From Egicoccus halophilus (GTDB lineage Bacteria; Actinomycetota; Nitriliruptoria; Nitriliruptorales; Nitriliruptoraceae): DNA of 64,000 nt. Shown here piece after piece: positions 1-64,000 of the stretch. Under the pieces are notes generated by a model, which searched no databases, had not been told where the DNA came from, and saw only the letters and a program-made list of their open reading frames with translations. Numbering within the stretch: position 1 is the stretch's first letter; every line of letters starts with the position of its first letter. The stretch spans positions 3,607,001 to 3,671,000 of the forward strand of contig NZ_CP036250.1 in NCBI RefSeq assembly GCF_004300825.1, written 5' to 3'. The position numbers were made by a program, and so were the translations under genes.

Positions 1-2
1 CC

Positions 3-983
3 AACAAGGAGCGCCGCAACCAGGCGCGCGAGGAGCGCAAGCGCCAGGAGGCCGAGGCCGCCAAGAAGCGCAAGACCTCCACGATCCGCAACGGCCTCAT
101 CACCGCCGTGATCGTCGGTGTCGTGGGCGCCGTGGTGCTCCAGGCCTTCCTCGGCGGGCCCACCGCCATCGACGAGGCGATCCTGATCAACTCCGAGGAG
201 GTCGCCGACGCCCGCGCCGCCGCCGGGTGCGAGGTCCTCGTCGACCGGGAGCCGCTGCCCGACCGCACGCACTTCGAGGCCAACGCCGCGCCGGCCGCCG
301 ACGCGATCTACGGCGACGTGCGTCCGACCCACTCGGGTCCCCACACCGTCCAGTTCCACCCGCTCGTGACCGCCGGTGCCGGCAGCCAGCTCGACGAGCG
401 CTCGACCACCCACAACCTCGAGCACGGGTCCGTCATCGCCTGGTACGACCCGGACCAGGTCGAGGGGGGCGTCACCGACGAGATGGGCACCTGGAGCGAG
501 ACCCTCAACGCCAACGGCTTCCGCGTCGACCGCGGTGGCGTCGGCATCTTCGTCTCGCCCTACACCGAACCGGGCATCAGCTCCGGTCAGGCGATCGCCT
601 TCCGTGCCTGGGGCGTCGCCATGGACTGCGACACCTGGGACGAGGACGTCGCCAACGCGTTCGTCATCGACCACTTCGGCATGCACGGCATCGCCCCCGA
701 GCGGGTGTTCGGGCCGTTCCCCGAGGACGTGCTCGAGTACGAGGACATCGAGGTCGGCGACAACGTCGAGGCCCCGATCGACGACCAGTTGATGGAGGGT
801 GTGCCCAGCGACGGCGGCGTCGAGACCGACGAGGACGCCACCGACTCGGCCGAGGAGGGCGAGATCGACACCGGTGGTGCCGAGCAGCCCGACGAGGACA
901 CCGCGCAGGACACCGCTCCGGACGCGCCGGACACCGACGCGGACGACGCGGCGGACACCGACGCCGACGCGACCGACGAGTAG
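3..983 (+). CDS. DUF3105 domain protein, membrane anchored (5' truncated)
   Basis: The reading frame is open to the left edge, so the start lies outside; 326 residues are visible. The visible N-terminus is a highly charged Arg/Lys/Glu stretch, followed at about residues 29-52 by one hydrophobic segment, which fits a cytoplasmic tail plus a membrane anchor. The outer part carries the DUF3105 pattern: HTVQFHPLV, then THNLEHG, then WYDP, with conserved His and Cys residues. The last 80 residues are an acidic Asp/Glu/Ala/Thr tail of low complexity. DUF3105 proteins are common in actinobacteria and have no proven function; an envelope role is inferred from the topology. A perfect 15-bp hairpin follows the stop. 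Confidence 0.85.
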   Translation, partial: NKERRNQAREERKRQEAEAAKKRKTSTIRNGLITAVIVGVVGAVVLQAFLGGPTAIDEAILINSEEVADARAAAGCEVLVDREPLPDRTHFEANAAPAADAIYGDVRPTHSGPHTVQFHPLVTAGAGSQLDERSTTHNLEHGSVIAWYDPDQVEGGVTDEMGTWSETLNANGFRVDRGGVGIFVSPYTEPGISSGQAIAFRAWGVAMDCDTWDEDVANAFVIDHFGMHGIAPERVFGPFPEDVLEYEDIEVGDNVEAPIDDQLMEGVPSDGGVETDEDATDSAEEGEIDTGGAEQPDEDTAQDTAPDAPDTDADDAADTDADATDE

Positions 984-999
984 GACGCGCCCGCACGGC

Positions 1000-1035
1000 G
1001 ACGCGGCCCGGACCGGCGACGGTCCGGGCCGCGTC
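1000..1035. terminator. bidirectional hairpin terminator
   Basis: Perfect 15-bp inverted repeat (arm GACGCGGCCCGGACC, 6-nt loop) between the convergent DUF3105 and glycosyltransferase genes. It has no T tract, so it may need a factor or act only as an mRNA 3' stabiliser. Confidence 0.7.
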
Positions 1036-1038
1036 GCG

Positions 1039-2091
1039 TCAGACCCCGAGCGCGCGTCCGGTGACCCGCCGCCACCAGGTCCGCACCCACGGGCGCCAGC
1101 GGAACGGCTCGACCCAGCGGGACACGACCGCGGCCGCCGGCACGCGCGCCCGGGCCTGCAGTTGCCGCCGCCGCCAGACGCAGGCACGCAGGTACCGCAG
1201 TCGCCCCAGCGCCGGCCCGAGCGCCGAGGGCACACTCAGCGCCAGCTCGAGCGTCTTGAGCAGCGTGGTGACGGTCACCAGCGGCGCGACGCGCCGCAGG
1301 GCGCGGGCGTCGTCGCAGGTCGCGACCACCAGCACCCGGTTGGCCCAGTTGAGGGCCTCGACCGTCGGCGTCCGGCGCACACCGGACCCGCCGCGCTCGT
1401 GTCGGCCGACGGCCGCCGGCTCGTACCAGGCCCGCCAGCCGAGCAGCCGCGCCCGCCAGTCGAGCTCCACGTCGTCGAAGTAGGCGAACAGGTCCTCGGT
1501 GAGGACCTCGCGGCGCCCGTCGGGCCGCCGCCAGGCGACGTCGTCCAGCATGGCCCGTCGGTGCAGGACCAACGCCCCGGACGCGCCGAAGACCTCGCCG
1601 GGAGTGTCGTACTGCCCGACGTCACGCTCGCCCTCGCCGCGGTTGCGCACGAGTCGGGCGTCGGTCAGCACGTGACCGGTGGTGTCGAGCACGGCGGTGC
1701 CGTCGGCGGCCGCGACGAACCGCCGCAGCTTGGGTTGCACCGACCCGACCCGCTCGTCGGCCGCGAGCACGGCGACACACCGTTCGACCAAGGTCGGGTC
1801 GGCGTCCACGTCGACGTTGCACAGCAGGACGGCATCGACGTCCCCGGTGGCGTCGAGCCCGTCGTTCACCGCTCCCGCGAAGCCGCGGTTGGCGTGATTG
1901 CGCACGACCCGCAAGGGATGTCGACGGGGTGCGGCGATCGCCGCGCGGAGCACCTCGTCGGTGCCGTCCGCGCTGGCGTTGTCGACCACCACCACCTCGA
2001 GGTCGCGATGGGTCTGGGCGTCGAGCGACGCGAGGCAGTCCGACAGCTGCGTGGCGGCGTTCCAGCTGACGACCAGCGCGACGACCCTCAC
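1039..2091 (-). CDS. glycosyltransferase family 2 (rhamnosyltransferase-like)
   Basis: 350 residues with a GT-A fold N-terminus: the nucleotide-sugar binding strand VVALVVSWN at residues 3-11, VVVVDNASADGT near 33-44, and a DxD-type NVDVDAD near residues 92-98 for metal and UDP/dTDP-sugar binding. A later EDLFAYFDDVELDWR segment matches the acidic acceptor-binding motif of family-2 enzymes. There is no signal peptide or membrane span, so it acts on the inner face of the membrane. It starts at GTG 7 nt after the stop of the upstream ABC ATPase gene and is the last gene of the exporter operon, so it probably adds sugars to the exported glycan. The sugar and the acceptor cannot be read from sequence. 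Confidence 0.9.
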   Translation of the reverse strand: MRVVALVVSWNAATQLSDCLASLDAQTHRDLEVVVVDNASADGTDEVLRAAIAAPRRHPLRVVRNHANRGFAGAVNDGLDATGDVDAVLLCNVDVDADPTLVERCVAVLAADERVGSVQPKLRRFVAAADGTAVLDTTGHVLTDARLVRNRGEGERDVGQYDTPGEVFGASGALVLHRRAMLDDVAWRRPDGRREVLTEDLFAYFDDVELDWRARLLGWRAWYEPAAVGRHERGGSGVRRTPTVEALNWANRVLVVATCDDARALRRVAPLVTVTTLLKTLELALSVPSALGPALGRLRYLRACVWRRRQLQARARVPAAAVVSRWVEPFRWRPWVRTWWRRVTGRALGV

Positions 2092-2098
2092 CGGTCGG

Positions 2099-3409
2099 TC
2101 ACGGGTTCAGGCGCCGGCGACGCTCCAGGCGCGCCAGCGGGATCGGTGCCGTCTGGGTCGCGTCGTTGAGCCGGCGCGCCGGCCCCTCCGACACCGACGT
2201 GGTCGCCGCGAGGTCGACCAGCCCCGCGCCGCCGGGCGCCGGCGCGACCGAGAACCGGGCGGCGTCGGGTTGCACGGCCCAGGTCTCCCGGCCGGCGACG
2301 TCGGTGACGGAGACCGTGATGGCGTAGTGGCCGGCGAGCAGGTGCGCGGTGAAGCGCATGTCCACGACCGCCTCCTGCCCCTCGCTGAGCGGACCGACGC
2401 CCACGCCCTGCCAGGTGGTGTGCAGTTCGTAGAGATGGGTGCCGTCACCGCGGGTGACGATCAGCCCCACACTGCACACGTCGACCTCGGCGATGGCACA
2501 CAGACGCACCCGGGCGGTGAGCTGCGTCGAGGGTGCGATCTCGTCGGCGACCTGGCCGTCGGGCCCGACCAGCGCGACCTCGTCGACGCGGACCCGGCGC
2601 GCGTCGCGACGCCGCGGTCCGGGCGGCGCCGAGGCGGACGCGACCCGCTGCCGGTACAGCTCGACGCCTTCGGCGACCGGGCCGTCGAACACCACCCGGC
2701 CGTGTTCCATGACCAGTGCCCGGTCGCACATCTCCCGGACCGCGTCGAGGTCGTGGCTGACCAGCACGAACGTCTTGCCCGCGTCGCGGAAGGTGCGCAT
2801 GCGCTCGAGCGAGCGGTCCTGGAACTCCGCGTCGCCGACGGCCAGCACCTCGTCGACCAGCAGGATGTCCGGGTCGACGGTGACCGCGATGGCGAAGCCG
2901 AGACGCACGTAGAGCCCGGACGAGTAGGTGCGCACCGCGGTGTCGAGCAACGGACGGATGCCGGCGAAGTCGACGATCTCGTCGAAGCGCTCGTCGATCT
3001 CGGCGCGGTTGAGCCCCAGGATGGCCCCGTTGAGGTAGATGTTCTCCCGGCCCGTCAGGTCGCCGTGGAAGCCGGCACCGAGCTCAAGCAGGGAGGCCAC
3101 CCGACCGTTGGTGACCACCGTGCCCTCGTCGGGCGGCAGGATGCGCGCGAGCAGCTTCAGCAGCGTCGACTTGCCCGACCCGTTGTGGCCGACGACGGCC
3201 ACCGACTCGCCGTGGTCGATCGAGAAGCTGACGTCCTCGACCGCGTTGAAGTCGGTGTAGGACGTCCGCCGCAGCCGGTAGAGCCGCTCCTTGAGTCCTC
3301 CGGGCCGCTCGTGGAACAGCCGGAACGTCTCCGAGACGCCGTCGACGACGACCGCGGGACGCGACGGATCGACCTGGATGCCGGCCAGTTGGCCGATGCT
3401 GCGGCGCAT
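2099..3409 (-). CDS. wzt: polysaccharide ABC exporter, ATP-binding subunit (Wzt-like)
   Basis: 436 residues. The ATPase domain occupies about residues 15-250: Walker A GHNGSGKST, the family-typical YSSGLYVRLGFA signature, Walker B DILLVDEVLAVGD and the His switch VSHD. A C-terminal region of about 150 residues forms a beta-rich Wzt-type domain, which in O-antigen exporters recognises the finished glycan terminus. The phrase LLELGAGFHGDLTGREN is typical of the TagH/Wzt/RfbB ATPases. It starts 1 nt after the stop of the permease gene, so the two are one translation unit. It energises export of an undecaprenyl-linked cell-wall polysaccharide; the polymer identity is unknown. Confidence 0.93.
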   Translation of the reverse strand: MRRSIGQLAGIQVDPSRPAVVVDGVSETFRLFHERPGGLKERLYRLRRTSYTDFNAVEDVSFSIDHGESVAVVGHNGSGKSTLLKLLARILPPDEGTVVTNGRVASLLELGAGFHGDLTGRENIYLNGAILGLNRAEIDERFDEIVDFAGIRPLLDTAVRTYSSGLYVRLGFAIAVTVDPDILLVDEVLAVGDAEFQDRSLERMRTFRDAGKTFVLVSHDLDAVREMCDRALVMEHGRVVFDGPVAEGVELYRQRVASASAPPGPRRRDARRVRVDEVALVGPDGQVADEIAPSTQLTARVRLCAIAEVDVCSVGLIVTRGDGTHLYELHTTWQGVGVGPLSEGQEAVVDMRFTAHLLAGHYAITVSVTDVAGRETWAVQPDAARFSVAPAPGGAGLVDLAATTSVSEGPARRLNDATQTAPIPLARLERRRRLNP

Positions 3410-3410
3410 C

Positions 3411-4316
3411 TCACACCTCCTTGGCGAAGGTGCGCGAACGACGCAGGAACACCGCGTAACCGATGGCGAACGCGGCGACGGCGTACGCCGCCGCGATGCC
3501 CAGGGCGGTCAGCGACGGCCATCCGGGGGCGGACGAGGCGATGTCGTCGACCCCGCGCCGCACGACCGGTCCGTACAGCGGCTCGCGGAACACCTCCACG
3601 AACCACGTCATCGGGTTGAACTGCAGCGCGGTCGGGACCCACCCCAGTGACTGCCGGTCCAGGGCCGGTGACGCCTGCACCAGGGCCAGCGGGTAGAGCA
3701 CCGGGGTGGCGTAGAACCACACCTGGAAGATGACGATGAACAGCTCCTGCAGGTCGCGGAAGGCGACGTTGACGCCGGCGAACCACATCGCCGCACCGCT
3801 GGTGAAGACCGCCAGCAGCACCACCGCGAGCAGCGTCGCCGGCAGGTGCGTGAGCACGCCGAGGCCACGGGTGTAGATCAGGAACGGGCTGATGACGAGC
3901 AGCGCCAGCAGCAGGTGGACGAGCTGGCTCAGCACGTGCGACAGCGGCAGCACCTCGCGCGGGAAGTAGACCTTCTTGACGAGGTCGCCGTTGCCGACGA
4001 TCGAGTCGGTGCCCCCCCGGCAGGAGTTCTGGAAGAACTGCCACAGCAGGTAGCCGGCCACGAAGAAGGCCGGGAAGTCGTCGACGGGGATCGGCACCAC
4101 CAGGGTGAACACGACGCTGAAGACGATGGTCATCAGCACCGGGGTGATCATCGACCACAGGAACCCGAGCGTCGAGTTCTTGTAGCGGACCTTGAGCTCC
4201 TTGCGCACCAGCTGGAACAGCAGCTCACGTGCCCGCCACAGCTCGATGAGCTTGCCCGAGGCCGCGCGCGCCGCGCGGCGAGCGGCGGGCTCGTCGAACG
4301 GGGGATGCAGGGTCAT
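3411..4316 (-). CDS. wzm: polysaccharide ABC exporter, permease (Wzm-like, ABC-2 family)
   Basis: 301 residues from the ATG at 4316; a GTG 15 nt further upstream is also possible and neither has a strong Shine-Dalgarno. The protein has an amphipathic N-terminal segment (ELWRARELLFQLVRKELKVRYK) that is standard for O-antigen/teichoic-acid exporters, then about six hydrophobic helices: FLWSMITPVLMTIVF, FFVAGYLLWQFF, a pair near the middle, VWFYATPVLYPLALV and a last helix before a short basic tail. It pairs with the Wzt-like ATPase immediately downstream to move a lipid-linked glycan across the membrane. The 126 bp before it holds the operon promoter but no clear -35/-10 pair. Confidence 0.92.
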   Translation of the reverse strand: MTLHPPFDEPAARRAARAASGKLIELWRARELLFQLVRKELKVRYKNSTLGFLWSMITPVLMTIVFSVVFTLVVPIPVDDFPAFFVAGYLLWQFFQNSCRGGTDSIVGNGDLVKKVYFPREVLPLSHVLSQLVHLLLALLVISPFLIYTRGLGVLTHLPATLLAVVLLAVFTSGAAMWFAGVNVAFRDLQELFIVIFQVWFYATPVLYPLALVQASPALDRQSLGWVPTALQFNPMTWFVEVFREPLYGPVVRRGVDDIASSAPGWPSLTALGIAAAYAVAAFAIGYAVFLRRSRTFAKEV

Positions 4317-4442
4317 CGAGTGCACCGCCACGACGGATCGACCGGTCCGGGACGCCGACCGGCGAGCAGGGACGCCCCGCCAGCCCCGTCGACGACGGTC
4401 GGCGTCCGGTGTTCGAGGGGCGGTTCTACCACGGCCGCGTGC

Positions 4443-5525
4443 TCACGCTCCGGGCGCGGGACGTCGCAGGCCCGGCGTCAGTTCGGTGTGCGCGGCGATG
4501 CGTTGACCGTCGCCGAGCACGACCCCTCGGCCGGCGCGAACCCCCCGCCCGAGCCGGACCCCGGTGCCGGCGAGCAGCCCCTCGGCGTGCACGTCCGCCT
4601 CGACCACACTGCTGGCGAACAAGGCCGTGTCCCGCAGCCGGGCGCCGGCAGCCACCTGCACCCCCGGGCCGAGCACGACGTCGGGCCCGACCTGGGCACC
4701 GGTCTCGACGCGGGCGCCGGTCTGCACGAGCACCGGCCCCTCGAGCTGCGCGCCGGGCTCGACCACGGCCCCCGCAGCGACGCGCACCCCGTGCCCGTCG
4801 TCGTCGACGGCCTGCAACGTCGGCCACGCGAGCGCCCCCCGCAACGCCAGGCGCTGCCCGGCGAGGAACCGTTCCGGTGTGCCGAGGTCGGCCCACACCG
4901 CCTCGCCGACGTGGCCGTGCACCGCCGCACCGGTGGCCACCAGGTCCGGGAACACGGTGCGCTCGAAGCTGAGACGACCGTCGGGGAAGCGTGCCAGGGC
5001 ATCCGGCTCGAGCACGTAGGTGCCGGCGTTGACCGTGTCCTGCCCGGGAAGCGAACCGGGGGTCGGCTTCTCGACGAAGTCGGTGATGCGGTCGCCGTCC
5101 AGCACACACACCCCGAACGAGGAGGTGTCCTCGACCCGCGTCAGCACCAGCGTCGCATCGGCGTCCGTACGTCGGTGGGTCGTCATCGCCGCCGCCAGGT
5201 CCACGTCGGTGAGGATGTCGCCGTTGAGGACGAGGAAGGTGCCACTCACCCGGTCCAGCGCGCTGCGCACCCCACCGGCGGTGTCGAGCGGCTCGGGTTC
5301 GGGGACGACCTCGACCTGCACCCCACGGTCGCGGAAGCTGCCGGCGAAGGTCTCGAACGGCGCCGTGTCGGCACCGACCACCAGCAGGACCCGGTCGACG
5401 CCGACCGCGGCGAGTCGCAGCACGACCCCCTCGAGGAACGGCCCGCCGCAGAAGGGCAGCAGGGGCTTGGGCGTCGTCTCGGTCAACGGCCGCAGCCGCG
5501 AGCCGGCGCCCCCGGCGACGATCAT
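4443..5525 (-). CDS. sugar-1-phosphate nucleotidyltransferase (GDP-mannose pyrophosphorylase-like)
   Basis: 360 residues. The pyrophosphorylase signature lies at the very start: MIVAGGAGSRLRPLTETTPK, with the catalytic Arg and the Lys of PKPLLP. LNGDILTDVD carries the metal-binding Asp, and FVEKP follows. Residues from about 240 form a left-handed beta-helix: repeated V-x-x-GAxV hexapeptides. This architecture is that of COG1208 mannose-1-phosphate guanylyltransferases and relatives. ATG at 5525 fits the first beta strand; a GTG at 5546 would add seven residues. It lies between the glycosyltransferase and exporter genes and should supply an activated sugar to them. Which sugar and which nucleotide are not decidable here. 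Confidence 0.88.
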   Translation of the reverse strand: MIVAGGAGSRLRPLTETTPKPLLPFCGGPFLEGVVLRLAAVGVDRVLLVVGADTAPFETFAGSFRDRGVQVEVVPEPEPLDTAGGVRSALDRVSGTFLVLNGDILTDVDLAAAMTTHRRTDADATLVLTRVEDTSSFGVCVLDGDRITDFVEKPTPGSLPGQDTVNAGTYVLEPDALARFPDGRLSFERTVFPDLVATGAAVHGHVGEAVWADLGTPERFLAGQRLALRGALAWPTLQAVDDDGHGVRVAAGAVVEPGAQLEGPVLVQTGARVETGAQVGPDVVLGPGVQVAAGARLRDTALFASSVVEADVHAEGLLAGTGVRLGRGVRAGRGVVLGDGQRIAAHTELTPGLRRPAPGA

Positions 5526-5602
5526 GGCCTCACGGACTGCGGTCACCGATGTCGCTCGCTTGCCGAGAGAGGGGACACGGGCGTCGAACCGTACCCGGGC
5601 CC

Positions 5603-6499
5603 TCACTCCCCGGTGGTGCTGCGCCCCCGCCCGAGCAGGCGCTCGAGGACGAGGGTCGCGACGACCCACCCGACGAGCCCGGCCCGCACCAGTGGCCGCG
5701 CCAGCCGTCGCGGCCGGGTGGTCGCGAGATGGCGGCCGTAGAAGCGGTCCAGGCTGCGGGCGTGGGTGACCAGCGACCAGGTCCGCCGTCGCCGGGAGGT
5801 GGAGGCACCGACGCCGTGGACGACCGAGGCCGAGGGCTCGTAGCGCAGCCGCCAGCCGGCCCGCCGCAGGCGCACGCCGAGGTCGACGTCCTCGACGTAG
5901 AGGAAGTAGGCGGGATCGAAGCCCCCGATCGCGTCGAAGGCGGCCCGCCGCAGCCCGAGTGCACAGCCCGAGAGCCAGTCGACGTCGCGCGGCTGCTGCG
6001 GGTCCCGGTCGGTCGCCCGGTAGCGGCGGGTCCAGGGGTTGCCGGGCCAGAGGCGCGCCAGCACCGCGTGGCCGACCGCGGTGCCGATCGAGGGCAACCG
6101 GCGGGCCGAGGCCTGCGGGCGGCCGTCGGGGTAGCGCACCTGCGGGCCGACGGCGGCGACGTCGGGCGCGTCGGCCAGGCACCGGGCGAGCTCGCGCACG
6201 CTGTCGGGGGCGAAGCGCACGTCGGCGTTGGCGACCACCACGACCGGTGCGCCGGTCGCGGCCACACCGAGGTTCGCGCCGCGACCGAAGCCGACGTTGG
6301 CGACCGCGAGCACCCGCACCTCCGGGTGGGCGGCGCAGACCGCCTCCACGGTGCCGTCGTTCGAGCCGGTGTCGACCACGACGACCTCGTCGGCCCCGGC
6401 GTCCGCCAGCGTGTCCAGGCACGCGAGCGCGTGGGCGCGGGTCTGGTGCGAGACCACCACCACGGCCGTCGACGGCGCCCGTCGGTCACCGGACCCCAC
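5603..6499 (-). CDS. glycosyltransferase family 2
   Basis: 298 residues from GTG 6499, chosen because GGAG lies 6 nt upstream and the gene then begins 13 nt after the preceding LCP stop. The GT-A features are VVVVSHQT, VVVVDTGSNDGT, VVVANADVRF (DxD position) and YFLYVEDVDLGVRLRRAGW, which is the rhamnosyl/galactofuranosyl-transferase-type acidic motif. A hydrophobic stretch near the C-terminus (LVRAGLVGWVVATLVL) may hold it on the membrane. It is in the same run as the LCP pair upstream and the nucleotidyltransferase downstream, so a cell-wall glycan function is likely. Donor and acceptor are unknown. Confidence 0.9.
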   Translation of the reverse strand: MGSGDRRAPSTAVVVVSHQTRAHALACLDTLADAGADEVVVVDTGSNDGTVEAVCAAHPEVRVLAVANVGFGRGANLGVAATGAPVVVVANADVRFAPDSVRELARCLADAPDVAAVGPQVRYPDGRPQASARRLPSIGTAVGHAVLARLWPGNPWTRRYRATDRDPQQPRDVDWLSGCALGLRRAAFDAIGGFDPAYFLYVEDVDLGVRLRRAGWRLRYEPSASVVHGVGASTSRRRRTWSLVTHARSLDRFYGRHLATTRPRRLARPLVRAGLVGWVVATLVLERLLGRGRSTTGE

Positions 6500-6512
6500 G
6501 GTCAGCTCCGGT

Positions 6513-7826
6513 TCACGCGGCGGCGTCGTCGCCGACCGCGACCAGCACCTCGGCACCAACGGGAGCGCTCACGCCGGGTGGCAGGTTGCGGATCGGTGCC
6601 CCCAGGAAGCTCGCCACCCACTCGGCCTGGTCCTCGTGACCGGGGAGCTGGTAGATCGTCGTGGTCGGGCCCGCGTCGAGTTGCGAACCTCCGTTGCCGG
6701 CCGCGACCACCGGGAACCCGACGAACTGCAACACCGAGCCCACGATCCCCGCGCCGGTCATCCGCCCACCCGAGACCACGGCGACGTCGACCTCGACGCG
6801 CTGGTCGCGGGTGCCGGCGTCGAGCAGCGGGACGCCCTGGCGGAGTCGGTCGAACATCGCCTCGGTACCGGGCCGGTAGGCGACCATGAACTCGATGCCG
6901 TCGATGTTGCGGGGGAACGCCGGCACGGTGACCATCGGCACCCCGGCGTCGACGACCTGGCGCATCTCCTGTGCCACGGCGCGCATCTCGGCGAGTCCGA
7001 GGTTGTCGTCGGTGGTGACGTTGCGCCCGACCTCGTCGACGAGGCGGAACAGGCGCGGGACGTCGGTGAGGACCTGCGCGTCGGTCAGTTCGCGCAGCAT
7101 GCCCTTGAGGAACTGCTGCTGGCGGGCGATGCGCTCGTAGTCGCCGAACGCGCCCTGACGCGAGCGGACGTAGGACAGCGCCTGCTCGGGCTCCATGTCG
7201 TGGCAACCGGCGGTGAAGTCCGCGCCGGACTTGCGGTCGCGCAGCGGCTCGTCGAGGCACAGCTCCACGCTGCCCAACGTGTCGACCACCCCGAGGAACC
7301 CGCCGAGCGACACCTCGGCGTAGTGGTTGACGGGCAGACCGAAGTTGTCCTGCAGCACGCTGACCAGCCGGTCGGGCCCGCCGGCGTAGGTCTCGGTCAG
7401 CTTGCGCTGCTGGTTGCCGTCGTTGACCAGCAGGTCGCGCGGGAGGCTGACCAGCGACACGGCGCTGCGGTCCTCGCTGATCGACACGTAGATGACGGTG
7501 TCGCTGCGTTGCCCGTCGAACTGCCCCAGCGTCAGACGCGCGCGCTGTTCGTCGCTGAGGCCGTCGCGCGAGTCGGAACCGACCAGCAGGAAGTGGCGGG
7601 CGTCGGACGGCTCCTCCGCGGTGGTCAACTGTGGGACCTCGACCCGGGTCAGGCTCGCCTCGGCCTGCCGCAGCAGCAGCACGCCGGTGGTCCCCATACC
7701 GGTTCCCGCGACCAGCACGGCCACGCCCAGCACGGTCGACAGACGCCGCAGCAGCCGCCAGCGACGGCCGCCGCGGACGTTGGGCCCCCACGGACCCGGA
7801 TCAGCACCCACCAGCACGTCGGTCAC
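6513..7826 (-). CDS. LytR-CpsA-Psr (LCP) family glycopolymer ligase, active-site intact
   Basis: 437 residues starting at GTG 7826, which overlaps the upstream TGA by 4 nt (GTGA). A single transmembrane helix at about residues 31-52 places the rest outside the membrane. The LCP catalytic motifs are present: VGSDSR (82-87), RSDT (107-110) and SLPRD (127-131), whose Arg and Asp bind the pyrophosphate and metal. A LytR_C domain (VDVAVVSGG...GFPVV) ends the protein. LCP enzymes transfer undecaprenyl-linked polymers to peptidoglycan or arabinogalactan. Here it would attach the glycan exported by the Wzm/Wzt pair; that link comes from gene order only. Confidence 0.92.
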   Translation of the reverse strand: MTDVLVGADPGPWGPNVRGGRRWRLLRRLSTVLGVAVLVAGTGMGTTGVLLLRQAEASLTRVEVPQLTTAEEPSDARHFLLVGSDSRDGLSDEQRARLTLGQFDGQRSDTVIYVSISEDRSAVSLVSLPRDLLVNDGNQQRKLTETYAGGPDRLVSVLQDNFGLPVNHYAEVSLGGFLGVVDTLGSVELCLDEPLRDRKSGADFTAGCHDMEPEQALSYVRSRQGAFGDYERIARQQQFLKGMLRELTDAQVLTDVPRLFRLVDEVGRNVTTDDNLGLAEMRAVAQEMRQVVDAGVPMVTVPAFPRNIDGIEFMVAYRPGTEAMFDRLRQGVPLLDAGTRDQRVEVDVAVVSGGRMTGAGIVGSVLQFVGFPVVAAGNGGSQLDAGPTTTIYQLPGHEDQAEWVASFLGAPIRNLPPGVSAPVGAEVLVAVGDDAAA

Positions 7827-9085
7827 GCTCCATCGTCGAGATTCGCCCCGGCGAGCACCTGCACGCCGACGGGTTCCCCTTCGAAGTCGGGCAGCGGGTC
7901 CGCCGACTCCAGTCGTGCGTCCGGCAGGCGCTCGGCGAGCAGGATCGCGGTCGCCTCGGCGGCCGCATCGTCCGCGCGGTAGCGCACGACCGTGGGTGCC
8001 CCCTCCTCGAAGACGGCGTTGCCCGTACCCACGACCCGGAAGCCGGCCGCCGTCAGGCGCGCCTCGACACGTCCGGCCAGTCCGTCGATCCCCGCCGCGT
8101 TCAACACCGCCACCGGTACCTCCCCGATCGTCTCCTGCAGACCCTCGTCGCCGGTGACCCCGTCCAGCGGCGCGCCTTCGGCGAAGCGTTGGAACAGCGT
8201 CTCGGCCTGTTCCAACAAGACGCTCGAACCGGTCTGCGGGTTGCGGAGGATCGGCAGGGTGGTGACCTCCGGGGGCGGTCCGTGCTCGAGCGTGCGCGCC
8301 AGGTCGAGCACCTGGGTCCCGCGCAACGACACGTCGGTGTGGACGGCGGCGACCGTGTCGATGCTGCGCTTGGTCGCCAGCGGGGAGCGCAACAGCTCGC
8401 CCGGCCGGGCGTTGGCCGCCAGACCACGCAGCAGTTCGGCGGTGCGTGCGGCGCGGGCCTCGGGTGTCGCCTCCGTGAGCTGCCGGCGGGCCTCCTCGGC
8501 CTGGATCTCGTGGCATCCGGCGGCGTCGTCGCACACGGGCACCGGGCCGAGATGCCCCACGAGCGTCGGCAGCGCGTCGTCCTCGACGCTGACGACGTGG
8601 TCGATACGGACCCCGGTGTAGTCGGTCACGACGCCCACCATGGCGCTGCTGTCACCGGCGAGCTGGACCTCGGCGAGCGTGCGCGCGCCGTCCCCGTCGG
8701 CGTGTACCGGCAGGTCCTCGGGCAGCAGCAGCACGGCGGGGACGTCACGGGGTCCACCGACCTGCACCAACCACACCGGCGCGACCAGTTCCGGACCGCG
8801 TGGGACGGTCGGGTCCCGCTCGGCGGTCGTCGTGACCAGCAGGGTGGTCGCGTCCGCCGGGGCGGTCGCGCCCTCGACCCCCAACGCCCGGGTGTCGTCG
8901 AGCAGCACGGGGATGTCGTCGGCGCCGAGCTGCCACCAGGCGTAGCCGTACAGCGACGCGGCCGTCAGCCCGATGGCGGCCGCCACCAGCACCGCGAGCA
9001 CGACCACCCATCGCAGGACACGCGTCCAGCGCGCCCGTGGAGCACGGCGCGACGAGGAGAACACGAGCTGACGGGATCCGGGCAC
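7823..9085 (-). CDS. LCP-like protein with degenerate active site plus LytR_C domain
   Basis: 420 residues with a GTG start. A basic N-terminus and one transmembrane helix (about 23-45) anchor it outside the cell. The fold can be followed against the neighbouring LCP enzyme, but each catalytic motif is changed: VGSDSRDG becomes LVTTTAERD, RSDT becomes LVAP, and SLPRD becomes LLPED (120-124), with Glu in place of the catalytic Arg. The C-terminus has a clear LytR_C domain (VAVLNAAGIDGLAG...GFRVVGTGNA). It overlaps the active LCP gene by 4 nt. It may be a pseudo-enzyme partner or a glycan-binding protein; loss of activity is inferred from motifs only. Confidence 0.78.
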   Translation of the reverse strand: MPGSRQLVFSSSRRAPRARWTRVLRWVVVLAVLVAAAIGLTAASLYGYAWWQLGADDIPVLLDDTRALGVEGATAPADATTLLVTTTAERDPTVPRGPELVAPVWLVQVGGPRDVPAVLLLPEDLPVHADGDGARTLAEVQLAGDSSAMVGVVTDYTGVRIDHVVSVEDDALPTLVGHLGPVPVCDDAAGCHEIQAEEARRQLTEATPEARAARTAELLRGLAANARPGELLRSPLATKRSIDTVAAVHTDVSLRGTQVLDLARTLEHGPPPEVTTLPILRNPQTGSSVLLEQAETLFQRFAEGAPLDGVTGDEGLQETIGEVPVAVLNAAGIDGLAGRVEARLTAAGFRVVGTGNAVFEEGAPTVVRYRADDAAAEATAILLAERLPDARLESADPLPDFEGEPVGVQVLAGANLDDGA

Positions 9086-9214
9086 CGGGGCACAGCCTCA
9101 CGTGCGACGAGGAGGTGCGGACCGACCGCTGGGGCACGGGCTGCCGGCGAACACGGCGGTCCCGATCCCACCCGGACGGGATCCGCGAACGGACGGTGGT
9201 TCCGCTGCCGACGG

Positions 9215-9220
9215 TAGCAT
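9215..9220 (+). promoter_or_regulatory. putative -10 element (TAGCAT)
   Basis: TAGCAT 27 nt upstream of the TIGR03089 gene start, in the 160-bp divergent gap with the LCP-like gene. No convincing -35 is seen. Confidence 0.3.
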
Positions 9221-9246
9221 CGACCTACCGCCGACGAAGGTTACCG

Positions 9247-9963
9247 GTGCAGCTCGCCCCGCCCTCCTCCCCCCGCCCCGCACCCGGCCACCTCGCCGAC
9301 GCGCTGGCCCGGGCCAGGGACGAACTCGGGTCCCGCCCGGCCGTCACCGTGTACGGGCCCGAGCGCCGCGACGAGCAGGGGATCGTCTCGTTGGCCCAGT
9401 GGGCCGCCAAGGGGGCCTCGCTGCTCGAACTGGACCTGCTGCTCGAGCCGGGAGACCGGCTGCGTGTCGATCTCGACCCCGGCTGGCCGTTGGTCGCCGT
9501 CGCCCTGGCGGCCTGGTGGGCCGGCGTGGCCGTCACCCTGGACGGCGACGCGCCGGCAGCCGTCGTCCAGGAGGGTCGCCGCGCGCCGACGACCGCCGAC
9601 GACGTGTTGTGGATCGGCGCCTCGGTCGACGGCGCACCGGTCGCCGAGGTCGTCGGCGAGGCCTGGGTCAGCGCCGTGCAGTCGTTCCCCGATCAGCCTC
9701 CGCCGCCACGGGCCGCGGCCGAGCTGCCGGCGATCGTGACCGCCCGCCGCGTGCTCACCCAGGCCGAGGTGCTCACCGCGGCCGCGTCACTGCTCGGTGC
9801 CGGCGGCACGCTCGGACTCGATGCCGACACCGACCTGCCGTCGGAGCTCGTGCTGGTCGCCCTGGCGGCCCGTCCGCTGCTCGCGGCCCGTCCGACCGTG
9901 CTGTTGCAGCCGGGTGTGCCACGTTCGGCCGCGGACGGCGAGAAGGTGGCGCACTGGGCGTGA
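9247..9963 (+). CDS. TIGR03089 family protein
   Basis: 238 residues from GTG 9247, with AAGG 6 nt upstream; longer in-frame starts would run through the promoter gap. The sequence matches the small actinobacterial TIGR03089 family: an N-terminal helix region with RPAVTVYGP, LAQWAAKGASLLELDLLLEPGDRL, then WPLVAVALAAWWAGVAVTL. The family resembles the N-terminal part of AMP-binding (acyl-CoA synthetase) domains but lacks the ATP-binding and adenylation motifs. No function is established. It is often found beside LCP genes in actinobacteria, as here, where it is divergent from one. Confidence 0.75.
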   Translation: MQLAPPSSPRPAPGHLADALARARDELGSRPAVTVYGPERRDEQGIVSLAQWAAKGASLLELDLLLEPGDRLRVDLDPGWPLVAVALAAWWAGVAVTLDGDAPAAVVQEGRRAPTTADDVLWIGASVDGAPVAEVVGEAWVSAVQSFPDQPPPPRAAAELPAIVTARRVLTQAEVLTAAASLLGAGGTLGLDADTDLPSELVLVALAARPLLAARPTVLLQPGVPRSAADGEKVAHWA

Positions 9964-9981
9964 ACCCGGTGCGCCACCTTC
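9942..9981. terminator. bidirectional hairpin overlapping a stop codon
   Basis: 13-bp perfect inverted repeat (arm GAAGGTGGCGCAC). The TGA of the TIGR03089 gene lies in the 14-nt loop. It sits between convergent genes. Confidence 0.65.
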
Positions 9982-10000
9982 CCGTGGCCGCGGTCGACGG

Positions 10001-11800
10001 CTAGGGCGCGAGCAGCGCCGGCGTCAACGCGTACAGGTCCCGGGAGCCGGCGGTGACCGACGGCTGCAGGCCGCGGACGGTCGGCAGGACCTGCTCGGCG
10101 AAGAACCGCGTGGTCGTCAGCTTGGCCTGGAGGAACTCGGCGTCGAACGTGCCGGTGTCCCCCGAGGCGATGGCGGCGGAGGCGCTGACGGCGCCGCGGG
10201 CGAGCAGCCACCCGCCGACCACGGTCGCGAACATGCGCAGGTAGGGCGTCGCGCCGGCGAACACCTCGTTGGGCGTCTCCCGCTGGGCGAAGATCCAGTC
10301 GGTGGCCTCCTGCAGCGCGTCGAGCGCGTCGCCGAGGTTGACGGCCACGGTGCCCAACTCCTCCGGCAGCGCGTCGACGGTGTCCCGGATCTCGCCCAGG
10401 ACGCCCTTGACGTAGGCGCCACCGTCGTAGGGCAGCTTGCGCCCGACGAGGTCGAGGGCCTGGATGCCGTTGGTCCCCTCGTAGATCGGCGCGATCCGGG
10501 CGTCGCGGAAGTGCTGGGCCACCCCGGTCTCCTCGACGTAGCCCATACCGCCGTGGACCTGCACGGCCAGGGAGGTCAGCTCCACCCCGAGGTCGGTGCA
10601 CCACGCCTTGGACAGCGGCGTGAGCAGGTCGGCCAGCTTCTGCTGCTGCTCGCGCACGACCGGGTCGTCGGCGCCGTGGGCCAGGTCGAGCGCGTGTGCG
10701 TTGGCGTAGCACAGGGCCCGCATGGCCTCGATGTTGGCCTTCATGGTCAACAGCATGCGCCGCACGTCGGCGTGCTCGATGATCGGGGCCTGTTCGCCGG
10801 GAGCCGAGGTCGGCCCGCGGCCCTGGCGGCGCTCCTGGGCGTACGCCAGGGCCTGCTGGTAGGCACGCTCGGCGATGGCCAGTCCCTGGATGCCCACCCC
10901 GAGCCGGGCGTCGTTCATCATGGTGAACATGCCGCGCATGCCGGTGTGCGGCTCGCCGACGAGATAGCCGACCGCCCCCTCGCCGTCCTCGCCGTACGCC
11001 ATCACGCACGTCGGCGAGGCGTGGATGCCCAGCTTGTGCTCGAGCGACACCACGGAGACGTCGTTGCGCTCCCCGAGACTGCCGTCGTCGTTCACCAGGA
11101 ACTTCGGCACGAGGAACAGGCTGATGCCCTTGGTCCCGGGTGGCGCGTCGGGCAGGCGGGCCAGCACGAGGTGCACGATGTTCTCGGTCAGCTCGTGCTC
11201 ACCGAAGGTGATGTAGATCTTCTGCCCGGTGATGCGGTAGCTGCCGTCGTCGGCCGGGACGGCCCTGGTGGTCACGGCCCCGACGTCGGAGCCGGCCTGG
11301 GGCTCGGTCAGGTTCATCGTGCCGGCCCACTCGCCGGTGACCATCTTGGGCAGGTAGGTCTGCTGCTGTTCGGCGGAGCCGTGGTGGGTCAGCAGGTAGA
11401 CCGCTCCGGTCGTGAGCAGCGGCCCCAGGGAGAACGCCAGGTTCGCGCTGTTGATGGTCTCCTTGGCCGCGTTGGCGACGGTCAGCGGGAAACCGCCACC
11501 GCCGAACTCGGTGGGATGCTGCAGCGTGCCCCAGCCGGCCTCGACGTACTGGTCGTACACCTTCTTGAAGCTGTCGGGCAGCACGACGCGGTCGCCGTCG
11601 AGCGTGGCGCCGTGCTGGTCACCGTCGCGGTTGGTGGGGGCGATCGCCTGCGCGGAGAATCGGCCCACCTCCTCGAGCAGTCCGGCGACCAGGTCGGGCT
11701 CGGCATGGGCGAACGCCGGCAGCGCGGTCAGCTCCCGCAGCGGCGTCACGTGCTCGAGCACGTAGCGGATGTCACGGATGGGCGCGGTGTAGGTCGTCAT
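10001..11800 (-). CDS. acyl-CoA dehydrogenase, long form (FadE5-like)
   Basis: 599 residues from ATG 11800; the frame stays open upstream, but only this start gives the normal N-terminus MTTYTAPIRD. The family order is N-terminal helical domain, a beta domain with MNLTEPQAGSDVG for FAD and substrate binding, a C-terminal helical domain with QVHGGMGYVEE and the catalytic Glu in IYEGTNGIQ, and then an extra C-terminal helical segment of about 120 residues. That extension separates it from 380-residue enzymes and matches the FadE5-type dehydrogenases that act on a wide range of acyl chains. It catalyses alpha,beta-dehydrogenation of acyl-CoA in beta-oxidation. It is a single gene with its own upstream region. 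Confidence 0.93.
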   Translation of the reverse strand: MTTYTAPIRDIRYVLEHVTPLRELTALPAFAHAEPDLVAGLLEEVGRFSAQAIAPTNRDGDQHGATLDGDRVVLPDSFKKVYDQYVEAGWGTLQHPTEFGGGGFPLTVANAAKETINSANLAFSLGPLLTTGAVYLLTHHGSAEQQQTYLPKMVTGEWAGTMNLTEPQAGSDVGAVTTRAVPADDGSYRITGQKIYITFGEHELTENIVHLVLARLPDAPPGTKGISLFLVPKFLVNDDGSLGERNDVSVVSLEHKLGIHASPTCVMAYGEDGEGAVGYLVGEPHTGMRGMFTMMNDARLGVGIQGLAIAERAYQQALAYAQERRQGRGPTSAPGEQAPIIEHADVRRMLLTMKANIEAMRALCYANAHALDLAHGADDPVVREQQQKLADLLTPLSKAWCTDLGVELTSLAVQVHGGMGYVEETGVAQHFRDARIAPIYEGTNGIQALDLVGRKLPYDGGAYVKGVLGEIRDTVDALPEELGTVAVNLGDALDALQEATDWIFAQRETPNEVFAGATPYLRMFATVVGGWLLARGAVSASAAIASGDTGTFDAEFLQAKLTTTRFFAEQVLPTVRGLQPSVTAGSRDLYALTPALLAP

Positions 11801-11810
11801 GTGCCCAGGA

Positions 11811-11830
11811 TAATGAGCCGGCGTGCCCGG
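11811..11830 (+). repeat. 20-bp intergenic motif, copy 1
   Basis: TAATGAGCCGGCGTGCCCGG. The same 20 bp with one change occurs at 21652-21671, and a shorter core (GGCGTGCCCG) at 23661 and 34594. All four are upstream of plus-strand genes. Function unknown. Confidence 0.4.
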
Positions 11831-11869
11831 GAGTTCATCGACGCACACCTCGGCGCGACCGGCGGTCGT

Positions 11870-11875
11870 TAGGCT
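11870..11875 (+). promoter_or_regulatory. putative -10 element (TAGGCT)
   Basis: TAGGCT 43 nt before the MgtE-type gene start. No recognisable -35. Confidence 0.3.
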
Positions 11876-11918
11876 CCGCCGGCGTGCACGTCCGCCATCG
11901 ACGAGGAAGGCCGCCAAC

Positions 11919-13211
11919 GTGCCCAGTCGTCGTCGCGGCGTGCCGCTGCCTCCCGCGCCCCGGCCGTTGAAGGTGCTCGGCCGGCTGCTGGGCATCCCGA
12001 TCAACGAGGTGCGCGGCTACTGGATGCAGGAGTCGCGCAGCATCCGGGCCGGCGCGAGCGCGCTCGGCATCGGACTGTTCGCGACGATCATCGCCGGTGT
12101 GGTGCTCATGTCGGCCGAGGCGCGGCTCGAGGACATCCCCGGCCTGCTCGCGCTGATTCCCGCCGCGATCGGCATGCGCGGCTCGATCTTCGGCGCGCTC
12201 GGTTCCCGACTCTCGACCGGCATCCTGACCGGGGAGTTCGAGCCAGAACTGCGCCGGCGCAGCTACCTCGGCCGCCAGATCGAGGCGGCGACCATCCTGT
12301 CGTTCGCCACCGCCACGCAGGCCGGTGTGCTCGCCTGGGCCATCTCGGTCGCCCTCGGCCTGCGGACGGTGCCGCTGCTCGACCTCGTGGCGATCTCGCT
12401 GATCGGCGGGTTGCTGTCGTCGCTCGTCCTGTTCTTCGTCGTGATCTGGATGGCCCGCCGCAGCAACCTGCGTGGCTGGTCCATGGACGACGTCGGTGCC
12501 CCCATCATCACGGCCGCCGGCGACCTCGTGACCCTGCCGGCGCTGCTGGTCGGCAGCCTGGTCCTCGCCGTCGAACCGGTCGCCATGGCCGTCGGCGCCC
12601 TCGGACTGGTCGTCGGGGTCGTCGCGGTCGTGCTGGGCGCCCGCCGCGACGACGCCATGATCCGCCGGATCGTGCGCGAGTCGATGATCGTGCTCACCAT
12701 CGCCGTCTCGATCGACGTCATGGCCGGCATCGTCGTCGAGTCCCGCGCCGAGGAGCAGTTCAGCGCCCCGGCCCTGCTGGTGCTGATCCCGCCCTTCATC
12801 GCCAACTGCGGATCGCTCGGCGGCATGCTCTCGAGCCGCCTGGCCTCGAAGCTGCACGTCGGCCTCTTGGAGCCGCGGCTGCTGCCGGGCAAGCTGGCCA
12901 GCCTCGACTTCTCCCTCACCGTGCTGCTGGCGTTCCTCGCCTTCACCGGCGTGGGGGCGGCCGGCTGGCTCGCGGCGGTGCTGGTGCCCAACGTCGACCC
13001 GCTGCCGCTGCTGTCGATGCTGGGGGTGACGTGGCTGGCCGGACTGTTCGCCGTCTTCGTGCTGGCCGCGGCCGCGTACGCCGCGGCGACGACCTCGTTC
13101 CGCTTCGGGTTCGACCCCGACAACCACGGGATCCCCGTGGTGACCGCGACCATGGACCTGGCGGGGGTCATCTGTCTGGTCGCGGCGATCACGATCCTGC
13201 AGGTGGGTTGA
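11919..13211 (+). CDS. MgtE-type divalent cation permease, duplicated membrane domain, no CBS
   Basis: 430 residues from GTG 11919, with a GAGGAAGG ribosome site 8 nt upstream. About ten hydrophobic segments are visible in two halves. Each half has an LALIPA or LLVLIPP element followed by a Gly-rich turn and LSSRL/LGSRL: LIPAAIGMRGSIFGALGSRL near residue 85 and LIPPFIANCGSLGGMLSSRL near 290. This is the membrane domain of MgtE/SLC41 carriers, here fused twice. The cytoplasmic N- and CBS domains that gate bacterial MgtE are absent. The PhoU/TrkA_C gene begins 1 nt after the stop, so gating is probably provided in trans. Mg2+ is the likely ion by family. Confidence 0.82.
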   Translation: MPSRRRGVPLPPAPRPLKVLGRLLGIPINEVRGYWMQESRSIRAGASALGIGLFATIIAGVVLMSAEARLEDIPGLLALIPAAIGMRGSIFGALGSRLSTGILTGEFEPELRRRSYLGRQIEAATILSFATATQAGVLAWAISVALGLRTVPLLDLVAISLIGGLLSSLVLFFVVIWMARRSNLRGWSMDDVGAPIITAAGDLVTLPALLVGSLVLAVEPVAMAVGALGLVVGVVAVVLGARRDDAMIRRIVRESMIVLTIAVSIDVMAGIVVESRAEEQFSAPALLVLIPPFIANCGSLGGMLSSRLASKLHVGLLEPRLLPGKLASLDFSLTVLLAFLAFTGVGAAGWLAAVLVPNVDPLPLLSMLGVTWLAGLFAVFVLAAAAYAAATTSFRFGFDPDNHGIPVVTATMDLAGVICLVAAITILQVG

Positions 13212-13212
13212 C

Positions 13213-14436
13213 ATGAGGACGCGCAAGACGGTCAAGGAACTGCTGGTCGGCGCGAAGGACGCGGCCGAGCTGATGGTGGACCTCGCGTACGCCGCGATCT
13301 TCTTCGGCGACGAGTCCCTGGCCCGCGAGGTGTTGCGCCTCGAGGACCAGGTCGACGAGCTGCTCGTCGACCTCCGTGCCGTGTGTATGATCGCGGCCCG
13401 GACACCCGACGACGCCGACCGGCTGGCCGGCGTGCTGTCCATGGCGGTGTCGATCGAGGGCATCGCCGACGCCGCCGAGGACATCGCCCGGGTGGTGCTC
13501 AAGGACCTCGGCGTCCCGGGCGAACTGCGTGACGACCTGCGCCACGCCACCGAGGTCACCGCGCGGGTCAAGATCCGCGAGGAGAACCAGCTGGCCAGCG
13601 CGTCGCTGCGCGATCTCGAGCTGCCGGCCCGCACCGGGATGTGGGTGATCGCGATCCGTCGCGACGTCGACTGGCTCTACGGACCCGAACCCGAGGAGGT
13701 GCTGCGCGAGGGCGACGTGCTGTTCCTGCAGGGCCCGCCCGAGGGCGTCGACCACGCCCGCGAGCTCGCGGGCGGCACGCCCCGGCACTTCCCACCGCCG
13801 CCCAAGCGCGCCAAGCTGTCCAACCTCGACCGGGCCGTGGACGTCATCGTCGAACTCAAGAACGCCTCCGAGGTCGCGGTCGGGTTGGCCTACTCCGCGA
13901 TCCTGCTCCGCGACCAGTCGCTGGCCGCCGAGGTCGCGGTCATCGAGGACAAGTCCGACGAGCTCTACCACCAGCTCGAGGGATGGGTGCTGCGCGCCGC
14001 CGCGGAACTCGACGACCCCGACGAGCTGCGCGGACTGATCCACCTCGCCTCCTCGTCCGAGCGCATCGTCGACGCCGCCCAGTCCATGACCCGGGTCATC
14101 GAGGACGAGGGACCGCCGCACCCGATCATCGCGGCCGCGTTGTCCGAGGCCGACGAGATCGTCGCCGAGGCGATCGTCGCGACGGGCAGCCCCGCCGAGG
14201 GCCACACCCTGGGCGAACTGCAGATCCACACGGAGACCGGCATGGAGGTCCTGGCGATCCAGCGCAGCGAGCGCTGGGTCTACCGACCCCGGCGTTCCCG
14301 GTCGCTGCAGGCCGGCGACCGCCTGCTGGCCATGGGCCCCGAGGAGGGCGCACCGCGCCTGCGGGTGCTCTGCGGCGACCAGCGCCCCGAGGGCGAGGAG
14401 GGCTGGATCGAGCCCGAGGACCTCGACGAGGACTGA
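13213..14436 (+). CDS. double PhoU / TrkA_C regulatory protein
   Basis: 407 residues of soluble protein. The order is a PhoU-like helical domain (about 5-110), a TrkA_C/RCK-C beta domain (about 120-190, ending VLFLQGP), a second PhoU-like domain (about 205-320) and a second TrkA_C domain (about 330-395, with LLAMGPEEG). The two halves align: ELMVDLAYAAIFFGDESLAREV against EVAVGLAYSAILLRDQSLAAEV. PhoU/TrkA_C proteins (COG3273) commonly pair with MgtE-like permeases. TrkA_C domains bind small ligands such as nucleotides, so this protein is likely the cytoplasmic gate of the permease encoded 1 nt upstream. The ligand is unknown. Confidence 0.82.
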   Translation: MRTRKTVKELLVGAKDAAELMVDLAYAAIFFGDESLAREVLRLEDQVDELLVDLRAVCMIAARTPDDADRLAGVLSMAVSIEGIADAAEDIARVVLKDLGVPGELRDDLRHATEVTARVKIREENQLASASLRDLELPARTGMWVIAIRRDVDWLYGPEPEEVLREGDVLFLQGPPEGVDHARELAGGTPRHFPPPPKRAKLSNLDRAVDVIVELKNASEVAVGLAYSAILLRDQSLAAEVAVIEDKSDELYHQLEGWVLRAAAELDDPDELRGLIHLASSSERIVDAAQSMTRVIEDEGPPHPIIAAALSEADEIVAEAIVATGSPAEGHTLGELQIHTETGMEVLAIQRSERWVYRPRRSRSLQAGDRLLAMGPEEGAPRLRVLCGDQRPEGEEGWIEPEDLDED

Positions 14437-14466
14437 ACGAGCCGCTCGGGGCCGCGCCGTCCGGTG

Positions 14467-15270
14467 CTACGCCGCGCCGGCGGGCAGCTTGTCGATCACC
14501 CCGTCGATGTCGGTCTTGTAGCGCCCGAGCCGGGGACGGTGCAGGACCGACAGGGTCGCGCGTGGGCCGTCGAGTCCGGGCCCGCGCTCCTGGCCGGCCT
14601 TGCCGACCCCGGGCCAGTCCAGCGGCACGTGCTGCCAGGCCTCGAGGACCGGCACCAGGCGCACGGGCGTACCGTCGGGCAACGACAGCTCACCCCGCAG
14701 GCCCACCCGCAGCAGCTGGGTGTGCACGTGCTCGATCGCGACCTCGGCCGCCGACACCTGCGCGGCGTTGAGCCCGTAGACCTCGAGGTCCGGGACGTCG
14801 AAGCGGGCCGCGCCGTGGGTACGCACCCACCAGGTGCCCTCGCCCTCCGCGCGGGTCACGATGCCGTCGTCGTGCCGGACGGCCCCGATCGCCAGGCGGT
14901 TCATCCACGCCGCGTCGCGATCGGCGTCGCCGGTCAGGTCCCGCACGCCGCGGACCCGACCCCGCAACTGGCGCGACAGCGCCTGCAACAGCTGGGCCTG
15001 GCGTTGCATGCCGTGCTCGAGCCCGTCGTCGCCGATGTAGGCCTCGGTCCGTAGCAGTGGGGCGCCGTCACGCTCGGCGTTGCAGGCACGGACGACCGCC
15101 TTCTGCATCCGGCCGCCCCAGTGCACCTCGTAGGCGAGCTCGCCCGCGCCACGCACGGGTGCGCCTCGGTCGAGGTCCTTGGCCTGGCCGGCCGCCTTGA
15201 CGAGCGTGCCGACCTCCTCCAGCGGCTCGTCGAGCACCAGAGCCATCAGTGACGTGTACTTGTCGGCCAC
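14467..15270 (-). CDS. conserved hypothetical cytoplasmic protein
   Basis: 267 residues from GTG 15270, which has GAGGTGA 5 nt upstream; a GTG at 15279 has no such site. I do not recognise the family. The protein is soluble, with alternating helices and strands, a Trp-rich middle (GTWWVRTHGA) and a C-terminal beta-rich part (LVPVLEAWQHVPLDW). There is no signal peptide and no cofactor motif. It is monocistronic, convergent with the PhoU/TrkA_C gene (31 bp gap) and divergent from the septum-formation-like gene. Coding is supported by GC3 bias and normal codon use across the whole length. Confidence 0.7.
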   Translation of the reverse strand: MADKYTSLMALVLDEPLEEVGTLVKAAGQAKDLDRGAPVRGAGELAYEVHWGGRMQKAVVRACNAERDGAPLLRTEAYIGDDGLEHGMQRQAQLLQALSRQLRGRVRGVRDLTGDADRDAAWMNRLAIGAVRHDDGIVTRAEGEGTWWVRTHGAARFDVPDLEVYGLNAAQVSAAEVAIEHVHTQLLRVGLRGELSLPDGTPVRLVPVLEAWQHVPLDWPGVGKAGQERGPGLDGPRATLSVLHRPRLGRYKTDIDGVIDKLPAGAA

Positions 15271-15459
15271 GGAGGTCACCTCGGTCGTCGGCGGGGCTGG
15301 CGGCCAGACTACGGCCGGTGCGCTCGCGCCGGTTCACGACGGCGGCGCGCCGCGGCCGCACACCGACTGCAGAACTCCTGAAGATGGTGAACCTTCGGCC
15401 GATACTGGAGCGACCGGCGTCGCACCCCGCGGGCCGCCCGACGAGGTGCTGACGCCCAC

Positions 15460-16062
15460 GTGACCACACCACCACCGCCCACGCCGCCGGGCCAGCCCGG
15501 CCCCGACGTCGCCCCCGGCGACCAGGCGCCCCTTCCTACCGGCCCTCAGCCCGACCGCACCACCGCCGACCGCCTGCGCGGCCTGGCACGGTTCGCCGTT
15601 CCCGTGGTCGTGCTCGGCATCGGCGCCTTCAGCGTCTTCGGCCAGGCCGACCGCGACGACGACGGCGCGATCGTCGAGGCGGGCGCCGTCACGGCCGACG
15701 ACCTGCGGGTCGGCGACTGCTTCGACGACGAGGGCACCTTCGAGACCGACGAGACCGTCCAGTTCGAGGCGGTCGCCGGTGTGCCGTGCACCGAGCCGCA
15801 CGACAACGAGGTGTTCCACGAGTTCGAGCTCACCGGCGAGTCGCTGCCGAGCGAGGAGGAGATCTTCACGCAGGTCGACGCCGCGTGCCTCCCGGCGTTC
15901 GACGCCTTCGTCGGCCTCGCCTACGAGGAGTCCGAACTCGACCTGTTCCCGATGTGGCCGACCGCGGACTCCTGGCGGCTCGGTGACCGGACCGCGACCT
16001 GTGCCCTGTTCGCGCTCGACGGCTCGACGCTCCAGGGGTCGATGCGCGACAGCCAGCGCTGA
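15460..16062 (+). CDS. septum formation-like (DUF4190-associated) membrane protein
   Basis: 200 residues with a GTG start. A Pro-rich cytoplasmic N-terminus of about 40 residues is followed by one transmembrane helix (FAVPVVVLGIGAFSVF, about 46-61) and an extracellular domain of about 135 residues. That domain has LRVGDCFDD, VPCTEPHDNEVF, DAACLPAF and TATCALF, i.e. four Cys likely paired in two disulfides. This Cys and HDNEVF pattern is the Septum_form family of actinobacteria, proposed to act in division; evidence for the role is thin. It is a single gene ended by a hairpin. Confidence 0.78.
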   Translation: MTTPPPPTPPGQPGPDVAPGDQAPLPTGPQPDRTTADRLRGLARFAVPVVVLGIGAFSVFGQADRDDDGAIVEAGAVTADDLRVGDCFDDEGTFETDETVQFEAVAGVPCTEPHDNEVFHEFELTGESLPSEEEIFTQVDAACLPAFDAFVGLAYEESELDLFPMWPTADSWRLGDRTATCALFALDGSTLQGSMRDSQR

Positions 16063-16071
16063 GCGTACGAC

Positions 16072-16109
16072 GCGAGGCGCCGCCGGCCGATGGACCGGCG
16101 GTGCCTCGC
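16072..16109. terminator. bidirectional hairpin terminator
   Basis: 15-bp inverted repeat with one mismatch (arm GCGAGGCGCCGCCGG, 8-nt loop) between the convergent septum-formation-like and acyl-CoA dehydrogenase genes. Confidence 0.65.
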
Positions 16110-16122
16110 ACGTCCTGTGTGG

Positions 16123-17265
16123 CTACAGGCCCAGCGAGCGGGCGATGAGCATCCGCTGCACCTCGCTGGTGCCCTCACCGATCTCCAGGATCTTGGCGTC
16201 CTGGTAGAAGCGCCCGACGCGGTACTCGGTGGTGAAGCCGTACCCACCGAACACCTGCGTCGCCTCGCGGGCGGCGGTCACGGCCTGCTCGGAGGAGAAC
16301 AGCTTGCTGATCGACGCCTCGCGCTTGTAGGGCAGACCCTCCATCTTGCGCCAGCACGCCAGGTAGTACATCTGCCGGGCGGTCTGGGCGGCGACCTCGA
16401 GGTCGGCGATCTTGAACGCCAGCGCCTGCTGCTTGGCGATCGGCTTGCCGAACGCCTCGCGCTCCTGTGCGTAGCGCACGCACTCGTCGACGCAGCCCTG
16501 GATGAGGCCCACGGCCAGCGCGGAGATCGCGATCCGGCCGTCGTCGAGCGTCTTGAGGAACTGGCGGAAGCCGGCGCCCCGCTCACCGAGCGTGTTGGCC
16601 ACCGGGACGCGGACGTCCTCGAGGATCAGCTCGCGCGTGTCCGAGGCGTGCCAGCCGACCTTGCGGTAGGGCGGCGCGACCGAGAACCCTGGGGTGTCGA
16701 CCGGCACCACGATCGAGGTCATCTCGTCCTCGCCGGTGAAGGCGGTGACGGTGACGATCGAGGTCATCTCGGTGCCGGAGTTGGTGATGAACACCTTGCC
16801 GCCGTTGATGACCCAGGAGTCGCCGTCCTGCACGGCGCGGGTCCGGGTCGCGCCGAACACGTCGGAGCCGCCGCCCGGCTCGGTCAGCCCGAAGCCACCG
16901 AGCTTCTCGCCGCGGCAGAGCTCGGGCAGCCACCGCTGCTTCTGCTCGTCGGTGCCGAACTCGTCGATCGGCGCGGCCCCGAGCCCGACACCGGCCTCGA
17001 GCGTGATGCCCATCGACTGGTCGACCCGGCCGAGCTCCTCGATGGCCAGGCACAACGTGAGGTAGTCGCCGTCCATGCCGTCGTACTTCGACGAGAACGG
17101 GATGCCGAACAGCCCGAGCCCGCCCATCTGGCGCACGATCTCCACCGGGAAGCGCGCCTGGGCGTTCATCTCGTCGGCGGCGGGCGCGATGACCTCGTCG
17201 GCGAAGCGCCGGACGACCTTGCGGAATTCTTCCTGCTCCGGGCTCAACGAGAACGACAGCGCCAC
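16123..17265 (-). CDS. acyl-CoA dehydrogenase, short/medium-chain type
   Basis: 380 residues from GTG 17265, with GGAGGGA 6 nt upstream. It is the standard-length ACAD fold: N-terminal helices (SPEQEEFRKVVRRFADEVI), FAD/substrate loop FGLTEPGGGSDV, then VFGGYGFTTEYRVGRFYQDA and the catalytic Glu in IGEGTSEVQ. The closest families are butyryl/isovaleryl-type dehydrogenases; the chain-length preference cannot be told from sequence. It oxidises acyl-CoA and passes electrons to ETF, which is not in the window. It lies between the biotin ligase and the septum-formation-like gene and is transcribed alone. Confidence 0.93.
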   Translation of the reverse strand: MALSFSLSPEQEEFRKVVRRFADEVIAPAADEMNAQARFPVEIVRQMGGLGLFGIPFSSKYDGMDGDYLTLCLAIEELGRVDQSMGITLEAGVGLGAAPIDEFGTDEQKQRWLPELCRGEKLGGFGLTEPGGGSDVFGATRTRAVQDGDSWVINGGKVFITNSGTEMTSIVTVTAFTGEDEMTSIVVPVDTPGFSVAPPYRKVGWHASDTRELILEDVRVPVANTLGERGAGFRQFLKTLDDGRIAISALAVGLIQGCVDECVRYAQEREAFGKPIAKQQALAFKIADLEVAAQTARQMYYLACWRKMEGLPYKREASISKLFSSEQAVTAAREATQVFGGYGFTTEYRVGRFYQDAKILEIGEGTSEVQRMLIARSLGL

Positions 17266-17377
17266 GACGGCTCCCTCCAACGGCGTCCCGGCAGGATACT
17301 AGGACGTCCAACTACCTCGCCAGCCCGCGTCGCTCCGCGCCCGGACCTCCCGCGCCCCGCGGGCGGACGTTCGACGC

Positions 17378-18163
17378 TCAGCGGACGTGGTGGACGTCCC
17401 CGGCGCCAACGGCGAGTTGCCGCGCGCCGGTGTCGACGACCAGGCGACCGTCGGGATCGAGGTCCACCGCGCGCCCGGACAGACGCGAGCCGTCGGGGAG
17501 GTCGACGGTCACCTCGGCGCCGATCGTGGCGCAGACCTCGCGGTAGGCGACCAGCAGCCGCAGCGGGTCGGCCGCCACCGCGTGCAGCCAGGCCGCCAGC
17601 CCCCGCAGCACGTCGGCGAGCACCCCGCCGCGGTCCACCGGGGCCCCCGTCGCCTCGGCGACGCTCGTCCACCCCGCGCGCTCGTCGTCACGCGCGACCC
17701 CGCGCCAGTCCACGTCGATGCCGATCCCGACCAGGACCATCCCCCGGCCCTCCACGCGGTGTTGCTCGACCAGGATGCCGGCGGCCTTGCGGCCCCCGAG
17801 CAGGACGTCGTTGGGCCACTTGAGCGCCGGGTCGGCGCCGGCGGAACGCACGGCGTCCACGCTGGCCAGGCCGGCGGCCAGGGGTACCAGTGTCGGGTGC
17901 ACCGGAGGGGTCGCCGCCACCGCCGTCAGCAGCAGTGAGGCCTGTGGCCCGGGCCCGTCGAGCCACCGGCGCCCCTGCCGTCCGCGGCCCGCGGTCTGCC
18001 GGTCGGCGACCACGACCAACCCCGGGCCGTCACCGGCACGCACGCGCTCGAGCGCGAGATCGGAGGTGGAGGTGGTCCGTTCGACCTCGAGGAGCCGGGA
18101 GAACGGCAACGGACCCGCCAGCACCGCCGCCACCCGTTCGTGTCGCGCCAGCCGTCCTGCCAC
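17378..18163 (-). CDS. birA: biotin--[acetyl-CoA-carboxylase] ligase
   Basis: 261 residues, GTG start, without the N-terminal helix-turn-helix of the E. coli repressor type. The catalytic domain shows TTSTSDLA (biotin pocket), the ATP/biotin loop [33 protein letters not shown] (catalytic Lys and lid), and a C-terminal SH3-like domain from about 215 ([22 protein letters not shown]). It attaches biotin to the carrier lysine of acyl-CoA carboxylases. It is divergent from the carboxylase beta gene across a 114-bp gap and the alpha subunit is 3.5 kb away, a clear functional pairing. Confidence 0.95.
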
Positions 18164-18203
18164 GCCGCTGCTCCCGGCTCGGGGTCCGAAGGAGGCGGAA
18201 GGC

Positions 18204-18209
18204 TAGGAT
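18204..18209 (+). promoter_or_regulatory. putative -10 element (TAGGAT)
   Basis: TAGGAT in the birA/carboxylase divergent gap, 68 nt before the beta-subunit start. No clear -35. Confidence 0.3.
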
Positions 18210-18277
18210 GCCCGACCGTGCGACGACGACGCCCCGTCGCCACGCGCCAGCGCCAGCGTCGCCCGGGAGGCTCTCAC

Positions 18278-19834
18278 GTGGCCCAGACCACGAAGGACAA
18301 GCTCGAGGAGCTGCGCCGTCGGCAGGCCGAAGCGGCCGCCGGTGGCGGCGACGAAGCCGTCGCCAAGCAGCACGACCGCGGCAAACTCACGGCCCGCGAG
18401 CGCATCGACCTGCTGCTCGACGAGGGCTCGTTCACCGAGACCGATGCCTTCGCCGTCCACCGCGCCAGCGGTTTCGGTCTCGAGGACAAGCGGATCCTCG
18501 GCGACGGCGTCGTCACCGGCCACGGCACCATCGACGGCCGGCGGGTGTGCGTGTTCAGCCAGGACTTCACCGCGTTCGGTGGCTCGCTCGGCGAGGTCTT
18601 CGCCGCCAAGATCGTCAAGATCATGGACCTGGCCGTCAAGATGGGCGTGCCGGTCGTCGGCCTCAACGACTCCGGCGGTGCCCGCATCCAGGAGGGCGTC
18701 GTGTCGCTGGGCGGGTACGGCGACATCTTCCAGCGCAACGTCCGCGCCTCGGGAGTGGTTCCCCAGATCTCGGCGATCATGGGCCCGTGCGCCGGCGGGG
18801 CGGTCTACTCGCCTGCCATCACCGACTTCGTGTTCATGGTGAAGGACACCTCGCACATGTTCATCACCGGTCCGAACGTCATCAAGACGGTCACCGGTGA
18901 GGACGTCACGATGGAGCAGCTCGGCGGTGCGATGTCGCACGCCACCAAGTCCGGGGTGGCGCACTTCGCGGCCGAGGACGAGGAGTCCTGCCTCGAGGAC
19001 ATCAAGTACCTGCTGAGCTTCCTGCCGGCCAACAACCTCGAGCTGCCACCGGTCGTCGACACCGACGACGACCCCGACCGCCTCGTCGAGGAACTCGACA
19101 CCTTCGTCCCGGACTCCTCCAACCAGCCCTACGACGTGCGCGACGTGGTCCGCGCCGTCGTCGACGAGGCCGAGTTCCTCGAGGTCCACCCGCTGTACGC
19201 GGAGAACATCGTGGTCGGGCTCGCCCGCCTCGACGGACAGTCCGTCGGCGTGGTGGGCAACCAGCCGGCCTACCTCGCGGGCGTGCTCGACATCGACGCC
19301 TCGGAGAAGGCGGCCCGGTTCGTGCGTTTCTGCGACGCGTTCAACGTCCCCGTCGTGACCTTCGTGGACGTGCCCGGCTTCCTGCCCGGCACCGACCAGG
19401 AGTACGGCGGCATCATCCGCCACGGCGCCAAGCTGCTGTACGCCTACGCCGAGGCGTCGGTGCCGAAGCTGACCGTGATCGTGCGCAAGGCCTACGGCGG
19501 CGCGTACGACGTCATGGGGTCCAAGCACCTGGGCGCCGACGTCAACCTCGCGTGGCCCACCGCCGAGATCGCCGTCATGGGCGCCAAGGGGGCCGTGAGC
19601 ATCCTGCACCGGCGCGAGCTCGAGGCGGCCGAGGACCCCGACGCGCTGCACGCCGAGTTCGAGGAGCGCTACGCCCGCGACCTGGCCAACCCGTGGCGCG
19701 CCGCCGAGCGTGGCTACGTCGACGCCGTCATCGAGCCCTCCCGTACGCGCGTGGAGCTCGTCAAGGCGTTGCGCTTCGCCCGGACCAAGCGCGAGCAGCG
19801 GCCGCCGCGCAAGCACGGCAACATCCCCCTCTAG
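18278..19834 (+). CDS. accD5: acyl-CoA carboxylase beta subunit (carboxyltransferase; propionyl/acetyl-CoA)
   Basis: 518 residues from GTG 18278, with GGGAGG 7 nt upstream. It contains both halves of the carboxyltransferase crotonase-like fold. The N-half oxyanion region is [17 protein letters not shown], the C-half is [18 protein letters not shown], and the conserved [13 protein letters not shown] lies between them. The length and motifs match PccB/AccD5 subunits that transfer CO2 from carboxybiotin to propionyl-CoA or acetyl-CoA. The epsilon-like gene follows 26 nt later, and the biotinylated alpha subunit is at 21722. With the mutase at 32856 this points to propionyl-CoA to succinyl-CoA conversion. 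Substrate choice is inferred. Confidence 0.95.
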
Positions 19835-19860
19835 ACGTGCCCATGGACGGAAGGCGTGTC

Positions 19861-20097
19861 GTGGACCCGGACCCGTCGCTCGGACGTCTCGAGGTGCGCT
19901 CCGGCGCCCCGACGCCCGCGGACCTCGCGGCGCTGGTGGTCGCGCTGACCCCGGCGGCGCCCTCGGACGCCGGTGGGAGCGACGACGCCCCGGCCGTCGG
20001 CGACGCCGTGCCCGCCTGGGCCACTGCCGCCCTGCTGGAGGGCACCGGCGCGCCGCGCGTGTCGGAGCCGGCCTCGCTGCACGCTCGGCCGACCTGA
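19861..20097 (+). CDS. acyl-CoA carboxylase epsilon-like subunit
   Basis: 78 residues from GTG 19861, which has GGAAGG 6 nt upstream; ATG 19843 is in frame but has no ribosome site. The protein has the small epsilon-subunit pattern: LEVRSGAPTPADLAALVVAL, a short variable Ala/Ser/Gly/Asp linker, then AVPAWATAALLEGTGAPR. AccE proteins of actinobacteria bind the AccA3-AccD5 complex and raise its activity. Its position directly after the beta subunit supports the call, as the family is too divergent for motif evidence alone. Confidence 0.75.
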   Translation: MDPDPSLGRLEVRSGAPTPADLAALVVALTPAAPSDAGGSDDAPAVGDAVPAWATAALLEGTGAPRVSEPASLHARPT

Positions 20098-20127
20098 CCC
20101 GCCCCGCCGGCCCGGCGGGCGACGCGA

Positions 20128-20151
20128 AGGGCGGCCCCGCGGGGCCGCCCT
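20128..20151. terminator. palindromic terminator hairpin
   Basis: Perfect 24-nt palindrome (arm AGGGCGGCCCCG) between the convergent epsilon-subunit and copper-lipoprotein genes. Confidence 0.65.
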
Positions 20152-20184
20152 CGTCGTGGTCGACGTCGTCCGACGCCATCCGGG

Positions 20185-20811
20185 TCAGGAGTCCTGCTGT
20201 CCCTCGCCACCGGTGGTGACGTCGGCGTCCTCACCGGTCTGGTCCTCGGCGACGCTGTCGGCCTCGTCACGTCCGCCCCCGGCCGCCGGCAGCTCCGGTT
20301 CCTCGGCCGGCGCGGTCGGGTCGGCGCCCTCCTCGGGCATCTCGCCCTCGGCCTCCTGCTCGGCGGCCGCGGCCTCCTCCTCGGTGGCGTAGACGGTGAC
20401 CGTCGTCTCCATCCCGGCCGAGCGGTGACCCGGGACGTTGCAGATGACCGTCCACTCACCCGGGAACAGCAGCACGGTGTCCTCGCCGCTGGCGTTGGCG
20501 TCCGCCTCGGGGATCCCCGACCCGTCCGCGGCACCCAGGAACTCGGCGTTGTGGTAGGCGTCGCTGACGTTGTGGACGGTGACCTGCACCTCACCGGTCA
20601 CCGCCGTCCCGTCGGTCACCTCGAAGAAGAAGTTGCCCATGTCGATCTCGAGGTCACCGCCCGGGCCGACCGGCTGGATGGGGTCGAAGCAGTCCGAGCC
20701 CTCGGGGCACTGGACCGGTTCGGCGGCGATGGCGCCATCGGGCACGGGCGAGCAACCGGCGACCAGCAGCAGGCCCGCGGTTGCGGCGAGTCCCAGCGTG
20801 GGGCGACGCAC
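20185..20811 (-). CDS. cupredoxin-domain lipoprotein 1
   Basis: 208 residues from GTG 20811, with GAGAGGAG 5 nt upstream. Residues 1-20 are a lipoprotein signal with the lipobox VAGC, so Cys20 is lipidated. The cupredoxin domain (about 45-145) has a complete type-1 copper ligand set: His in AYHNAEF, then Cys in WTVICNVPGH, the His of PGH, and Met in SAGM. The C-terminal 60 residues are an acidic Glu/Ala/Pro tail. It should be a membrane-tethered blue-copper electron carrier. A second protein of this kind is encoded 193 bp upstream on the same strand. The redox partner is not in the window. Confidence 0.85.
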   Translation of the reverse strand: MRRPTLGLAATAGLLLVAGCSPVPDGAIAAEPVQCPEGSDCFDPIQPVGPGGDLEIDMGNFFFEVTDGTAVTGEVQVTVHNVSDAYHNAEFLGAADGSGIPEADANASGEDTVLLFPGEWTVICNVPGHRSAGMETTVTVYATEEEAAAAEQEAEGEMPEEGADPTAPAEEPELPAAGGGRDEADSVAEDQTGEDADVTTGGEGQQDS

Positions 20812-21004
20812 GGTGGCTCCTCTCGTGACAACGGTTCGCGGCGACGGGTCGGGAGATCCGTCGCCGCGGAGCAACGGCGCGGCACCCGTTCCCCGGGCAC
20901 GCGCGAGGGCGGCAGCGTACCCCTGACCGCCGGTCGCCACCCAACCGGCGCGCGTCACGCCCGGCACGCCGCGGCCCCACGGCGTCACCGCGTCGGGCGA
21001 TCCG

Positions 21005-21415
21005 TCACTCGACGCGCAGCGTGCCCCGCATCGACGACTCGTGCCCGGGGATCGTGCACACGTAGAGGTACTCGCCCGGCTCGAGTGTCAGCGTCCCCGT
21101 GTCGGAGCTCCCGGGCCCGCACTCGGCGACGAGCGCCCGGTCCTCGCCGACGACGAGGTTGTGGTTGACCCGCTCCTCGCAGCGCAGCTCGAAACGGATC
21201 TCGCCGGCGGGCGCGGCCAGGCCGACGGGCTCCCACTGCAACGTGTCGGTGCCCACCACGCGCAGCACGCCGTCGTCGTCGGGTGTGCCGACCTCGGCCG
21301 GCACGACGACGGGCGGTGCGACGGTCTCGGGCTCTCCGCCACAGGCAGCCAGGACCACGGTGGCGGCGAGCACCAGGGCACGGGTGCGCGGGCGCGCGGC
21401 AGCACGGACCGTCAC
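21005..21415 (-). CDS. cupredoxin-domain lipoprotein 2
   Basis: 136 residues from GTG 21415, with AAAGG 8 nt upstream. It starts with an Arg-rich N-terminus, a hydrophobic core and the lipobox LAAC (Cys25). The mature protein is a compact cupredoxin: His in RVNHNLVVGE, Cys in YLYVCTIPGH, the His of PGH, and Met in ESSM, a full type-1 copper site in the plastocyanin-like arrangement. It has no acidic tail, unlike its neighbour. It is probably a small periplasmic-side electron carrier. It is divergent from the carboxylase alpha gene across a 306-bp gap. Confidence 0.85.
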   Translation of the reverse strand: MTVRAAARPRTRALVLAATVVLAACGGEPETVAPPVVVPAEVGTPDDDGVLRVVGTDTLQWEPVGLAAPAGEIRFELRCEERVNHNLVVGEDRALVAECGPGSSDTGTLTLEPGEYLYVCTIPGHESSMRGTLRVE

Positions 21416-21651
21416 GGCAGCGGCCTTTCGAGGACGTGGATGCACGGACCGAGGACGCGGACCGGCGGGCGACCGATGGCGGCTCGGCCGGCGCGCCAGT
21501 GTCCCCCGCTCGCTCGGTGGCCGCCAATCCGGGTCCGCCGATCCGGCTCCGCCGACCCCGACGCCGGCGCGGTCACCCCCGGGCGCCGGACGCGTCGGCC
21601 GTGCGGCCGCCCGGCCTGCGCGTGCCCGCGACGCGCCCGGAGGACGGCCGC

Positions 21652-21671
21652 TGATGAGCCGGCGTGCCCGG
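21652..21671 (+). repeat. 20-bp intergenic motif, copy 2
   Basis: TGATGAGCCGGCGTGCCCGG, 19 of 20 bp the same as 11811-11830. It lies 50 nt before the carboxylase alpha start. Confidence 0.4.
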
Positions 21672-21676
21672 CTCAC

Positions 21677-21682
21677 TAGTGT
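21677..21682 (+). promoter_or_regulatory. putative -10 element (TAGTGT)
   Basis: TAGTGT 39 nt before the carboxylase alpha-subunit ATG. No clear -35. Confidence 0.3.
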
Positions 21683-21721
21683 GCACGGGGTCCTGCCGCC
21701 GCAGCCCGAGGTCGAGAGCCG

Positions 21722-23527
21722 ATGTTCGACGCCGTCCTGGTCGCCAACCGCGGGGAGATCGCGATCCGCGTTCTCCGCGCCTGCCGGGAGCTCGGCGTGC
21801 GCAGCGTCGCCGTCTACTCCGAGGTCGACCGCGACGCGCCCCACGTGCGCCTGGCCGACGAGGCGTACCTGTTGGGACCGGCGCCAGCGGCCGAGTCCTA
21901 CCTGAACATCGACAGGATCCTCTCGGTGGCGCACGCCGCCGGGGTCGACGCGATCCATCCCGGCTACGGCTTCCTGTCGGAGAACGCCGACTTCGCCGAG
22001 GCGGTCGCCGCCGCCGGGCTGACGTTCGTCGGCCCGCCCGCCGAGGCGATCCGGCGGATGGGCGACAAGCTCTCCGCCCGCGCGGTGGCGCTCGCGGCCG
22101 GCGTGCCGGTCGTCCCGGGCACGCTGGAGCCGACCGACGACCCGGAGGTCGCCATCGCCTTCGGCGACGAGCACGGCTACCCGGTCGCGGTCAAGGCGAT
22201 GTTCGGTGGTGGTGGACGCGGCATGAAGGTCGTGCGCGACGCCGAGCAGATGCGCGAGGCCCTCGAGGCCGCCCAGCGTGAGGCCAAGGCCGCCTTCGGC
22301 CGCGGCGAGTGCTACCTCGAGCGCTACCTCGAGCGCCCCCGCCACATCGAGATCCAGGTGCTCGGTGACCTCGACGGCACGCTGATCCACCTCGGCGAGC
22401 GCGACTGCTCCCTGCAGCGCCGCCACCAGAAGCTGGTCGAGGAGGCCCCGGCCGCCGGCATCACGCAGGGCCTGCGCGACCGCATCGGCCGGGCCGCCAT
22501 CGAGGTCGCCCGCGAGATGGGCTACTTCAACGCCGGCACGTGCGAGTTCCTCCTCGACCCATCGGCTGCGCCTTCCGGGGGAGCCGACGACGACGTGCCG
22601 TTCTACTTCCTCGAGATGAACACCCGCCTGCAGGTCGAGCACCCCGTGACCGAGATGGTCACCGGCGTCGACCTCGCGCAGGCCCAGCTGCGCATCGCCT
22701 CGGGCGACGGCATGGGGCTGACCCAGGACGACGTCGTGCTCACCGGCCACGCGATCGAGGCGCGGATCAACGCCGAGGAGCCGGCCACCAACTTTCTGCC
22801 GACCCCGGGTCTGATCACGAAGCTGGTGCCGCCACAGGGTCCGTGGGTGCGCTTCGACACCGGCGCCGAGTCGGACTACGAGGTGCCCCGCGACTACGAC
22901 TCGATGATCGCCAAGCTGATCGTCTGGGGCGCCGACCGTCCGGCGGCGATCGCGCGGATGCGTCGGGCCCTCGACGAGCTGGTGCTCGAGGGCATCCCGA
23001 CGACCGTGACCTTCCACGCGCTGGCGATGCGCAACGAGCAGTTCGCCGCCGGCGAGCACGCGACGAGCTCGGTCGAGCGCGAGTGGGACCTGTCGTCGCT
23101 GGCACCGCAGGGGCCGGCCACTGCAGGCACGGGCGACGACCCGGAGCCCTCGCGGGAGGTGACGGTCGAGGTCGACGGCAAGCGGCTCGGCGTGCGCGTC
23201 TTCGGCGAGCTCGCCGCGGGGGGCGGGGGCGGGGGCGGTTCGCGCACGGCCACGAAGCGACGTTCGCGTGGCGGCGCGTCGGGCACGGCCAGGGCGGCGG
23301 CCTCCAGCGAGGACCTCGTCGCCCCGATGCAGGGCACCGTCGTCAAGTACGCGGTGGCAGAGGGGGACACGGTCGCGGCCGGGGACCTCGTCGCGGTCCT
23401 CGAGGCGATGAAGATGGAGAACAACATCACCGCGCACCGCGACGGGACCGTCACCAGCGTCGGCTACGCCGCCGGTGACGTCGTCGAGTCCGGGGCCGTG
23501 CTCGCCCGCATCGAGGACGCCGGCTGA
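21722..23527 (+). CDS. accA3: acyl-CoA carboxylase alpha subunit (biotin carboxylase + biotin carrier)
   Basis: 601 residues. The biotin carboxylase part (about 1-450) has VLVANRGEIAIRV, HPGYGFLSEN, the ATP-grasp Gly loop MFGGGGRGMKVV, LGERDCSLQRRHQK and EMNTRLQVEHPVTE. After a flexible Gly-rich, basic linker (about residue 500) comes the biotinyl domain, with AMKM at residues 562-565 and Lys564 as the biotin site. Its length and layout match the AccA3/PccA alpha subunits that serve several carboxyltransferase beta subunits in actinobacteria. The beta and epsilon genes lie 1.6 kb upstream on the same strand but are separated by two opposite-strand cupredoxin genes. Confidence 0.96.
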   Translation: MFDAVLVANRGEIAIRVLRACRELGVRSVAVYSEVDRDAPHVRLADEAYLLGPAPAAESYLNIDRILSVAHAAGVDAIHPGYGFLSENADFAEAVAAAGLTFVGPPAEAIRRMGDKLSARAVALAAGVPVVPGTLEPTDDPEVAIAFGDEHGYPVAVKAMFGGGGRGMKVVRDAEQMREALEAAQREAKAAFGRGECYLERYLERPRHIEIQVLGDLDGTLIHLGERDCSLQRRHQKLVEEAPAAGITQGLRDRIGRAAIEVAREMGYFNAGTCEFLLDPSAAPSGGADDDVPFYFLEMNTRLQVEHPVTEMVTGVDLAQAQLRIASGDGMGLTQDDVVLTGHAIEARINAEEPATNFLPTPGLITKLVPPQGPWVRFDTGAESDYEVPRDYDSMIAKLIVWGADRPAAIARMRRALDELVLEGIPTTVTFHALAMRNEQFAAGEHATSSVEREWDLSSLAPQGPATAGTGDDPEPSREVTVEVDGKRLGVRVFGELAAGGGGGGGSRTATKRRSRGGASGTARAAASSEDLVAPMQGTVVKYAVAEGDTVAAGDLVAVLEAMKMENNITAHRDGTVTSVGYAAGDVVESGAVLARIEDAG

Positions 23528-23551
23528 CCGGCGACCGCCCCGGCCGACACG

Positions 23552-23584
23552 GTTCACCGTTCGTTCAACGCATGATCAGCCCGG
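23552..23584 (+). promoter_or_regulatory. PHO-box-like 11-nt direct repeats
   Basis: Three consecutive 11-nt units start GTTCACC, GTTCAAC and GATCAGC (23552, 23563, 23574). This phasing matches the Streptomyces PhoP direct-repeat unit. A further GTTCACC is at 23628. It lies upstream of the secreted nuclease gene. Confidence 0.5.
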
Positions 23585-23589
23585 ATCGA

Positions 23590-23606
23590 CCGGTTCGTTG
23601 AACCGG
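23590..23606. repeat. 17-bp palindrome
   Basis: CCGGTTC-GTT-GAACCGG, a perfect 7-bp inverted repeat just after the PHO-like repeats; a possible operator for a dimeric regulator. Confidence 0.35.
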
Positions 23607-23713
23607 ATGTCGCGCGGATGTGGTTCTGTTCACCCGTCCGTTCGGAGGCGGACGATGGTCGGCGTGCCCGGGCGCGCCGACGCGTCGCGCCTCCTCGACC
23701 GAGGTCTGCCCGT

Positions 23714-26700
23714 ATGCGTCGAACCACCCTGCTGGTGTTGCTCGCCATGCTCACCAGCGCCCTCCCCCTGGCCTCTTCGGGGGCCATCGCCCAGGAGGCC
23801 GGGCCAACGCTCGTCCTCAGCCAGGTCTACGGCGGCGGCGGCAATGCCAGCGCCCCGTACAACCGTGACTACGTCGAGGTCTTCAACCGCGGCAGCGCCC
23901 CGGTGTCCCTCGACGGCCTGTCGGTCCAGTACGCCTCCGGCACCGGCACCGGCAACTTCGGCGCCAACGCCGGCCAGCTCGTGTCGCTCGGCGGCACGGT
24001 CGCGCCCGGTGGCTACCACCTCGTCGCCCTCGGCGGCGGGAGCACCGGCGCCGATCTGCCGGCACCCGACAGCACCGGCACCATCAACATGTCCGCCAGC
24101 GCGGGCAAGGTCGCGCTCGTCGACGGCACCGACGGCCTCGGCTGCAACGGCGGCAGCACCGCCTGCGACGCCGCGCAGCTGGCACGCATCGTCGACCTCG
24201 TCGGGTTCGGCAGCGCCAACTTCTTCGAGGGCAGTGGCGCCGCGCCGACGCTGAGCAACACGACGGCCGCGTTCCGTGCCGACGGCGGGTGCACCGACAC
24301 CGACGACAACGCCGCCGACTTCGTCGCCGACGGCCCCGCACCGCGCAACAGCGCCACACCCACCAGCCCCTGCGGCGAGGCCGGTGAGCCCGTCGGCCCG
24401 ATCGTCGTGGTCAGCCAGGTCTACGGCGGCGGCGGCAACAGCGGATCCATCTACACCAACGACTTCGTCGAACTGTTCAACCGCGGCGACCAGACCGCGA
24501 CCGTGGACGGCTGGGTCGTCGGCTACGCCTCGGCGACCGGCAGCAGCTGGAACACCACCACGCTGAGCGGCACGATCCCGGCCGGCGGCTACCTGCTCGT
24601 GCAGCAGGCCGCGGGTTCCGGCGGTACCACGCCGTTGCCCACCCCGGACGTCACCGGCACCGCCAGCATGTCGGCCACCGCCGGCAAGGTCGCCCTGGCC
24701 ACCTCGAGCGCCGCACTGACCGGCACCTGCCCCACCGACGTCGTCGACCTCGTCGGCTTCGGCGGCACGGCCAACTGCTTCGAGGGCTCCGCCCCCACCC
24801 CGGCACCGAGCAACACCAACGCGGTGCTGCGCGCCGACGCCGGCTGCGTCGACACCGGCGACAACGCGGCCGACTTCGCCACCGGCACGCCCGCCCCGCG
24901 CAACAGCGCGACGGACGCCAACCCGTGCGGTGCGGTCCTCCCGGACCCGGACCCGGATCCCGATCCCGATCCCGACCCGGACCCCGAGTTCCCCGCGGAC
25001 GTGTGCACGGCCACCAGCGACGACCTGACCGTCATCAACGAGATCCAGGGTGCCGGCTCGGTCACGCCGATCGCCGGTGAGCTGGTCCTCACCCGCGGGG
25101 TGGTCACCGCCGACCACACCTCGGGCGGCGAGAGCGGCGTGCCGGCCAACCAGGGCCTGCGCGGCTTCTTCGTCGAGGCGATCGCGGCCGACCGTGACGC
25201 CGACCCGGCCACCTCCGAGGGCCTGTTCGTCTTCGACGGCGCCGGGGTCTTCGACGGCAAGGTCGGCGACCTCGTCCACGTCGTGGGCCGTCCCGCCGAG
25301 CAGTTCGACGTCACCCAGCTCAGTGCCGACCAGTTGGCCGTGTGCACCGGCACCGGGGTCGACACGACCCTGCCCCCGCCGGCCGAGCTGCCCCTGCCGA
25401 CCCACCCCGACGACCGCGACCAGGTCTTCGAGCCGCTCGAGTCGATGCGGGTCGTGCACCCCGAGCTGACGGTCGTCGAGTTCTTCCAGATCGAACGGTT
25501 CGGCGAGGTCCGCCTGTCGTCGGGTGGCGTGCTCGCCAACCCGACCAACGTGGTCGACCCGCGCGACGACGCGGCCTACCAGGCGGTCGTCGACTACAAC
25601 GCGGCCAACAACATCATCCTCGACGACGGTCGGACGGGCCAGAACCTCGACCCGCTCCCCTACGTCGTGCCGGGTGACACGCTGCGCATCGGTGACCAGC
25701 TGCGCGACGTCCCGACGATCCTGCACTACGCCTTCAACGAGTGGCGCCTCCAGCCGATCGACGTCGGCGAGATCACCGAGGAACTGCGCGACAACCGGAC
25801 CCGCCCGCGTCCGCAGACGCCGCCGGAGGTCGGCGGCAGCCTGACGGTCGCGAGCTTCAACGTCCTCAACTACTTCAACGGCGACGGCTACTTCGTCGGT
25901 GACGACCCCGCGACCGCGCAGGGCTTCCCGACCTCGCGTGGCGCGGTCACCCCGTCGGAGTTCGAGCGGCAGACCGAGAAGATCGTCGACGCGATCGTGC
26001 GCATGGACGCCGACGTGCTGGGCCTGATCGAGATCGAGAACGACGAGGGCCCGCGCCAGGCCGCGGCCGCGCTCGTCGACGCCGTCAACACCACGCTGGG
26101 CACCGAGGCGTACGACTACCTCGACACCGGCGTGATCGGCACCGACGCGATCAAGCTCGCGTTCATCTACAAGCCGTCCACGGTGGCACCGACCGGCGAC
26201 TACGCGATCCTCGACAGCTCGGTCGACCCGCGCTTCGAGGACAACCGCAGCCGTCCGATGCTGACGCAGACCTTCACCGAGCTCGCCACCGGCGAGGCGG
26301 TGACGGTGTCGGTCAACCACCTCAAGTCGAAGGGTTCGGCCTGCGCCGCCGCCGACAACGACCCCCGCCAGGGCAACTGCAACGGGGTGCGTCTGCGCGC
26401 GGCACAGGCGATCGCCGACTTCCTGGCGACCAACCCGACCGGGCAGGAGTCCCGCGGTGACCTGATCATCGGCGACCTCAACGCCTACGCGCAGGAGGAC
26501 CCGATCCGGGCGCTGCAGCAGGCCGGCTACACCGACCTGCTGGACGCCTTCGCGGCCGACGGCGAGATGCCCTACACCTACACGTTCGACGCCACGCAGG
26601 GCTACCTCGACCACGCGCTGGCCGACGCCGCCCTGCTCGAGTACGTGACCGGCGCGGCGGCATGGAACATCAACGCCGACGAGGTCCCGGCCATCGACTA

Positions 26701-26959
26701 CCTCGAGTCGTGCTGTGGCCGGTTCCGCACCGCCGACGTCGCGCAGCGCTTCTACGACCCGAGCGCGTTCCGCTCGTCGGACCACGACCCGGTGATCGTC
26801 GGCCTGCAGCTGGCCGACGCACCGGTGACACCGTCGGCGCCGTCCAGCAAGGACGAGTGCAAGGGCGGCGGCTGGCGGACCTTCACCGATCCGACGTTCC
26901 GCAACCAGGGCCAGTGCGTGGCCTGGGTGGCGTCGGGCGGGAAGAACCACCTCGGCTGA
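23714..26959 (+). CDS. secreted ExeM/NucH-type extracellular nuclease with two lamin-tail domains
   Basis: 1081 residues. A signal peptide spans residues 1-26 (cleavage after AIA). Two lamin-tail domains follow, each opening with VxSQVYGGGGN (near 33 and 233) and ending with a Cys/Pro-rich NSAT segment. An Asp-Pro repeat linker lies at about 410-425, then an OB-like region. From about residue 709 there is an endonuclease/exonuclease/phosphatase domain: LTVASFNVLNYF, LIEIENDEG (metal Glu), NHLKSKG, IIGDLNAYAQEDP and the terminal SDHDPVI. A short C-terminal Cys motif (CKGGGWR...FRNQGQCVAWV) closes the protein. It should degrade extracellular DNA or RNA. The upstream PHO-like repeats suggest phosphate scavenging. 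Confidence 0.9.
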   Translation: MRRTTLLVLLAMLTSALPLASSGAIAQEAGPTLVLSQVYGGGGNASAPYNRDYVEVFNRGSAPVSLDGLSVQYASGTGTGNFGANAGQLVSLGGTVAPGGYHLVALGGGSTGADLPAPDSTGTINMSASAGKVALVDGTDGLGCNGGSTACDAAQLARIVDLVGFGSANFFEGSGAAPTLSNTTAAFRADGGCTDTDDNAADFVADGPAPRNSATPTSPCGEAGEPVGPIVVVSQVYGGGGNSGSIYTNDFVELFNRGDQTATVDGWVVGYASATGSSWNTTTLSGTIPAGGYLLVQQAAGSGGTTPLPTPDVTGTASMSATAGKVALATSSAALTGTCPTDVVDLVGFGGTANCFEGSAPTPAPSNTNAVLRADAGCVDTGDNAADFATGTPAPRNSATDANPCGAVLPDPDPDPDPDPDPDPEFPADVCTATSDDLTVINEIQGAGSVTPIAGELVLTRGVVTADHTSGGESGVPANQGLRGFFVEAIAADRDADPATSEGLFVFDGAGVFDGKVGDLVHVVGRPAEQFDVTQLSADQLAVCTGTGVDTTLPPPAELPLPTHPDDRDQVFEPLESMRVVHPELTVVEFFQIERFGEVRLSSGGVLANPTNVVDPRDDAAYQAVVDYNAANNIILDDGRTGQNLDPLPYVVPGDTLRIGDQLRDVPTILHYAFNEWRLQPIDVGEITEELRDNRTRPRPQTPPEVGGSLTVASFNVLNYFNGDGYFVGDDPATAQGFPTSRGAVTPSEFERQTEKIVDAIVRMDADVLGLIEIENDEGPRQAAAALVDAVNTTLGTEAYDYLDTGVIGTDAIKLAFIYKPSTVAPTGDYAILDSSVDPRFEDNRSRPMLTQTFTELATGEAVTVSVNHLKSKGSACAAADNDPRQGNCNGVRLRAAQAIADFLATNPTGQESRGDLIIGDLNAYAQEDPIRALQQAGYTDLLDAFAADGEMPYTYTFDATQGYLDHALADAALLEYVTGAAAWNINADEVPAIDYLESCCGRFRTADVAQRFYDPSAFRSSDHDPVIVGLQLADAPVTPSAPSSKDECKGGGWRTFTDPTFRNQGQCVAWVASGGKNHLG
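24944..24989 (+). repeat. Asp-Pro coding repeat
   Basis: About eight GAY-CCN codon pairs in a row encode the DP linker between the lamin-tail and catalytic parts of the nuclease. Confidence 0.7.
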
Positions 26960-26980
26960 ACGCACGTCGCAACCAACGAG

Positions 26981-27011
26981 CGAGGGACCGGCCATCTCGG
27001 CCGGTCCCTCG
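26981..27011. terminator. bidirectional hairpin terminator
   Basis: 13-bp perfect inverted repeat (arm CGAGGGACCGGCC, 5-nt loop) between the convergent nuclease and lpdA genes. Confidence 0.7.
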
Positions 27012-27028
27012 TCGTGTCGGCAGCGTCC

Positions 27029-28435
27029 TCAGCGTGGCGCGTCGAGGCGGGCCATCAGCATGCGGGCGCACTCGGCCACCGAGCCGGCCATCGACGGGTA
27101 GACGGTGATGGTCTGCGCGAGCTGCGCCACGGTCAGGCGGTTCTGCACCGCGGTCGCGAGCGGTTGGATCAGATCGCTGGCCCGCATCGACACCACGACC
27201 CCGCCGACGACCGTGCCGGACCCGACCTGGGCGTGGACCTTCACGAACCCGTCGACGCCACCGGTCATCTTCGCGCGCGGGTTGCCGCGGAAGTCGAGAC
27301 GGGCGGTCTCGACCGGGACGCCGGCCGCGGCCGCCTCCTCCGACGACATGCCCACGGTCGCGACCTCCGGATCGGTGAAGATCGTCGAGGCGACCGCGTC
27401 CCACCGGATCGGCTGGACCGCCTGGCCGAGCGCGTGCCACATCGCGGTGCGCCCCTGCATGGCCGCCACCGAGGCGAGCATCACCCGGCCGGTGACGTCC
27501 CCGGCCGCGTACACCCAGCGGCACTCGGTGCGGCCGACCGAGTCGACGTCGATCCCGCCCCAGTCGTTGACCACCGCGCCGACCTTCTCCAGGCCGATGT
27601 CCGACGCGCTCGGCACCTGCCCGACGGTGAACAGCACGTGGCTGCCCACGACCTCACCGCCGGCCTTGAGTCCGACGGCGACCTCGTCGCCGCGACGTTC
27701 GCAGGACACGGCCCGGGCGTTGCGCAGGATGGTCATCCCGCGCCGCTCGAAGACGTCCTCGATCACCTGGGCGGCGTCGGGGTCCTCGGTGGGCAGGATC
27801 AGTTCGCGGGAGCTGACCAGGGTCACCTCGGCGCCGAAGCGCCGGAAGGCGTGGGCGAACTCCGCGCCCGTCGCGCCCGAGCCGACCACGACGAGGTGTT
27901 CGGGGACCTCCGGCAGCCCGTAGACCTGCTGGCCGACGAGCACCCGCTCGCCGTCGGGCTCGAAGAACGGCAGCACCCGGGCGGTCGACCCGGTGGCGAT
28001 CAGCACGTAGTCGGCGGTCAGGACGTGCTGCTCGCCGTGCTGGTCGGTGGCGGTGACCTCGTGGTAGCCCGAGAGGCGCCCCCGTCCGCGGACGAGCTTC
28101 ACGCCCACGGCCTCGCTCTTGGCCTCGATGTCGCGCGACTGGTTCGCGCCGAGCTGCAGGACGTTGGCCGCCACCTTGGGGAAGTCGACCACGGTGCGGT
28201 CGACCGGCTGACCCTCGGGCAGGTGGACGCCCATGCCCTCGGCGAGATCCAGCCAACCCATCGCCTCGGCGGCGACGATCAGTGCTTTGGACGGCACGCA
28301 GTCCCACAGGACGCTGTTGCCGCCCAGTCCCTCGTCGGTGACGATGGTGACGTCGGCGCCGAGCTCGACGGCGACCAGCGCGGCCTCGTAGCCGGCCGGC
28401 CCGCCGCCGAGGATGACGATGCGTTGCGTGCTCAC
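27029..28435 (-). CDS. lpdA: NAD(P)H-quinone reductase LpdA-like flavoprotein
   Basis: 468 residues of the pyridine-nucleotide disulfide oxidoreductase fold. It has the FAD Rossmann motif VILGGGPAGYEAA, the NAD(P) motif VVGSGATGAEFA and a C-terminal dimerisation domain. The active-site strand reads GGNSVLWDCVPSK: only Cys46 of the usual CxxxxC redox pair remains, with Ser at position 41. The C-terminus also lacks the His-Glu pair of true lipoamide dehydrogenase. This matches the mycobacterial LpdA (Rv3303c) group, which reduces quinones and not lipoamide. It should act in quinone redox balance or oxidative defence. It is a single gene. Confidence 0.9.
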   Translation of the reverse strand: MSTQRIVILGGGPAGYEAALVAVELGADVTIVTDEGLGGNSVLWDCVPSKALIVAAEAMGWLDLAEGMGVHLPEGQPVDRTVVDFPKVAANVLQLGANQSRDIEAKSEAVGVKLVRGRGRLSGYHEVTATDQHGEQHVLTADYVLIATGSTARVLPFFEPDGERVLVGQQVYGLPEVPEHLVVVGSGATGAEFAHAFRRFGAEVTLVSSRELILPTEDPDAAQVIEDVFERRGMTILRNARAVSCERRGDEVAVGLKAGGEVVGSHVLFTVGQVPSASDIGLEKVGAVVNDWGGIDVDSVGRTECRWVYAAGDVTGRVMLASVAAMQGRTAMWHALGQAVQPIRWDAVASTIFTDPEVATVGMSSEEAAAAGVPVETARLDFRGNPRAKMTGGVDGFVKVHAQVGSGTVVGGVVVSMRASDLIQPLATAVQNRLTVAQLAQTITVYPSMAGSVAECARMLMARLDAPR

Positions 28436-28486
28436 GAGGTTGCCTCGGACAGGAGTCGGGCGGGGATCGGGCCCAACGCTACCCGC

Positions 28487-28512
28487 CGCGGCCGGGTGCC
28501 GGCCCGGCCGCG
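28487..28512 (-). terminator. hairpin between ABC operon and lpdA
   Basis: 10-bp GC inverted repeat (CGCGGCCGGG, 6-nt loop) just after the ABC permease stop and before lpdA on the same strand. Confidence 0.45.
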
Positions 28513-28521
28513 CGGGTGGCG

Positions 28522-29709
28522 TCAGCGCACCGGCTCGGCCTTCCAGGCCTCACGCCAGGTCATCCGGTTGCCGGCCAGCAGCGTGCCGGCATAGAGCCGT
28601 CCCGCCAGACGGACCACCAGCACCGTCGTCGCCAGGGTGACGAGCGTGGCGAGCGCGACCTGCCACATCGGGATCGCGCCGAACGCCATGCGGGCGGGAA
28701 CCACGAACGGGGCGGTCGGCGGCACGAACGTCAGGATCTGGGTCACCAGGCCATCGGGGTTGGGCAGCACCACGAAGATGGCCGCGAAGTAGGCGCCGAT
28801 GACCGCGAAGGTCAACGGCCCCGACGTCGACTGCGCGTCCTCCAGCGACGAGGCCATGGACCCGGCCACCGCGTACAACGAGGCGTAGAACAGGAAGCCG
28901 ACGACCAGCATGAGCAGGCTGATCGCGACCACGCCGCCGGTCGCCGGCGGCAGCTCGAAGGCCCCGACGACGGCGTTGGCGCCCAGCGCCGCAGCCACCG
29001 TCAGACCCAGCTGCACCAACGCCAGCACCGACATCGCGAGAAGCTTGCCCGCCAGCAGGTGCCACGGTCGGGCGACGCTGAGCAGGACCTCGACGACCCG
29101 CGAGGACTTTTCCTCGATCGCGCCACTGAGCAGCGTCGCGCCGTTGCCCTGGATGCCGACGAACAGCAGGATGGTCGCGGCCAGCGCGATCCCGAAGCCG
29201 TCGACGCCGTCGGTCGCCTCACCGGCCACGTCGACGGTCTCCAACGGCGTGGTCGGTCGCAGCACCGACGCGGCCTGCGCCGGGTCGAGCCCCGCGGCCT
29301 CGAGCCCCTCCCCGACCGCGGCGAGCTGCAGCGCCGCCTCGACGGCGAACTGCAGGGACTGGTCGGGGCGCCCGTCGGCGAGCAGCTCGGTGCGCTCGAC
29401 CAGCACGGCGTCGAGCTCGCCGTCGCCGACGGCGCGCACCGCCTCGTCCCGGTCGGGCACCGTCGTGACCGTCACCTCGGCGTCGTCGGGCAGCCCGGCG
29501 GCGAGCAGCGCGTCGAAGTCGGCCGGTGCGTCACCCACCACGCCCAGGGCGTGCGGCTCCGGGCCGTCGTCACCGAACAGGGTCGGGACCACGACCAGGC
29601 CGGCCACGATCACCAGGGTCACGAGGGTGCCGACCAGATAGCCCTTCTTGGCGCCCCGCTCGACGAGCTCCCGCCGTGTCACGAGCCAGATGGTCTGCAG
29701 CGGGCTCAT
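28522..29709 (-). CDS. ABC-2 type exporter permease (NatB-like)
   Basis: 395 residues from ATG 29709, overlapping the ATPase stop as ATGA. The first helix (GYLVGTLVTLVIVAGLVVVPTLF, about 22-45) is followed by an extracytoplasmic domain of about 135 residues, then five more helices in the C-half, including ILLFVGIQGNG and the conserved IEEKSSRVVEVLLS cytoplasmic loop. That loop is the hallmark of NatB/YhaP-type ABC-2 permeases, which export Na+ or small molecules and peptides. The neighbouring two-component pair is divergent and may control it. The substrate is unknown. Confidence 0.88.
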   Translation of the reverse strand: MSPLQTIWLVTRRELVERGAKKGYLVGTLVTLVIVAGLVVVPTLFGDDGPEPHALGVVGDAPADFDALLAAGLPDDAEVTVTTVPDRDEAVRAVGDGELDAVLVERTELLADGRPDQSLQFAVEAALQLAAVGEGLEAAGLDPAQAASVLRPTTPLETVDVAGEATDGVDGFGIALAATILLFVGIQGNGATLLSGAIEEKSSRVVEVLLSVARPWHLLAGKLLAMSVLALVQLGLTVAAALGANAVVGAFELPPATGGVVAISLLMLVVGFLFYASLYAVAGSMASSLEDAQSTSGPLTFAVIGAYFAAIFVVLPNPDGLVTQILTFVPPTAPFVVPARMAFGAIPMWQVALATLVTLATTVLVVRLAGRLYAGTLLAGNRMTWREAWKAEPVR

Positions 29710-30650
29710 GCGTCCACCTCCACGGACTCCTCGGACGATGCGGCGGCGTGCTCGAGATCGGTGATCGAGGCCCCGACGACGTCGCGGAAGACCTCCGTCA
29801 GTCGGGGCGAGGTGAAGGTCAGGTGCTCGATGGTGCCCTGACCGGCCAGCTCCTCGACCAGTGCCGGGACCGGGGTCGCGACCGGGACCTGCAGCCGGAC
29901 GATGCCCTCGCGGGCGTCGAGCAGTCGCGCCCCGCTCGGCGGCGTCACCGGCCGGTTGTCGGCCAGGCGCACCTCGACCCGCCGGTAGTCGGCGGCGGCG
30001 CGGACCTCGTCCAGGGTGCCGGCGATCTGGTCGCGGCCGTGGGCGATGATCACCACGTCGTCGCACAGTTCCTCGACCAGCTCGAGCTGGTGCGAGCTGA
30101 ACACCACGGTCGCTCCAGCGGCGGCCCGCTCGCGCAAAACCTCGCTCATGGCCTGCACCCCCAGCGGGTCCAGACCGCTGAAGGGCTCGTCGAGCACCAG
30201 CAGCTCCGGGTCGTGCACCAGCGACGCGGCGAGCTGCACCCGCTGCTGGTTGCCGTGGGACAGGTCGGACAGACGCGCGTCGATCCGGTCGGCGAGGCCG
30301 AGTTCCGTCAACCATCGCTGCGTCGCGCGCCCGGCGTCGTCGGCGTCCATCCCGTGCAGTTCGGCCAGGTAGCGCAGCTGGCGGCCCACCGGCATGCGGG
30401 CGTACAGGCCGCGTTGCTCGGGCATGTAGCCGAACCGCAGCCGGACGTCGCTGGTGACCTCCCGATCCCGCCAGCGCACCTCACCCGCGTCGAGCCGCAC
30501 GAGCCCGAACACCGCCCGCATGGTGGTCGTCTTGCCGGCGCCGTTGGGACCGAGGAAGCCCAGCATGCGGCCGGGGGCGGCGGTCAACGTCACACCGTCG
30601 AGCGCCGTCACCTCGCCATAGCGTTTGTGCAGGTCCTGCACCCTCAGCAC
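29706..30650 (-). CDS. ABC exporter ATP-binding subunit (NatA-like)
   Basis: 314 residues from GTG 30650, with AAGGA 6 nt upstream. A longer frame to 30806 would overlap the start of the divergent kinase and is rejected. The motifs are Walker A GPNGAGKTT, Q-loop YMPEQRGLY, signature LSHGNQQRVQLA (degenerate S of LSGGQ), Walker B LLVLDEPFSGLDP and the H-loop SSHQ. The C-terminal 80 residues (EVRLADN...TSPRLTEVFRDVV) are typical of NatA/YhaQ-type ATPases, and YMPEQRGLY is specific to that branch. It forms a two-gene operon with the permease. Confidence 0.92.
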   Translation of the reverse strand: MLRVQDLHKRYGEVTALDGVTLTAAPGRMLGFLGPNGAGKTTTMRAVFGLVRLDAGEVRWRDREVTSDVRLRFGYMPEQRGLYARMPVGRQLRYLAELHGMDADDAGRATQRWLTELGLADRIDARLSDLSHGNQQRVQLAASLVHDPELLVLDEPFSGLDPLGVQAMSEVLRERAAAGATVVFSSHQLELVEELCDDVVIIAHGRDQIAGTLDEVRAAADYRRVEVRLADNRPVTPPSGARLLDAREGIVRLQVPVATPVPALVEELAGQGTIEHLTFTSPRLTEVFRDVVGASITDLEHAAASSEESVEVDA

Positions 30651-30791
30651 GTGGCGTCCTTCTGCGTCGGGCGCCGGCCCTTCCGCCGGCGCGTCGCCTC
30701 CAGCCTGCACGACGCGAGCCGCGGCGGCGTCAACCCTGCGGCGGATCGTGGGTCCCGCGGTGGAGGGACGTCGACCACGCCCGTCGCCACG

Positions 30792-30797
30792 TAGGCT
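30792..30797 (+). promoter_or_regulatory. putative -10 element (TAGGCT), leaderless start
   Basis: TAGGCT ends 7 nt before the ATG of the histidine kinase, with no ribosome site between; a GTCGAC -35-like hexamer lies 16 bp upstream. This spacing predicts a leaderless mRNA. Confidence 0.45.
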
Positions 30798-30804
30798 CGT
30801 CGAC

Positions 30805-32118
30805 ATGGTCAGCCTTCCGCTCTCCCGCCGTCAGTGGGCCGTCGACACCGGCATCGCCGTCGTCCTCGCGGGCCTGCTGGTCTCCGCCGTGTGGCTCAAC
30901 GCCCGCACCGCGGACCTGACAGCGTTCCCGCCCAACCGATGGACCTACGTGTCGGGTGCGCTGCTCTGCCTCGTGCTGGTCCTGCGACGCCGGGCGCCGC
31001 TGACGACGCTGGTCGTGGCCGGCATCGCCTTCACCGTGTTCCGGCTCACCAACGGCTACGACGCCGGTGCCTCCACCGTCGCGCTGTTCCTCGCCCTCGC
31101 GGCCGCCGGCACCTACGGCGGCGCCCACCGTGACCAGGTCCGCGGGATCGCCGTCGCCGGGCTGATGGCGCTGGTCGTCTGGAGCCTGTTCGCCCAACGC
31201 TTCCTGCTCGCCGACTACTCGGCCGTGTTCGCGCTGCAGGCCTACTCGGTCGCCCTCAACGTGTTCTTCTTCGGCGCAGGCTGGGTGCTGGGCGACCAAC
31301 AGCGGGTGCGTCGGGAGCGCGAGGCCGACCTCGCCGCCCGCACCGCGGAGCTCACCGCCCGCTCGCTCGAACTCGAGGAGGAACGCCAGCGCACGGCCGA
31401 GAAGGCGGCCACCGAGGAGCGGCTCCGGCTCGCCCGCGAACTGCACGACGTCCTCGGCCACCACGTCAGCGTGATGGGCGTGCAGGCCGCCGCGGCGCGG
31501 CGGATCCTGCCCCGCGACCCGGATCGGGCCACCGAGGCGCTCGCGGCGATCGAGCACTCGTCCCGGCAGGCGGTCACCGGGCTGCAGCGGGTGCTCGAGC
31601 TGCTGCGCACCGACGACCGTGACGTGGGCGGCGGCCTGCGGATCGGCCAACGACTCGACGTTCTGGCCGAGGAACTGCGGACCGCGGGCCTGTCGGTGAC
31701 CGTGCAGGCGACCGAGCTGCCGCCCCTGCCCACGGAGATCGACCTGGCGTTGGGTCGGGTGGTGCAGGAGGCGCTGACCAACACCCTGCGGCATGCCGGC
31801 CCCGGCTCGTCGGCCTGGGTACGACTCGCGGCGACGCCGACCGCGGTGGAGGTGGAGGTCATCGACGACGCCGGTGGAGAACCGCTGCTCGCCGCCGCCC
31901 GGGCCGGCAGCGGCTCGGGGCTGCGCGGGATGCGTGAGCGGGTCGAGTTGCACGGTGGACGCTTCACGTGCGGTCCGACCCGTCCCCGCGGCTTCCGCGT
32001 CGAGGCCTGGCTGCCGCTGCCTGAACCCCGCAACGGGTCCGAGCACGCGGCCTCCCGCCGCGCGGCGGTCGCGGTGTCCGAGCCGACGCCCGCCGGGCTC
32101 ACGATGGAGCCCACGTGA
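30805..32118 (+). CDS. sensor histidine kinase (HisKA_3, NarL partner)
   Basis: 437 residues. The N-half has about five to six transmembrane helices (13-160) with very short loops, so it probably senses a membrane or envelope signal. A coiled linker with many Glu/Arg residues (about 165-200) leads to the HisKA_3 dimerisation helix RLRLARELHDVLGHH, with phosphoacceptor His214. The HATPase_c domain has the N-box VVQEALTNTLRHA, the G-box GSGLRGMRERVELHGG, and ends near residue 410. The response regulator gene overlaps by 4 nt. The pair is divergent from the ABC exporter, the usual layout of LiaSR/DesKR-like systems controlling an exporter. Confidence 0.92.
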   Translation: MVSLPLSRRQWAVDTGIAVVLAGLLVSAVWLNARTADLTAFPPNRWTYVSGALLCLVLVLRRRAPLTTLVVAGIAFTVFRLTNGYDAGASTVALFLALAAAGTYGGAHRDQVRGIAVAGLMALVVWSLFAQRFLLADYSAVFALQAYSVALNVFFFGAGWVLGDQQRVRREREADLAARTAELTARSLELEEERQRTAEKAATEERLRLARELHDVLGHHVSVMGVQAAAARRILPRDPDRATEALAAIEHSSRQAVTGLQRVLELLRTDDRDVGGGLRIGQRLDVLAEELRTAGLSVTVQATELPPLPTEIDLALGRVVQEALTNTLRHAGPGSSAWVRLAATPTAVEVEVIDDAGGEPLLAAARAGSGSGLRGMRERVELHGGRFTCGPTRPRGFRVEAWLPLPEPRNGSEHAASRRAAVAVSEPTPAGLTMEPT

Positions 32119-32801
32119 GCCGCGAGTGCCGCGTCCTGCTCGTCGACGACCACGAGCTGGTCCGCGCCGGGTTCCGTCTCATCCTCGAGACCGAGCCCGG
32201 TCTGCGGGTGGTGGGTGAGGCCGCGGACGGCGCCGCGGCCGTCGAGGAGACGCGCCGCCTGCGTCCGGACCTGGCGCTCATGGACGTGCAGATGCCGGTG
32301 CTCGACGGCATCGCGGCGGCGCGCCGGCTCGCCGAGTTGGGGGAGCCCGCCCGAATCGTGATCCTGACCACGTTCGAACGCGACGACCTGGTGGTCGACG
32401 CCCTGCGGGCGGGCGCCTCGGGCTTCCTGCTCAAGAACGCCCCACCGGAGCAGCTGGTCGAGGCGGTGCGCACCGTGGCGGCCGGGGACGCGCTGCTGGC
32501 CCCGTCGGTGACGCGCCGGCTGATCGAGCGCTTCGCCACCACCGGGCTCGTCCCCCGACGCGACGACCTGCTGGCACCGCTCACCGGACGCGAGCGCGAG
32601 GTGCTGACGCTGGTCGCGACGGGCCGGAGCAACGCCGAGATCGCCGCCTCGCTGCACCTGGGCGAGGCGACGGTCAAGACCCACCTGTCGCGCACGCTGC
32701 AGAAGCTGCACCTGCGCGACCGGGTCCACGCGGTGGTGTTCGCCTACGAGATCGGCCTGGTCGCTCCGGGAACCGGCGCCCTGGACGACCTCACCGGGTG
32801 A
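32115..32801 (+). CDS. LuxR/NarL family response regulator
   Basis: 228 residues with a GTG start overlapping the kinase stop (GTGA). The receiver domain (about 6-122) has VLLVDDHELVR with the acidic pair, phosphoacceptor Asp57 in LALMDVQMP, the switch Thr in ILTTFERD and Lys in LLKNAPPEQL. The C-terminal GerE helix-turn-helix is LTGREREVLTLVATGRSNAEIA then ATVKTHLSRTLQKL. It should be phosphorylated by the adjacent kinase and bind DNA as a dimer, probably in the 155-bp gap before the ABC exporter. A hairpin overlaps its stop codon. Confidence 0.94.
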   Translation: MSRECRVLLVDDHELVRAGFRLILETEPGLRVVGEAADGAAAVEETRRLRPDLALMDVQMPVLDGIAAARRLAELGEPARIVILTTFERDDLVVDALRAGASGFLLKNAPPEQLVEAVRTVAAGDALLAPSVTRRLIERFATTGLVPRRDDLLAPLTGREREVLTLVATGRSNAEIAASLHLGEATVKTHLSRTLQKLHLRDRVHAVVFAYEIGLVAPGTGALDDLTG

Positions 32802-32820
32802 CCGGCCGCCCGGTGAGGTC
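32787..32820. terminator. bidirectional hairpin overlapping a stop codon
   Basis: 12-bp perfect inverted repeat (arm GACCTCACCGGG) with a 10-nt loop that holds the response-regulator TGA; between convergent genes. Confidence 0.6.
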
Positions 32821-32855
32821 GGCCACGGTACGCCAGGTGATCCGGCACGGGTCGG

Positions 32856-34451
<1,596 letters not shown>

Positions 34452-34593
34452 GCTGCGACCTCCTGCTCCGACGACGTCCTGACGTGCTGGGACAGGCTAT
34501 GGCGCCGATGAACGCCGGCGGTAGTCGGCCCTCCCACGGGCGCGGACACACCCTCGACACGTACGGGCGACTGTGGACCAAGGGGAAGTGGTC

Positions 34594-34603
34594 GGCGTGC
34601 CCG
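34594..34603 (+). repeat. core of the recurrent intergenic motif
   Basis: GGCGTGCCCG inside GTGGTCGGCGTGCCCGCGCG, the same core as at 11820, 21661 and 23661, here 105 nt before the gas-vesicle-flanking gene. Confidence 0.3.
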
Positions 34604-34707
34604 CGCGCATCGGTGGCGTCGACACGATCCAACGGCGGTAGGAGGGCGGCGGCGCACACCCCACGATGGGCTCCAGTGCTCAGGTCCGCGAGCGAGAGGA
34701 GCAACCC

Positions 34708-35430
34708 ATGGGTGGCAACGGTGTGGCAAGCGCACTGCACCTCGACCGTGCCCTCGAGGCACTCGGTGTACGCAAGCGCAAGACGATCCTCGGCCTGCCG
34801 ATCGGTCCGAAGCAGACCGACTGGAGCCGTGTCGCGAAGCTGGGAGCCGGCGCCGCCGCCGTGGCGGGTGCGGCCAAGGCGGCGAGTTCGGTCGACATCG
34901 ACGAACTGGCCGCACAGGCCCCGAGCCGACAGGACGGCGAGGGCGAGACGTCCGACACCGAGGCGTCGACCGGCGACGACGAGGGCGACGACGACGCCGA
35001 CGAGGACGACGACGCGTCCCCCCGCGCGGCCGAGAACGATGCCGCCGACGCAGACGGCGACGGCGACGGCGACGAGGAAGGGACCTCCGCGAAGGGCGAG
35101 ACCTCCGCGAAGGGCGAGACCTCCGCGAAGGGCGAGACATCCGCGAACGGCACGTCGTCGAACGGCGCGTCGGCCCAGGGTGAGTCGTCGAAGACCAAGC
35201 CGTCGAAGAGCAGGTCGTCGAACGGCGAATCGCCTGCCTCCGACGACAAGAGCAGCGGGACGGACTCCGGCGGCTCCCACCAGGAACCGGTCAAGACACG
35301 TCGGCGTGTCATCTCGCAGCGTCGTCGCCCACGTCCGCGGCTGGGGCAACGCGCCCGCCCGTCGGTGCGGGTGCATCAGCGCGAAGCCGCACGCAACGAC
35401 CAGCGCACGAAGGGAAAGCAGACCGCATGA
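34708..35430 (+). CDS. gas-vesicle-locus protein with LGLPxGPKxTDWSRVAKL motif, acidic/basic low-complexity
   Basis: 240 residues from ATG 34708, with AGAGGAG 6 nt upstream. I do not recognise a family. Residues 11-27 are a charged helix. Residues 28-51 are the motif LGLPIGPKQTDWSRVAKL plus an Ala/Gly helix. About 75-115 is strongly acidic (Glu/Asp), and 125-180 is Ser/Gly/Lys/Glu with three exact TSAKGE repeats. The last 40 residues are very basic (RRRVISQRRRPRPR). The same N-terminal motif opens the SRPBCC protein at 38389, 22 of 24 positions identical. The pair frames the gvp operon, so a shared docking role is possible. The next gene overlaps by 4 nt. Confidence 0.7.
   Translation: MGGNGVASALHLDRALEALGVRKRKTILGLPIGPKQTDWSRVAKLGAGAAAVAGAAKAASSVDIDELAAQAPSRQDGEGETSDTEASTGDDEGDDDADEDDDASPRAAENDAADADGDGDGDEEGTSAKGETSAKGETSAKGETSANGTSSNGASAQGESSKTKPSKSRSSNGESPASDDKSSGTDSGGSHQEPVKTRRRVISQRRRPRPRLGQRARPSVRVHQREAARNDQRTKGKQTA
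35083..35136 (+). repeat. 18-bp tandem repeat, 3 copies
   Basis: Three exact copies of ACCTCCGCGAAGGGCGAG, plus a diverged fourth, inside the preceding gene; encodes TSAKGE. Confidence 0.85.
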
Positions 35431-35765
35431 TGTTCCGACGAACGACCACGCTCAAGTGGGGCTTCCGCCTCGGACTGGCTGCGGCCTACCTCAACGACGA
35501 GGAGCACGGCGTCGAACGTCGTGCCGAGCTGCTGCAGGCCCTGCAGGCCCTGACCGCCTCGACCCGCGTCGGGCCGTTGGTCCAGTGGCTGCAGAACCTC
35601 AACGAGGGTGACCTGACGGCACTGACCGAGGGCCTCGCCAACGGCCAGGCCAACGGCCAGGCCGCCGGCCAGGCCGACCGTGAGGCTTCCGACGGCGGCG
35701 AGGACGGCGAGGGGTCCGAACAGGACGACGCGCGCGCCGATGCCAGCGAAGGCGCCGACGCCTGA
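35427..35765 (+). CDS. hypothetical protein of the gas-vesicle locus
   Basis: 112 residues; its ATG overlaps the upstream TGA (ATGA), so it is translated with the motif protein before it. I do not recognise the family. Residues 1-70 look like a compact helical domain (LKWGFRLGLAAAYLNDEEHG, then ELLQALQALTASTRVGPLVQWL). The final 40 residues are an acidic Gly/Asp/Glu/Ala tail containing NGQANGQAAGQ. There is no signal peptide, although the first helix is moderately hydrophobic. A 19-bp terminator hairpin follows. A gas-vesicle role is suggested only by position. Confidence 0.65.
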   Translation: MMFRRTTTLKWGFRLGLAAAYLNDEEHGVERRAELLQALQALTASTRVGPLVQWLQNLNEGDLTALTEGLANGQANGQAAGQADREASDGGEDGEGSEQDDARADASEGADA

Positions 35766-35782
35766 TCGCGCCCGCACGACGC

Positions 35783-35822
35783 AACGAGAGAGGCGACCCG
35801 CAGGCGGGTCGCCTCTCTCGTT
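35783..35822. terminator. strong bidirectional terminator
   Basis: Perfect 19-bp inverted repeat (arm AACGAGAGAGGCGACCCGC) with a 2-nt loop and flanking T residues, between the convergent hypothetical and gvpO genes. Confidence 0.85.
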
Positions 35823-35844
35823 GGTTTCGGTGTTCCGGTCGTCC

Positions 35845-36351
35845 TCAGTCCTCGGCGCGGGCCTGACCACGGATGTAGCGCTGGATGCGCTCGTAACGCA
35901 GCACCTCGCCGTCGGCGTCCGTGTCCACTTCGTAGGTGGCCACGACATCGGTCGCGGCCGGGACCCGGGCGAGCTCGACCACGTCGATCCGCGCGCGCCA
36001 GCCGTCGTCCCGCGGCTCGATGCCGGTGAGCCCGTCGACGCGCCGTCCGGTCAGCTCGGCGATCTGCTGCATCGCCGTTCGGGCCGCCTTCAGCGGAGGG
36101 GTCCCACCCGGCCTCTCGAGCTCCTCGGAGTGGTCGCCGCCCTTGGACTGGTCGCCGCCCTCGGACTGGTCACCGCCCTTGGACTGGTCACCGCCCTTGG
36201 ACTGGTCACCGCCCTTGGACTGGTCGCCGCCCTTGGAGCGGCCACCACCCGAAGACCGTTCGCGGTCCTTCCCGCTCTGACGTCCTCCACCGTTCTGCGG
36301 TGCGTCGTCCTCGCGCTGATCGCTCTGCTCGGCTGTCTCGTCCTTGCTCAC
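35845..36351 (-). CDS. gvpO: gas vesicle protein GvpO with tandem hexapeptide repeat
   Basis: 168 residues from GTG 36351, with GGAGGA 6 nt upstream; an adjacent GTG at 36354 is too close to that site. The C-terminal 80 residues are the GvpO domain: AARTAMQQIAELTGR, GWRARIDVVELARVPAATDVVATYEV, and the terminal RYERIQRYIRGQ. The N-terminal half is low complexity: acidic and Gln-rich, then Ser/Lys/Gly/Asp with six 18-bp repeats that encode GGDQSK. GvpO is required for gas vesicles in haloarchaea and is the hallmark of actinobacterial gvp clusters, where it may regulate or chaperone. It is the last gene of the gvp operon, 19 nt after gvpG. Confidence 0.88.
   Translation of the reverse strand: MSKDETAEQSDQREDDAPQNGGGRQSGKDRERSSGGGRSKGGDQSKGGDQSKGGDQSKGGDQSEGGDQSKGGDHSEELERPGGTPPLKAARTAMQQIAELTGRRVDGLTGIEPRDDGWRARIDVVELARVPAATDVVATYEVDTDADGEVLRYERIQRYIRGQARAED
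36131..36238 (-). repeat. 18-bp tandem repeat, 6 copies, in gvpO
   Basis: Six units of TGGTCRCCGCCCTYGGAS read on the plus strand, encoding GGDQSK-type hexapeptides on the minus strand. Three units are identical. Confidence 0.9.
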
Positions 36352-36370
36352 CACGTCTCCTCCGTCGGTG

Positions 36371-36607
36371 TCATTGCGTGGACCGCGCACGGGCCGCCAC
36401 CAGGCGCTCGAGGAGCGCCTCCTCGGCCACGGCGTGCTCCTCCTCGCTGATGCGGCCGGCGTCGAGTTCCGCCGACAGCTCGCGCAGGGCGGCGAGGATG
36501 CGCCCTTCGTCGTACAACTCCGCCTCGGCGGCACCGATCACCTGTTGCACGACCCACCAGGGGCCGGTGACGGGCGCCGCCAGCAGCTTGACCAGCGATC
36601 CGATCAT
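36371..36607 (-). CDS. gvpG: gas vesicle protein GvpG
   Basis: 78 residues from ATG 36607, which overlaps the gvpF stop as ATGA. The sequence is a typical GvpG: a hydrophobic N-terminus IGSLVKLLAAPVTGPWWVVQQV, then ELYDEGRILAALRELSAELDAGRISEEE and EALLERLVAAR. GvpG is a minor or assembly protein that interacts with GvpF and GvpA. The length is normal for the family. It sits in the order A-F-G-O as in streptomycete clusters. Confidence 0.93.
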   Translation of the reverse strand: MIGSLVKLLAAPVTGPWWVVQQVIGAAEAELYDEGRILAALRELSAELDAGRISEEEHAVAEEALLERLVAARARSTQ

Positions 36608-37314
36608 CGTGTCGTCTCCATCGCCGCGAAGCTGTAGGGCGGTAACGGGCCGACCAGACGCAGTTGCAGGCGCGGCGCGAACCGCTCCGCGAGCTGCTCC
36701 ACGTGGCGCTCGAGCGCCTCCTGGCCCTCGTCGTCGACGAGCAGCGACGCGTCGAGACACGCCAGCGGCTCGGTGACGTCGCGGGACACGAGCTCGACGA
36801 CGTGCTCGCGCAGGTGCCCGAGCACCTCGGGTGTGTCCCGGTCTCGTAGGCCGGAGACGCCCTGGACGATGCGCTCGCCGAGCTCCATCTTCGCGTCGGT
36901 GTCCCGTCGTCCGCGCAGCGAGGCAGCGCGTCGGTCGTTGGCCAGAACGGCCCGTATGGCCTCGTTCTCGACGTAGTCGCCGCGCAGCCGCCATTCCGAG
37001 CGGCCACGCAGGTACGACAGCGCCTCGGTGAGCTGCGCCTGCGCCGGGTGCAGGAACTCGTCCCGCAGCGCGTCACGCGACGGCACGGCGACCCCGAAGC
37101 GCATCGGCACGACCGTGGTCGTGGCGGCGGCGGCCTCGAGGACGTTGGCGTGCCGCAGCATCATGGCGCGGCTCGGCAACACGGGCTCGTCGCGCACGTC
37201 GGAGACGAGCGCGGCGATCCCGCCGGCCGAGACGGTGTACACGTCGGCGATGTCACCCATCGCCGACGTGTCGACGGAGTGGTCGGCCACCACCCCGTGA
37301 ACCAACAAGGTCAT
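36604..37314 (-). CDS. gvpF: gas vesicle protein GvpF/GvpL family
   Basis: 236 residues. It starts 2 nt after the gvpA stop. The GvpL/GvpF fold is seen in AGGIAALVSDV, the conserved LRHANVLEAAAATTTVVPMRFG and the C-terminal LVGPLPPYSFA. GvpF contacts GvpA and is thought to cap or nucleate the vesicle. Only one GvpF/L gene is present here, whereas streptomycete clusters usually carry both F and L. I assign F by its place between gvpA and gvpG. Confidence 0.93.
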   Translation of the reverse strand: MTLLVHGVVADHSVDTSAMGDIADVYTVSAGGIAALVSDVRDEPVLPSRAMMLRHANVLEAAAATTTVVPMRFGVAVPSRDALRDEFLHPAQAQLTEALSYLRGRSEWRLRGDYVENEAIRAVLANDRRAASLRGRRDTDAKMELGERIVQGVSGLRDRDTPEVLGHLREHVVELVSRDVTEPLACLDASLLVDDEGQEALERHVEQLAERFAPRLQLRLVGPLPPYSFAAMETTR

Positions 37315-37316
37315 CG

Positions 37317-37703
37317 TCAGCTCTCGTTCTCGGCCTCGGCCTCGGCCTCTTCCTCGTCATCGCTGGTGAACATGTCACGCAACTTGTCGACGCCGCCTTC
37401 GATGGCTCCCGAGGTCTTGCCCGCCGAGACCGACTCGGTCATCCCCCCCAGCAGGTCGTTGAGGTCGGAGTCGTACTCCTCCGCCTGCCCGCGCAGGTCG
37501 AGACGGTTGGTCGCCTCGGCGAAGTGCAGGTAGGTGTCGACGCTGGCGATCACCACCCGGACGTCGACCGTGAGGAGTTCGATCCCCACCAGGGAGACGC
37601 GGACGTAGGCATCGATCACCAGACCCTTGTCGAGGATGATGTCGACGACCTCGGCGAGACTGCCCGAGGCGGGACGGCGGCTGACGGTCGTGGTGGCACT
37701 CAT
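37317..37703 (-). CDS. gvpA: gas vesicle structural protein GvpA
   Basis: 128 residues. The core (about 15-72) matches GvpA closely: [45 protein letters not shown] and [11 protein letters not shown]. This is the amphipathic shell-forming unit. It then has a C-terminal extension of about 55 residues ending in an acidic [10 protein letters not shown] tail, longer than the roughly 70-residue cyanobacterial GvpA. Extended GvpA forms occur in actinobacteria. It is the only GvpA-family gene here; no GvpJ, GvpS or GvpM paralogue is present. A small repeat protein gene lies 78 nt upstream in the same direction. Confidence 0.94.
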
Positions 37704-37781
37704 GGCTGTTGGGCCCTTTTCCTGGCTCGCTCGGCGAGCCGATCGCGTTCAGGGGTGGGGAAGCAAGCGGTCACGACGGGC

Positions 37782-38048
37782 TCACCCGTCCTCGGCCTCC
37801 GACTCCGCGTCGGCGAGGGCCAGCAGGGTGAGCACCCGCTCGATCCTCGCCAGCATCCGGTGACTCGGGTAGCGCTGGCTCGCGACGAGGTCGAGCAACT
37901 CCTCGAGGTAGCGCTCGGCCGACTCGCGGTCGTAGATGGTGTGCTCGACGCGGTCGAGCATCTGGTGGCTGGGATGCCGCTCGGCTTCGAGCGACCGTTC
38001 CATCAACACATCCAGGTATTCGTCCGCGTAATTCTTGGCTGCTGGCAA
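37782..38048 (-). CDS. small gas-vesicle-locus protein with duplicated PSHxML motif
   Basis: 88 residues from TTG 38048, chosen because GGGAGGT lies 6 nt upstream; a longer frame has no ribosome site. I do not recognise the family. It is highly charged and helical, with two copies of one motif: RHPSHQMLDRVEHTI near residues 24-38 and RYPSHRMLARIERVL near 58-72. Each copy is preceded by a short EYLDVLM or RYLEELLDLV helix. The tail is acidic. As the first gene of the gvpAFGO direction it is probably co-transcribed with gvpA, and the two-fold repeat suggests a bridging or dimeric scaffold. This is inference. Confidence 0.7.
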   Translation of the reverse strand: MPAAKNYADEYLDVLMERSLEAERHPSHQMLDRVEHTIYDRESAERYLEELLDLVASQRYPSHRMLARIERVLTLLALADAESEAEDG

Positions 38049-38388
38049 TGCCGTACCTCCCGGTGGGGTCGACTCTGCAGGCTGGTGCATCGGCGCGTGC
38101 CGTGCACGCCCGTCCTTCGGCCACGTCTGCGCACCCATTGACCACTGGTCGTCCGATGCCGTCGACGCCCTCCGGCCGCCGTCGGTTGGTGGCCGGGCGC
38201 CCGGAGCGCCCGTCGGTCACAGTCGAACGGCGGCGGGACCGGGCACGCAGGGGCCGCGCGATCGGCACGGTGGAACTCCTGCGGCCCGTGTGGAGACGGG
38301 TCCGCCGCCCGAATCGAGCACGGCCCGGCGCCCCCAGCGCCACCGCGCCACCCGGGCGTCCGACGACCACGACGAAGGAGTGCGACTG
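38049..38388. other. 340-bp divergent control region of the gas-vesicle locus
   Basis: No gene is supported. It separates the gvp operon from the SRPBCC gene and must hold both promoters. A TTGACC hexamer (38138) and a GACCACTGGTC inverted repeat (38140-38150) are visible, but no matching -10 is found. Confidence 0.5.
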
Positions 38389-39831
38389 ATGGATGTCAAG
38401 GAACGCCTCGGCATCACGAAGCGACAACGGGTACTCGGGCTGCCGTTCGGCCCGAAGCGCACCGACTGGAGCCGCGTCGCCAAGCTCGGTGCGGGTGCGG
38501 CCGCCGCGACCGAACTGGTCCGCCGAGGGCTGGGTGGGTCCGACGACGAGTCCAGTCAGAACGGCTCGGGTAGCAACGGCTCGGGTGGCGGACTGCTCGA
38601 GAAGGGCAAGCAGAAGGCTGGTGAGCTGATCGAGGAGTCTCCGGTCGGTCAGCTGGCCGAGCAGGGCAAGGAGGCCGCCTCGACCGTGACCGACATCGGC
38701 GGGAAGGTCTCGGACGCTTCCGAGGCCGCGTCCGGTGCTTCGACCGGGGTCGGCAAGGCCTTCCAGGCGGCCAAGTCGCTGGGCAGTGACGACGACGACG
38801 GCGACGACGGTGGCGGCGGCGGTGGCGACGGTGACGGCACGCAGAAGAAGCAGCGGCTGATCATCCAGGAGCACGTGGACGTCGCCGTTCCCCGCTCGTC
38901 GGTCTACAACCAGTGGACCCAGTTCGAGGACTTCCCGACCTTCTCCCGCGCGACCGAACAGGTCGACCAGGAGGAGGAGGAGACCACCGAGTGGCAGGCG
39001 AAGATCCTGTTCTCGCGCCGCAACTGGAAGGCCGAGATCAAGGAGCAGATCCCCGACAAGCGCATCGTGTGGGAGTCCAGCGGTGACGTCCAGCACCGGG
39101 GCGTCGTCACCTTCCACGAGCTGGACGAGGAACTCACCCGCATCCAGGTGGAGATGGAGTACGAGCCCTCCGGTTTCGTGGAGAAGTTCGGAAACCTGTT
39201 CCTGACGGTCCGTCACCGGGTGCGCAAGGACCTGCGTCTGTTCAAGCACTGGCTCGAGTTCGAGTCCGAGGAGTCGGGTGCCTGGCGCGGCCGCATCGAT
39301 GACGGTGAGGTCGTCGAGGACGGCGAAGAGGACGAGCAGGCCAGCAGCGAGTCCGACGACCAGGCCACCGCCGAGTCCGACGACCAGGCCACCGCCGAAT
39401 CCGACGACCAGACCGGCGACGAGTCCGACGACCAGACCACCGCCGAATCCGACGACCAGACCGGCGACGAGTCCGACGACCAGGCCACCGCCGAATCCGA
39501 CGACCAGACCGGCGACGAGTCCGACGACCAGGCCACCGCCGAATCCGACGACCAGACCGGCGACGAGTCCGACGACCAGGCCACCGCCGAATCCGACGAC
39601 CAGACCGGCGACGAGTCCGACGACGAGATGAGCGCCGAGTCCGACGACGAGATGAGCGCCGAGTCCGACGACGAGATGAGCGCCGAGTCCGACGACGAGA
39701 TGAGCGCCGAGTCCGACGACGACCCGAACGCCGACCCGGAGCAGGAGGACCCCAACGCCGACGCCGGCGAGGAGGACCCCAACGCCGAGTCCGACGACGA
39801 GGGTGAGGACGACACCGACGAGCAGGCCTGA
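38389..39831 (+). CDS. SRPBCC-domain protein with LGLPxGPKxTDWSRVAKL motif and acidic octapeptide-repeat tail
   Basis: 480 residues from ATG 38389, with AAGGAG 8 nt upstream. Residues 16-39 are the same motif as in the protein at 34708. Residues 65-132 form a low-complexity amphipathic region (GKQKAGELIEESP, EAASTVTDIGGKV), followed by an Asp/Gly linker. Residues 156-290 are an SRPBCC (polyketide-cyclase/START-like) domain: HVDVAVPRSSVYNQW, FEDFPTFS, ITWE-like RIVWESSGD and a long C-terminal helix. From residue 322 come 15 octapeptides of the type SDDQATAE, SDDQTGDE and SDDEMSAE, then more acidic sequence. SRPBCC proteins occur in some actinobacterial gvp clusters; the ligand and function are unknown. 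Confidence 0.75.
   Translation: MDVKERLGITKRQRVLGLPFGPKRTDWSRVAKLGAGAAAATELVRRGLGGSDDESSQNGSGSNGSGGGLLEKGKQKAGELIEESPVGQLAEQGKEAASTVTDIGGKVSDASEAASGASTGVGKAFQAAKSLGSDDDDGDDGGGGGGDGDGTQKKQRLIIQEHVDVAVPRSSVYNQWTQFEDFPTFSRATEQVDQEEEETTEWQAKILFSRRNWKAEIKEQIPDKRIVWESSGDVQHRGVVTFHELDEELTRIQVEMEYEPSGFVEKFGNLFLTVRHRVRKDLRLFKHWLEFESEESGAWRGRIDDGEVVEDGEEDEQASSESDDQATAESDDQATAESDDQTGDESDDQTTAESDDQTGDESDDQATAESDDQTGDESDDQATAESDDQTGDESDDQATAESDDQTGDESDDEMSAESDDEMSAESDDEMSAESDDEMSAESDDDPNADPEQEDPNADAGEEDPNAESDDEGEDDTDEQA
39352..39711 (+). repeat. 24-bp tandem repeat, 15 copies
   Basis: Fifteen 24-bp units in frame, alternating two variants for a 48-bp higher-order period, then four near-identical SDDEMSAE units. 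Encodes the acidic tail of the SRPBCC protein. Confidence 0.92.
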
Positions 39832-39851
39832 GGCCACCGTCCGGTGAGGCA

Positions 39852-39893
39852 ACGCGAGACGCCGGGGAGCGCATGCTCCCCGGCGTCTCGCGT
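39852..39893. terminator. strong bidirectional terminator
   Basis: Perfect 19-bp inverted repeat (arm ACGCGAGACGCCGGGGAGC, 4-nt loop), followed by TTGCTGT; between the SRPBCC gene and sdhB. Confidence 0.85.
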
Positions 39894-39914
39894 TTGCTGT
39901 CGGTACCAGACGCC

Positions 39915-40667
39915 TCAGGCGCTGCGACGCGACTTCATCTTGCCCTTGCGGTAGTCCTTGTTCATCCAGGCGATGAAGTCGATCGAGATGCCCTTGGGAC
40001 AGGCCGCCTCGCACTCCCCCATGTTCGTGCACGAACCGAAGAACTGTTCCATGGTGTCGACCATCGCCACGGCCCGCTCATGCCGCTCGGGCTGGCCCTG
40101 GGGCAGCACGTTGAGGTGCGCCATCTTGGCCGAGGTGAACAGCTGCGCGGCACCGTTGGGACACGCCGCGACGCAGGCACCGCAGGCGATGCAGGCGGCC
40201 GCGTCCATCGACGCGTCGGCGACCTCCTTGGGTACCGGGATCAGGTTGCCGTCGGGAGCCGAACCGGTGTCGACCGAGATGTAGCCACCGGCCTCGACGA
40301 TCCGGTCGAAGGCGCTGCGGTCGACCACCAGGTCCTTGACGATCGGGAATCCGGCCGCTCGCCACGGCTCGATGACGATCTCGTCACCGTCGGCGAACTT
40401 GCGCATGTGCAACTGGCAGGTCGCCGTGGCGCGCTCCGGGCCGTGTGCCTGACCGTTGATCATCAGTCCGCACGTGCCGCAGATGCCTTCGCGACAGTCG
40501 TGCGCGAACTCGATCGGCTCCTGGCCGTCGTCGGTCAGCTGTTCGTTGACCTGGTCGAGCATCTCGAGGAAGGACGCGTCCTCGCTGACGTCGGTCGCCT
40601 CGTAGGTCTCGAACCGTCCCGGTGCGTCCGGACCGGCCTGACGCCAGACCCGCAGGGTGAGGTTCAC
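39915..40667 (-). CDS. sdhB: succinate dehydrogenase iron-sulfur subunit
   Basis: 250 residues from GTG 40667, with GAGGAG 6 nt upstream; it overlaps the sdhA stop by 4 nt. The [2Fe-2S] ligands are in [11 protein letters not shown] and ATATC. The second half has [14 protein letters not shown] and [14 protein letters not shown] for the [4Fe-4S] and [3Fe-4S] clusters. It passes electrons from the flavoprotein to quinone. The third gene of sdhCAB, it is followed by a strong terminator. Confidence 0.96.
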
Positions 40668-42580
40668 TTGTAACTCCTCTGGGTGAGCGCGACGTTCTTG
40701 AATTCGAGGGCTTCCTTGTGGAGGGTCGGCTCGACGCCGGGACCGTTCCACTCCCAGGCGGCGACGAAGCTGAAGTTGTCGTCGTCCCGCTTGGCCTCGC
40801 CCTCCTCGGTCTGCGACTCCTCACGGAAGTGGCCGCCGCAGGACTCTTCGCGCATGAGCGCGTCACGGCACATCAGCTCGGACAGCTCGAAGAAGTCAGC
40901 GACCCGGCCGGCCTTCTCCAGCGAGGAGTTGAGCGTGTCGGCCGAACCCGGCACGCGGACGTTCTGCCAGAACTCCTCGCGCAGCGTCGGGATCTCGGAC
41001 AGGGCCTTCTCCAGACCGGCCCGGTTTCGCGCCATGCCGCAGTGGTCCCACATGATCTTGCCGAGCTCGCGGTGGTACCAGTCGACCGACCGTGTGCCGT
41101 TGGTCCGGAGGAACCGCTCGTTCTGGTCGCGCACGGCCTGCTCGGCCGCGACGAACTCGGACGCCGTGGTGTCGACCTTGGGCTGTCCCAGCATCGGTGC
41201 GAGGTAGTCACCGATGGTGTAGGGCAGGATGAAGTACCCGTCCGCAAGACCCTGCATCAGCGCCGAGGCGCCGAGCCGGTTGGCACCGTGGTCGGAGAAG
41301 TTGGCCTCGCCGATGGCGAACAGGCCGGGGATCGTGGTCTGCAGGTGGTAGTCCACCCACAGCCCGCCCATCGTGTAGTGCGGCGCCGGGTAGATGCGCA
41401 TCGGCGTGACGAACGGGTCCTCGCCGGTGATGCGCTCATACATCTCGAACAGGTTGCCGTACTTGTCGTCGACGGCGTCGCGGCCGAGGCGCTCGATCGC
41501 GGCGGCGAAGTCGAGGTAGACCCCGTTCTTGAGCGGCCCGACTCCCTTGCCGGCGTCGATCTGCTCCTTGGCGTTGCGCGAGGCGACGTCGCGCGGGACC
41601 AGGTTGCCGAAGGCGGGGTACTTGCGCTCCAGGAAGTAGTCGCGGTCCGCCTCGGGGATGTCGGCGGCGGCGCGGGTCTCGTCGGGGTCCTTGGGGACCC
41701 AGATGCGACCGTCGTTGCGCAACGACTCGGACATCAGCGTCAGCTTGGACTGGAACTCGTCCGAGGACGGGATGGCCGTCGGGTGGATCTGGGTGAAGCA
41801 CGGGTTGGCGAACATCGCGCCCTTGCGGTGCGCCCGCCAGGCCGCGGTCACGTTCGATGCCATCGCGTTGGTCGACAGGAAGAACGCGTTGGCGTACCCA
41901 CCGGTCGCCAGCACGACCGCGTGCGCGGAGTGCGAGGTGATCTCCCCGGTGACCAGGTCGCGGACCACGACGCCCGACGCCTTGCCGTCGACGGTCACGA
42001 GCTCGAGCATCTCGGACTTGGTGATCAGCTCGACCGTGCCGGCGGCGACCTGGCGGGCCAACGCCTGGTAGGCCCCGAGCAGCAGCTGCTGCCCGGTCTG
42101 ACCTCGGGCGTAGAAGGTGCGGCGGACCTGGGCGCCCCCGAACGAGCGGTTGTCGAGGAAGCCGCCGTACTCGCGGGCGAAGGGCACGCCCTGCGCGACG
42201 CACTGGTCGATGATGTTGTTGGACACCTCGGCCAGGCGGTAGACGTTGGCCTCGCGCGAGCGGTAGTCGCCGCCCTTCACCGTGTCGTAGAACAACCGGT
42301 AGACCGAGTCACCCTCGCCGTGGTAGTCCTTGGCGGCGTTGATGCCACCCTGGGCGGCGATCGAGTGCGCCCGTCGTGGCGAGTCGTGGAAGGTGAACAC
42401 CTTCACCCGGTAGCCGAGTTCGCCCATCGTGGCAGCGGCCGACGCACCGGCCAGCCCGGTCCCGATGACGATGACCTCGAACTTGCGCTTGTTGTTCGGG
42501 TTCACCAGCTTCATGGAGAACTTGTGGTCACGCCACATGGTCTCCAGGGGCGCGTCGGGGATCTTCGAGTCGAGCGTCAT
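40664..42580 (-). CDS. sdhA: succinate dehydrogenase flavoprotein subunit
   Basis: 638 residues. The FAD-binding motif is [20 protein letters not shown]. The His that carries covalent FAD is in [13 protein letters not shown], and the catalytic Arg region HPTAIP follows the capping domain. The C-terminal helical domain has [13 protein letters not shown]. The form is the Bacillus/actinobacterial type, with sdhA before sdhB and one cytochrome b gene upstream. It oxidises succinate to fumarate in the TCA cycle. Confidence 0.96.
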
Positions 42581-42628
42581 CGCTCCTGCTTTCTCCCGCG
42601 GATGCGACGGGCGGTCGAGGCCGCTCCG

Positions 42629-43378
42629 TCAGCTGACGATGCCGAACTGCACGGCCAACGGGAAGGTGACGTTCCCGCCGACGACCACGACGGCGAAACC
42701 GATGGCGAAGGCCCGGCGCCAGTGGTTGAACTTGCGGTTGTTCCACCCCATCGACTGGAACAGGCTCCAACCACCGTGGTAGATGTGGATGCCCAGGGCG
42801 AGGTTCGCCAGCACGTAGAAGGCGGCGACGACCGGCTGCCGGAAGCTCGCGACCAGCTTCTCGTAGGGGGTGGCGCCCGACTCCGCCGGGTTCACCCACC
42901 CGAGGGTGAGGTCGGCGATGTGGAACAACAGGAACAGCAGCACGATCACGCCGGTCCAGCGCATGGTGCGGGCGGCGAAGTCGGCGGCGACGAACTCACG
43001 GCGGGCCTGGTAGCGCTCCGGACGGGCGTTGCGGTTCATGACCGTGAGCTGGTACGCGGCCAGGATGTGGAAGAACAGCGTGACCAGCAACAGGACCCGC
43101 ATGCCCCACAGCGCACCTTCCTCGGGCACGATCGGCACGAGCAGCCCGGCGCGCAGGAACTCGGCGTAGTGGTTGAAGTCCTCGGCCCCGAGATAGACCT
43201 TGAGATTGCCGACCATGTGGGCGAAGACGTATCCCAGCCACACCATCCCGGTGATGGCCATGATGTACTTCTTGCCCACCGCGGATCCGTAGAGGTCCAC
43301 GAGGAAGGGGCGGCGGGTCTTCCCACCAGCGGGGTTGGGCGGACCGCCCTGCGTGACCCCGGTGACCTTGGTCGCCAT
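42629..43378 (-). CDS. sdhC: succinate dehydrogenase cytochrome b subunit (b558 type)
   Basis: 249 residues from ATG 43378, with GGAGAGAG upstream. Five transmembrane helices are visible: IMAITGMVWLGYVFAHMVGNL, the region around LLLVTLFFHILAAYQLTV, TGVIVLLFLLFHIADL, VVAAFYVLANLALGIHIYHG and AFAIGFAVVVVGG. The His residues in these helices (FAHM, FFHI, LFHI, IHIYHG) are in the places of the heme ligands of di-heme SdhC. It anchors SdhAB and passes electrons to menaquinone. It is the first gene of the operon, with a 285-bp divergent upstream gap. Confidence 0.93.
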   Translation of the reverse strand: MATKVTGVTQGGPPNPAGGKTRRPFLVDLYGSAVGKKYIMAITGMVWLGYVFAHMVGNLKVYLGAEDFNHYAEFLRAGLLVPIVPEEGALWGMRVLLLVTLFFHILAAYQLTVMNRNARPERYQARREFVAADFAARTMRWTGVIVLLFLLFHIADLTLGWVNPAESGATPYEKLVASFRQPVVAAFYVLANLALGIHIYHGGWSLFQSMGWNNRKFNHWRRAFAIGFAVVVVGGNVTFPLAVQFGIVS

Positions 43379-43663
43379 CGCGCTGCTCTCTCCTGAAGCC
43401 AACCGGCCGGTGGGGCCTCGAACGCACGCTGTGACCGACACGGGTGTCCGGTGTCAGGAGGAGGAGAGGCACCCGCGAGAGGTAGACGTGGTGGCGTGCC
43501 CACCCACCGGTTCGGCACTGCCACGGGTCCGAGCCTACCACCGTGATCGGATGGCCCCGTTCCCGCCGGGGCGCGCGCGCGACGGACCCGAGACGACCCC
43601 GAGGCAACCCCGGGGGCTGCCCGGACGTCTGTCACGGTGGAGACGAACGCGGAGCAGACGCCG

Positions 43664-44044
43664 ATGACGACGCTGGGCATGGTGGTGGCCGTGCAGACCG
43701 AGACGCGCCCCTTCGACGCACGACGGACCGAGGTGTGCGAGGCCGACGCGATCGCCGGTCGGTGCCGGGAGTTGCTGGCGGCCATCGCCGCGCAGGGTGG
43801 CCCGGCGCCCGACGAGCACCTCGAGCAGGTGCGCCGCCTGCTCGCCCGACGTGGGCACCCGCTCGACCGGGCTCGGCGCTCGCGACTCGCCTCGGCGCTG
43901 CTCGCGGCGGCCGGCGGGCCCGGTACCCCCGGTCGCAGCGAACGGGAGCTGCGCTCGCTGGTGCGGGACCTGCGAGCCGTCGAACGGGTGCTGCGGGAGG
44001 TGGCCCGGATCGGCGCGGCCGCCGCCCTGCCGAGCCTGGCCTGA
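43664..44044 (+). CDS. hypothetical helical protein
   Basis: 126 residues from ATG 43664, with GGAG 9 nt upstream; a GTG at 43637 is also possible. Family not recognised. It is almost all helix and Arg/Leu/Ala-rich: EHLEQVRRLLARRGHPLDRARRSRLASALLAAAG, then REL RSLVRDLRAVERVLREVARI. There is no membrane span or signal. It is divergent from sdhC. Coding potential is fair but the gene is short and unsupported by motifs. Confidence 0.5.
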   Translation: MTTLGMVVAVQTETRPFDARRTEVCEADAIAGRCRELLAAIAAQGGPAPDEHLEQVRRLLARRGHPLDRARRSRLASALLAAAGGPGTPGRSERELRSLVRDLRAVERVLREVARIGAAAALPSLA

Positions 44045-44077
44045 CGGTCCGGCCGGGTCCGGCCGGCCGGTCGACGC

Positions 44078-44497
44078 CTACCGCTCCCCGAGGATCCGAC
44101 CGAACACCTGTCCCATCCGGCCGGAGCCGGCCGCCAGCTCGCTGCGCGCGGCCTCGGGCAGTGCGTCCGGATCCCGGTCGGCGACCGCCCGCAGCACCTC
44201 GCGCGCCGAGGGGTTGACCAGCGCGAGGTCGTTCCCGACGCGCACCGTCGGGACCGTCTCGTTGCCGTCGGCCACCGAGCGCACGAACGCGGCCGCGTCC
44301 TCGTCCTGCCAGATGTCGACCCGCTCGAAGGACAGCCCGGTGCGCTCGAGCCCGCGGAACAGCGAGCTGCAGAACCCACAGCCGGGTCGCCAGTAGACCG
44401 TCACGGTGGCGTCGGCCGCCGGGGCACTGTCGTCCTCGAAACGCTGCAGCTGCTCGGGGCCACCGTCCTCGCGGTGCGATCCGGTCGCGTCGGTCAT
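44078..44497 (-). CDS. glutaredoxin-like protein (mycoredoxin type)
   Basis: 139 residues. After a disordered 28-residue acidic N-terminus comes a thioredoxin-fold glutaredoxin domain: VTVYWRPGCGFCSSLFRGL with the CGFC active site, DIWQDEDAAAFVR, and the cis-Pro TVPTVRVG. This WRPxCxFC form belongs to the mycoredoxin-like group of actinobacteria, which reduces mycothiol mixed disulfides. A C-terminal helical tail of about 35 residues is extra. It faces convergently to the hypothetical gene at 43664. Confidence 0.87.
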   Translation of the reverse strand: MTDATGSHREDGGPEQLQRFEDDSAPAADATVTVYWRPGCGFCSSLFRGLERTGLSFERVDIWQDEDAAAFVRSVADGNETVPTVRVGNDLALVNPSAREVLRAVADRDPDALPEAARSELAAGSGRMGQVFGRILGER

Positions 44498-44573
44498 GTC
44501 CCGGCTCCTCTTCGGGCGTCTGCACGCGCCCAGCTTGGCACAGTCGCTCGCGCCGACCCGACGCGCCGGCCCC

Positions 44574-44675
44574 GTCAGCGGGTCGGGGCCGTCAGCGGGT
44601 CGGGGCCGTCAGCGGGTCGGGGCCGTCAGCGGGTCGGGGCCGTCAGCGGGTCGGGGCCGTCAGCGGGTCGGGGGC
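44574..44675. repeat. 17-bp tandem repeat, 6 copies
   Basis: Six consecutive units of GTCAGCGGGTCGGGGCC in the gap between the glutaredoxin and alpha/beta-hydrolase genes. The last unit has one change. Not coding. Confidence 0.95.
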
Positions 44676-44676
44676 C

Positions 44677-44731
44677 CCGACGTCAACGTGTGGAGTCGTG
44701 GACGAACCCAGCACTTCCACGACTCCACGGA
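44677..44731. repeat. 55-bp palindromic element, copy 1
   Basis: Contains a 13-bp perfect hairpin (GTGGAGTCGTGGA, 13-nt loop, at 44690-44728). It is repeated with one substitution at 44761-44815. REP-like. Confidence 0.9.
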
Positions 44732-44760
44732 AGGCCGCACAGGCGGCGCGGCACCGCGGT

Positions 44761-44815
44761 CCGACGTCAACGTGTGGAGTCGTGGACGAACTCAGCACTT
44801 CCACGACTCCACGGA
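44761..44815. repeat. 55-bp palindromic element, copy 2
   Basis: 54 of 55 bp identical to 44677-44731, same orientation, 84 bp away. The change (C to T) is in the hairpin loop. No gene is seen in the 361-bp gap 44498-44858. Confidence 0.9.
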
Positions 44816-44858
44816 TGGGCCGCCAGGGGTCGGCGCCGCCGTGTCGAGGGCAACCGGG

Positions 44859-45617
44859 TCACGCCGCGTCGGTGGCGGTGACCCGGGCGACGGCGCGCGC
44901 GAGTACCTCGGGACGCTCGCGATGGATGCTGTGCCCGGCGCCCGGGACGACCTCGGCGGTGACCCGCGTGCCGTCGGTGAGCTCGTCGGCCGTCGCCGGG
45001 GCGAGCCAGCCGCCGTACCCGGGGTCGGCGACCAGCAGATGGACGCGTTCGCGCCACCGGTCGCCGTCGGCACGCACGTCCCACGGGTCGTTGTCGTCGA
45101 GGACGGCGTCGACGACGTCGGGCGTCACCCGCCGGGCCGCGAGCACCTTGCGCGAGACGTCCCGTGGGTGCCAGGCGGGATGGGCCTCGGCGACGGCGTC
45201 CGTGTCGAGCTCACCGACGTCGAGGCGCTGCTCGACGCGCAGACGACGGTGGTCGTCGCCGGTCAGGTGCAGGACCGGGTCGACCAGCACGGCCGCGGGA
45301 GCCAGTTGCTGCTCGGCGAGCAGGTGGGCGGCGACGGCACCGCCCAGGGAATGGCCGACCAGCAGCTCCCACCGGTCACCGAGCAGGGCGACGTCGGCGG
45401 CGAACGCGGCGATGCGGTGGTCGGCCCCCGGTGGGCTCAACCCGTGGCTGCGGAGGTCGGGCGCCAGCACCATCCAACCGTCGGTGGCGAGCTCGGACGC
45501 GAGACGCCACCAGCTCGTGCCGTCGGAACCGAGGCCGTGCAGCAACAGTGCGCGGCGGCGACCGGTCGGATTCCACAGGTGGGTGTTGAGCCGGACCGCC
45601 GGCGGCTGCTCGCCCAT
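44859..45617 (-). CDS. alpha/beta-hydrolase
   Basis: 252 residues from ATG 45617, 5 nt after the trpS stop. It is the standard alpha/beta-hydrolase fold: the oxyanion strand LLLHGLGSDGTSWW, the nucleophile elbow LLVGHSLGGAVAAH (Ser), an acidic residue after LLVADPGYGG, and the catalytic His in VPGAGHSIHRERP. The lid region (about 120-180) is helical and charged. Substrate unknown; esterase or lactonase activity is plausible. It is co-directional with trpS and perhaps co-transcribed. Two hairpin elements follow it. Confidence 0.85.
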   Translation of the reverse strand: MGEQPPAVRLNTHLWNPTGRRRALLLHGLGSDGTSWWRLASELATDGWMVLAPDLRSHGLSPPGADHRIAAFAADVALLGDRWELLVGHSLGGAVAAHLLAEQQLAPAAVLVDPVLHLTGDDHRRLRVEQRLDVGELDTDAVAEAHPAWHPRDVSRKVLAARRVTPDVVDAVLDDNDPWDVRADGDRWRERVHLLVADPGYGGWLAPATADELTDGTRVTAEVVPGAGHSIHRERPEVLARAVARVTATDAA

Positions 45618-45622
45618 GCGGC

Positions 45623-46627
45623 TCAGACCTGCCCGGGCGGCAGCAGCCCCATGGCCTGCTTGGCGCGCTCGAGCGTCGGGGCGGCGATCGCGCGGGCGCG
45701 CTCGGCACCGCGTTCGAGCAGTGCGGCGACCTCGCCGGGGTCGGCTTCGAGCTCGCGATAGCGGTCCTGGAACGGGCGCAGACGCTCGACGACCGCATCG
45801 GCGACGGCCTGCTTGAACGGTCCGTAGCCGCCCCCGTCGTACGTGGCGGCGAGCTTGTCGATCGGGTCCCCGGTGGCGCCGGCGAGGATCTCGAGCAGGT
45901 TCGACACGCCCGGCTTGTCGTCGCGGTCGTGGCGGATGTCGGTGGCCGAGTCGGTCACCGCGCTGCGGAACTTCTTCTCGATCTTCTTCGGGTCGTCGAG
46001 CAGTCGCACGATGCCCTTCTCCGACGACTGCGACTTCGACATCTTGCGCGTCGGGTCCTGCAGGTCCATCACACGCGAGCCGGCCTCCGGGTGCACCGCC
46101 TTGGGCAGGGTGAACACCTCGCCGAAGCGGTGGTTGAACCGCTGACCGATGTCGCGTGCCAACTCGATGTGATGGCGCTGGTCCTCGCCGACGGGCACCT
46201 CGTCGGCGGCGTAGAGCAGGATGTCGGCGGTCTGCAGGACGGGGTAGTCGAACAGTCCGACGCTGACCGACTCGCCGCGCCCCTCCGACTTCTCCTTGAA
46301 CTGCGGCTGCTTGCGCAGTTCGCCGAAGCCGGCGACACAGTTGAACAGCCACGTGCACTCGGCGTGCTCGGAGAGGTGCGACTGCACGAACAGGATCGAG
46401 CGCTCCGGGTCGACACCGACGGCGAGCATCCCGGTCGCCAACTCGACGGTCCGTTGCCGCAACGTGGCCGGGTCGTGCTCGGCGGGCGAGGTCATCGCGT
46501 GCAGGTCGACCACGCAGTAGATGCACTCGGCGTCGTCCTGCATCGCCACCCAGTTCACCCACGCCCCCAGCAGGTTGCCGAGATGCGGGTCACCACTGGG
46601 CTGCATGCCGGAGAACACACGGGTCAC
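45623..46627 (-). CDS. trpS: tryptophanyl-tRNA synthetase
   Basis: 334 residues, the normal length for the bacterial enzyme, GTG start. The class I signatures are SGDPHLGN (HIGH, about 11-18) and KMSKSQSS (KMSKS). The Trp-binding region has VLQTADILLYAADEVPVGEDQRHH, the hallmark of TrpRS. It charges tRNA-Trp in the cytoplasm. Confidence 0.97.
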   Translation of the reverse strand: MTRVFSGMQPSGDPHLGNLLGAWVNWVAMQDDAECIYCVVDLHAMTSPAEHDPATLRQRTVELATGMLAVGVDPERSILFVQSHLSEHAECTWLFNCVAGFGELRKQPQFKEKSEGRGESVSVGLFDYPVLQTADILLYAADEVPVGEDQRHHIELARDIGQRFNHRFGEVFTLPKAVHPEAGSRVMDLQDPTRKMSKSQSSEKGIVRLLDDPKKIEKKFRSAVTDSATDIRHDRDDKPGVSNLLEILAGATGDPIDKLAATYDGGGYGPFKQAVADAVVERLRPFQDRYRELEADPGEVAALLERGAERARAIAAPTLERAKQAMGLLPPGQV

Positions 46628-46742
46628 GGGTCGGTCCCTGTTCGCGAGACGTGGAGTACGCCGGGACGGCGCGGGACGCGAAGGTAGCGCCGACGGATCG
46701 GCGGGCCGACGTCGCCTCCGAGGCGGGCGCGCCGCCGGTGGT

Positions 46743-46985
46743 TCAGGCCGACGGAGGAGGCGGCAGGGTCACGAGCGTCGTGTCGTCGTCCGGACAGACG
46801 CGCTCGGTGCTGGCCACGACCCGGTGACAGGCCGGACAGAACCCGGCGTCGTCGGCGAGCTGGTCATCCTCGGCGCCGTCGACCTGTTCGACCTCGGCGT
46901 CGTCGACCTCCTCGGTTTCGACGAACCGGCTGCGCAGGTTCGGGCCCGGCACGACCACGGTGTCGGCGAACTCCTCGGTGTGCAT
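46743..46985 (-). CDS. small acidic hypothetical protein with Cys motif
   Basis: 80 residues from ATG 46985, with GGAGGA 4 nt upstream. The N-terminus is acidic (EVDDAEVEQVDGAEDD). The second half has a FCPACHRVV segment and a later VCPDDDTTL, i.e. three Cys, short of a full zinc ribbon. Family not recognised. It is divergent from the GNAT gene. Confidence 0.6.
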   Translation of the reverse strand: MHTEEFADTVVVPGPNLRSRFVETEEVDDAEVEQVDGAEDDQLADDAGFCPACHRVVASTERVCPDDDTTLVTLPPPPSA

Positions 46986-47090
46986 CGGCTCCTCCGGTTC
47001 GGCCACCAGTCTCGCAACATCGGCGCCGTGATGTCGCGGCCGTGTGGGCGGTCCCACCCGTCGCCCGTGGCGTCGGCGGCCCCCACGGCG

Positions 47091-47096
47091 TAGCTT
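47091..47096 (+). promoter_or_regulatory. putative -10 element (TAGCTT)
   Basis: TAGCTT 46 nt upstream of the GNAT acetyltransferase start. No clear -35. Confidence 0.25.
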
Positions 47097-47141
47097 CGCG
47101 GACGGGGAGCAGGCACCATTCATCGGGGAGCGCGTGGCCGG

Positions 47142-47729
47142 ATGACGAGGATCGACCTGCCGGACCTGCGTACCGAGCACCTCCGGTTGCGACCGCCGCG
47201 GGAGGACGACGTCCCGGCGATCGTCGCGTGCTGCCAGGACCCCGACATCCAGCGCTTCACCCGGGTGCCCTCGCCGTACACGACCACCGACGGTCAGCGC
47301 TGGGTGACGTTCTGCCGTGACGGTCTCGTCCGTGGGACCGGCGCCCACCTGCTCGCCGTCGATGCCGACGACGACACGCGGGTGCTCGGCGCGATCGGTC
47401 TCGACGTGGACCGGGTGGACGACAGCGGGGAGGCCGGGTACTGGATCGCACCCGATGCGCGCCGGCAGGGGGTCGCCAGCAACGGCTGTCGGCTGCTGAT
47501 CCGATTCGGTTTCGAGGAGTTGGGACTGGCCTACATCGGCCTGCACGCGGCCGCGACGAATCCGGGATCCAACGCGGTCGCCCGCGCGCTGGGCTTCACG
47601 CACGAGGGGACCTTGCGCTCGGCGATGCGCGACGGCCCCTCGGGTGACCGGTCGGCGCCCCGTTGCGACGCCAACGTCTGGGGCCTGCGGCCCGGGGAGC
47701 TGCTCGACCGGGGCCGGCACCCCGCCTGA
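47142..47729 (+). CDS. GNAT family N-acetyltransferase (RimJ/RimL-like)
   Basis: 195 residues. The RimJ/RimL-type GNAT fold is seen in LRTEHLRLRPPREDDVPAIV, AIGLDVDRVDDSGEAGYWI, then ARRQGVASNGCRLLIRFGFEELGL, which carries the acetyl-CoA P-loop (RRQGVAS), and NPGSNAVARALGF near the end. Such enzymes acetylate protein N-termini or small amines. The substrate is unknown. A 25-codon reading frame with a strong ribosome site lies 138 nt downstream. Confidence 0.88.
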   Translation: MTRIDLPDLRTEHLRLRPPREDDVPAIVACCQDPDIQRFTRVPSPYTTTDGQRWVTFCRDGLVRGTGAHLLAVDADDDTRVLGAIGLDVDRVDDSGEAGYWIAPDARRQGVASNGCRLLIRFGFEELGLAYIGLHAAATNPGSNAVARALGFTHEGTLRSAMRDGPSGDRSAPRCDANVWGLRPGELLDRGRHPA

Positions 47730-47866
47730 CCGATCGGACCGAGGTGGCACGACGTTGCGCAAGACGTCGACGATCGGTCACCTTGAGCACATGCGCCCGT
47801 GGCCGACATCGGGGAGAGTTCGACGGTCGCACGAGGCGACCCACGGGGAAAGCGAAAGGAGAGGTG

Positions 47867-47944
47867 ATGACCCAGGACGCGCAGAGCCGCCCGGTCACCT
47901 ACCCGCCACACGTCGTGGCACAGTGCCTGGCCGACCTCGGCTAG
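47867..47944 (+). CDS. short peptide (25 aa) with very strong ribosome site
   Basis: ATG 47867 is preceded by AAAGGAGAGGTG, one of the best Shine-Dalgarno sites in the window. The peptide begins MTQDAQSRP and ends VVAQCLADLG, with one Cys, followed by TAG and, 30 nt later, a hairpin terminator. No homologous family is recognised. It could be a true small protein or a leader peptide. Codon use is normal for the genome but the length is too short to test. Confidence 0.45.
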   Translation: MTQDAQSRPVTYPPHVVAQCLADLG

Positions 47945-47974
47945 ACGGCACCCCACACGACGTGCCACATGCGT

Positions 47975-48004
47975 AGCGCCGCGCCCGGTTCCGGGCGCGG
48001 CGCT
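47975..48004. terminator. bidirectional hairpin terminator
   Basis: Perfect 14-bp inverted repeat (arm AGCGCCGCGCCCGG, 2-nt loop), followed by GTTG, between the short peptide gene and mdh. Confidence 0.8.
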
Positions 48005-48013
48005 GTTGCGAAT

Positions 48014-49003
48014 TCAGAGCATGTCGGCGACGGCGTCGCGCTCCTGCTGCAACTCGTCGACCGACGCCTGCAACTTCTGCTGGGCGAAGTCGGACAGCTC
48101 GAGTCCCTGCACGATCTCGTAGGTGCCGTTGCCGTCGGTGGTGACGGGGAAGCCGGAGATCAGGCCCTCCGGCACGCCGTAGGAGCCGTCGGACGGGATC
48201 GCCATGGACACCCAGTCGCCGTCGGCGGTGGGCTTGCCGCCACACCAGTTGGCGACGTGGTCGACCAGCGCGCTGGCGGCCGATGCGGCCGACGACGCGC
48301 CGCGGGCGTCGATGATGGCCTTGCCGCGCTGCTGGACGGTGGTGAGGAACTCACCCTCGAGCCACTCGCGGTCGGTGATGACCTCGGTCGCCGGCCGACC
48401 GCCGATCCTGGCGTTGTCGAAGTCGGGGACCATGGTCGGCGAGTGGTTGCCCCACACGGCGAGGTTGGTGACCTCGGCGACCGGCACGCCGGCCTTCTTC
48501 GCCAGCTGCGACTTGGCGCGGTTCTCGTCGAGGCGCACCATGGCGGTGAAACGCTCGGCCGGCAGCCCTTCGGCGTTGGCGGCGGCGATCAGGGCGTTGG
48601 TGTTGGCGGGATTGCCGACGACGGCGACCTTGAGGTCCGACGCTCCGGCGGAGGCCAGCGCGGCGCCCTGTCCGGTGAAGATCTTGCCGTTGTCCTTGAG
48701 CAGGTCGGCGCGCTCCATGCCCGGACCGCGCGGCTTGGCGCCCACCAGGCAGGCGACGTTGACGCCGGCGAAGGCGGTCTCGGCCTGGTCGCTGAGCTCG
48801 ATGCCGGCGAGCAGCGGGAACGCGGCGTCGTCGAGCTCCATCGCGACCCCCTCGAGCGCACCGAGTGCCGGGGGAACTTCGAGCAGGCGCAACTCGACGG
48901 GGGTGTCGGGACCGAACATCTGCCCGGAGGCGATGCGGAACAGCAGGGCGTAGCCGATCTGGCCGGCAGCACCGGTGACGGCGACACGGACGGGCGAGCT
49001 CAT
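48014..49003 (-). CDS. mdh: malate dehydrogenase
   Basis: 329 residues of the dimeric MDH type. The NAD Rossmann motif is [19 protein letters not shown]. The substrate Arg residues are in [15 protein letters not shown] and [13 protein letters not shown]. The catalytic His is in [27 protein letters not shown] is the usual cofactor segment. It interconverts malate and oxaloacetate in the TCA cycle. It is monocistronic. Confidence 0.97.
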
Positions 49004-49074
49004 GGGTGCTCCTGGGAGTCGCGGGCGTGGTCTCGGGCGGCGGAACGTCCCGAGGGATCGCGGTTCCGGCAGCC

Positions 49075-49080
49075 TAGTGT
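49075..49080 (+). promoter_or_regulatory. putative -10 element (TAGTGT)
   Basis: TAGTGT in the mdh/methyltransferase divergent gap, 44 nt before the methyltransferase ATG. No clear -35. Confidence 0.25.
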
Positions 49081-49123
49081 CCGCAGACGTCTACGCTTCA
49101 GGCGAGCCCCGGACGGCAGAAGC

Positions 49124-49753
49124 ATGAACTCGCTGCTGCAACGCCTCTTCGCCAGGATGTACGACCCGTGCATGGCGGCCGTCGAGCGCGCCGGTCTCGG
49201 TGAGCTCCGCGGAGCCCTGCTGGCCGACCTGTCGGGCGAGGTCGTCGAGATCGGTGCGGGCACGGGCGCCAACCTCGCCCACTACGGCGCGCAGGTACGA
49301 CGCGTCGTCGCCGTCGAGCCGTCCCTCCCGATGGCCGACCGGCTGCGGCGACGGGCCGCGGACGGGCCGGACCACCTCGACGTCGAGGTGGTCACGGCAC
49401 CGGCGGAGCGGCTGCCGCTGCCGGACGCGAGCGCCGACGTGGTGGTGTCGACGCTGGTGCTGTGCTCGGTACGCGACGTCGGTCGGACGCTCGCCGAGGC
49501 CCGGCGGGTCCTGCGCCCCCGGGGCCGGCTCGTCCTGCTCGAGCACGTCGCCGGCGAGGGCCGGCTGCTGCGTACGCAACGGTTGCTCCAGCCGGTGTGG
49601 TCGCCGCTGTCGGGCGGGTGCCACCTGACGCGGGATCCCGCCCCGGCGTTGGCGACGGCGGGGTTCGACACCGCCGGGGTGGACCGGGTCGAGCTGCCGA
49701 TGCCCGCGTTGACGCGCCCCGGCCTCGTCGGCACCGCGATCGTCCCGCGCTGA
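49124..49753 (+). CDS. class I SAM-dependent methyltransferase
   Basis: 209 residues. The SAM-binding motif I is VVEIGAGTGANLAHY, motif II gives VVAVEPSLPMA, and VVSTLVLCSVRD and LRPRGRLVLLEHVAG complete a Methyltransf_11 core. The short C-terminal half (GGCHLTRDP) resembles the UbiE/METTL7-like small-molecule methyltransferases. The substrate is unknown. It is transcribed alone, divergent from mdh. Confidence 0.87.
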   Translation: MNSLLQRLFARMYDPCMAAVERAGLGELRGALLADLSGEVVEIGAGTGANLAHYGAQVRRVVAVEPSLPMADRLRRRAADGPDHLDVEVVTAPAERLPLPDASADVVVSTLVLCSVRDVGRTLAEARRVLRPRGRLVLLEHVAGEGRLLRTQRLLQPVWSPLSGGCHLTRDPAPALATAGFDTAGVDRVELPMPALTRPGLVGTAIVPR

Positions 49754-49876
49754 TCGGCGGTCGCGGCGCGACCGGCTGCTCGACGAGCAGCCCCCACAGG
49801 TCCGAGGGGCGGTCGCGGGCGACGAGCGAGCGTCGGCGAGCGCGACGATCGGGGTGGAGGGTGGGATCTGTGCCGT

Positions 49877-51430
49877 TCAGTGACGGAAGTGGCGGCGACC
49901 GGTGAACAGCATGGGGATGCCGTGCTCGTCGGCGGCGGCGATGACCTCGGCGTCGCGGACCGAGCCACCCGGCTGGACGATGGCGCGCACCCCGGCGGCA
50001 GCGGCCGCGTCGGGACCGTCACGGAACGGGAAGAACGCGTCGGAGGCGAGCACGCTGCCGGTGTGGCGGTCGCCGGCGCGCTCGACGGCGAGGCGGACCG
50101 AGTCGACCCGACTCATCTGTCCCGCGCCGACACCGACGACCTGCAGGTCCTTGGCGAGCACGATCGCGTTCGACTTGGTGTGCTTGCACGCGATCCAGGC
50201 GAAGCGCAGGTCGGCCAGCGTCGCCTCGTCGGGCTGCGCCTCGGTGACCACGCTCCACTCGTCGAACGGTTCGTCGCCGAGGTCACCGTCCTGGACGAGC
50301 AGGCCACCGGCGACCGCCCGCAGGTCCCGACCGGCACGAGGCCGATCGGCGGAGGGCATGCGCAGGATCCGCAGGTTGGCCTTGGTCCGCAGGACCTCGA
50401 GGGCCTCGTCGTCGTAGCCGGGCGCGACCACGACCTCGGTGAAGACCTCGACGATCCGGCGGGCGGTCTCGGCGTCGACGGGTCGGTTGACGGCGACGAT
50501 GCCGCCGAAGGCGCTGACGGGGTCGCCTTCGAGGGCTCGGGCGTAGGCGGTGGGCAGCTCGTCGGCGACGGCGAAGCCGGCAGGGTTGGTGTGCTTGATG
50601 ATGGCGACGGCCGGCTCGTCGACGTCGACCGCCAGCCCCCAGGCCGCGTCGGTGTCGAGCAGGTTGTTGTACGACAGTTCCTTGCCGTGCAACTGCTCGG
50701 CCGCACCGAGGCCGCCCTCACCGGGGTGGGTGTAGAACGCGGCGCCCTGGTGCGGGTTCTCGCCGTAGCGCAGCGTCGCCCGCCGCGGCAGCGACAGGCC
50801 GAGCTGGGTCGGGAACGGCTCGTCGCGCTGGAACCAGGCCGCGATCTCGGCGTCGTAGGCGGCGGTGTGCTGGAACGCCTTGGCGGCGAGTTCGCGCTTG
50901 AGCGAGAACGACAACCCGCCCTGTTCACGCAGCTCGACCAGGACCCGCTCGTAGTCGGCCGGGTCGACCAGCACGGCCACCGAGCCGTGGTTCTTGGCGG
51001 CCGCGCGGACCATGGTGGGACCGCCGATGTCGATCATCTCGACCACGTCGGGGTCACTGGCACCGGACGCCACGGTCTCGTGGAAGGGGTAGAGATTGAC
51101 CACCACGAGGTCGATCGGATCGACGTCGAGCTCGTCGAGCTCTGCGACGTGGGCCGGATCGGTGCGGTCGGCGAGGATCCCCGCGTGCACGCGCGGGTGC
51201 AGCGTCTTGACCCGACCGTCGAGGCACTCGGGGAAGCCGGTGACCTCGGCGACACCGGTGACGGGGACCTCGGCGTCGCGCAACGTCTGTGCGGTCGAGC
51301 CGGTGGAGACGACCGTGACCCCGAGGGCGCGCAGTTCGCCGGCCAGGTCCGCCACACCGGTCTTGTCGTAGCAGCTGACCAGTGCCCGCCGTACCGGGGT
51401 GGGGGCGGGCGTCGGCATCGGGGTGTTCAC
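49877..51430 (-). CDS. purH: bifunctional AICAR formyltransferase / IMP cyclohydrolase
   Basis: 517 residues from GTG 51430, overlapping the purN stop by 4 nt (GTGA). The N-terminal IMP cyclohydrolase (about 10-200) has VSTGSTAQTLRD, the KTLHPRVHAGIL motif and IDIGGPTMVRAAAKN. The C-terminal AICAR transformylase has RYGENPHQGAAF, the Lys-His pair in IKHTNPAGFA, and KSNAIVLAKD. It catalyses the last two steps of IMP synthesis. Pairing with purN supplies both formyl-transfer steps in one operon. Confidence 0.97.
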   Translation of the reverse strand: MNTPMPTPAPTPVRRALVSCYDKTGVADLAGELRALGVTVVSTGSTAQTLRDAEVPVTGVAEVTGFPECLDGRVKTLHPRVHAGILADRTDPAHVAELDELDVDPIDLVVVNLYPFHETVASGASDPDVVEMIDIGGPTMVRAAAKNHGSVAVLVDPADYERVLVELREQGGLSFSLKRELAAKAFQHTAAYDAEIAAWFQRDEPFPTQLGLSLPRRATLRYGENPHQGAAFYTHPGEGGLGAAEQLHGKELSYNNLLDTDAAWGLAVDVDEPAVAIIKHTNPAGFAVADELPTAYARALEGDPVSAFGGIVAVNRPVDAETARRIVEVFTEVVVAPGYDDEALEVLRTKANLRILRMPSADRPRAGRDLRAVAGGLLVQDGDLGDEPFDEWSVVTEAQPDEATLADLRFAWIACKHTKSNAIVLAKDLQVVGVGAGQMSRVDSVRLAVERAGDRHTGSVLASDAFFPFRDGPDAAAAAGVRAIVQPGGSVRDAEVIAAADEHGIPMLFTGRRHFRH

Positions 51431-52065
51431 GGCGTCTCCTCTCGGACGTGCACGACCCGGCCCTCGACGGCGACGAGGTCGTGACACAACAACTTCACAC
51501 AGGCGGGTAGCAGCTCGTGCTCGACCGCCTTGATGCGTTCGTGGAGGGCGTCCTCGGTGTCACCGGCGACGACCTCGACCGCCCGCTGGGCGACGATGGG
51601 TCCGTGGTCGACCTGCTCGTCGACCAGGTGCACGGTGCAGCCGGTGACCTTGACGCCGTGGTCGAGGGCCTCGCGGACCGCGTGGGCGCCACGGAAGGCG
51701 GGCAGCAGTGACGGGTGGGTGTTGACCACCCGGTCGGGCCAGCCGGCGAGGAACGCGCCCGAGAGGATCCGCATGAACCCGGCGAGCACCACGACCTCGG
51801 GTCGGTGCGCCTCGACGTCGCGTCGCAGGGCCGCCTCCCAGGCCGTCCGGTCGGCGTGGTCGTCGAGCCCCTGGACCACGGTGGGGATGCCGCGTCCACG
51901 GGCGCGCTCGAGGCCGCCGGCATCGCGACGGTCGCTGCCGACGACGACCACCTCGCCGCCGAAGTCGGGGTCGGCATCGATGGCGTCGAGCAGGGCCTGC
52001 AGGTTGGTGCCACCGCCGGAGACGAGGACGGCGCATCGGGTCGACGGGCGCGACGCAGGCGGCAC
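51427..52065 (-). CDS. purN: phosphoribosylglycinamide formyltransferase (PurN)
   Basis: 212 residues from GTG 52065, with GGGGAG 5 nt upstream. The GAR transformylase fold shows CAVLVSGGGTNLQALLDA for GAR binding, VVLAGFMRILS, the catalytic His-Pro NTHPSLLPAFRG with the upstream Asn, and GCTVHLVDEQVDHGPI with the catalytic Asp. It uses 10-formyl-THF. It is the first gene of the purN-purH operon. Confidence 0.96.
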   Translation of the reverse strand: MPPASRPSTRCAVLVSGGGTNLQALLDAIDADPDFGGEVVVVGSDRRDAGGLERARGRGIPTVVQGLDDHADRTAWEAALRRDVEAHRPEVVVLAGFMRILSGAFLAGWPDRVVNTHPSLLPAFRGAHAVREALDHGVKVTGCTVHLVDEQVDHGPIVAQRAVEVVAGDTEDALHERIKAVEHELLPACVKLLCHDLVAVEGRVVHVREETP

Positions 52066-52246
52066 GGTGACTCCCCGGACATCTTCGTGTTCGACGGGCG
52101 GTCGGCGTGGCGCGTGCACCGCCGCCCACCACACGTTCGGCCGGGGCAACGGGTCGGACGCGACGTCGACCGGTCCACCCCCGCGACCGGGGGCGACGTC
52201 GGCCGAGCCTATCGAAGGTCCCGATGGGCGCGTCGCGCGCGCCGAC

Positions 52247-52252
52247 TAGCAT
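52247..52252 (+). promoter_or_regulatory. putative -10 element (TAGCAT)
   Basis: TAGCAT 39 nt before the membrane-protein gene start, in the purN divergent gap. No clear -35. Confidence 0.3.
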
Positions 52253-52291
52253 CCGAGGTCGCAGGCCGGGTGCGCACACGAGGGGGGCGGT

Positions 52292-52816
52292 TTGCGCGGC
52301 GACATGGCGCTGACCGCCCGCCTGTTGTTGCGCGCTTCGGGACTGGCCGGCGTGGTGGTCGCGCTCGGCGGCGTCCTGGCGGTGGTGGCAGCGACGCGAC
52401 CGTGGTTCACGGCCGTGGCCGAGGTCGCGATGCTCGGTGTGGAGCAGAACCGGGCCGTGGCCGCGCTCACGGGGGTGCCCGACACGCCCGGGGGCTGGTT
52501 GACGCTGGCCGCCGGGCTCGTCGCGGTCGTCCTGGGGGCGGCGGCTGCGCTGGACCGGCCGCCCGCGAGCACGCGCACGGTCCTGCTCGGCTGTGCGCTG
52601 CTGCTGGTCTCGGCGGCCGGATGGGCCTGGGTGGGGCCTGGGCCGTCGCTGGCACGGGTGGCAGGGGGTGAGGGAGACCAACTGCTCGACCTGGCCGGCC
52701 GGCTGCCGAGCGGCGTGGACCTGCAGTTGTCGGTCCGGGCGGCGATGGGTCCGGTCCTCTCGGCCGTCGCGGCGGTGATGGTGGCCGTCGGCACATTGGC
52801 CGCCCGGGACCTGTAG
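52292..52816 (+). CDS. hypothetical four-helix membrane protein
   Basis: 174 residues from TTG 52292, with a G-rich ribosome site AGGGGGG; ATG 52304 is the alternative. It has about four transmembrane helices: LASGLAGVVVALGGVLAVVAA-type segment (10-35), a segment near 66-88, LLGCALLLVSAAGWAWV (96-113) and GPVLSAVAAVMVAVGTLAA at the end. The RPWF motif after helix 1 resembles the Trp-associated actinobacterial membrane family, but I do not assign it. The NlpC/P60 gene follows 81 nt later. Confidence 0.6.
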   Translation: MRGDMALTARLLLRASGLAGVVVALGGVLAVVAATRPWFTAVAEVAMLGVEQNRAVAALTGVPDTPGGWLTLAAGLVAVVLGAAAALDRPPASTRTVLLGCALLLVSAAGWAWVGPGPSLARVAGGEGDQLLDLAGRLPSGVDLQLSVRAAMGPVLSAVAAVMVAVGTLAARDL

Positions 52817-52897
52817 CCTCCTTGGCCGTCCGTGCCGTCGGCAGTTCGCGCCCTGGTCCGGACCGCACTCCCCGTCGCCCAACCCCCGAGGTCCTCC

Positions 52898-54268
52898 GTG
52901 CCGCAGGGTCCGAGCCGCCGCTTGTCCCGTACCGCCCTGTCCGTGGTGACCGCGCTGGCCATCGGGGCCGCCGGCGTCCTGCCGGCCGCCGCGCAGCCGA
53001 GCTCGCAGGAGTTGCGGGGCGAGCGCGAACAGGTGCAGGAGCGCCTGGACGAGCTGATGATGCAGGTGGCGGAGGTCGTCGAGGACTACAACGAGGCCAC
53101 GGTCGCGCTGGAGCTCGCCGAGGCCGAGCTGGCCGCGACCGAGCGTGAGCACGCCGGTCTGACCTCCGAGGTCGGCGAGCTGAGCGAGCTGGCCGAGGAC
53201 CACGTCCGGCGGATCCACAAGCTCGGCCCCGGTCTCGAGCTGTCGTCGATCTTCGTGGCCGGCAACCCGACGGACGCCGGCGCCAAGGCGGCGACGTTGC
53301 GGCGGGTGCTGGCCGGCCAGCGTGCGGACCTCGAAGGTCTGGACGCGGCCCGGACGGCCATCGCCGCGACCGAGGAACGCCTCGACGAGCAGCGTGCCGC
53401 GGCGGTCGCGTCGGCCGAACAGGTCGCCGAGCGTCGCGAGCGGCTCGACCAGCGTGTGGCCGCCAACGAGACCGAGATCGCGGATCTCGAGCGCCGGATC
53501 CGCGCGGCCGAGGAGCGCGAGGAGGAGGAGCGTCGCCGCGCCGAGGAGGAGCGCCTCCGCCGCGAAGCGGAGGAGCGTGCCCGCCAGCAGGCCGAGGAAC
53601 GTGCCCGCCAGCAGGCCGAGGAACGTGCCCGCCAGCAGGCCGAGGAGCGCGCCCGGCAGGAGGCGACCCGGGAGCGCGAGGCTGCCGCGCAGCCCTCGGA
53701 ACCCGAACCCGAGCCGGCACCGGCACCGGCGCCCTCGTCGCCGCCGGCCGCTTCCGGCAACAGCGGCGGCAGCACCAACAGCGGCGGCAGCACCAACAGC
53801 GGCGGCAGCACCAACAGCGGCGGCAGCACCAACAGCGGCGGCAGCAACGGCAGCAGCAGTGGCGGCGGGAGCGGCGAGTCCACGCCCGCACCGGCACCCT
53901 CGACCCGCCGTTCCGCGCAGGCTGCGGTGGACACCGCCCTGGCACAGGTCGGCAAGCGCTACCAGTGGGGCGGCGGCGGACCCAACAGCTTCGACTGCTC
54001 GGGCCTGACCTCGTTCGCGTGGCGCGCCGCCGGCGTCGACATCACCCGCACGTCGCGCTCGCAGTACGCCGCGACCAAGCGGATCTCGCGCGGGGACCTG
54101 CAACCGGGCGACCTGATCTTCTACGGCCGCTCCGTCAGCGGCATCTCGCACGTCGCGATGTACGTCGGTGGCGGGCAGATCGTCGAGGCGCCGTACACCG
54201 GCGCCAACGTCCGCGTCCGCAGCGACGGCCTGTCGCGCAAGGACATCGTCGGGTACGGACGCCCCTGA
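52898..54268 (+). CDS. secreted NlpC/P60 peptidoglycan hydrolase with coiled coil (RipA/PcsB-like)
   Basis: 456 residues from GTG 52898, with GAGG 6 nt upstream. A signal peptide (about 9-34, cleavage after AAA) leads to a long coiled coil, about 37-270, which ends in ERARQQAE octad repeats. A Glu/Pro/Ala then Ser-Gly-Asn linker follows, with five SGGSTN repeats. The C-terminal NlpC/P60 domain (about 345-456) has YQWGGGGPNSFDCSGLTSFA with the catalytic Cys, SHVAMYVGGGQIVEA with the catalytic His, and DLIFY. It should cleave peptidoglycan stems at division, with the coiled coil keeping it inactive until recruited (FtsEX-type control), by analogy. Confidence 0.9.
   Translation: MPQGPSRRLSRTALSVVTALAIGAAGVLPAAAQPSSQELRGEREQVQERLDELMMQVAEVVEDYNEATVALELAEAELAATEREHAGLTSEVGELSELAEDHVRRIHKLGPGLELSSIFVAGNPTDAGAKAATLRRVLAGQRADLEGLDAARTAIAATEERLDEQRAAAVASAEQVAERRERLDQRVAANETEIADLERRIRAAEEREEEERRRAEEERLRREAEERARQQAEERARQQAEERARQQAEERARQEATREREAAAQPSEPEPEPAPAPAPSSPPAASGNSGGSTNSGGSTNSGGSTNSGGSTNSGGSNGSSSGGGSGESTPAPAPSTRRSAQAAVDTALAQVGKRYQWGGGGPNSFDCSGLTSFAWRAAGVDITRTSRSQYAATKRISRGDLQPGDLIFYGRSVSGISHVAMYVGGGQIVEAPYTGANVRVRSDGLSRKDIVGYGRP
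53572..53643 (+). repeat. 24-bp tandem repeat in the NlpC/P60 gene
   Basis: Three near-identical units encoding ERARQQAE in the coiled coil. Confidence 0.85.
53759..53848 (+). repeat. 18-bp tandem repeat in the NlpC/P60 gene
   Basis: Five units of AACAGCGGCGGCAGCACC (the last ends AAC), encoding the Ser-Gly linker. Confidence 0.92.
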
Positions 54269-54288
54269 CGGACCCCGGTCCGCCGGCG

Positions 54289-54519
54289 TCAGGGTTCCGG
54301 CGTCGCGTCCAGGACGTCCCGAGCGAGCCGTTGCGCTTCCTCGAGGCGTCCCGCCTCGACGTACAGGCGGGTGCCCCAGTCCCCCGCCGACAGGATCCGG
54401 GTGTAGCGCCCGGAGCTCTTGTGCCACCACACGATGCCGGCCCGTTCGAGCACCTCGGCGATCCGTTCGGCGTGCTCGTCGGTGAACTGTCCGAGGTGGA
54501 CGGTGCGTTTCTCGGCCAT
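54289..54519 (-). CDS. small hypothetical protein, DUF2007-like
   Basis: 76 residues. The sequence EHAERIAEVLERAGIVWWHKSS and later TRLYVEAGRLEEAQRLARDVL looks like the small beta-alpha DUF2007 fold (putative signal-transducing), in which W-x-x and LYV strands flank a helix. There is no enzyme motif. The end is convergent with the NlpC gene, 20 bp apart. Confidence 0.6.
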   Translation of the reverse strand: MAEKRTVHLGQFTDEHAERIAEVLERAGIVWWHKSSGRYTRILSAGDWGTRLYVEAGRLEEAQRLARDVLDATPEP

Positions 54520-54642
54520 CAGGGCAGCTCTCCGGACGCCGTCGGTCCTCCGACGCTAGCGCCCGGATGCTTGACGGCCCGGCCACCCTCGGCGAGGGTT
54601 CGCCGTTCCGCGTCCGGGAGGGACGCGGAACGGGAACGGGAC

Positions 54643-56130
54643 ATGGGCCAGCTCGCTCGACCGACGCTGTCGCGACGCACCTACCTCGGCTACGCGGTCG
54701 GGTCGGTGGGCACCGGCGTGTTCGCGACCGTGCCGGGCCTGCTGTTGCTCACCTTCCTGGTCCGCCAGCTGCAGGTGCCGCCGGCCCTGGCGGGGCTGGT
54801 GATCCTGTTGCCGCGGCTGTGGGACGTGGTCACCGACCCACTGGTCGGGTCGCTGTCGGACCGGACCCGTTCCCGACTCGGGCCGCGTCGACCGTGGTTG
54901 CTGGCCGGCGCGCTCACCCTGCCGGTCGCGTTCGCGCTGCTGTTCCGCGTGCCCGAGCTCGCCGGCCGGCCGGCGGCCGTCTACGTGCTGGGCGTCTACG
55001 TGCTCGGTACGACCGCGTTCACGATCTTCCAGGTGCCCTACGTCGCCATGCCTGCCGAGATGACGCAGGACTACCACGAGCGCACGACCATCCTCTCCTG
55101 GCGGGTGGCCCTGCTGACCGTCGGCATCCTGCTCGCCGGTGGGCTTGCACCGGAGATCGTCGCCGCCGGCGGTGGTGGCCGGGACGGCTACGCCCGGATG
55201 GGCCTGGCCATCGGGGCCGTGCTGCTCACGGCGCTGCTGGCCTGTTTCCTCGGTACCCGTGCGGCCCCGGTCGCCGCGCCGGTCGCGACCACCGCCTCCT
55301 TCCGGCAGCAGCTGCGGGCCGCGGGCGACAACCGACCGTTCCTGCTGCTGTTGGCCTGCTTCGTGGTCCAGGCGCTCGGCATCGGCGCGATGCTCGCCGG
55401 TGTCGACTTCTTCGCTGCCTACGTGCTCGGGGACCCGGGACAGACCTCGATCCTGTTCGTGTGCCTGGTCGGCCCGGCGCTGGTGACCATGCCGCTGTGG
55501 GCGTGGGTGGGCCACCGTTTCGGCAAGCGCGCCGGCTGGGTCACCTGCTCGCTGGTGTTCGCCGCCGGCGGCCTGTCGCTCGTCACGGCGTCGCCGCAGC
55601 GGCTGTGGCTGGTCTACCTGCAGGTGGTCGTCATGGGTACCGCCTACGCCGGCACGCAACTGTTCCCGTTCGCGATGTTGCCGGACGCGATCAGCCTCGA
55701 CACGGCCCGGTCCGGTCTGCGGCGCGCAGGTGCCCACACCGGCGTCTGGACCGCGGGCGAGAAGGGCGGCATGGCGATCGGGCCGGCCGTCTACGCCGGC
55801 ATCCTCGCCCTGACGGGCTTCGTGGAGACCGAGTCGGGCGCGATCGTCGACCAACCGTCGTCCGCCGTCACCGGGGTACTCCTCGGGTTCGCCCTCGTGC
55901 CACCGCTGCTGGTGGTGTCCGGCCTGTGGTTCCTGCGCGGCTACGACCTCGACGCCGACACGGTCGCGGGGCTCCACGGGTCCGACGCTCCACCGCTCGC
56001 CCCGGGAGCCGTGCCCTATCCGTCCCCGCTGCCCGTTCCCGACGCACCCGACGCCCCTCGAGCCCCCGACGCCGACGTCGCACCCGACGCCGGCACCGAT
56101 GCCGTCGACCGACCACCGGAGTCCCCGTGA
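54643..56130 (+). CDS. GPH/MFS family sugar:cation symporter-like transporter
   Basis: 495 residues from ATG 54643. Twelve hydrophobic helices are visible. The glycoside-pentoside-hexuronide features are present: LPRLWDVVTDPLVGSLSDRTRSRLGPRRPWLL after helix 2, MTQDYHERTTI in the central loop, and PFAMLPDAISLDTARSG near helix 10. The C-terminal tail of about 65 residues is Asp/Pro/Ala-rich and disordered. This family carries sugars, lipids (MFSD2-like) or other small solutes with a cation. The PLP-enzyme gene overlaps its stop by 4 nt, so the two are translationally coupled and probably share a substrate. Confidence 0.86.
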   Translation: MGQLARPTLSRRTYLGYAVGSVGTGVFATVPGLLLLTFLVRQLQVPPALAGLVILLPRLWDVVTDPLVGSLSDRTRSRLGPRRPWLLAGALTLPVAFALLFRVPELAGRPAAVYVLGVYVLGTTAFTIFQVPYVAMPAEMTQDYHERTTILSWRVALLTVGILLAGGLAPEIVAAGGGGRDGYARMGLAIGAVLLTALLACFLGTRAAPVAAPVATTASFRQQLRAAGDNRPFLLLLACFVVQALGIGAMLAGVDFFAAYVLGDPGQTSILFVCLVGPALVTMPLWAWVGHRFGKRAGWVTCSLVFAAGGLSLVTASPQRLWLVYLQVVVMGTAYAGTQLFPFAMLPDAISLDTARSGLRRAGAHTGVWTAGEKGGMAIGPAVYAGILALTGFVETESGAIVDQPSSAVTGVLLGFALVPPLLVVSGLWFLRGYDLDADTVAGLHGSDAPPLAPGAVPYPSPLPVPDAPDAPRAPDADVAPDAGTDAVDRPPESP

Positions 56131-57635
56131 CGCTGCCCCACAGCGGCCTGCCCCGCGACGAGGTCTTCGCCCGCCTCGACGTCCTGCGCCGAGACGATCT
56201 CGACAGCCGGGGCGGGCGGACCTGGGCGTACGTCTACGACTCGGGCCGGGCCGAGGTCGACGAGGTGGCCGGGCAGGCCTACCTCGCCTTCCTGCACGAG
56301 AACGGGCTCGACCCGACCGTGTTCCCGAGCGTGCTGGCGATGGAGAACGACGTCGTGGGGATCGCGGTCACCCACCTCGGCGGGGACGAGCACGCGGTCG
56401 GCAGCTTCACCAGCGGCGGGACCGAGTCGTGCATGCTGGCCGTGAAGGCGGCCCGCGACCGGTTGCGCGAACGATCCGGCCCCGGACGCGCCCGGGTCGT
56501 GTTGCCCGACACCGCCCATGCGGCGTTCTCCAAGGCCGCCCACTACTTCGACCTCGAGGAGGTGCGCGTCGGGGTCGACCCGACGACGTTCGCGGCCGAC
56601 GCCGCCGCGCTGACCGCCGCGATCGACGAGCGGACCGCCCTGGTCGTGGTGTCCGCACCGCAGTACGCCCACGGCGTGATGGACCCGGTCGAGGCGGTGG
56701 CCGCGGTCACCGCCGAGCGCGACGTGTGGTTGCACGTCGACGCCTGCATCGGCGGCTGGCTGCTCCCCTACGCCGCCCGCCTGGGGGTCGAGGTGCCGCC
56801 GTTCGACTTCCGTGTGCCCGGCGTCACCTCGATCTCGATGGACCTGCACAAGTACGCCTACTGCCCCAAGGGGGCGTCGGTGGTCCTCTACCGGGACGCC
56901 GATCTGCGCCGCCACCAGTTCTACGCCTGCGCGGACTGGTCCGGCTACACCGTGATCAACCCGACCATGCAGTCGACGAAGTCGGCCGGTCCGCTGGCGG
57001 CGGCATGGGCGACGCTGCACCACGTCGGCGACGACGGCTACCTCGACGTCGCCCGCCGCACGCAGGCGGCGACGCGACGGCTGATCGACGGCATCGCCGC
57101 GATCGACGGCCTCGAGGTGCTGGGCGACCCGCGGCTGAGCCTCGTGGCGGCGCACGCGCCGGCGTACGACGTGTTCGAGGTGGTCGACGAGATGAAGCGG
57201 CGCGGCTGGTACGTGCAGCCGCAGCTCGCCCACGGTGCCTCGCCCGCGAACGTGCACTTCTCGGTGACCGCCACCTCGGAGCAGGTGGTCGACGCCATGC
57301 TCGAGGACCTCGCCGCGGCCTGCGAGCACGCCCGCGGCATCGAGGTGTCCGACGAGCGGCGCACCTTCCTCGCCGCGCTGCGTGGCCTGGATCCCGACGC
57401 CTTCACCCCGGAGATGTACGCCGGGCTGCTGGCAGCTGCCGGCCTCGGGCGCGCCGCAAGCGGACCGAACGCTGGTGACGGTGCCGCCCTGCCACCGGAC
57501 ATGGCGACGATCAACGCGATGCTCGACGCGCTCCCCGCGGCGCTACGGGAACGGCTGTTGATCGCCTTCCTCGGCGAACTGTTCCGGCCGGCGCCCGGAG
57601 GCCGGGCCGACGCGGTCAGCCCCGGAGCAGGCTGA
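56127..57635 (+). CDS. PLP-dependent decarboxylase/lyase, sphingosine-1-phosphate-lyase-like
   Basis: 502 residues from GTG 56127 (overlap GTGA). It is a fold-type I PLP enzyme: GSFTSGGTES (92-101) binds the phosphate, VLPDTAHAAFSKAAHYF carries the stacking His, WLHVDACIGG (201-210) has the ring-N Asp205, and SISMDLHKYAYCPKG has the Schiff-base Lys242. The order and the DLHKYAYCPKG motif match sphingosine-1-phosphate lyases and related group-II decarboxylases. The C-terminal 60 residues are extra. Bacterial relatives vary in substrate: phosphoethanolamine lipids, tyrosine or other amines. The coupled transporter suggests a catabolic uptake-and-cleave pair. Confidence 0.85.
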   Translation: MTLPHSGLPRDEVFARLDVLRRDDLDSRGGRTWAYVYDSGRAEVDEVAGQAYLAFLHENGLDPTVFPSVLAMENDVVGIAVTHLGGDEHAVGSFTSGGTESCMLAVKAARDRLRERSGPGRARVVLPDTAHAAFSKAAHYFDLEEVRVGVDPTTFAADAAALTAAIDERTALVVVSAPQYAHGVMDPVEAVAAVTAERDVWLHVDACIGGWLLPYAARLGVEVPPFDFRVPGVTSISMDLHKYAYCPKGASVVLYRDADLRRHQFYACADWSGYTVINPTMQSTKSAGPLAAAWATLHHVGDDGYLDVARRTQAATRRLIDGIAAIDGLEVLGDPRLSLVAAHAPAYDVFEVVDEMKRRGWYVQPQLAHGASPANVHFSVTATSEQVVDAMLEDLAAACEHARGIEVSDERRTFLAALRGLDPDAFTPEMYAGLLAAAGLGRAASGPNAGDGAALPPDMATINAMLDALPAALRERLLIAFLGELFRPAPGGRADAVSPGAG

Positions 57636-57720
57636 ACAGGGCCAGCAGCAGCAGGGTGCCGATCACCGAGACCACGATCGACCCGAGACATCCGAGTCGA
57701 TTCGAGTAGAAGCCGAACAT
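57616..57720 (-). CDS. very small membrane protein (34 aa)
   Basis: ATG 57720 has GAGGGG 5 nt upstream. The sequence MFGFYSNRLGCLGSIVV leads into one hydrophobic helix (VSVIGTLLLLALFSLL). Similar tiny FYSNRLGCLGS proteins are seen in many actinobacteria, to my recollection; no function is known. Its 3' end overlaps the PLP-enzyme gene by 20 bp in the opposite direction. Confidence 0.6.
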   Translation of the reverse strand: MFGFYSNRLGCLGSIVVSVIGTLLLLALFSLLRG

Positions 57721-57892
57721 GCTGTCCCCTCGTCGTGTACCGGGTGCAGGGAACCGGGCCGGCGGGGCGATCCCTCCCGCGCACCACCGCTGAAGGACGA
57801 GGGTCGTCCACCTCGCGGCCGCGGTCGGGGAACCGGCGGAGGTTCCCCGACCGTCGGCAGCCGGTACCGTCGCCACCCGGGGAGGAGCGGAC

Positions 57893-58039
57893 GTGGGCGA
57901 GGTCGTCGCGACGGTGGTGCTGGTGCTGGTCGTCGCGGTGCTCGCCGGTGTCGTGTGGCGATCCCTGCAGCGCTCCGCCGACGTCGAGCGGCGGGCGCTC
58001 GACGAGGACCCCGACCCGTTCCGTGACCTGCGCCGCTGA
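57893..58039 (+). CDS. very small membrane protein (48 aa)
   Basis: GTG 57893 has GGAGGAG 5 nt upstream. One transmembrane helix (VVATVVLVLVVAVLAGVVW) is followed by a charged tail RSLQRSADVERRALDEDPDP. No family recognised. It is divergent from the 34-residue protein and convergent with GH15. Confidence 0.55.
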   Translation: MGEVVATVVLVLVVAVLAGVVWRSLQRSADVERRALDEDPDPFRDLRR

Positions 58040-58045
58040 GTCGGG

Positions 58046-60004
58046 TCAGTCCAGGACGGCGGCGACCCGGCGCCGATGTTCGGCCAACGCCGGCGTGTCG
58101 GGTCGGCAGGCCAGCACGTACATCGCATGGCTCCACGTCAGCGGCACGATCCAGGCCGGCCGGCCGGTGGCGGCGTCGACCTGCTCGGGCAGCAGCTGCG
58201 TCGAGGTGGCCGCCCGCCGGGCGTAGTCGAGTCCGTCGGCGGGCACGGGCGCACCGGGTGCCCGACGGGCGAGCCCGAGCCACAGGGTGGTCAGCACCCA
58301 TGGGTTGCCGCCCCGGTAGTCGTCGCCTGGATAGCGGCCCAGGCCACCGTCGGCGGCCCGCAGCCGGGCGTCGAGGACCTCGAGGGTGGCGGCCATCCGC
58401 GGCTCGTCGGGCGCGAAGGTCGCGAACGGATAGGTGAGCCCGAGCAGCGACGCGTCCGGGGTCGCGTCGATCGGGTCGACCGACCCGACCGGGTGCTGCG
58501 CGTGGGCCGGTAGCAGGCCGTAACAGCCGGGCACCGGGTCACCGGCGGTGTCCCCGCGTGCGAGCACGATCGAGCGCAGGTAGTGCCCGTGCTCCTCGGA
58601 CCACAGGAAGGCCTCGATGCCGGCCTTGACGCGTCCCGCGGCGGCGTCCCAGCCCTCGGCGCGGCCGGGCTGGCCGGCACGGCGGGCGATGTCGGCGGCC
58701 GCGCGCAGTCCGGCCTCCGTGGCGGCCGCGGTGTAGGCGTGCAGGCCGACGCGCTCCTCCCACAGGTCCATCGACGGGGCCGGCAGGCCGGTGGCCGGGT
58801 CGAGCACCCGCACCAGCGCGTCCGCGGCGCGGACCACCGAGGGCCACACCAGCTCGTGCAGCCCCCCGAGTCCGAGCGTGCGCAGGGCCTGGTCGTAGGC
58901 GAACAGCACGGTGCCGGTCTCGTCGAGCTGGGTGCCCCACGACGGCGCGAGGCTGCCGTCGGTCCAGTTGCGCTGGAGCCACAGCCCGTCGGCTCCCTGG
59001 GCCCGGACCAGCCACTGCAGGGCGGGGACGGCGAGCTCGTCGCGACCGGCCGAGAGCTCGGCGAGCAGGAGGTAGACGAGGTCACGGGCCCACACGAACC
59101 CGTAGCCGCCGGACCGGGCGAACCACGGATCCTGCTCGGGTGCGGCGATCACGCCACCGGTCGCCTTGTCCGACACCAGGGCGAACACCAGTTGCGATCG
59201 TCGTTCGAGGTCGGCCAACGGCCCGTCGACGACGAGGGGAACGGTCGCCCGAGCGACCGCGTCGGCCTCCCGACGTTCGCGCCACTGACGCTCCCGGTCA
59301 CCACGGACGGCGGCGTGGGCACGGTCGACCGCCTCGGCAACGGTGTCGGCCACCGCGACGGCCACCGTCACCTGTGGCCAGGCGGCGTCGGCGACCAGCG
59401 CCCCGTCGACCTCGCCGTGGACGACGCCGCTGCCGCGCAACCGCCCCTCGGCGAGATCGCGCAGCAGGTCATCGCCGTTGTGCCGCTCCCCCAGCGTGCC
59501 GGTGGCCGGGACGTCGAGGGCGAGCGCCAGCACCCGGTCGCGACGGTGGAACACCAGCGCGCCGGTGGTCGGGTCGAGGAAGCCACCGCCGCCCTGCACC
59601 TGTCCGGCCAGCTCGGGCCGCACCACCACGGCCAGTGGTGTGGACAGACCCGTCACGTGGCGCACCAGCACCGGGGCGTCGACGGTCACCACGTCGGTGA
59701 CGGTCACCGCCGCCTCGCCGCTGGCCACGGTGGTGCGCAGGATGCTGGCCGCGTCCTCGTAGGTCTGGGTGTGGCGGACCGGCCCGGCACCGCCCGGCGG
59801 GACGTCACCGGCCTCGTCGAGGAAGCGCAGCGTGCCGTCGGCGACGGTGGCCAGGCGCAGGAGGCCGAGGTGGGGGTCGTGGTCGACGTGCGGCCACCAC
59901 AGCTGCTCGACCTCTCCCCTGGCGGAAAGGGTCACCAGCAGCGAGCCGTCCCCGAGGACGGCGTTGGGGAACAGCGAGCGGCGTGGGTCGGCGGGGACGG
60001 TCAC
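58046..60004 (-). CDS. glycoside hydrolase family 15 (glucoamylase / trehalase-type)
   Basis: 652 residues from GTG 60004, overlapping the GH13 stop by 4 nt. The N-terminal beta-sandwich (about 1-260) is typical of bacterial GH15 enzymes. The (alpha/alpha)6 barrel has GGYGFVWARDLVY, the catalytic acid in QLDETGTVLFAY (Glu362) and the base in LLPEQVD (Glu607), with LTWSHAMYVLA at the end. There is no signal peptide, so it acts inside the cell on maltodextrins (alpha-1,4 ends) or on trehalose, since some GH15 enzymes are trehalases. It is the last gene of the malFG-GH13-GH15 operon. Confidence 0.9.
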   Translation of the reverse strand: MTVPADPRRSLFPNAVLGDGSLLVTLSARGEVEQLWWPHVDHDPHLGLLRLATVADGTLRFLDEAGDVPPGGAGPVRHTQTYEDAASILRTTVASGEAAVTVTDVVTVDAPVLVRHVTGLSTPLAVVVRPELAGQVQGGGGFLDPTTGALVFHRRDRVLALALDVPATGTLGERHNGDDLLRDLAEGRLRGSGVVHGEVDGALVADAAWPQVTVAVAVADTVAEAVDRAHAAVRGDRERQWRERREADAVARATVPLVVDGPLADLERRSQLVFALVSDKATGGVIAAPEQDPWFARSGGYGFVWARDLVYLLLAELSAGRDELAVPALQWLVRAQGADGLWLQRNWTDGSLAPSWGTQLDETGTVLFAYDQALRTLGLGGLHELVWPSVVRAADALVRVLDPATGLPAPSMDLWEERVGLHAYTAAATEAGLRAAADIARRAGQPGRAEGWDAAAGRVKAGIEAFLWSEEHGHYLRSIVLARGDTAGDPVPGCYGLLPAHAQHPVGSVDPIDATPDASLLGLTYPFATFAPDEPRMAATLEVLDARLRAADGGLGRYPGDDYRGGNPWVLTTLWLGLARRAPGAPVPADGLDYARRAATSTQLLPEQVDAATGRPAWIVPLTWSHAMYVLACRPDTPALAEHRRRVAAVLD

Positions 60005-61908
60005 GGGCGGGCCTCGGTGGCGTACGGAACGGGCAGGGGTGGCAGCCGCCAGGCCCGGGCGATGGGCCGGTCGGTGGCGGGCAGGCGCAGGCGACCGGAG
60101 CACACGCGCAGCGGCGGATGGTCGAGCAGGGCCTCGACGGTGGCGTCCTCGGCGAGGTGGAGCAGCCGTGCGTCGAGCTCGACCGGGTCGGTGCCGGAGC
60201 GGGTGAGCTGCACGAGGACCCGCTCATCGGGATGTTGGCGCAGGTAGGCGAGCTGGTCGTCGGCGGTGAGGATCCAGCGCAGCCCGCCGCGACGCAACGC
60301 CACCGACGACCGCCGCAGCGCCACCAGTCGTCTCACCCAGGCCAGCGCGTCGTGGTCCCAACGTTCGGGTCGGTGCCACGGCATGGGCGCGCGGGCCTGC
60401 AGGTCGTCGTGGCCGGTCGACCCGATCTCGTCGCCGTAGTAGAGCGAGGGGACCCCGGGGAAGGTCAGCAGCCAGGCCAGGCCGACGTCGCGGCGGTCGA
60501 CGTCGCCGGCGACGGTGGCCCACCGGGCCCGGTCGTGGGAGCCGAGCAGCGACAGCGAGTGCACCACGCTGCGCCAGGGCACCTGGCCGCGAACGAGGTC
60601 GAGGCCGCGGACGACCGCGGCACCGCCACGACGCGGCAGTGCGACCGGCTGCCCCATCGCGTCGTCGAGCCGGTCGGGGTCGCGCAGCCAGCTCCAGGCG
60701 GCACGGGTGAATCCGAGGTAGTCCATCGTGCCGTGCCAGCCGGCGCCCTGGAGGTCCGCGGTGGCGTCGTGGCAGTGCTCGGCGAGCAGGTAGGCGTCCT
60801 CGCCCCGCACCTCGCGCATGGTGCGCAGCAGCGTGGCCTGCACCTCGGCGGTGAGGTCGATCGCACCGGAGCGTCCGGCGACGTTGGCGGCATCGACCCG
60901 CCAGCCGTCGAGCGAGAACGGCGGCGCGAGCCAGCGGGCGGCCACCGAACCGGGCCCGTCGTAGAGCTGCGCGCGCAGCGCCTGACTGCGGTGGTCGAAC
61001 TTCGGCAGGGTCGGGACGCCGGCCCAACCCAACGCCCGTCCGCCGGGGTGGTCGTGCCACAGGTAGAACCCGGCCTCGGTGGAGCTCGGGTCGGCCGTTG
61101 CGGTGGTGAACCACGGATGGCGGTCGCCGGAGTGGTTGAGGGTGAGGTCGCCGATCAGGTGCATGCCACGCGCGTGCAGGGCGGCGGCGAGCTCGACCAG
61201 GGCCGCGTCGCCACCGAGCAGCGGGTCGACGCGGTCGAAGTCGGCGGCGCAGTAGCGGTGGTTCTCGGGCGCCGGGAACACCGGGTTGAGGTAGACGCCG
61301 GTGACACCGAGGTCGACGAGGTGGTCGAGGTGGCGCACGATCCCGGGCAGGTCGCCGGCGTAGAACTGGCGCATCGAGGCGGGGTGGACGGTGGCGACCG
61401 GGTCGTCCCAGGCCGCCGGCAGCGCGTCCGCGGGCAACCGTGAGGCCTCCGGTGCGTCGGTACTGCCGTCACCACGGGCGAAACGGTCGGGGAAGACCTG
61501 GTAGAGGACCGCGTCGGCCACCCAGGCCGGCGGCGGTGGGGTCGCCACCAGGCCGAGGTCCCAGGTGTCGGCGACGTCGTGGTCGACCACGCCGAGCTGG
61601 GTGAGCCAGCGCTGTCCTCCCGGCCCGTCGAGCAGGAAGCGGTAGCGGGAGATCGGGTTGACGACCTCGACCTCGGCTTCGAAGAGGTCGACCGCCGGGC
61701 CGCGCGCCACCCGCCGCGCCGGGGCCCAGGCCGGTTCGGTGTCGGGGGTCGTGCGCACGTGGACGGCGTCGACCTCGGCGGCGTGGGGCACCTCGACCCG
61801 GACGACCACCCGGTCGCCGAGGGCGGGCGCGGCCACGGCACGACCCGCCGGCGTGGCGACGTACACCGGCGAGCCGTCCGTGTGGGCCTGGTGGAGGAGG
61901 TCGGTCAC
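60001..61908 (-). CDS. glycoside hydrolase family 13 (cyclomaltodextrinase/neopullulanase-like)
   Basis: 635 residues. An N-terminal beta domain (about 1-125) precedes AVLYQVFPDRFARGDG, the usual opening of GH13_20-type enzymes. Region I is GDLTLNHSG (253-261). Region II is DGWRVDAAN with the nucleophile Asp339, region III LLAEHC with Glu377, and region IV GSHD with Asp459. All three catalytic residues are present. It has no signal peptide and would cut imported maltodextrins or cyclodextrins. It begins 16 nt after malG, directly before GH15. Confidence 0.93.
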   Translation of the reverse strand: MTDLLHQAHTDGSPVYVATPAGRAVAAPALGDRVVVRVEVPHAAEVDAVHVRTTPDTEPAWAPARRVARGPAVDLFEAEVEVVNPISRYRFLLDGPGGQRWLTQLGVVDHDVADTWDLGLVATPPPPAWVADAVLYQVFPDRFARGDGSTDAPEASRLPADALPAAWDDPVATVHPASMRQFYAGDLPGIVRHLDHLVDLGVTGVYLNPVFPAPENHRYCAADFDRVDPLLGGDAALVELAAALHARGMHLIGDLTLNHSGDRHPWFTTATADPSSTEAGFYLWHDHPGGRALGWAGVPTLPKFDHRSQALRAQLYDGPGSVAARWLAPPFSLDGWRVDAANVAGRSGAIDLTAEVQATLLRTMREVRGEDAYLLAEHCHDATADLQGAGWHGTMDYLGFTRAAWSWLRDPDRLDDAMGQPVALPRRGGAAVVRGLDLVRGQVPWRSVVHSLSLLGSHDRARWATVAGDVDRRDVGLAWLLTFPGVPSLYYGDEIGSTGHDDLQARAPMPWHRPERWDHDALAWVRRLVALRRSSVALRRGGLRWILTADDQLAYLRQHPDERVLVQLTRSGTDPVELDARLLHLAEDATVEALLDHPPLRVCSGRLRLPATDRPIARAWRLPPLPVPYATEARP

Positions 61909-61924
61909 GTGCGTGGCCGCTCCA

Positions 61925-62869
61925 TCAGCCCTTGACCGAGCCCGACGTCAGCCCGGAGACGATCCAGCGCTGGCCGAACAGGAACAACAGCAGCGTCGGC
62001 AGCGACCCGATCAGGGCGCCGGCGGCGAACGGCCCCCACTGCTGACCGTAGTTCTGGTCGATGAAGCGGTACAGCCCGGTCGCCAGGGTCTGGTTGGCGT
62101 CCTCCTGGCCGAGCAGGATGCTGGCGAGGATGAACTCGTTGAACAGGAAGATGAACGACAGCAGCCCGGCGACCACCAGGATCGGCGCGGAGAGCGGGAG
62201 GATGATCCGCACGAAGATCTGGCCGTGGGTGGCGCCGTCCACGCGGGCCGACTCGTCGAGATCGGTCGGCACGGTGTCGAAGAAGCCCTTCATCAACCAG
62301 GTGTTCGTGCCGAGCGCCCCGCCGAGATAGACCAGGAACAGCCCGAGCTGGGTCCCGAACCCGATGGCCGGGAAGTAGCCGCGGACGTTGACCAGGAACA
62401 GGAAGATCGCCACGTTGGCGAGCAACTGGGGGAACATCTGCACCAGCAGGATGGTGAGCAGGCCCACCCGCCGGCCGACGAAGCGCAGCCGCGAGAACGC
62501 GTAGGCGGCCATCGCCGAGAGCATCATGTTGGCGATCGCCGCGCCGCCGGCGATCTTGAGCGAGTTGCCCAGCCAGGTCCAGAACGGCGTGACCTCGAAC
62601 AGCCGGGTGTAGTTGGCGGTGGTGACCTCGCGTGGCAGCAGTTGGCTGCCCTGCAGCGTCGCGGTCGGCGACACTGACGCGAGCACCACGAAGTAGGCCG
62701 GCATCAGCGCGAACGCGACCGCCAACAGGGCGACGAGGTAGCGCCAGCCGAGTTCCTTGAACCAGCGCACCCCCTTGGGCGACGGGGTGCGCGTGGCGCG
62801 GATGGCCGGGTCACGGACAGCGGCGTGCTCGGTCGTCGGGACCGGCATCGGGACCGGGTCGGCGGCCAT
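61925..62869 (-). CDS. malG: maltose/maltodextrin ABC transporter permease MalG-like
   Basis: 314 residues from ATG 62869, which shares one base with the malF stop (TGATG). After a cytoplasmic N-terminus there are six hydrophobic helices: YLVALLAVAFALMPAYFVVLASV, MMLSAMAAYAF, VGLLTILLVQMFPQ and three more. The EAA loop, ESARVDGATHGQIFVRIILP, binds the ATPase. The family is MalG of carbohydrate uptake type 1. Its two hydrolase neighbours show maltodextrin as the likely substrate. Confidence 0.94.
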   Translation of the reverse strand: MAADPVPMPVPTTEHAAVRDPAIRATRTPSPKGVRWFKELGWRYLVALLAVAFALMPAYFVVLASVSPTATLQGSQLLPREVTTANYTRLFEVTPFWTWLGNSLKIAGGAAIANMMLSAMAAYAFSRLRFVGRRVGLLTILLVQMFPQLLANVAIFLFLVNVRGYFPAIGFGTQLGLFLVYLGGALGTNTWLMKGFFDTVPTDLDESARVDGATHGQIFVRIILPLSAPILVVAGLLSFIFLFNEFILASILLGQEDANQTLATGLYRFIDQNYGQQWGPFAAGALIGSLPTLLLFLFGQRWIVSGLTSGSVKG

Positions 62870-64000
62870 CAGTTGATCTCCTCGAGCACCGCGGTGCGTT
62901 TGAAGCCGATGTAGCTGAAGACCGCCACGAGCAGGAAGATGATCGACGACACCGCCGCAGCGAGCCCGAAGTCCTGACCACGACCGCCCTGGAACGCCAA
63001 TCGATAGCTGTAGCTGATCAGGATGTCGGTGTGGCCGGCCGGAGTCGGGGTCCCACCGATCGGCGGCCCGCCACCGGTCAGCAGGAACACGACGTTGAAG
63101 TTGTTGAAGTTGAACGCGAACGAGGCGATCAGCAGCGGTCCGACGGCGACCAGCAGCAGTGGCAGGGTCACGTTGCGGAACGCCTGCCAGCCCGACGCGC
63201 CGTCGACCTTGGCCGCCTCGGTCAGGTCCGACGGGATCGCCTGGAGCGCACCGGTGTTGATCAGGAACATGTACCCGAAGCCCAACCACAGGTTGACCAG
63301 CAGGATCGAGAACTTCGGCAACGCGCCGGCGTAGGCCTGGCTCGACAGCCACGGCACGTCGAGTCCGAACATGCGGTTGACCGGACCGAACGACTGGTTG
63401 AGCAGACCGCGCCAGATCAGCGCCGTCATGAACGACGGCAGCGCGTAGGGGATGATCAACAGCGAGCGGGTCAGCCTGCGCCCCTTGATGCGCGGGTCGT
63501 TGAGGGCCATCGCGAGCGCGAGCCCCATCACGAACGTCGTGAGCATCGACAGCATCGCGAACGCGAACGTCCACACGAACACGCGGAAGAACGGTCCACG
63601 GATGGCGGGTGAGGTCAGCACCTGCTCGTAGTTGTCGAACCCGACCACGGTGCGGAAGCCCGGTCGCAGCGTGGCACCGTCCTCGGCGGTGTAGACCCCG
63701 TCGACCGGCTCGTAGACCACGCCCTCGACGGTGTCGACGATGTTGCCGGTGTCCTCGTCGAGCTCGAGCGCGGTCACGGCGACCGCCGCGGTGGTGAAGG
63801 TCTGCACGCTGATCGCCTCGGCGTTCACCCCCTCGTCGAACTCGGCGGCGCGTTCGTCGGAGATCGGCACGGCGAAGTCGAGCACCTCGTCCTCGCGCTG
63901 CTGGGCCTCCCCGAGCGTCAGTGGCCGGAAGCGGTCGGCCACGACGATGTCGCGGCCCTCGCCGGCGACGTCCCCCTCGTCGATCGACTCGAGGCCGTCG
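62869..64000 (-). CDS. malF: maltose/maltodextrin ABC transporter permease MalF-like (5' truncated)
   Basis: The frame stays open to the right edge, so the true start and the first transmembrane helices lie outside the window. The visible part has a large acidic extracytoplasmic loop (DFAVPISDERAAEFDEG, then GVVYEPVDGVYTAEDG), which is the MalF P2-type domain. It is followed by FFRVFVWTFAFAMLSMLTTFVMGL, LLIIPYALPSFMTALIW, the EAA loop EAAKVDGASGWQAFRNVTLP and the last helices. It pairs with MalG. A binding-protein gene is expected further right. Confidence 0.93.
   Translation of the reverse strand, partial: DGLESIDEGDVAGEGRDIVVADRFRPLTLGEAQQREDEVLDFAVPISDERAAEFDEGVNAEAISVQTFTTAAVAVTALELDEDTGNIVDTVEGVVYEPVDGVYTAEDGATLRPGFRTVVGFDNYEQVLTSPAIRGPFFRVFVWTFAFAMLSMLTTFVMGLALAMALNDPRIKGRRLTRSLLIIPYALPSFMTALIWRGLLNQSFGPVNRMFGLDVPWLSSQAYAGALPKFSILLVNLWLGFGYMFLINTGALQAIPSDLTEAAKVDGASGWQAFRNVTLPLLLVAVGPLLIASFAFNFNNFNVVFLLTGGGPPIGGTPTPAGHTDILISYSYRLAFQGGRGQDFGLAAAVSSIIFLLVAVFSYIGFKRTAVLEEIN

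Follow-up and report, generated by a model that had tools for sequence, protein, structure and literature searches.

Does a short array of direct repeats place the gene for a secreted nuclease under the control of phosphate starvation? The array lies at 23552–23580 on the + strand of the window, the whole 64,000-nucleotide stretch of DNA that was analysed here, and reads directly as GTTCACC gttc GTTCAAC gcat GATCAGC. A first-pass annotation had likened these repeats to the PhoP sites of Streptomyces, and had proposed that the nuclease gene responds to phosphate starvation and supplies phosphate from extracellular DNA. Our analysis makes it highly probable that the array is a PHO box of the PhoP/RegX3 type, a predicted tandem site for the phosphate-starvation regulator, and that it drives the secreted nuclease.

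Results

The three units (GTTCACC at 23552–23558, GTTCAAC at 23563–23569 and GATCAGC at 23574–23580) follow one another with a period of exactly 11 nt on the same strand as the nuclease gene, as the annotation had described, and the array begins 162 nt 5′ of the nuclease ATG. The locus thereby shows the sequence pattern of a PHO box, at least two GTTCACC-like 7-nt units repeated every 11 nt exactly. ATCGACC (23585–23591, +) continues the register as a weak fourth unit, with a match of 4/7. The later GTTCACC that the annotation had counted with the array is present at 23628–23634 (+), but it starts 76 nt past unit 1, one base off the 11-nt register, and is ruled out as an in-register unit; it stands as an isolated half-site.

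Scored against GTTCACC, the array has the highest two-unit score (12.5/13) and the highest three-unit score (17.5/19.5, with a runner-up of 14.5) on both strands of the window, and its four-unit score with ATCGACC included (21.0/26) is also the top in the window. When periods from 7 to 15 nt were scanned across the window, 11 alone stood out. As a chance control, a first-order Markov model that keeps the dinucleotide make-up of the window was used to generate 12 Mb of sequence, and this contained no two-unit site scoring at least 12.0 and no three-unit site scoring at least 17. With up to three mismatches allowed, the window alone yielded 45 matches against 35.9 expected, and 7/100 shuffles reached 45; the excess at this loose setting is not clear, so the case rests on the exactness of the site at 23552. 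The array is confirmed as a real site that exceeds chance.

The gene behind the array (23714–26959, +) encodes a secreted nuclease of 1081 aa. It matches the NCBIfam model NF033681 (ExeM/NucH extracellular endonuclease) with 551.8 bits against a cut-off of 300, along the full profile (1–546 of 546), and Pfam identifies an LTD (lamin-tail) and an Exo_endo_phos (endonuclease/exonuclease/phosphatase) domain. The start was set at the ATG at 23714 rather than at the longer open reading frame from 23618, and the N terminus that follows (MRRTTLLVLLAML) resembles a signal peptide by eye. The full-length match above cut-off, the LTD domain and the apparent signal peptide together place the protein in the ExeM/NucH family; a comparison with PDB sequences gave zero matches at E 0.01. 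The C terminus (window 26831–26944, residues about 1040–1077, CKGGGWRTF..FRNQGQCVAWV) resembles short stretches of many open frames in the class, and the same genome carries a second copy of this small shared module at 1168907–1169008.

Upstream, the gene for the biotin carboxylase subunit of an acyl-CoA carboxylase (21722–23527, +) ends with its stop 24 nt before the array. The downstream gene, for a pyridine-nucleotide disulphide oxidoreductase (27029–28435, −), is convergent, and the nuclease is therefore likely to form a transcription unit of one gene. A perfect 7-bp palindrome, CCGGTTC-GTT-GAACCGG (23590–23606), overlaps the end of the array and is predicted to form a hairpin of −10.2 kcal/mol as centroid. 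Folding of the 51 nt around it was no better than that of shuffles, and a T tract of the terminator type is absent; the idea that the palindrome terminates the carboxylase transcript gained no support, since no terminator-like site was found. No sigma-70-like promoter was found, and the + strand carries no TANNNT anywhere in 23552–23714, which leaves the core promoter unlocated. The closest look-alike of TANNNT at a fitting distance before the nuclease is TTCTGT at 23624.

We then scanned the 3.98-Mb single contig of the genome for GTTCANCN4GTTCANC with up to one mismatch, which is in essence the check that the annotation had proposed, and used the reversed pattern as a control. The scan returned 10 matches, three of them exact, against 0 for the reversed pattern. 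One exact match (883732, +) lies 97 nt 5′ of the ATG of pstS, another (888145, −) lies 5′ of pstB (PstB model 393 bits, cut-off 343.2), and the third is the nuclease array. Among the seven one-mismatch rows, one is the overlapping second pair of the nuclease array itself. A further one (330616, −) precedes the GTG of a 5′-nucleotidase with SLH domains by 164 nt, with a tRNA-Ile gene on its other side, and for another (3052426, +) the gene 102 nt downstream encodes a secreted, metallophosphatase-like protein of 633 aa. The latter shows GNHE and GHSH motifs by eye and a Metallophos match of 20 bits against a cut-off of 21.5, and it matched no NCBIfam model and no PDB sequence. The motif is thus found at pst and phosphatase-type genes of its own genome, so that the refuting condition named in the annotation, no such array at pst or phosphatase genes, did not hold, and the two-unit score at the nuclease (12.5) is above those at the 5′-nucleotidase (11.5) and the metallophosphatase-like gene (12.0).

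The remaining four one-mismatch matches lie inside genes (2216619 and 3555532) or before genes without a known phosphate role (2220717 and 3099292), and these may be chance matches. Since the reversed pattern gave 1, 2 and 3 matches at up to one mismatch in three congeners, a few background sites are to be expected at this setting. A profile search of the genome for PhoD gave one match, below cut-off. In the pstS promoter (L012 3720–3760), additional units are visible by eye 5′ of the exact pair, one of them spaced by 12 nt rather than 11. The window also holds, at 13213–14436 and distant from the pst cluster, a frame of 407 aa that matches the PhoU domain twice, and no two-unit site with up to one mismatch was found near it.

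The pst cluster, at about 0.89 Mb, contains PhoU-domain genes together with a response regulator (889835–890518) and a kinase. The regulator gene is adjoined by phoU on the opposite strand; in Streptomyces, too, phoU lies beside and opposite phoP. Among proteins in the PDB, the regulator is closest to RegX3 of M. tuberculosis (2oqr, 281 bits) and next to MtrA (212 bits), and its recognition helix (GDTKTLDVHIRRLRTRVE) is nearly identical to that of RegX3 (GDTKTLDVHVKRLRSKIE). We take RegX3 to be the counterpart of the regulator called PhoP in Streptomyces. The best NCBIfam models all score below their cut-offs, both for the regulator (MtrA 262.0, cut-off 300; YycF 252.9, cut-off 340; PhoB 246.8, cut-off 296.2) and for the kinase (PnpS 274.9, cut-off 400; PhoR 257.0, cut-off 334.2). 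The genome therefore encodes a putative cognate regulator, with a fitting recognition helix, and kinase, although these models remain sub-threshold, and it holds nine matches to Trans_reg_C in all.

A survey of 66 genomes of the class with the exact pattern gave 68 positions, against four for the reversed pattern, and merging of overlaps left 65 sites. For 41 of the 65, the first gene downstream is a phosphate gene at a distance of 18 to 203 nt: PstB (10), PhoU (10), PstS (8), polyphosphate kinase (6), Na/Pi cotransporter (6) and PhoD (1). This assignment agrees with the Pfam tally of the 60 distinct downstream proteins (ABC_tran 10, PhoU 10, PBP_like_2 8, PP_kinase 6, Na_Pi_cotrans 6, Response_reg 4). 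Four more sites (L117, L118, L119 and L121) are 764–843 nt away from the regulator gene that follows them; the opposite-strand phoU lies in between, and the sites are situated beyond its 3′ end. Another gene, or none, follows the other 19 sites, with a phosphate gene elsewhere in the fetched stretch in 5/19. The one remaining site of the 65 is the present array at the nuclease.

At 16 of the 65 class sites a TANNNT is placed exactly +49 from the first unit, and at four it is placed one unit nearer, at +38, where base frequencies predict about 0.3 per offset. In the present genome, TAGCTT occupies the +49 position at pstS, and at the metallophosphatase-like gene TAGCGT lies +49 from the second unit, while the nuclease has a TANNNT neither at +49 nor at a whole-unit shift from it. 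This spacing was derived from the class sites, most of which are without it, and is not family-defining.

Several class sites point to other genes. In two genomes of one genus, an EcsC-family protein has an exact box (L109 1501–1518 and L110 1501–1518) 39 nt 5′ of its predicted start, and is a possible new member of the Pho regulon. Exact boxes at L158, L178, L111 and L159 precede phosphoribosyltransferase (DBI_PRT), ice-binding-like, CWB2 cell-wall and SLH proteins by 33 to 416 nt, and may be either real targets or background. At L171 (G046:C1:3524803–3524842), four consecutive units form three overlapping exact matches 155–177 nt before a Na/Pi cotransporter-like gene.

At the nuclease itself, the box is found in one relative. 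A genome of the same genus (G042) carries GGTCAGC-aggc-GTTCACC 109 nt before a nuclease homolog that is 53% identical over residues 225–1078, and here the carboxylase gene is nearby, some 0.7 kb 5′ of the start of the nuclease. A second congener (G041), with a nuclease 81% identical over the same residues, and a member of the family (G046) both keep the window's arrangement of carboxylase next to nuclease, and neither has a box. We also surveyed 34 upstream regions of ExeM/NucH genes, 18 from other Actinomycetota and 16 from the class (G042 included), taking the + strand over 400 nt upstream of a start that was picked automatically; several regions were instead set from the frame opening. From the 20 class loci fetched, four were excluded, two for contig ends (L080 and L094) and two for uncertain starts (L096 and L097, which scored 9.0 and 8.0 separately). 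One of the 34 regions, that of G042, scores at least 11, and 7/34 score at least 10 against about 0.75 expected from the simulated sequence, with 0/34 for the reversed unit. A general link of ExeM/NucH nucleases to strong PHO boxes was thus not found in these 34 regions, beyond a surplus of low-scoring sites. Such nucleases may carry weak boxes more often than chance would give, and a strong one is exceptional. A scan of 11 of the 13 named loci (L035 and L046 were left out) gave a top score of 10.0. The box is not conserved at the nuclease homologs.

The other secreted enzymes give a similar picture. Ten of the fetched loci of 5′-nucleotidase homologs outside this genome were scanned and contained no strong box (top score 10.0). 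The metallophosphatase-like protein occurs in 2/66 class genomes, this one included. Because boxes are rare at the enzyme homologs, the secreted-enzyme branch of the regulon looks lineage-specific, with boxes at phoU and at genes for transport and polyphosphate spread through the class.

Discussion

The array resembles the known PhoP sites of Streptomyces in its unit sequence, its 11-nt period and its placement at pst genes, in its own genome and across the class, and the likeness drawn by the annotation is upheld. Two reports give the S. coelicolor PhoP motif as GTTCACCN4GTTCACC (PMC4832192) and as GTTCACC in 11-nt units (PMC4415409), and a third places Streptomyces PHO boxes at pstS and ppk (PMC7866108). 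The boxes described here likewise have two or more units and stand at pstS and, elsewhere in the class, at ppk. They differ in belonging to another class, probably Nitriliruptoria, in having an ExeM/NucH nuclease as a target, and in that this genome has, with one mismatch allowed, no two-unit site in the gap between phoU and the regulator gene.

The functional precedent comes from C. glutamicum. There, the presumed secreted nuclease gene nucH and the 5′-nucleotidase gene ushA are phosphate-starvation genes, controlled together with pstSCAB, whose promoters bind phosphorylated PhoR (PMC3353115); the same study gives the PhoR site as CCTGTGAA repeats with a 3-nt linker, which differs from the array here. 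The C. glutamicum genome, used as a control, also contains a match to NF033681. The proposal that the present nuclease is a phosphate-starvation gene, for which nucH is the precedent, is supported as an interpretation, with the correction that the link between box and nuclease is lineage-specific and not general. Phosphate control of a nuclease is therefore an idea with a history; in the present case the GTTCACC code would carry it, and the system is not of a new kind. The likeness to SenX3-RegX3 of M. tuberculosis lies in the regulator, whose closest solved relative is RegX3, with a near-identical recognition helix. A search for Nitriliruptor together with the Pho regulon returned no paper from the collection covered, and among the 10 papers listed out of 434 in a further search none names Egicoccus or Nitriliruptor.

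We propose the following model. At low phosphate, the sensor kinase would phosphorylate the regulator encoded beside phoU and pst, and the phosphorylated regulator would bind the 11-nt units head to tail and recruit RNA polymerase to the nuclease gene, presumably activating rather than repressing it. The secreted nuclease would then cut extracellular DNA, which would serve as a phosphate source, with the 5′-nucleotidase and the metallophosphatase-like enzyme, both preceded by boxes, releasing phosphate from the DNA products. The Pst transporter, whose genes have boxes too, would import it.

The best-surviving alternative, which we regard as unlikely, is that the regulator binds but represses or is without effect, the array being a decayed or relic site and the nuclease being expressed from another promoter. 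The lack of a TANNNT between the array and the start would suit this, as would the absence of the box from G041 and G046, which have the same neighbour. Precedents exist in Streptomyces, where a box that covers the −35 element, or that lies downstream of the −10 element or at the start codon, is interpreted as repressive (PMC7244524), and where confirmed boxes occur without obvious phosphate control (PMC4415409). Yet the pair at the nuclease outscores those at the 5′-nucleotidase and the metallophosphatase-like gene, the retention of all three units suggests present selection, and G042 has its box at a different distance.

Slightly less probable still is binding by another regulator whose motif is similar or identical, for example an oxygen-responsive one like PolR or another member of the OmpR family, so that the nuclease would follow a signal other than phosphate. 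In Microlunatus phosphovorus, PolR binds GTTCACnnnnnGTTCaC at the pit, ppgk, ppk and pstS promoters, and the authors speculate on oxygen as the signal and describe a high similarity of the system to DevS (PMC6754071). The nine Trans_reg_C matches leave room for such a regulator, and the top NCBIfam model of the pst-linked one is MtrA, below its cut-off. Against this, the pst-linked regulator is nearer to RegX3 than to MtrA among solved proteins, its gene lies in the pst/phoU cluster, the class sites fall at pst, phoU and ppk, and the PolR targets named above are themselves phosphate and polyphosphate genes, a point in which PolR resembles the present system. A mere chance match is the least credible reading, disfavoured by the simulation and by the genome and class scans with their reversed-pattern control: about four of the nine distinct sites found in this genome at up to one mismatch do look like chance, congeners contain reversed matches and the window shows no clear excess at three mismatches, but the nuclease site is exact, has three units and scores at a level absent from 12 Mb of simulated sequence, and the other two of the three exact genome sites stand at pst genes.

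The reading as a PHO box of the PhoP/RegX3 type extends the GTTCACC phosphate code to a deep-branching actinobacterial class that has been little studied. There the sites at pst, phoU and ppk, some of them at a fixed distance from the −10 element, make a sharp test, and the class gains a candidate list of Pho-regulon genes. We suggest tentatively, at somewhat less than even confidence, that the nuclease, the 5′-nucleotidase and the metallophosphatase-like enzyme were recently wired onto an ancient, class-wide box, and that the box-less homologs in a congener reflect a regulon that is growing. Congeners with and without the box offer a way to test how the Pho regulon gains and loses secreted scavenging enzymes.
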